From Desulfarculus sp. (GTDB taxonomy: Bacteria; Desulfobacterota; Desulfarculia; Desulfarculales; Desulfarculaceae): DNA of 14,877 nucleotides. Every line of letters starts with the position of its first letter. Within the stretch, counting starts at the first letter, position 1. Of the stretch, positions 1 to 14,877 are shown one piece after another. The translations under genes were made by a program, and so were the position numbers. Location: positions 1 through 14,877 of the forward strand of contig JAIUYB010000008.1 in assembly GCA_020216625.1 (NCBI GenBank). The letters run 5' to 3'. A model generated the notes under the pieces. The model saw nothing but the letters and a program-made list of their open reading frames with translations. It was not told the DNA's origin and did not search any database.

Positions 1-419
1 CCGGAGAGGGTGCCGGCGGCCTGATCGCGGCGCTCGGCCAGGCGCGGGAAAAGGGTGAAGACCCGCTCCAGATCGCGGGCCACCGCGGCCTTGAGGCCCC
101 GCTCGCGGCGGGTGTAGGCCCCCAGCATCAGGTTCTCCAGCACGCTCAGGGGGCCGAAGAGCTGGCGGCCCTCGGGGACCTGCACCACCCCGGCCTCCAC
201 CACCCGGTGGGCCTTGCGGCCGCTGATCAAGGCCCCGTCCAGCTTGATCTCCCCCCGCTGGGGGCGAATGAGGCCGCTGATGCAGTTCAGGAGCGTGGTC
301 TTGCCCGCGCCGTTGGCCCCAAGCAGGGCCACGACCTCGGCTTTGCCCACGGTCAGGCTGACGTCCTTCAGGGCCCGCACCGGGCCATAGGCGAAAAAGA
401 CCGACTCCACCCTAAGCAT
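1..419 (-). CDS. livF: Branched-chain amino acid/amide ABC transporter ATP-binding protein LivF (partial)
   Basis: This is the second ATPase of a LivHMGF-type importer, which powers uptake of branched-chain amino acids, amides or related compounds across the inner membrane. Only the first ~139 residues are inside the window; the gene runs off the left edge. The start is the ATG at 419-417, which lies just inside the end of livG, so translation is probably coupled. Visible motifs are the Walker A loop GANGAGKTT (about residues 35-42), the Q-loop region VVQVPEGRQLFGPLSVLENL typical of LivF (about 78-97), and the beginning of the ABC signature (TLSG) exactly at the edge. Walker B cannot be seen. 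LivF proteins are usually about 235 residues, so roughly 60% is here. The family is clear; the transported substrate is not. Confidence 0.93.
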   Translation of the reverse strand, partial: MLRVESVFFAYGPVRALKDVSLTVGKAEVVALLGANGAGKTTLLNCISGLIRPQRGEIKLDGALISGRKAHRVVEAGVVQVPEGRQLFGPLSVLENLMLGAYTRRERGLKAAVARDLERVFTLFPRLAERRDQAAGTLS

Positions 420-1236
420 GGGCCGCCTCCGCCCGGTTCGGGGCCGCGCCGGGGCTGAAACCGTTGACCGGCTCCTGGCGGCCGCCCAGGTAGGTGGCCA
501 GGACCTGCGGGTCGTTCTGCACCTGGTGGGGGTCGCCCTGGGCGATCTTCTGACCGAAGCTCAGCACCACCACCTGGTCGCTGATCTTCATCACCAAGGC
601 CATGTCGTGCTCCACCAGCACCAGGCCCACCCCCAGGTCGCGGGCGCGGACCAGGGCCTGGCCCATGGCGTCGGTCTCGGCCGCGTTGAGCCCGGCCACC
701 GGCTCGTCCAGGAGCACCAGCTTGGGCCGCGCGGCCAGGGCCCGGGCCAGCTCCAGGCGCTTGCGGTCGCCATAGGAGAGCTGGCCGGCCGGGCGATGGG
801 CCACCGCCGAAAGCCCCAGGTCCTCCAGGGCGGCCATGGCCTGGTCGGCTATCAGGCGCTCCTCGCGGCGCATGGCCGGTAGGCGCAGGATGGCGGCGGC
901 GAATCCCTGGCGGGTCACCGCGTGCAGGCCCACCATGACGTTCTCCAGCACGCTGAGCTGACCAAAGACCTGGAGGTTCTGGAAGGTGCGGGTCAGGCCC
1001 AGGCGGGCCAGGCGGTGGGCCGGCATTCCGGTGACCTCGCGGCCGGCGAAGAAGACCCGGCCGGACTGAGGGCGGTAGGCCCCGGAGACGCAGTTGATGG
1101 CCGTGGTCTTGCCCGCGCCGTTGGGGCCGATCATGGCGGTGATGGCCCCGGCCCGGGCGCTGAAGCTGATCTCGTCCAGGGCCTTGACTCCGCCAAAGGC
1201 CAGCGACAGCCCCTCCACCCGCAGCAGGGGCTCCAT
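412..1236 (-). CDS. livG: Branched-chain amino acid/amide ABC transporter ATP-binding protein LivG
   Basis: First ATPase of the LivHMGF importer, 274 residues, a little longer than the usual ~255 because of a proline/alanine-rich C-terminal tail. It carries Walker A GPNGAGKTT (37-45), the LivG-typical stretch LTRTFQNLQVFGQLSVLENV around the Q-loop, the signature LSYGDRKRLELARAL, Walker B LVLLDEPVAGLN and the switch histidine in VLVEHDM. The start is ATG 1236-1234, which shares one base with the livM stop (TGATG), so the two are translationally coupled. A much longer open frame (412-2475) extends upstream, but that part is the shadow of livM in another frame. The gene ends inside the livF start region. 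Family assignment is secure; substrate is unknown. Confidence 0.95.
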   Translation of the reverse strand: MEPLLRVEGLSLAFGGVKALDEISFSARAGAITAMIGPNGAGKTTAINCVSGAYRPQSGRVFFAGREVTGMPAHRLARLGLTRTFQNLQVFGQLSVLENVMVGLHAVTRQGFAAAILRLPAMRREERLIADQAMAALEDLGLSAVAHRPAGQLSYGDRKRLELARALAARPKLVLLDEPVAGLNAAETDAMGQALVRARDLGVGLVLVEHDMALVMKISDQVVVLSFGQKIAQGDPHQVQNDPQVLATYLGGRQEPVNGFSPGAAPNRAEAAHA

Positions 1237-2192
1237 CAGGCGCTCTCCAGCGGCCGTCGGGCGCGCAGGCGGGCCCAAAGGCCGGCCAGGCCGTGGGGCT
1301 GGTAGATCAGAAGCGCCAGCAGCACCCCGCCGTAGAAGATGTCCTTGTACTCTTCGAAGACATGCAGCACCTGGGGCAGCGGGGTCAGGAAGGCCGCCCC
1401 CAGAAACCCGCCCCAAAGTGAGCCCATGCCGCCCACCAGGCACATGGTGACCAGCTCCACCGACACGAAGATGTCGAAGCTCTTGGGCGCGATGATGCCG
1501 AAGTAGTGGGCGTGGAGCGAACCGGCCAGGCCGGCGTAGAGGGCGCTGATGACGAAGACCCCGGTCTTGTACCGGGCCACGTCGACCCCCAGGGCGGCGG
1601 CCGCCGCCGGCGCGTCCTTGAGCGCCCGCAGGCCGCGCCCCACCCGGGACTGGGCCAGGTTGCGGGCCACCACCAGACCCAAGAGGGCCGCCGCCCAGAC
1701 CAGCCAATAGAAGGACTGGTCGTCCACGATGGCCCGTCCGAAAAGGCTCAGGGGCGGGATGCCGGAAAAGCCGCTGGGGCCGCCGGTGAGCTGGTCCATT
1801 TGCAGGACCACCGTGGTGAAGATCAGGTTGCCGCCCAGGGTGGCCATCACCAGGTAGTTGCCGGCCAGGCGCAGGGTGGGCAGGCCGATGACCAGGGCCA
1901 GCAGGGCCACCGCCGCCGCCGCGGCCAGCAGGGCCAGCCAGGGGTTGAGGCCGTAAGTGGCGCTGAGGATGGCGCTGACATAGGCCCCCAGGCCGAAGAA
2001 GGCGGCGTGGCCCAGGCTGATGTGGCCGGCGAAGCCGATCAGGAGGTTCAGCCCGGTGACCACGATGACCATCAGGGCCATCACGTTGAGCACGTTGAGG
2101 TGGTAGGGATTGCCCACCAACAGGGGCAGCAGCAGCACCGCCAGGGCCAGGGCCGCCAGTTGCAGGGCGAAGATGCGGCCTCCCCGGGTCAT
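1236..2192 (-). CDS. livM: Branched-chain amino acid/amide ABC transporter permease LivM
   Basis: Inner-membrane permease of the importer, 318 residues, normal for LivM. It is strongly hydrophobic with about eight or more predicted transmembrane stretches, and carries the family hallmark GLNLLIGFAGHISLGHAAFFGLGAY (about 47-71, described here by its key G-x-ISLGHAAFFG core) and the conserved cytoplasmic loop GRGLRALKDAPAAAAALGVD that contacts the ATPase. The C-terminal part has VGGMGSLWGGFLGA, also conserved. The start ATG at 2192-2190 overlaps the livH stop by four bases (ATGA), and its stop overlaps livG, giving a tightly coupled operon. Confidence 0.95.
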   Translation of the reverse strand: MTRGGRIFALQLAALALAVLLLPLLVGNPYHLNVLNVMALMVIVVTGLNLLIGFAGHISLGHAAFFGLGAYVSAILSATYGLNPWLALLAAAAAVALLALVIGLPTLRLAGNYLVMATLGGNLIFTTVVLQMDQLTGGPSGFSGIPPLSLFGRAIVDDQSFYWLVWAAALLGLVVARNLAQSRVGRGLRALKDAPAAAAALGVDVARYKTGVFVISALYAGLAGSLHAHYFGIIAPKSFDIFVSVELVTMCLVGGMGSLWGGFLGAAFLTPLPQVLHVFEEYKDIFYGGVLLALLIYQPHGLAGLWARLRARRPLESA

Positions 2193-3073
2193 ACCCTGGC
2201 CGCCTCCCCCCGGCCCAAGAGGCCCTGGGGCCGCAGGAAGAGCACCAGGAGCAGCACCACGAAGGCGATGACGTCCTTGTAGGCGCTGGAGAGGAGCCCC
2301 GCGCCCAGGCTCTCCAGGAGGCCCAGGCCCAGGCCGCCGGCCACCGCGCCCACGAAGCTGCCGTAGCCGCCCAGCACCGCCGCCGCAAAGCCCTTGAGGC
2401 CGATGATGACCCCCACCGCGTAGGAGGCGGTGGTGATGGGGGTGATGAGCATCCCCGCCACCCCGCCCAGGCCACCGGCCAGGGCGAAGGAGTAGAGCAG
2501 CATCCGCTCCACGTCGATGCCCATCAGAGCCGCGGCCCGGGGGTTGATGGCCACCGCCCGCATGGCCTTGCCGGTCAGGGTGCGGTTGAAAAACCAGCCC
2601 AGGCCGGCGATGGCCGCCAGGGTGATGCCCACCACCCAGAGGTTCTGGGGGGTGAAGGTGGCGCCCAGGAGGCGCAGTGGCGTCTCGGGGCTGAAGGACG
2701 GCACCGCCAGGGCCTGCTTGCCCCAGATCTCCTTGAACACCCCACGCAAGAGCACGCTGGCGGCCACGGTGATGAAGATCAGCACCGTGACCTCGCGGCT
2801 GCGGGCCTGGCGCAAGGCCAGGCGCTCCAGGGCCGCGCCCACCAGGGCGGTGCCCAGGACCGTCAGCGCGAAGGCCAGCGGCAGGGCCAGGCCGGCCCCG
2901 GCCAACAGGCTGTAGAGCAGCAGCCCGCCCAGGCTCAGAAAATCGCCCTGGGCGAAGTTGACGATATGGGTGGTGTTGTAGATCAGGCAGAAGCCCAGGG
3001 CCACCAGGGCATAGACCGCTCCGGTGGTGAGCCCGCTGATGAGGAATTGACTAAGCTGCTCGGCCCCGCTCAC
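2189..3073 (-). CDS. livH: Branched-chain amino acid/amide ABC transporter permease LivH
   Basis: Second permease, first gene of the operon, 294 residues from the GTG at 3073-3071. I chose this start for three reasons. The protein then begins VSGAEQLSQFLISGLTTGAVYAL, like other LivH proteins. A G-rich Shine-Dalgarno-like stretch precedes it. The longer open frame would need a TTG at 3166 that is itself part of the -35 box of the operon promoter. Hallmarks are GAVYALVALGFCLIYNTTHIVNFAQGDF near the N-terminus (core INFAxG-type signature), the loop GKAMRAVAINPRAAALMGID, and GGYGSFVGAVAGG near the C-terminus. No livK-type periplasmic binding protein lies next to it on this side. Confidence 0.93.
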   Translation of the reverse strand: MSGAEQLSQFLISGLTTGAVYALVALGFCLIYNTTHIVNFAQGDFLSLGGLLLYSLLAGAGLALPLAFALTVLGTALVGAALERLALRQARSREVTVLIFITVAASVLLRGVFKEIWGKQALAVPSFSPETPLRLLGATFTPQNLWVVGITLAAIAGLGWFFNRTLTGKAMRAVAINPRAAALMGIDVERMLLYSFALAGGLGGVAGMLITPITTASYAVGVIIGLKGFAAAVLGGYGSFVGAVAGGLGLGLLESLGAGLLSSAYKDVIAFVVLLLVLFLRPQGLLGRGEAARV

Positions 3074-3119
3074 GCGCCCGCCCCGCCCTGGCGGCCAGGG
3101 GCCGCCGGTTTTGTACTTC

Positions 3120-3132
3120 GTATACAGTATAC
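3120..3132. promoter_or_regulatory. Palindromic operator candidate GTATAC-A-GTATAC
   Basis: GTATACAGTATAC is two GTATAC half-sites around a single central base, a perfect inverted repeat in an otherwise GC-rich region. It overlaps the predicted transcription start of the liv promoter, so a bound protein would block initiation. GntR-family (FadR/VanR-type) regulators often recognise GTATAC-rich palindromes; that link is inference, and no regulator gene lies in the window. Confidence 0.5.
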
Positions 3133-3137
3133 CCGGA

Positions 3138-3166
3138 AATCTACCCGCACACGCGGCGGGTGTCAA
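3138..3166 (-). promoter_or_regulatory. Sigma70-type promoter of the livHMGF operon
   Basis: On the minus strand TTGACA (3166-3161) is followed by a 17-base spacer and TAGATT (3143-3138). The -35 is a perfect match and the -10 matches four of six consensus bases. Transcription would start near 3131, about 60 bases before the livH GTG. The match, spacing and position directly upstream of an operon make this the best promoter in the window. Confidence 0.7.
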
Positions 3167-3219
3167 GCCTGGCGAAAGCGATGGAGGACGGTTTGGCCTT
3201 GGGCGATCAGGGGTTGGCG

Positions 3220-3254
3220 CGCGCGGACCCGGAACGTCGTCCCGGGTCCGCGCG
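3220..3254 (-). terminator. Strong GC stem-loop after the radical SAM gene
   Basis: A perfect 13-bp inverted repeat, CGCGCGGACCCGG (3220-3232) and CCGGGTCCGCGCG (3242-3254), with a 9-base loop, begins about eight bases after the stop of the minus-strand radical SAM gene and precedes the liv promoter. There is no clear U-run after it in the minus direction, so it could be a weak or Rho-assisted terminator or an mRNA 3'-end stabiliser. Confidence 0.6.
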
Positions 3255-3262
3255 GATTTGTC

Positions 3263-4798
3263 TCAGCTCCGGTTGGCCGCCTCGGCGGGTTCGGGCAGCG
3301 AGGCCCCGAAGCGCGAGGTGATCTTGCGGAAGTGGTAGCCGGTGGCGGCCAGGGCCAGGGCCACCGGGATCTTGGTGGGCCGGGTGAAGCCCACCCGGGC
3401 CAGGAAGCCCCAGTAGCTCAGGCGATGGCGTTCGCGGATGCCCAACCGCCAGAAGATGCGCACCATCGCCGCCAGGTCGGCCCGCGAGAGGCGCCATTGC
3501 CGGCTGGCCGAGCGCTTGAGTTCCTTGCCGCTGCGCCGCAGGTAGGTCACCGCCCGCCGGTAGTATTCCCTGGGCTCGTACAGACGCTCCAACAGGGCGC
3601 GATAGCCCTCCAGCAGGCGTTCGGCTCCCATCTTGGGGATGAAGTTCAAGGCCCGGGCGTCCATGGCGTTGTCGCCCGAGGGCAGGTCCAACAGGCGCTC
3701 CTGCTGGCGCATCTTCTCGTAGAGCCGGGTGCCGGGCAGTAGCGAGAGCAGACCCACCATGGCGGTGGGGATGGCGGCCTGGGTGATGAAACGCACCTGG
3801 TCCATGAAGATGGAGGGCGAGTCGGCGTCGAAGCCCACGATGAAACCGGCCATGACCTCGATGCCGTAGCTCTGGATGGTCTTGACCGCCGCCACCAGGT
3901 CCCGGCCCTGGTTCTGGCGCTTGTTGCACTCGGCCAGGGCCGAGGAGGAGGGGGTCTCCAGGCCCAGGAAGACCTCGTTGAAGTTGGCGCTGGCCATCAG
4001 GCGCAAGAGTTCGGGGTCGTCGGCCAGATTCACGCTGGCCTGGGTCAGGAAGGCGAAGGGGAAGTGCCGGTCCTCCTGCCAGGCGATCATGGCCCGCAGA
4101 AGCTCCTTGGCCCGGACCTTGTTGCCGATGAAGTTGTCGTCCACCACCATCAGGGTGCCGCGCCAGCCCAGGGCGTGGAGCGAGTCCAGCTCGGCCAGCA
4201 CCTGGTCGGCGGTCTTGAAGCGCGGCTTGCGGCCGAAGAGCACCACCACGTCGCAGAAGTCGCAGTCAAAGGGGCAGCCGCGCGAGAACTGCAGGGCCAT
4301 GCTGCGGTAGTTCTTGAGGTTGATCAGATCCCAGCGCGGCAGGGGGGTCAGGGCCAGGCTGGGGTGGTGCTCGCATTTATAAAGACGCTTGGCCTGGCCG
4401 GCGGCCAGGTCGGCCAGGAACTGGGGCAGCACCTCCTCGGCCTCGCCGGCGATGATGTGGTCGGCTTGGTCCAGCTCGGCGTGCAGGTGGGTGAATAGGG
4501 GTCCGCCGGCCACGATCTTGCGCCCCAGGGCGTTGCAGCGGGCCATCACCTCCAGGGCCGAGTCCTTCTGAACCACCATGGCGCTGATGAACACCAGCTC
4601 CGCCCACTCCAACTGGGCGTCCTCCAGGCTCTCCACGTTCAGGTCCACCACCTTGAGCTCCCAGTCCGCCGGCAGCATGGCCGCCACGGTCAACAGCCCC
4701 AGGGGCGGGAAGGCCGCCTTGCGGCGGACAAAGGACAAGGCGTATTTGAAACTCCAGAAGGTGTCGGGATAGCGGGGATAGACCAGCAAGGCTCTCAT
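3263..4798 (-). CDS. B12-binding-type radical SAM protein, HpnP/DUF4070-like
   Basis: A 511-residue radical SAM enzyme with an N-terminal cobalamin-binding-type Rossmann domain (about 1-135, with FPPLGLLTVAAMLP and FISAMVVQKDS as landmarks), a radical SAM domain with the cluster motif CPFDCDFC (Cys175, Cys179, Cys182, CX3CX2C), and a C-terminal region of the DUF4070 type that ends in a basic, partly hydrophobic tail. The classical DxHxxG cobalamin motif is not visible. Other landmarks are FVDDNF-like VVDDNFIGN and VFLGLETP. This architecture includes the hopanoid C-2 methylase HpnP, but many relatives have unknown substrates, and no hopanoid gene is nearby, so I give no symbol. A GGAGG (4805-4809) six bases upstream fixes the ATG. 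It probably performs a B12/SAM-dependent methylation or related radical chemistry. Confidence 0.9.
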   Translation of the reverse strand: MRALLVYPRYPDTFWSFKYALSFVRRKAAFPPLGLLTVAAMLPADWELKVVDLNVESLEDAQLEWAELVFISAMVVQKDSALEVMARCNALGRKIVAGGPLFTHLHAELDQADHIIAGEAEEVLPQFLADLAAGQAKRLYKCEHHPSLALTPLPRWDLINLKNYRSMALQFSRGCPFDCDFCDVVVLFGRKPRFKTADQVLAELDSLHALGWRGTLMVVDDNFIGNKVRAKELLRAMIAWQEDRHFPFAFLTQASVNLADDPELLRLMASANFNEVFLGLETPSSSALAECNKRQNQGRDLVAAVKTIQSYGIEVMAGFIVGFDADSPSIFMDQVRFITQAAIPTAMVGLLSLLPGTRLYEKMRQQERLLDLPSGDNAMDARALNFIPKMGAERLLEGYRALLERLYEPREYYRRAVTYLRRSGKELKRSASRQWRLSRADLAAMVRIFWRLGIRERHRLSYWGFLARVGFTRPTKIPVALALAATGYHFRKITSRFGASLPEPAEAANRS

Positions 4799-5297
4799 GG
4801 AAGACCTCCGTCAGGCGCAGGCGGCCGCGCGATGGTGAGTTGCAGCGTAGGGTGATGCGTCAGGTGGAACCCCCGGGACGCCCCGACCAGGCAGATCGAC
4901 GCGGCCGGAGAGGACTCGGCCATGCCTTGGTTCGCAGCCTAGCACAAAGCCGGGAGGCGCGGGAGGGAATCAAGCGTGGAAATGACCGGTGGAGGCGGTC
5001 CGGGATCATTTTGTCTCCTCGGTGTCGACCCACCCGGCGCGCGATACGGCCAGCTTGCCCCCGCGGGGCGGGTTTGGCCCGGCGACGGCCCCGGGGCCAA
5101 CCGCGCCTGGCTGGCTCAGGGTTGGTTCCCGTAAATCGGCCGGCGGGGCGCGTCTGGCGGGCGCCTTTGGCCTCGCGGAATATATCTTCACTCCATGTGG
5201 TTAGTTAACAATTTAGCACTAGGATTTTTGGTGTTTTGGCAAAGGGATTGTAATAAATTGCCGGAGATCGACAACCCAAGCCGAAAAGGAGCCGAGC
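4799..5297. other. Gene-free interval between divergent genes
   Basis: About 500 bases separate the radical SAM gene (minus) from the small protein gene (plus). Open frames here are short GC-driven shadows lacking recognisable motifs. The left part must hold the radical SAM promoter, but I cannot point to convincing -35/-10 boxes. The right end (about 5178-5265) turns AT-rich and likely holds the promoter of the gene at 5298. Confidence 0.6.
5236..5252 (+). promoter_or_regulatory. Possible sigma54-like -24/-12 element
   Basis: TTGGCAAAGGGATTGTA has GG and the -12 region at sigma54 spacing, but the -12 dinucleotide is GT where GC is expected. It sits about 45 bases before the start at 5298 inside an AT-rich leader. 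A sigma70 reading of the same region is no better. Treat as a weak candidate. Confidence 0.25.
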
Positions 5298-5675
5298 ATG
5301 ACTGCCGATGGAAACCGCAGCATCGAGCTGCAGGTGGTGAACAAGGCGGCCGAGGAGTTCGTGGTCTTCAGCGCCATCATTCCCAGCAATGACTGCCAGT
5401 GGATCTCCGGCGAACAGGCCAAGGATGGCCAAACCCTGAAGTCGGGCGGTTCGATCACCTGGGGAGTCGCGGCCAAGAACGCCGGCGGTTCGGCCGAGGC
5501 CGAGGTGCGGCTCAAGGGCGCGAAAGGCTCCAACATCGGCTTCGAGTTCAAGAACCTCTACAACGGCATCGCCCTGGTCGAGGTGGAGCTGTCCGCCGAC
5601 ATCTACTACAGCGTCCAACCGGCCACCACCGGCGAACAGGTCTTGTGCAAGGTCATCATCAGCACGGTGGCCTGA
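5298..5675 (+). CDS. Small beta-rich protein of unknown function
   Basis: A 125-residue protein with no signal peptide or membrane segment. It starts MTADGNRSIELQVVNK; an AGGAG six bases before the ATG supports the start, and base composition fits the genome. The sequence alternates hydrophobic and polar residues as in a beta-sandwich, has a Gly/Ser-rich turn (SGGSITWGVAAKNAGGSAEA, about 49-68) and an aromatic stretch (DIYYSV). The order Asn-rich first strand, Trp, SGxSxTWG, GG-turn and final strand loosely recalls aegerolysin-like or other lipid/sugar-binding sandwiches, but I cannot claim homology. Only two cysteines, so it is not a metal-cluster protein. It appears monocistronic. Real gene likely; function unknown. 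Confidence 0.78.
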   Translation: MTADGNRSIELQVVNKAAEEFVVFSAIIPSNDCQWISGEQAKDGQTLKSGGSITWGVAAKNAGGSAEAEVRLKGAKGSNIGFEFKNLYNGIALVEVELSADIYYSVQPATTGEQVLCKVIISTVA

Positions 5676-6081
5676 ACGGCGCCCCGCGACCACGGCGTCG
5701 CGATCGCCGCGCGTCTTGGGGCTGACTGACTCAAGGGGGGGGCTGGTCAACCGACATCCCGGTGGCCAGGAACGCATGGATTCCTTTCGCGTCAAGCGGT
5801 TGGCGCTGGCCGCGGTGGCTGGTGGGTCACGGTCGTCCGACTGTCGCCCCGATACGTTTCCGGTTGTCCGGCCTCCCCGGCTCCACCAATGTCCGTGCCT
5901 TGAAATTCCCGGTCCCGTCCCCTATATTTTGCCCCGGGTCGGCAGTTCACCCAGGCGTCGCCGCCCCCTTTGGGGGTGCTAAACCTGTCCATTTCCCACC
6001 CGACCGACACTTATCCCGTGCCGGGCCGGAAGACGGCGACCACCGGCGATCCCTTGCGGATGGCACGTAAGGGGATAAGTC
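5676..6081. other. Gene-free interval upstream of the DUF2087 gene
   Basis: About 400 bases without a supportable gene. The left end has overlapping GC hairpins just after the stop at 5675 (for example GCGAC/GTCGC around 5686-5701) that could end transcription, but no U-run. The right half carries a good promoter (5900-5928) and a ~145-base leader with a CCCCC-TTT-GGGGG hairpin near 5973-5985. I compared the leader with the TPP, c-di-GMP and SAH riboswitch signatures that I know and recognised none. Confidence 0.5.
5900..5928 (+). promoter_or_regulatory. Sigma70-type promoter of the DUF2087 gene
   Basis: TTGAAA (5900-5905), a 17-base spacer, then TATATT (5923-5928); both hexamers match five of six consensus bases. 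Transcription would start near 5935, leaving a leader of about 145 bases before the ATG at 6082, which is long enough for post-transcriptional control. Confidence 0.65.
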
Positions 6082-6636
6082 ATGTCCAGAGCCGTATTGC
6101 CTCTGCACGCGGAGGATATCTCCGCCCTGGCCCGCTCGTTGCGCAGCCAGCTCTCCGCCAGCCCCCAGCCGCCCAGCCATTTGCAAATGCTGAACATGCT
6201 GGCGCGGGCCACTGGCTTCCGCAACTTCCAGCACCTGCGGGCCCAAGCCACCCCGTCCGAGCCAGCGCCCTTCCCGGCCCCCGGCGTCGCGCCTGCGGCC
6301 CTGGACCAGGGCCGGCTCCAACGCCTGGCGCGTTTCTTCGACGACCAGGGACGCCTGGTGCGCTGGCCGGGCAAACACCGCCAGCGGGTGGCCTGCCTGT
6401 GGGTCATCTGGTCCAAGCTGCCGCCCCGGCGACGCTTCAACGAGAAGGAAATCAAGCAGCTCCTGGACGAGCTGCACCTTTTCGGCGACCACGCCCTCCT
6501 GCGCCGCTTCCTCTGCGACCTGGGCCTGGTGGAGCGCACCGCCGACTGCCGCGCATACTGGCGGGTGGAGCGCCGGCCCTCCGCCGAAGGGCTGGCCCTG
6601 ATGCGACATTTGGCGGAGGGCTCAGCGACCCGATAA
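6082..6636 (+). CDS. DUF2087 domain protein, putative DNA-binding regulator
   Basis: A 184-residue soluble protein. Residues about 10-55 (ISALARSLRSQL, then HLQMLNMLARATGFRNFQHL) resemble the short helical N-terminal segment found before glyoxalase-like and related bacterial proteins. Residues about 75-165 match the DUF2087 pattern: RLARFFDDQGRLVRWPGKHRQR, a helix, then RRRFNEKEIKQLLDELHLFGDHALLRRFLCDLGLVERTADCRAYWRV, a winged-helix-like arrangement in which the GLVxR-x-YWRV part is the wing. DUF2087 proteins are usually treated as transcription-regulator-like, but targets are unknown. A purine-rich TAAGGGG lies nine bases before the ATG. It has its own promoter and ends at a strong terminator, so it is probably monocistronic. 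Confidence 0.85.
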   Translation: MSRAVLPLHAEDISALARSLRSQLSASPQPPSHLQMLNMLARATGFRNFQHLRAQATPSEPAPFPAPGVAPAALDQGRLQRLARFFDDQGRLVRWPGKHRQRVACLWVIWSKLPPRRRFNEKEIKQLLDELHLFGDHALLRRFLCDLGLVERTADCRAYWRVERRPSAEGLALMRHLAEGSATR

Positions 6637-6653
6637 ACACACCCTAAACGTCA

Positions 6654-6686
6654 GAGGCCCGGCCGATGGGTTATCGGCCGGGCCTC
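6654..6686. terminator. Bidirectional hairpin terminator
   Basis: A perfect 14-bp inverted repeat, GAGGCCCGGCCGAT and ATCGGCCGGGCCTC, with a 5-base loop (GGGTT). It lies 17 bases after the plus-strand DUF2087 stop and downstream of the convergent minus-strand rhodanese gene, so it can serve both. The following bases are only mildly T-rich (GTTCC). Confidence 0.75.
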
Positions 6687-6703
6687 GTTCCTGGGACGCG
6701 AGC

Positions 6704-6749
6704 TACAACAAGCTGATCGCCGGGCTTAACGTCACTTCATCTTGTTGTA
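6704..6749. repeat. Inverted repeat TACAACAAG/CTTGTTGTA
   Basis: A perfect 9-bp inverted repeat (6704-6712 and 6741-6749) with a 28-base loop sits between the terminator hairpin and the end of the rhodanese gene. It could form a second 3'-end structure of that transcript. The loop is long, so function is uncertain. Confidence 0.4.
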
Positions 6750-6769
6750 TCAAGCAGATGATCACCCCG

Positions 6770-8128
6770 CTACTTGAAGCAGCAGAACACCCGGTTCTCC
6801 AGGATCTCCACCTTGTCGTTCAGGAAGCGGGTGTTGAACTTGGCGTTGCGCAGGATGTTGTAGCCCATCTCCGCCCGCAATCCGGTGCGGCAATGGACGA
6901 TGATCTCCTTGTCCTTGGGCAGCTCGCCCAGCCGGCCGGACAGGGCGTCCACCGGGATGTTCACCGCTCCCGGCAGCATGCCGGCGCTGGTCTCGGCCAG
7001 GGTGCGCACATCCAGGATCAGCTTGTCCGGGGGCTGGTTGTTCACGATATTCATGAACTCGTCGCCGGTGATCTCGCCGGGATGGGGCCGGGGCAGATAG
7101 AAGATCTTGGTGCGCACCAGATCCTTCTGGATGGGCCCGTTGGCCTTGAGCCAGCCCTGGTAGCCGCCATCCAGGATGAAGACCCGCTGATAGCCCCAGG
7201 AGCTGATCTGCTTGACCACCGGGGCCAGCTTGTCCAGATCGGTGTGGTCGGAGTAGAGCACCAGGTAGGCCTTGCGGTCCACCGGGAACTGCTCCTTTTC
7301 CTTGACGATGCGGTCCAGGGGGATGGCCACCGCGCCCTGGATGTGACCCTGCTTGGCCGCGGCCTCGCCCCGGGTGTCGATGACCACCAGGTAGCCCAGG
7401 CGGTCGTTGACGAACTGGGCGGTGCTGATCAGGGGCAGGCCGGCCTGAGTCCAGGCGGGCACGCCGGCGTGGAAGACCTTGACATTGGTGTAGCCGTTCT
7501 TTTCCGCCAACCTGGCGGCCATGGGCGAGAGCACTCATCTGAAGCCCCCGCAGTAGAAGACCAGGAGAGTGGACTTGTCCTTGGGCAGCTTGTCCATCAT
7601 GTCCGGCATGTTGCCGAAAGGCATGTTGATCGCCCCGGCCAGATGCCCTTCCTGATAGTGGGCCGGAGGCCGGGAATCCACCAGCAGGTACTTGCCCTGC
7701 TCGGGGCTCTTGGTCATCAGTTCCTGCACCTGCTGGACGCTGAGCTGCTGGGCCTCGGGCACCTTGATCACCGGCTTGGCCTTGACCAAGGTCGCCACCC
7801 GGTCCGAGCCCTGCTGCTCAAAGTAGACCATCACCGGCACCGGCTTTTTGAGCTCCTTCAAGGCGGGCACGTTCTCGACCTTGGTGTTGTCGTTGAACTT
7901 GATCACCTCGTTGCGGTCGCCCACTTCCACCTGGATGGACTTGGCCTGGTTGGAGAGGCTCTGGAACTCGCCTCCCACCACGTTGGCCTTGTCCTTGTAA
8001 TCATTGTGACATTTCAAGCAACTGGCGGAGATCATCCCACCTCCGTCGGCCAGGGCCGGACTCGCGCCGGCCAGCAAGATCAGGCCCATCCATAGCGCCA
8101 GGCCGCGCCAGGACCGCAGTCCATCCAT
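6770..8128 (-). CDS. Exported selenocysteine-containing triple-rhodanese protein with a c-type heme site
   Basis: One 452-residue protein if the UGA at 7537-7535 is read as selenocysteine (Sec198). Both halves are in the same frame and the reading continues without a gap. Order of parts: signal peptide (1-27, ending SPALA); a CLKCH heme c site (37-41); a small beta region; rhodanese 1 (about 110-220) with FYCGGFR-Sec-VLSP, where Sec falls where relatives have the catalytic Cys (YCGGxxCxLSP), followed by GYTNVKVFHAGVPAW; rhodanese 2 (about 225-325) with YSDHTD in place of an active-site Cys, so probably inactive; rhodanese 3 (about 345-440) with the loop HCRTGLRAE, active-type. It ends at UAG. 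ATG 8128 has GGAGGT five bases upstream. It likely transfers sulfane sulfur (or reduces a chalcogen substrate) in the periplasm. An ordinary annotation would split it at 7535 into two proteins or call a pseudogene. Confidence 0.88.
7504..7537 (-). promoter_or_regulatory. Sec UGA codon and SECIS-like hairpin
   Basis: After the UGA (7537-7535) the mRNA folds CCGCC-AGGUU-GGCGG (7518-7504): a 5-bp GC stem with a 5-base loop that starts 22 bases after the UGA. Bacterial SECIS elements are hairpins just downstream of the UGA whose small apical loop begins with G-rich bases near GGU; the E. coli fdhF loop is AGGUCU. Distance and loop fit well. No fold calculation was possible. Confidence 0.72.
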
Positions 8129-8149
8129 CTCACACCTCCATCGCGGGAC

Positions 8150-8178
8150 AGAATAGTGGTTATTTGCAACAGTGTTAA
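8150..8178 (-). promoter_or_regulatory. Sigma70-type promoter of the Sec-rhodanese gene
   Basis: On the minus strand TTAACA (8178-8173), a 17-base spacer and TATTCT (8155-8150) precede the ATG at 8128 by about 20 bases. The -35 matches five of six and the -10 four of six. The -35 overlaps TTGTTAA followed after four bases by GTTGCAA, a partial match to the Rex redox operator TTGTTAA-N4-TTAACAA. Confidence 0.6.
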
Positions 8179-8327
8179 CAATCAGTTTACGGGCCCTAAC
8201 GCGGGGAGTCAATGGGTTTGGCAATACATTTTGGCTATGGACATTGTCGTTATCGATGCACCCCCTGGCCAACAAAGACTTGCCCTGGCCCACGGGGTCG
8301 GGGATGATACAAGTAATCAGAAAAAAA

Positions 8328-8355
8328 TGGACGGGAACGTTCCTGGGTGCATAAT
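8328..8355 (+). promoter_or_regulatory. Candidate promoter with palindromic operator for the rubredoxin cluster
   Basis: TGGACG (8328-8333), a 16-base spacer and CATAAT (8350-8355) lie about 35 bases before the rubredoxin ATG. Between them is a perfect 10-base palindrome GGAACGTTCC (8334-8343), well placed for a repressor, and a partial copy of its half-site (GGAACGATTC) follows at 8363-8372. Which protein binds is unknown. Confidence 0.45.
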
Positions 8356-8390
8356 TGATTCAGGAACGATTCGCATGAGAAGGAGTCGCC

Positions 8391-8594
8391 ATGGCTAAGC
8401 CGGAAGAAATGTTCCAATGCCAGACCAGCAACTGCGGCTATATCTACAACCCAGACAAGGGTTGCAAGAAGCGCAAGGTGTCGGGGGGCACCTGCTGGGC
8501 CGACGTTCCGGAAGACTATTGCTGCCCGGTCTGCGGGGCGGGCAAGAAGATGTTCAAACCCCTGGCCGGACCTGGCTCCACCCAGGCCCAGTAA
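8391..8594 (+). CDS. Rubredoxin, type II-like with CX4C first pair
   Basis: A 67-residue one-iron electron carrier of the cytoplasm. The second cysteine pair and fold motifs are textbook rubredoxin (DVPEDYCCPVCGAGKKMF, Cys45 and Cys48), and CGYIYNPDKG follows the first pair. The first pair is C-QTSN-C (Cys10, Cys15), four residues between cysteines where two are usual. Type II rubredoxins of Desulfovibrio have such an insertion, so this is a known variant and not an error. Three further cysteines (25, 35, 44) are unusual. A short polar tail extends beyond the usual ~53 residues. AAGGAG five bases before ATG confirms the start. It is the first gene of a redox cluster and probably shuttles electrons to or from the flavoproteins downstream. 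Confidence 0.92.
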   Translation: MAKPEEMFQCQTSNCGYIYNPDKGCKKRKVSGGTCWADVPEDYCCPVCGAGKKMFKPLAGPGSTQAQ

Positions 8595-8648
8595 CGGCAC
8601 CCCGGCCAGCCATAGTCCAAAACCCACGCCATTATGGAGATGATGATC

Positions 8649-8819
8649 ATGCAGACGGTCCAGAACACCTGGAAGTGTGTCAAATGCGGCTACACCTTCA
8701 CCGCCGCCCCGCCCCCGCCGCCCACCTGCCCTTCCTGCAAGGAGAAATGCGAGTTCGTGGACGTGAGCTGCTACACCCCTGATTGCGCCGGCACCGGGCA
8801 GGACCCCCGCCTGGGTTAG
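8649..8819 (+). CDS. Small rubredoxin-like zinc-ribbon/iron protein
   Basis: A 56-residue protein with two rubredoxin-type knuckles, CVKCGYTF (Cys10, Cys13) and CPSC (Cys27, Cys30), separated by a proline run (PPPPP). A conserved-looking cysteine-rich tail then follows, with Cys34, Cys41 and Cys46 ([16 protein letters not shown]) and the ending DPRLG. It resembles small rubredoxin-like proteins that I recall from sulfate reducers. It binds one Fe or Zn through the four knuckle cysteines; the role of the other three is unknown. Four in-frame ATGs exist (8634, 8640, 8643, 8649). I chose 8649 because GGAG at 8636-8639 is nine bases upstream and the others lack a site. It lies 54 bases after the rubredoxin. 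Confidence 0.85.
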
Positions 8820-8890
8820 GCCTGGACTCATCCAACCGGCCCGGACCGGCGCCGCCGTCTTGGCGCGCCCGGTCGGCCGCGAGAGGGACG

Positions 8891-9478
8891 ATGAAAGTAC
8901 TGGGCATCTATGGCAGCCCCCGCAAGGGCGGCAACAGCGACCTGTTGTTGGATCAGGCCCTGGCTGGGGCCAAGGAGGCCGGGGCCGAGGTCTCGGCCGT
9001 CTATTCCCGCCAGCTTAGCATCGAGGGCTGCCGCGAATGCGGGGGCTGCGACAAGACCGGCGAGTGCGTCATCAAGGACCAGATGCAGGAGGTCTATCCC
9101 CTGCTGGACCAGGCCGACGCCATCATCTTGTCGGTGCCGATGTTCTTCTATGCCGCGCCGGCCCAGCCCAAGGCCCTGGTGGACCGCTGCCAGGCCCGCT
9201 GGTCCAAGCGGATGCTGACCAAGACCAAGGAGCAGCGCAAGAGCTTCGACAGCGGCAAGGGTTACCTGATCGCGGTGGGGGCCACCAAGGGGGCCAACCT
9301 CTTCCAGGGCGTGGAGATGATGGCCAAGTATTTCTACGACGCCCTGGACATGAGCTATGAGGGCGGCCTGCTTTTGCGCGGCGTCGAGGGGCGCGCGGCG
9401 GTGAACGAGCATCCGGAGCACCTGCGCGAGGCCTACGAACTGGGGAAGAAAATCGTGGCCGAGGCCGCGGGGAAATGA
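8891..9478 (+). CDS. Iron-sulfur flavoprotein, NADPH-dependent FMN reductase family
   Basis: A 195-residue flavodoxin-fold protein. The N-terminal loop GSPRKGGNSD (8-17) binds FMN phosphate. The compact cluster motif C-x2-C-x2-C-x5-C (Cys47, 50, 53, 59; CRECGGCDKTGEC) binds a [4Fe-4S] cluster, the hallmark of the iron-sulfur flavoprotein (ISF) group studied in methanogens and anaerobes. LSVPMFFYAAPAQPKALVDR is the conserved flavodoxin_2 loop. It would pass electrons between ferredoxin/rubredoxin-like carriers and an acceptor such as O2, H2O2 or quinone; the acceptor is inference. I start at ATG 8891 and not upstream because homology begins MKVLGIYGSPRKGGNS; a weak GAGAGGG precedes it. Length is normal for the family. 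Confidence 0.93.
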   Translation: MKVLGIYGSPRKGGNSDLLLDQALAGAKEAGAEVSAVYSRQLSIEGCRECGGCDKTGECVIKDQMQEVYPLLDQADAIILSVPMFFYAAPAQPKALVDRCQARWSKRMLTKTKEQRKSFDSGKGYLIAVGATKGANLFQGVEMMAKYFYDALDMSYEGGLLLRGVEGRAAVNEHPEHLREAYELGKKIVAEAAGK

Positions 9479-9490
9479 AAGCGAGGGCAC

Positions 9491-9922
9491 ATGGCTAAAG
9501 GCTTGATCGTATACGCCACCCGCAGCGGACAGACCAAGAACATCGCCCAGCTCATCGCCGAGGGCATGCGCATCGCGGGGATGGAGGTGGACCTCAAGAG
9601 CGCCACCGAGATCAAAAAACCCGAGGATCTGGCTGGCTACGACGCCTATGTGCTGGGCTCGGCCACCTATCATGGCGAGATGATGGAGTCCATGAAGCAG
9701 CTGCTGTTCCTGGCCGAGCGGGCGGGACTGGAGGGCAAGTGCGGCGGGGCCTTCGGGGCCTTCGGCTGGAGCGGCGAGGCTCCGGAGCGCATCTTCAACA
9801 CCATGAAGCACGTGCTGAACATGAACATGTCCGGCGACTGCCTGCGGCTCAAATCCGCCAGCCTCCAGGGCGCCATCCCCATGGCCCAGGACTATGGCAA
9901 GCAGATGGCCACGCTCGCGTGA
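9491..9922 (+). CDS. Short flavodoxin-domain protein
   Basis: A 143-residue FMN-binding flavodoxin. The phosphate loop is ATRSGQTKNIA (9-19); the loops that cover the isoalloxazine ring are GSATYHGEM (about 57-65) and GAFGAFGWSGEA (about 88-99). The last resembles the flavodoxin domain of rubredoxin:oxygen oxidoreductase (FprA-type) proteins, but the diiron beta-lactamase domain of those is absent. It begins 12 bases after the iron-sulfur flavoprotein and overlaps the next gene by four bases, so it is cotranscribed. With rubredoxin in the same cluster, it likely serves one-electron transfer in the cytoplasm. Confidence 0.92.
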   Translation: MAKGLIVYATRSGQTKNIAQLIAEGMRIAGMEVDLKSATEIKKPEDLAGYDAYVLGSATYHGEMMESMKQLLFLAERAGLEGKCGGAFGAFGWSGEAPERIFNTMKHVLNMNMSGDCLRLKSASLQGAIPMAQDYGKQMATLA

Positions 9923-10092
9923 GCCAGGACCGTCAGGAGCTCCTGGCCCGGCGCGAACGCCTGCGCCAGGAACTGAAGGAGGCCCAGGCCGCCCTGCCCG
10001 CCCACTCCATCCGACCCTGGCAGTTGCAGCGAGTGGAAGAGGCCGAGGAGGCCCTGGCCGAGATCGAAGCCGCCATCAAACGCCTGCCCTAG
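9919..10092 (+). CDS. Small coiled-coil protein of unknown function
   Basis: A 57-residue protein starting with GTG at 9919, which overlaps the flavodoxin stop (GTGA). It consists of two charged amphipathic helices (RQELLARRERLRQELKEAQ and RVEEAEEALAEIEAAIKRL) joined by ALPAHSIRPWQLQ, so it probably forms a helical hairpin or dimeric coiled coil. The LPAHS-x-PWQLQ turn reminds me of small proteins from anaerobes, but I know no function. Codon use agrees with its neighbours, and the terminator follows 10 bases after the stop, so it is the last gene of the cluster. No cysteines or cofactor motif. Confidence 0.78.
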   Translation: MSQDRQELLARRERLRQELKEAQAALPAHSIRPWQLQRVEEAEEALAEIEAAIKRLP

Positions 10093-10101
10093 TCGGACCC
10101 T

Positions 10102-10140
10102 CCCGGCCGCCCTTGCCCGCGCCAGGGCGGCCGGGTTTTT
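10102..10140 (+). terminator. Intrinsic terminator of the redox cluster
   Basis: CCCGGCCGCCCT (10102-10113) pairs perfectly with AGGGCGGCCGGG (10124-10135) around a 10-base loop, followed by TTTTT (10136-10140). It lies 10 bases after the last gene of the cluster and is a textbook Rho-independent terminator. Confidence 0.92.
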
Positions 10141-10191
10141 GCCCTGTCCCGCGGTTTCGGCTTTCCCTGAACCCGCTTCACTGCTAAGCAT

Positions 10192-10197
10192 TATATT
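10192..10197 (+). promoter_or_regulatory. Possible -10 box of the acylase gene
   Basis: TATATT stands out in the only AT-rich patch between the terminator and the ATG at 10258. No good -35 lies at 16-18 bases (the best is TGAACC at 10168-10173), so the call is weak. Confidence 0.3.
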
Positions 10198-10257
10198 CAC
10201 GGCCGGCGTGCAAGGCGACGCGGCCCCGCCCTTGGGACTCCATCACGGGAGGCACAC

Positions 10258-11367
10258 ATGTCGCGCCTTGGCGCTTTTGGCTCATCCCGCCTGCTGCTGG
10301 GCCTGGCCTTGGCCCTGTTTTTTTGGTCCGCCACCCCGGCCCTGGCTTGCACCGGCATCGTCATCCAGGCCGAGGACGGCGCGGTGGTCTACGCCCGCAC
10401 CATGGAATTCGGCGCGGACCTGGTCTCCTTCAACCTGCTGGCGGTGGGCCCGGCAAGGGCCTGCCAGGGCATGACCCCCGATGGCCAGCCCGGCCTGGCC
10501 TGGCGGGTGAAGTACGCCCACGTCGGCTTCAACCCCTTTGGCCTGCCGCTGGTGGCCGAGGGCCTCAACGACCAGGGCCTGGCCTGCGGGGCCTTTTTCC
10601 TGCCGGGTTACGCCAAGTACCAGGATTTCACGCCCCAGGAGCGGGACCGCACCATCTCCAACCTGGACCTGGTCTCCTGGGTGCTGGGTAATTTCGCCAG
10701 CGTCCAGGAGCTGCGCGCCGCCCTGCCCGGAGTCCGGGTGGCCGGGGTGGCCTTGCCGCAATGGGGCACGGTGCCGCCCCTGCGCTACCTGGCGGTGGAC
10801 CAGTCCGGGGCCAGCCTGGTGATCGAATACCTGGACGGCCAATTGGTCATGCGCGACGATTTCGTGGGGGTGATCACCAACTCCCCGCCTTATGAATGGC
10901 ACGTCACCAACCTGCGCAACTACTTGGGCCTGTCCGCCATCAACCGGCCGCCGGTGAAGCTGGGGGCGCAGGATATCGCCCAGTTGGGCCAGGGCTCGGG
11001 CTCCCTCGGCCTGCCCGGCGATTTCACCCCGCCCTCGCGCTTCGTGCGGGCCGCCTTCCTGTCCCATGCCGCCTACCGGGGCCAGAACGCGGAGGAGGCG
11101 GTGCTCTCGGCCTTCCGCATCCTCAACCAGTTCGACATCCCCAAGGGCGCCCTGCGCGCCCAGGAGGGCGGCCGGGTCATCGCCGACTCCACCCAATGGA
11201 CCGGAGCCAGCGACCTCAAAAACCGTCGCCTTTATTTCCACACCGAATACAGCCGGCGGGTGCGAATGGTTGACCTTGATCGCTTGCGCTTGGACGGCGG
11301 CGCCATGCTGACCATGGACGTCACCAGCCCCGAACGGATCGAGGATGTCTCCGGGGAATTGAAGTAG
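10258..11367 (+). CDS. Exported penicillin V acylase/choloylglycine hydrolase family Ntn hydrolase
   Basis: A 369-residue periplasmic linear-amide C-N hydrolase. The signal peptide (1-30, ending TPALA) is followed directly by Cys31, so cleavage would free the catalytic N-terminal Cys (CTGIVIQ). Other family residues: Arg47 and Glu50 in ARTMEF (many Gram-positive members have Asp at the Glu50 place), Asn104 in EGLNDQGLACG, Asn208 in VITNSPPYEW, and Arg261/Arg264 in SRFVRAA. These fit Gram-negative penicillin V acylase-like enzymes, some of which hydrolyse N-acyl homoserine lactones; whether this one does is inference. The Cys follows ALA, which also looks like a lipobox remnant, but family logic favours the nucleophile. 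GGGAGG (10247-10252) five bases before ATG supports the start. It lies alone after a terminator. Confidence 0.9.
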   Translation: MSRLGAFGSSRLLLGLALALFFWSATPALACTGIVIQAEDGAVVYARTMEFGADLVSFNLLAVGPARACQGMTPDGQPGLAWRVKYAHVGFNPFGLPLVAEGLNDQGLACGAFFLPGYAKYQDFTPQERDRTISNLDLVSWVLGNFASVQELRAALPGVRVAGVALPQWGTVPPLRYLAVDQSGASLVIEYLDGQLVMRDDFVGVITNSPPYEWHVTNLRNYLGLSAINRPPVKLGAQDIAQLGQGSGSLGLPGDFTPPSRFVRAAFLSHAAYRGQNAEEAVLSAFRILNQFDIPKGALRAQEGGRVIADSTQWTGASDLKNRRLYFHTEYSRRVRMVDLDRLRLDGGAMLTMDVTSPERIEDVSGELK

Positions 11368-11391
11368 GGACCAGCGACTTGCCCCCTGCCA

Positions 11392-11429
11392 CCGGCGCCT
11401 TGAGGCCAACGCGCGAGGCTGGGCGCCGG
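11392..11429 (+). terminator. Possible stem-loop after the acylase gene
   Basis: CCGGCGCC (11392-11399) and GGCGCCGG (11422-11429) can pair around an inner imperfect helix (GCC/GGC). It starts 24 bases after the stop, but there is no T-run, so it is only a possible terminator. Confidence 0.35.
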
Positions 11430-11497
11430 GGCTCGGCAATTATCATTGGCGTTGACGTCCGCGCCCGCCCCCGGCGAGCTTTGGGCCAGGGATGGAA

Positions 11498-12322
11498 ATG
11501 ATCACGACCTTCAACCACGGACCGGTGCATGGCTTCCGCCTGGGACGGACCCTGCTGGGCAAAGGCCGCTACTTCACCGCCTGCTTCCACTTGGACGGCC
11601 TGCTCATCGACTCCGGCTGCGCCCACACCGGCCCCGAACTGGCCGCGGCCCTGGCGGAATCGCCCCTGCACACCGTGGCCCACACCCACAGCCACGAGGA
11701 CCACTGGGGCCACAGCGCCCAGCTCCAGGCCCAGCGCGGGGTCCGGGTCTTTTCGCCGGAACCGACCCTCGACCTGGTGCGGGGCCAGGCCGATCCCCCC
11801 CGCCTGATGCCCTATCAGAAGGTGCTCTGGGGGCCGCCCGCGCCCTGTCCCGGGGCCGAACCCCTGCCCGAGGCCCTGGAGACCCCGCGCCACCGCCTGA
11901 CGGTGATTCCCACGCCGGGCCACAGCCCGGACCACGTCTGCTTTTTCGAGGAGGAACAGGGCTGGCTCTTCGTGGGCGACGCCTACACCGGCGGCCGCGA
12001 TCGGGCCCTGCGCCGGGGCTATGACATTTGGGGCATCATCGCCTCGCTGCGCACCATGGCCGCGCTGAACCCCACGGTTCTTTTTTGCGGCAGCGGCAGC
12101 GTGGTGGAAGACCCCGCGGCGGCCCTGCGGGACAAGATCAGCTACCTGGTGGTGCGCGGCCAGTACGTGCTGGAGCTGCGCCGCCGGGGCTGGCCGCCCA
12201 AGCTCATCGCCCGCAGCATCTTCGGCCGCGAACCGGCCATCAGCTACATCACCCAAGGCGACTTCAGCACCGTGAACCTGGTGCTCTCCTACCTGGCCGA
12301 CTCGCCCCACAGACCGGCTTAG
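11498..12322 (+). CDS. MBL-fold metallo-hydrolase
   Basis: A cytoplasmic metallo-beta-lactamase-fold enzyme of 274 residues with no signal peptide. The metal motif HTHSHEDHWGH (HxHxDH; His64, His66, Asp68, His69), the second-sphere His in PTPGHSPDH (His142) and the bridging Asp in VGDAYTGG (Asp161) are all present, so two metals can bind. The usual last histidine (often GHG) seems replaced in LFCGSGSVVED. The C-terminal helical part (KISYLVVRGQYVLELRRRGWPPKLIARSIFGRE, then TQGDFSTVNLVLSYL) looks like the regulatory tail of hydrolase relatives of unknown substrate. ATG 11492 is in frame six bases upstream; I prefer 11498 because AGGG (11488-11491) is then six bases away. Substrate unknown; glyoxalase II-, lactonase- or thioesterase-type chemistry is possible. 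Confidence 0.88.
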   Translation: MITTFNHGPVHGFRLGRTLLGKGRYFTACFHLDGLLIDSGCAHTGPELAAALAESPLHTVAHTHSHEDHWGHSAQLQAQRGVRVFSPEPTLDLVRGQADPPRLMPYQKVLWGPPAPCPGAEPLPEALETPRHRLTVIPTPGHSPDHVCFFEEEQGWLFVGDAYTGGRDRALRRGYDIWGIIASLRTMAALNPTVLFCGSGSVVEDPAAALRDKISYLVVRGQYVLELRRRGWPPKLIARSIFGREPAISYITQGDFSTVNLVLSYLADSPHRPA

Positions 12323-12667
12323 CCACCGTCATCCGCCGGGTCCGCCAGGCCCCGCCCCGGCGGTTTAGCCCACTATTTTAATGGTTATCCTAAATTAGGT
12401 ATTTATAAGCCGCGCTAATTTCTGATCAATTATCAACCATGCTCGTATTATTTTTTAAATATTCATTATCAATAACTTTTTTATCATCCGTCGCACTTTT
12501 CGCTTGGTTTTGGAACTGGTCATGAGCTTAAAATTTAGTATTGGTGGGCCGCTGGATGAAACCGGCGTCCGCCCAATCCAGGCCGTGAGCTTGAATTACA
12601 CAGAAAAGATCAGCACGCATGCCGCCGCCACCGGGCGACGGACCAGCCGGGGAAGGGGGTGCAGCCC
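12323..12667. promoter_or_regulatory. AT-rich regulatory island before the cytochrome genes
   Basis: About 345 bases without a gene. Positions 12370-12545 are strikingly AT-rich compared with everything around. The motif TTATCAA occurs at 12430-12436 and 12466-12472, with TTATCAT at 12481-12487, and TGATCA begins a near-palindrome at 12423. No spacing fits a canonical FNR box (TTGAT-N4-ATCAA): the best one has five bases between half-sites. The island probably holds the promoter and activator sites of the downstream operon, but I cannot fix -35/-10 boxes. Confidence 0.5.
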
Positions 12668-13267
12668 ATGGCGGGGGATGAAATCTCCGGGGGGGGCCCA
12701 AAACTGCCCAGCCGTAAAAAGCGCGGACGGTTGCCATCCTGGGCGCCGCCCCTGATCTATGTCGCCATCGGCCTGATCCTGGCCTTCCCCCTCTTCAGCC
12801 TGACTTACTACACCATGGCCCGCACCTCCACTCCGGAGTTCTGCGCCTCCTGCCATGAGATCCAACCAGCCTACAACGCCTGGAAAACCTCCACCCACAC
12901 CAACAACGCCCAGGGCTTCGTGGCCGACTGCATGGATTGCCACCTGCCCGCGCCCCACGACACCTTCGAGTTCTTCTACGCCAAGACCGCCCACGGCCTT
13001 AAGGACATCGTGGTCCACTTCGTGGATGGTCCGGAAGCCTACGACCGTCAGGTGCAGCGCGAGAAGGCCTGGGCCACCATCAAGAACGACCAATGCCTGA
13101 AATGCCACCGCAACCTGCTCTACCTGCCCAAGAGCCGGGGCGCGATGCTGGCCCACCGCACGGTGCTCTATCCGCTGCCGGGTTACGAAAAGCGTTGCCT
13201 GGACTGCCACCGCAACCTGGTCCACGTGGACCGCAGCTTCTACAACTACAAGAAATGCGACCTTTAG
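12668..13267 (+). CDS. NapC/NrfH-family tetraheme cytochrome c (quinol dehydrogenase, HaoC-like)
   Basis: A 199-residue membrane-anchored cytochrome. One transmembrane helix (about 28-49, APPLIYVAIGLILAFPLFSL) acts as an uncleaved anchor after a basic N-terminus. Four CXXCH heme sites follow: CASCH (59-63), CMDCH (88-92), CLKCH (143-147) and CLDCH (177-181), as in NapC/NirT/NrfH proteins, which oxidise menaquinol and hand electrons to a periplasmic partner. The gene beginning 73 bases later encodes an octaheme HAO-like enzyme, so this is probably its electron donor, as HaoC is for the reductive HaoA of epsilonproteobacteria. I start at ATG 12668 (AAGGGGG eight bases upstream); an in-frame GTG at 12659 is the alternative. 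Confidence 0.93.
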   Translation: MAGDEISGGGPKLPSRKKRGRLPSWAPPLIYVAIGLILAFPLFSLTYYTMARTSTPEFCASCHEIQPAYNAWKTSTHTNNAQGFVADCMDCHLPAPHDTFEFFYAKTAHGLKDIVVHFVDGPEAYDRQVQREKAWATIKNDQCLKCHRNLLYLPKSRGAMLAHRTVLYPLPGYEKRCLDCHRNLVHVDRSFYNYKKCDL

Positions 13268-13340
13268 GCCGCGTGGCCAGGGGCTTGGATCTTTGGGGAG
13301 CCCCGGCCAGGGGGTCCGAAGACAAGGAGGGGTTAGGAGC

Positions 13341-14765
13341 ATGAGGAAATCGGTGCCGATTCTGGCGGGGCTGGCGGTTTTGCTGGCCATGGTGGCCTGG
13401 GCGGGGCTGGCGGCCAAAGCCCAGCCGGCCGGGGCGGTGCAGGCTCCCAACGTGGCCAAGGCCAAGGAGTTCCGCATCGAGCGCAGCATGTCCAAGCAGG
13501 CCCTGGCTTGCATCGAGTGCCACAAGCTGGAGAGCCCCGGCATCTTCGCCGACTGGGCCCACAGCCGCCATGCCAGCGCCAACATCACTTGCCTGGACTG
13601 CCACCAGGCCGAGGAGTTCGATCCCGACGTCAGCCAGGCCCACTACAAGCAGTATGAGCGTGGCGACAACAAGTGGGGCGCCAAGGAGTACCGGGTGCCG
13701 GTCACGGCCGTGGTCACGCCCAAGGACTGCTCGCGCTGTCACCCCGACGAGGCCAAGCAGTACTCGGTGAGCAAGCACGCCAACACCATCGAGATCATGT
13801 GGAAGATCGACCCCTGGCTCAACGCCGGCCAGAACAGCGACTTCGAGCGCCAGGCCGGCTGCTTCCACTGCCACGGCACCGTGCTGGCCATCAAGAATGG
13901 CAAGCTAGACCCCGCCACCTGGCCCAACGTGGGCGTGGGCCGCCTGAACCTGGACGGCAGCAAGGGCTCCTGCGCCTCCTGCCACACCCGCCACAAGTTC
14001 AGCGTGGCCGAGGCCCGCCAGCCCGACACCTGCGGTCAATGCCACCTGGGCCCGGACCATCCCCAGATCGAGATCTGGAACGAGTCCAAGCACGGGGCCA
14101 TCTACCGCTCCGAGTACACCCAGTGGAATTTCAACTCCGCCCCCGGCACCTGGACCGCCGGCGTGGACTACCGCACCCCCACCTGCGCCGCCTGCCACAT
14201 GTCCGGCAGCGGCAGCGTGCGCACCACCCACGACGTCACCGAGCGCCTGGCCTGGGAGGCCCAAGCCCCCCTGACCGTGCGGCCCAACGAGTTCCAGGCC
14301 TTTCCCGCCACCACCGACTGGAAGGCCGAGCGCGAGAAGATGAAGCAGGTCTGCCTGGCCTGTCACGGCCAACAATGGGTGGACGACCACTTCACCAAGT
14401 ACGACGGCGTCATCGCCAACTACAACGACAACTATTACAAGCCCGCCCTGGCCAAGCTCGAGGAGCTGTACCAGAAGGGCCTGATGGACCCCAAGGGCTT
14501 CTTCCGGCAGCCTCTGTTCACCGAGTTCTACGAGCTGTGGCACCACGAGGGCCGCCGCGCCCGCTTCGGCGCGGCCATGATGGCCCCGGACTACGCCTGG
14601 TGGCACGGCTTCTACGAGTGCAAGAAGCGCTACGTCAAGTTCATGCAGGAGGCCGACCACCTGATCAAGACCGGCGAGAAGGCCTACATCGCCCCGGTGC
14701 TGCCCGGCGCCACCGGCGACACCACCCGGCCGCCGCAGATCTTCGGCAAGCCCGCCGCCAAGTAG
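13341..14765 (+). CDS. Octaheme hydroxylamine oxidoreductase-like cytochrome c
   Basis: A 474-residue periplasmic enzyme. A signal peptide (1-27, LAGLAVLLAMVAWAGLAAKA) precedes eight CXXCH sites: residues 57-61, 84-88, 130-134, 174-178, 211-215, 231-235, 282-286 and 338-342. Landmarks of the HAO family are TPTCAACHMSG, THDVTERLAWE, a CLACHGQQWVDDH final heme and the C-terminal FYELWHHEGRRARFGAAMMAPDYAWWHGFYE. The fourth site (CFHCH) would be the catalytic P460-type heme. Reductive HAOs and oxidative ones differ by a tyrosine cross-link to P460; I cannot align the position here. With a quinol-linked donor upstream, reduction of hydroxylamine or nitrite to ammonium is more likely than oxidation. 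The longer frame from 13293 is not used: AAGGAGG (13324-13330) precedes ATG 13341. Confidence 0.93.
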   Translation: MRKSVPILAGLAVLLAMVAWAGLAAKAQPAGAVQAPNVAKAKEFRIERSMSKQALACIECHKLESPGIFADWAHSRHASANITCLDCHQAEEFDPDVSQAHYKQYERGDNKWGAKEYRVPVTAVVTPKDCSRCHPDEAKQYSVSKHANTIEIMWKIDPWLNAGQNSDFERQAGCFHCHGTVLAIKNGKLDPATWPNVGVGRLNLDGSKGSCASCHTRHKFSVAEARQPDTCGQCHLGPDHPQIEIWNESKHGAIYRSEYTQWNFNSAPGTWTAGVDYRTPTCAACHMSGSGSVRTTHDVTERLAWEAQAPLTVRPNEFQAFPATTDWKAEREKMKQVCLACHGQQWVDDHFTKYDGVIANYNDNYYKPALAKLEELYQKGLMDPKGFFRQPLFTEFYELWHHEGRRARFGAAMMAPDYAWWHGFYECKKRYVKFMQEADHLIKTGEKAYIAPVLPGATGDTTRPPQIFGKPAAK

Positions 14766-14790
14766 GCGCGGGGATAAGGGATAAGATGAT

Positions 14791-14831
14791 GAGGGGGAAC
14801 CCTTTTTGCTGCGCAAAAATGGTTCCCCCTC
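14791..14831 (+). terminator. Long hairpin downstream of the HAO-like gene
   Basis: GAGGGGGAACC (14791-14801) pairs with GGTTCCCCCTC (14821-14831); after one mismatch, TTTTTGC pairs with GCAAAAA around a 3-base loop. That is 18 bp in total, starting 25 bases after the stop. It is a terminator candidate or a mobile palindrome. Confidence 0.6.
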
Positions 14832-14840
14832 ACCCCCTCC

Positions 14841-14865
14841 GAAAAAAGCTGGCGATTCAGCCGCG
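14841..14865. repeat. Second tandem hairpin at the right edge
   Basis: GGCGATTCAGC (14841-14851) and GCTGAATCGCC (14855-14865) form a perfect 11-bp stem with a 3-base loop, nine bases after the first hairpin. The window ends two bases... just beyond it, so any continuation is unseen. Confidence 0.6.
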
Positions 14866-14877
14866 CTGAATCGCCCG

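Follow-up and report, generated by a model that had tools for sequence, protein, structure and literature searches.

A conserved in-frame UGA in the active-site loop of a three-domain rhodanese of Desulfarculus sp. points to an exported selenoprotein

Background

Does a single in-frame UGA in a rhodanese gene of Desulfarculus sp. end translation or specify selenocysteine (Sec), and what would Sec do at that place in the protein? The question is raised by two open reading frames on the minus strand of contig JAIUYB010000008.1, whose first 14,877 nucleotides were analysed and are referred to here as the window. An earlier note on this DNA described the two frames as lying in the same reading frame and abutting at a single UGA (7537-7535); the sequence, the coordinates and the frame all proved to be as described there.

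Results

Organization of the gene

Read through the UGA, the two frames form a single frame of 452 codons with one in-frame UGA, at codon 198 (Table 1). The gene had also been credited with a promoter, a good ribosome binding site and a UAG end. The ribosome binding site and the UAG were found, and the promoter is represented by consensus matches only: besides the match listed in Table 1, a second sigma-70-like sequence lies upstream of the gene at 8178-8150, and four such matches were counted over both strands of the 2 kb scanned versus 0.5 expected in shuffled sequences.

Pfam recognized nothing but rhodanese in the product, in three stretches that sum to 143 bits, and PF00581 was supported by the profile match as well as by the fold. 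Foldseek returned low TM-scores for the whole chain and the VIA-align matches were mostly to single domains. No NCBIfam model (June 2026) reached its cut-off for the window protein or for four of its relatives. Judged from its N-terminus and domain content, the gene appears to encode an exported three-domain rhodanese.

Table 1. Features of the rhodanese gene and its product (window coordinates)
Feature	Position	Strand	Basis
Sigma-70-like promoter match	8184..8212	-	consensus only
Ribosome binding site GGAGG	8135..8139	-	6 nt spacing to ATG
Putative selenoprotein gene, 452 codons + TAG (ATG at 8128, TAG at 6772-6770)	6770..8128	-	frame, Pfam matches, same UGA in 32 loci (window included)
Putative N-terminal export signal, residues 1-28	8045..8128	-	sequence, by eye; helix 8-19, low pLDDT
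CLKCH (residues 37-41), single c-type heme motif	8006..8020	-	CxxCH motif
Rhodanese domain 1, residues about 124-236, loop C193-x4-U198	7421..7759	-	
Cys193, canonical rhodanese persulfide Cys of domain 1	7550..7552	-	alignment with 6mxv; after strand 188-192
UGA codon 198, probably read as Sec	7535..7537	-	TGA in 32 of 42 distinct loci
Bacterial SECIS-like hairpin, bases +16 to +32 after UGA	7503..7519	-	core +17:31 to +21:27
Rhodanese domain 2, residues about 237-333, without Cys at the active position	7130..7420	-	
Rhodanese domain 3, residues about 350-440 (Cys413 codon 6892-6890)	6809..7081	-	

Conservation of the UGA codon

The best 120 of 1076 homologues found with P0001 fell into two groups. 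Fragments of 248-258 aa, all starting at residue 199, 200 or 203, accounted for 108 of them. The remaining 12 were full length, and the Cys that had been proposed as the counterpart of the UGA stood at position 198 in ten, with Ser in P0006 and Asp in P0017. A search with the distant family member P0122 gave the same picture among its best 120 of 348 matches, of which 89 were fragments and 31 full length: all fragments except P0148 start at the first, second or fifth residue after the UGA of P0122, and every full-length protein reads CxxxxC. Among the matches listed, the protein database searched thus mostly shows only the second half of the UGA-form proteins.

The comparison was extended to DNA. 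The related-locus search supplied 21 loci from named genome contigs. A set of 60 related genomes held 13 full-length matches, the window included, each with exactly one TGA. In 395 genomes of the phylum screened at E up to 1e-70, 27 genomes matched (including that of the window); 20 of these have one in-frame stop, always TGA, and seven have none. A stop that is single and always TGA in 20 of 27 matching genomes argues against chance.

Altogether 42 distinct loci were compared; second copies (L037-L041, L043-L045, L047 and L065-L067), the paralogue L048 and the other rhodanese matches L049-L064, of which only L054 was examined, are left out of the counts. Codon 198 is TGA in 32 loci (window included) and TGT or TGC in seven, and in three the Cys is shifted to one position earlier. 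TAA or TAG never takes the place of the TGA. The earlier note had named further stops in the same gene as refuting the Sec reading, and none was seen in the 32 UGA genes, one of which (L025) is cut by a contig end. On both sides of the UGA the second codon position is the least variable and the third the most.

Several families of the phylum have the UGA form, one carrier being Desulfocarbo indianensis (L028), and Cys forms are found in Nitrospirota as well (L032, with the shifted Cys, and L034). A tree of 51 rows, whose bootstrap is not fully settled, needs nine changes of the Sec label, seven of them forced by well-supported branches, which indicates that Sec and Cys have been exchanged repeatedly. 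All seven genomes of the phylum screen with a Cys or shifted-Cys form retain selA, selB and tRNA-Sec above the cut-offs.

A hairpin downstream of the UGA

The window sequence GCCGCC-AGGUU-GGCGGA may form a hairpin with 5-6 bp, a loop of 5 or 3 nt (AGGUU at 7513-7509), a free energy of -9.9 kcal/mol and a UGA-to-loop distance of 21 nt, with a G within the first two loop positions. In the published model of the bacterial SECIS (PMC13188914) the stem has 4-16 bp and the loop 3-9 nt, G is the first or second loop base, the loop lies 16-37 nt from the UGA, and the minimum free energy (MFE) does not exceed -7.5. The window hairpin agrees with this model, and the hairpin MFE is at most -7.5 in 30 of the 32 UGA loci.

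The 5-bp core is intact in 30 of the 32 UGA genes, versus 4.3 expected when synonymous codons are drawn from each gene's own usage with the protein held fixed, a statistic that ignores shared ancestry. Base 23, in the loop, is G in all 32. The two genes with four of the five core pairs, L078 and L084, have a hairpin MFE of -6.4 and lack the heme motif. Base +16 can pair with +32 in just 14 of the 32 loci, and this outermost pair is not counted as part of the core. In pair +18:+30 both bases are third codon positions, of Ala codons except for Ser at the first in four loci, and the pair reads C-G in 21 UGA loci, U-A in six, G-C in three and U-G in two, so that C-G, U-A and G-C are swapped through silent changes. 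Counted on the tree, which complements the resampling (its bootstrap is again not fully settled), at least three changes occurred on the 5' side and at least five on the 3' side, with pairing always kept.

In the seven Cys loci the core is never intact, against 0.06 intact cores expected, and the loop G is kept once; the amino acids of these genes alone make the stem unlikely, and its absence is therefore weak evidence. The MFE of the 17-nt hairpin separates UGA genes (-6.4 to -11.6) from Cys genes (-2.4 to -5.4), whereas that of the stretch from UGA to +38 does not (-7.9 to -17.3 versus -6.0 to -13.6). Folding of the window stretch as a single sequence gave z = -0.36, 67 of 200 shuffles being as stable, and provides no evidence; the case for the hairpin lies in its conservation beyond what the protein requires and in the covariation. 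The Rfam SECIS family had no match in the window at E up to 5. RF00031 found nothing in the genome of the window nor in 14 control genomes, and the failure in the controls makes this null uninformative.

Selenocysteine genes in the carrier genomes

The assembly that contains the window is 70 % complete and consists of 557 contigs. The presence of sel genes, put forward in the earlier note as a check, was borne out for selB (373.9 bits, cut-off 242.25) and for selD, represented by a fragment at L012:1-419 (G000:C180; 186 bits, cut-off 125); neither selA nor the gene for tRNA-Sec (selC) turned up in what is a 70 %-complete assembly. Six weak tRNA-Sec candidates coincided with ordinary Ser, Leu, Trp and His tRNAs in ARAGORN and were rejected. 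The selD fragment has itself an in-frame UGA in its N-terminal motif (ARAAG-U-AAKIGP), at what we take to be the usual Sec place of SelD.

Congeners exceeded the cut-off for selA in four of five genomes and for tRNA-Sec in two of five. Over the 32 genomes examined, selA was above the cut-off in 30 (all but G000 and G001), selB in 31 (all but G169) and tRNA-Sec in 27 (all but G000, G001, G003, G005 and G016); of the genomes without a tRNA-Sec hit, G003 is 97 % and G016 93 % complete.

The Cys counterparts, the UGA conserved in 32 of 42 loci, the covarying SECIS-like hairpin and the presence of SelB with a UGA-containing SelD together support the Sec reading. Weighing against it are the misses of selA and selC in the window's own assembly and of tRNA-Sec in the four other genomes named, the Ser of P0006 and the Asp of P0017 at position 198 (the earlier note had listed a non-Cys residue there as refuting), the incomplete core in L078 and L084, and the absence of the gene from five congeners (see below). 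The gene is almost certainly a genuine selenoprotein gene, as the earlier note had held against a decayed one, and the computed features (frame, UGA, Cys counterpart, hairpin, SelB/SelD and domains) lead us to expect selenium in the protein.

The rhodanese loop and the heme motif

The earlier note placed the UGA exactly at the catalytic Cys, and on this point it has to be corrected. FYC193GG aligns with the FYCG loop of the Francisella rhodanese PDB 6mxv, residue 198 falling on a Ser of the latter. In the predicted model C193 comes directly after strand 188-192, C413 occupies the equivalent place behind strand 408-412 of domain 3, and residue 198 stands just ahead of the next helix. Alignment and strand position thus identify C193 as the canonical rhodanese Cys and put the UGA at +5, the second Cys of CxxxxC; by its sequence the window protein has the loop CxxxxU where homologues have CxxxxC.

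Cys193 is kept in all 32 UGA loci and Cys413 in all 42 loci. In domain 2 the equivalent residue is Ser293, and none of the 32 UGA loci has Cys there; an active-site Cys right after the pre-loop strand is thus present in two of the three domains (C193 and C413), and domain 2 is probably not catalytic.

Some relatives have a different loop. The second loop Cys lies one residue closer in L079, L080 and L032 (VGGC or IGGC). L080 has lost the canonical Cys but retains the second, a hint that the chalcogen at +5 can be more important than C193.

The motif near the N-terminus of the window protein would attach heme c. Among the UGA loci it takes the form CxxCH in 26 and Cx4CH in four, and two have neither, so the motif may be dispensable; it is also missing from one of the ten non-UGA loci. 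Cx4CH (CVQPGCH, CGIAGCH or CTAPGCH) replaces CxxCH in the same protein in L072-L075 and L034.

Genomic neighbourhood and regulation

Five genomes of the same genus were searched and all lack the gene, two of them being 97-99 % complete. Their lack of the gene led us to consider a mis-binned contig, which was rejected: several other stretches of the window match congeners at 70-81 % identity, as expected of a contig from this genus.

On one side the gene is flanked by genes for an FMN reductase and a flavodoxin, on the other by a DUF2087 gene; a radical SAM gene is also among the neighbours, and no Psr-like operon adjoins it. Elsewhere in the window, a COG3860 RNA motif (RF02940, 71.6 bits, gathering cut-off 42.5) lies at 5936-5990 (+) upstream of the DUF2087 gene (6082-6636), and 12659-14765 (+) encodes a NapC/NirT-type cytochrome followed by a multiheme cytochrome (PF13447), likely a quinol-linked reductase pair.

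A related ORF recurs near the gene in 14 of the 41 contexts compared, the window not being one of them, and is divergent upstream in L015, L016, L017, L019, L022, L024, L027, L029, L030 and L093. The two recurring ORFs tested, in L016 and L022, encode PAS-sigma-54 activators. The strict sigma-54 consensus is TGGCAY-N5-TTGC, and a -24/-12 site of this kind was found upstream of 10 of the 32 UGA genes versus 4 of at most 1600 random stretches (at most, since some skipped draws are still counted); there is none upstream of the window gene. In GC-rich loci, long conserved ORFs on the strand opposite the target were set aside as shadow ORFs.

Several Cys forms have neighbours of the polysulfide reductase type. 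In L103 and L108 the gene directly precedes genes for a molybdopterin oxidoreductase and a polysulfide-reductase-type NrfD protein, with a 4Fe-4S protein also encoded downstream in L108. In L109 the oxidoreductase is followed by an ORF that clusters with this 4Fe-4S protein. L104 has homologues of both the oxidoreductase and NrfD close by on the opposite strand. Pfam checks covered two neighbours of L103 and one of L108. The genome of the window has a Cys paralogue of its own (L113:1-2958, G000:C115; loop CEGLTC, i.e. CxxxxC), which sits after genes for molybdopterin-binding, 4Fe-4S and cytochrome b561 proteins, a layout resembling that of a thiosulfate or polysulfide reductase operon.

Discussion

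What the UGA and the protein may do

The best explanation overall is one exported three-domain rhodanese selenoprotein with SelB-directed Sec insertion and a role with sulfane sulfur, to which we assign a probability of about 0.88. The Psr-type neighbours of the Cys relatives and the rhodanese of the Desulfurivibrio Psr operon (see below) suggest this role, and the protein probably handles sulfane sulfur, as polysulfide, thiosulfate or persulfide, in the periplasm. In the mechanism proposed, SelB would recognize the hairpin, the loop of which starts 21 nt downstream of the UGA, and direct Sec to residue 198. C193 would take up sulfur as a persulfide. U198, more nucleophilic than Cys and in the position of a resolving residue, would attack this persulfide, releasing sulfide or passing the sulfur on and leaving an S-Se bond. 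Either the heme or a partner protein would then have to reduce that bond again.

A true stop at the UGA would mean either that two polypeptides are made, with a coupled restart at the GTG or ATG that follows, or that the gene is decaying. Both start codons do occur within five codons after the UGA, and it is there that 108 of the 120 listed matches start. Termination would then split the active-site loop, all 32 loci with a stop have TGA and never TAA or TAG, uninterrupted Cys homologues exist, and neither the hairpin with its covariation nor the lack of further stops in the 32 genes agrees with a terminator or with decay; we regard this explanation as very improbable. Still more remote is a UGA read as another amino acid, by an altered code or chance read-through. 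The open frame itself is all that speaks for it, while the usual aligned residue is Cys and not Trp, Sec genes are present, and in L036 a genuine TGA terminates this same gene.

The nature of the reaction leaves more room. Sec might be inserted into a pure sulfurtransferase, in which the role of U198 is limited to holding sulfane sulfur or handing it on, to domain 3 or a terminal reductase, and the heme undergoes no redox turnover. The three tandem rhodanese domains, the invariance of Cys413 (42 of 42 loci) and the heme motif missing from two of 32 UGA genes and one of ten others would fit such a protein, and the rhodanese of the Psr operon is called a sulfur-transferase in the available part of PMC12142623. 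Against it stands the paired chalcogen at +5, which simple transfer would not seem to require, and 30 of the 32 UGA genes retain CxxCH or Cx4CH; we rate the chance of pure transfer at somewhat below even. Handling of selenium instead of sulfur (reduction of selenite or selenotrisulfide, or perselenide carriage) appears improbable. Loss of ExtI leads to a defect in selenite and tellurite reduction, and the cluster concerned also holds ExtH, a 49 kDa rhodanese-like protein (PMC5877670, as far as its available text goes), yet ExtH is likened here by description only, and the Cys homologues L103, L104, L108 and L109 sit with molybdopterin oxidoreductases of the polysulfide reductase type.

Within the preferred reading, that of an exported Sec rhodanese acting on sulfane sulfur, net reduction rather than mere transfer is rated at less than even and put forward tentatively. 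Its fullest form, a heme-wired, selenium-dependent periplasmic sulfane-sulfur reductase with sigma-54-activated synthesis in some lineages, is rather unlikely. C193 would capture polysulfide sulfur, U198 would expel sulfide via an S-Se bond and the N-terminal heme c would reset the site; in some lineages synthesis would be switched on by the sigma-54 activator encoded next door. If this were true, a rhodanese would have been turned into a redox enzyme.

Comparison with known systems

A 2026 review lists, in its available part, five forms of rhodanese selenoprotein, namely UxxS, UxxG, CxU, a further UxxG and TsoB with UxxxxU (PMC13188914), and older lists name further rhodanese-type families in the portions available (PMC2398784, PMC5029168). 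The earlier note called Sec rhodaneses a known deltaproteobacterial class; as a class they are indeed known, and the present form is spread over several families of the phylum. No description of a heme-bearing three-domain rhodanese selenoprotein was recognized in the literature surveyed, largely that available without subscription.

TsoB (NF045694), a rhodanese/DsbD fusion-like protein, likewise has Sec in the rhodanese active-site loop. It was found in the congener G002 (L054:1348-3102, G002:C45; 1000.8 bits) with the loop FYUAGLTU, and the two Sec of this U-x4-U align with C193 and U198. The window protein differs in having no DsbD part, Cys at the first position, three rhodanese domains and the heme motif, and with 87.3 bits against a cut-off of 805 it falls outside the TsoB family. 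Since Sec at the same loop position is already known in TsoB, the window protein is best described as a half-Sec, heme-tagged, three-domain variant. Its motif U-V-L-S also reads UxxS, the motif of the form 1 rhodanese (WP_010941598.1; PMC13188914), which may for this reason have the same loop or even belong to the same family; the comparison is by motif only, and the available table row for form 1 gives neither a domain number nor a heme. Rhodanese_LYCAU (NF041203, form 3) also has Cys followed by Sec in its loop, spaced as CxU (motif from the available part of PMC13188914) instead of CxxxxU, and its best matching stretch is domain 2 of the window protein, which scores 79 bits against a cut-off of 115 and hence lies outside that family too.

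For Desulfurivibrio dismutans, the text available of PMC12142623 describes an exported three-rhodanese sulfur-transferase in the Psr operon and a strong upregulation of Psr expression during sulfur disproportionation. The protein RS06465 of the Desulfurivibrio operon has three PF00581 domains and a signal peptide, and the window protein likewise has three rhodanese domains; RS06465 is a predicted lipoprotein, and the window gene has other neighbours. The location in a Psr operon is shared instead by L103 and L108, with the molybdopterin oxidoreductase and NrfD just downstream, and in part by L104 and L109, a likeness of layout only.

A double-Sec paralogue, L048:1024-2166 (G010:C38), was found in a genome of the same family. 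Its rhodanese ORF contains two in-frame UGAs; each lies in a CxxxxU loop (FYCQGPTU and FYCQGFTU) and has a hairpin behind it at the spacing seen in the window. It is 32 % identical to the window protein over 322 residues and differs from it by the second UGA, a lipobox-like N-terminus (by eye) and the lack of a visible heme motif.

Sec rhodaneses are therefore already known, and the putatively exported, mostly heme-tagged, three-domain version is a variant among them. Taken together, these proteins offer a natural comparison of Sec and Cys within one rhodanese loop (CxxxxC, CxxxxU, UxxxxU and CxxxxU twice), and the bacteria concerned come from sulfur-rich settings, for which PMC9751629, in its available part, describes the enzymes behind sulfur disproportionation as only partly understood.
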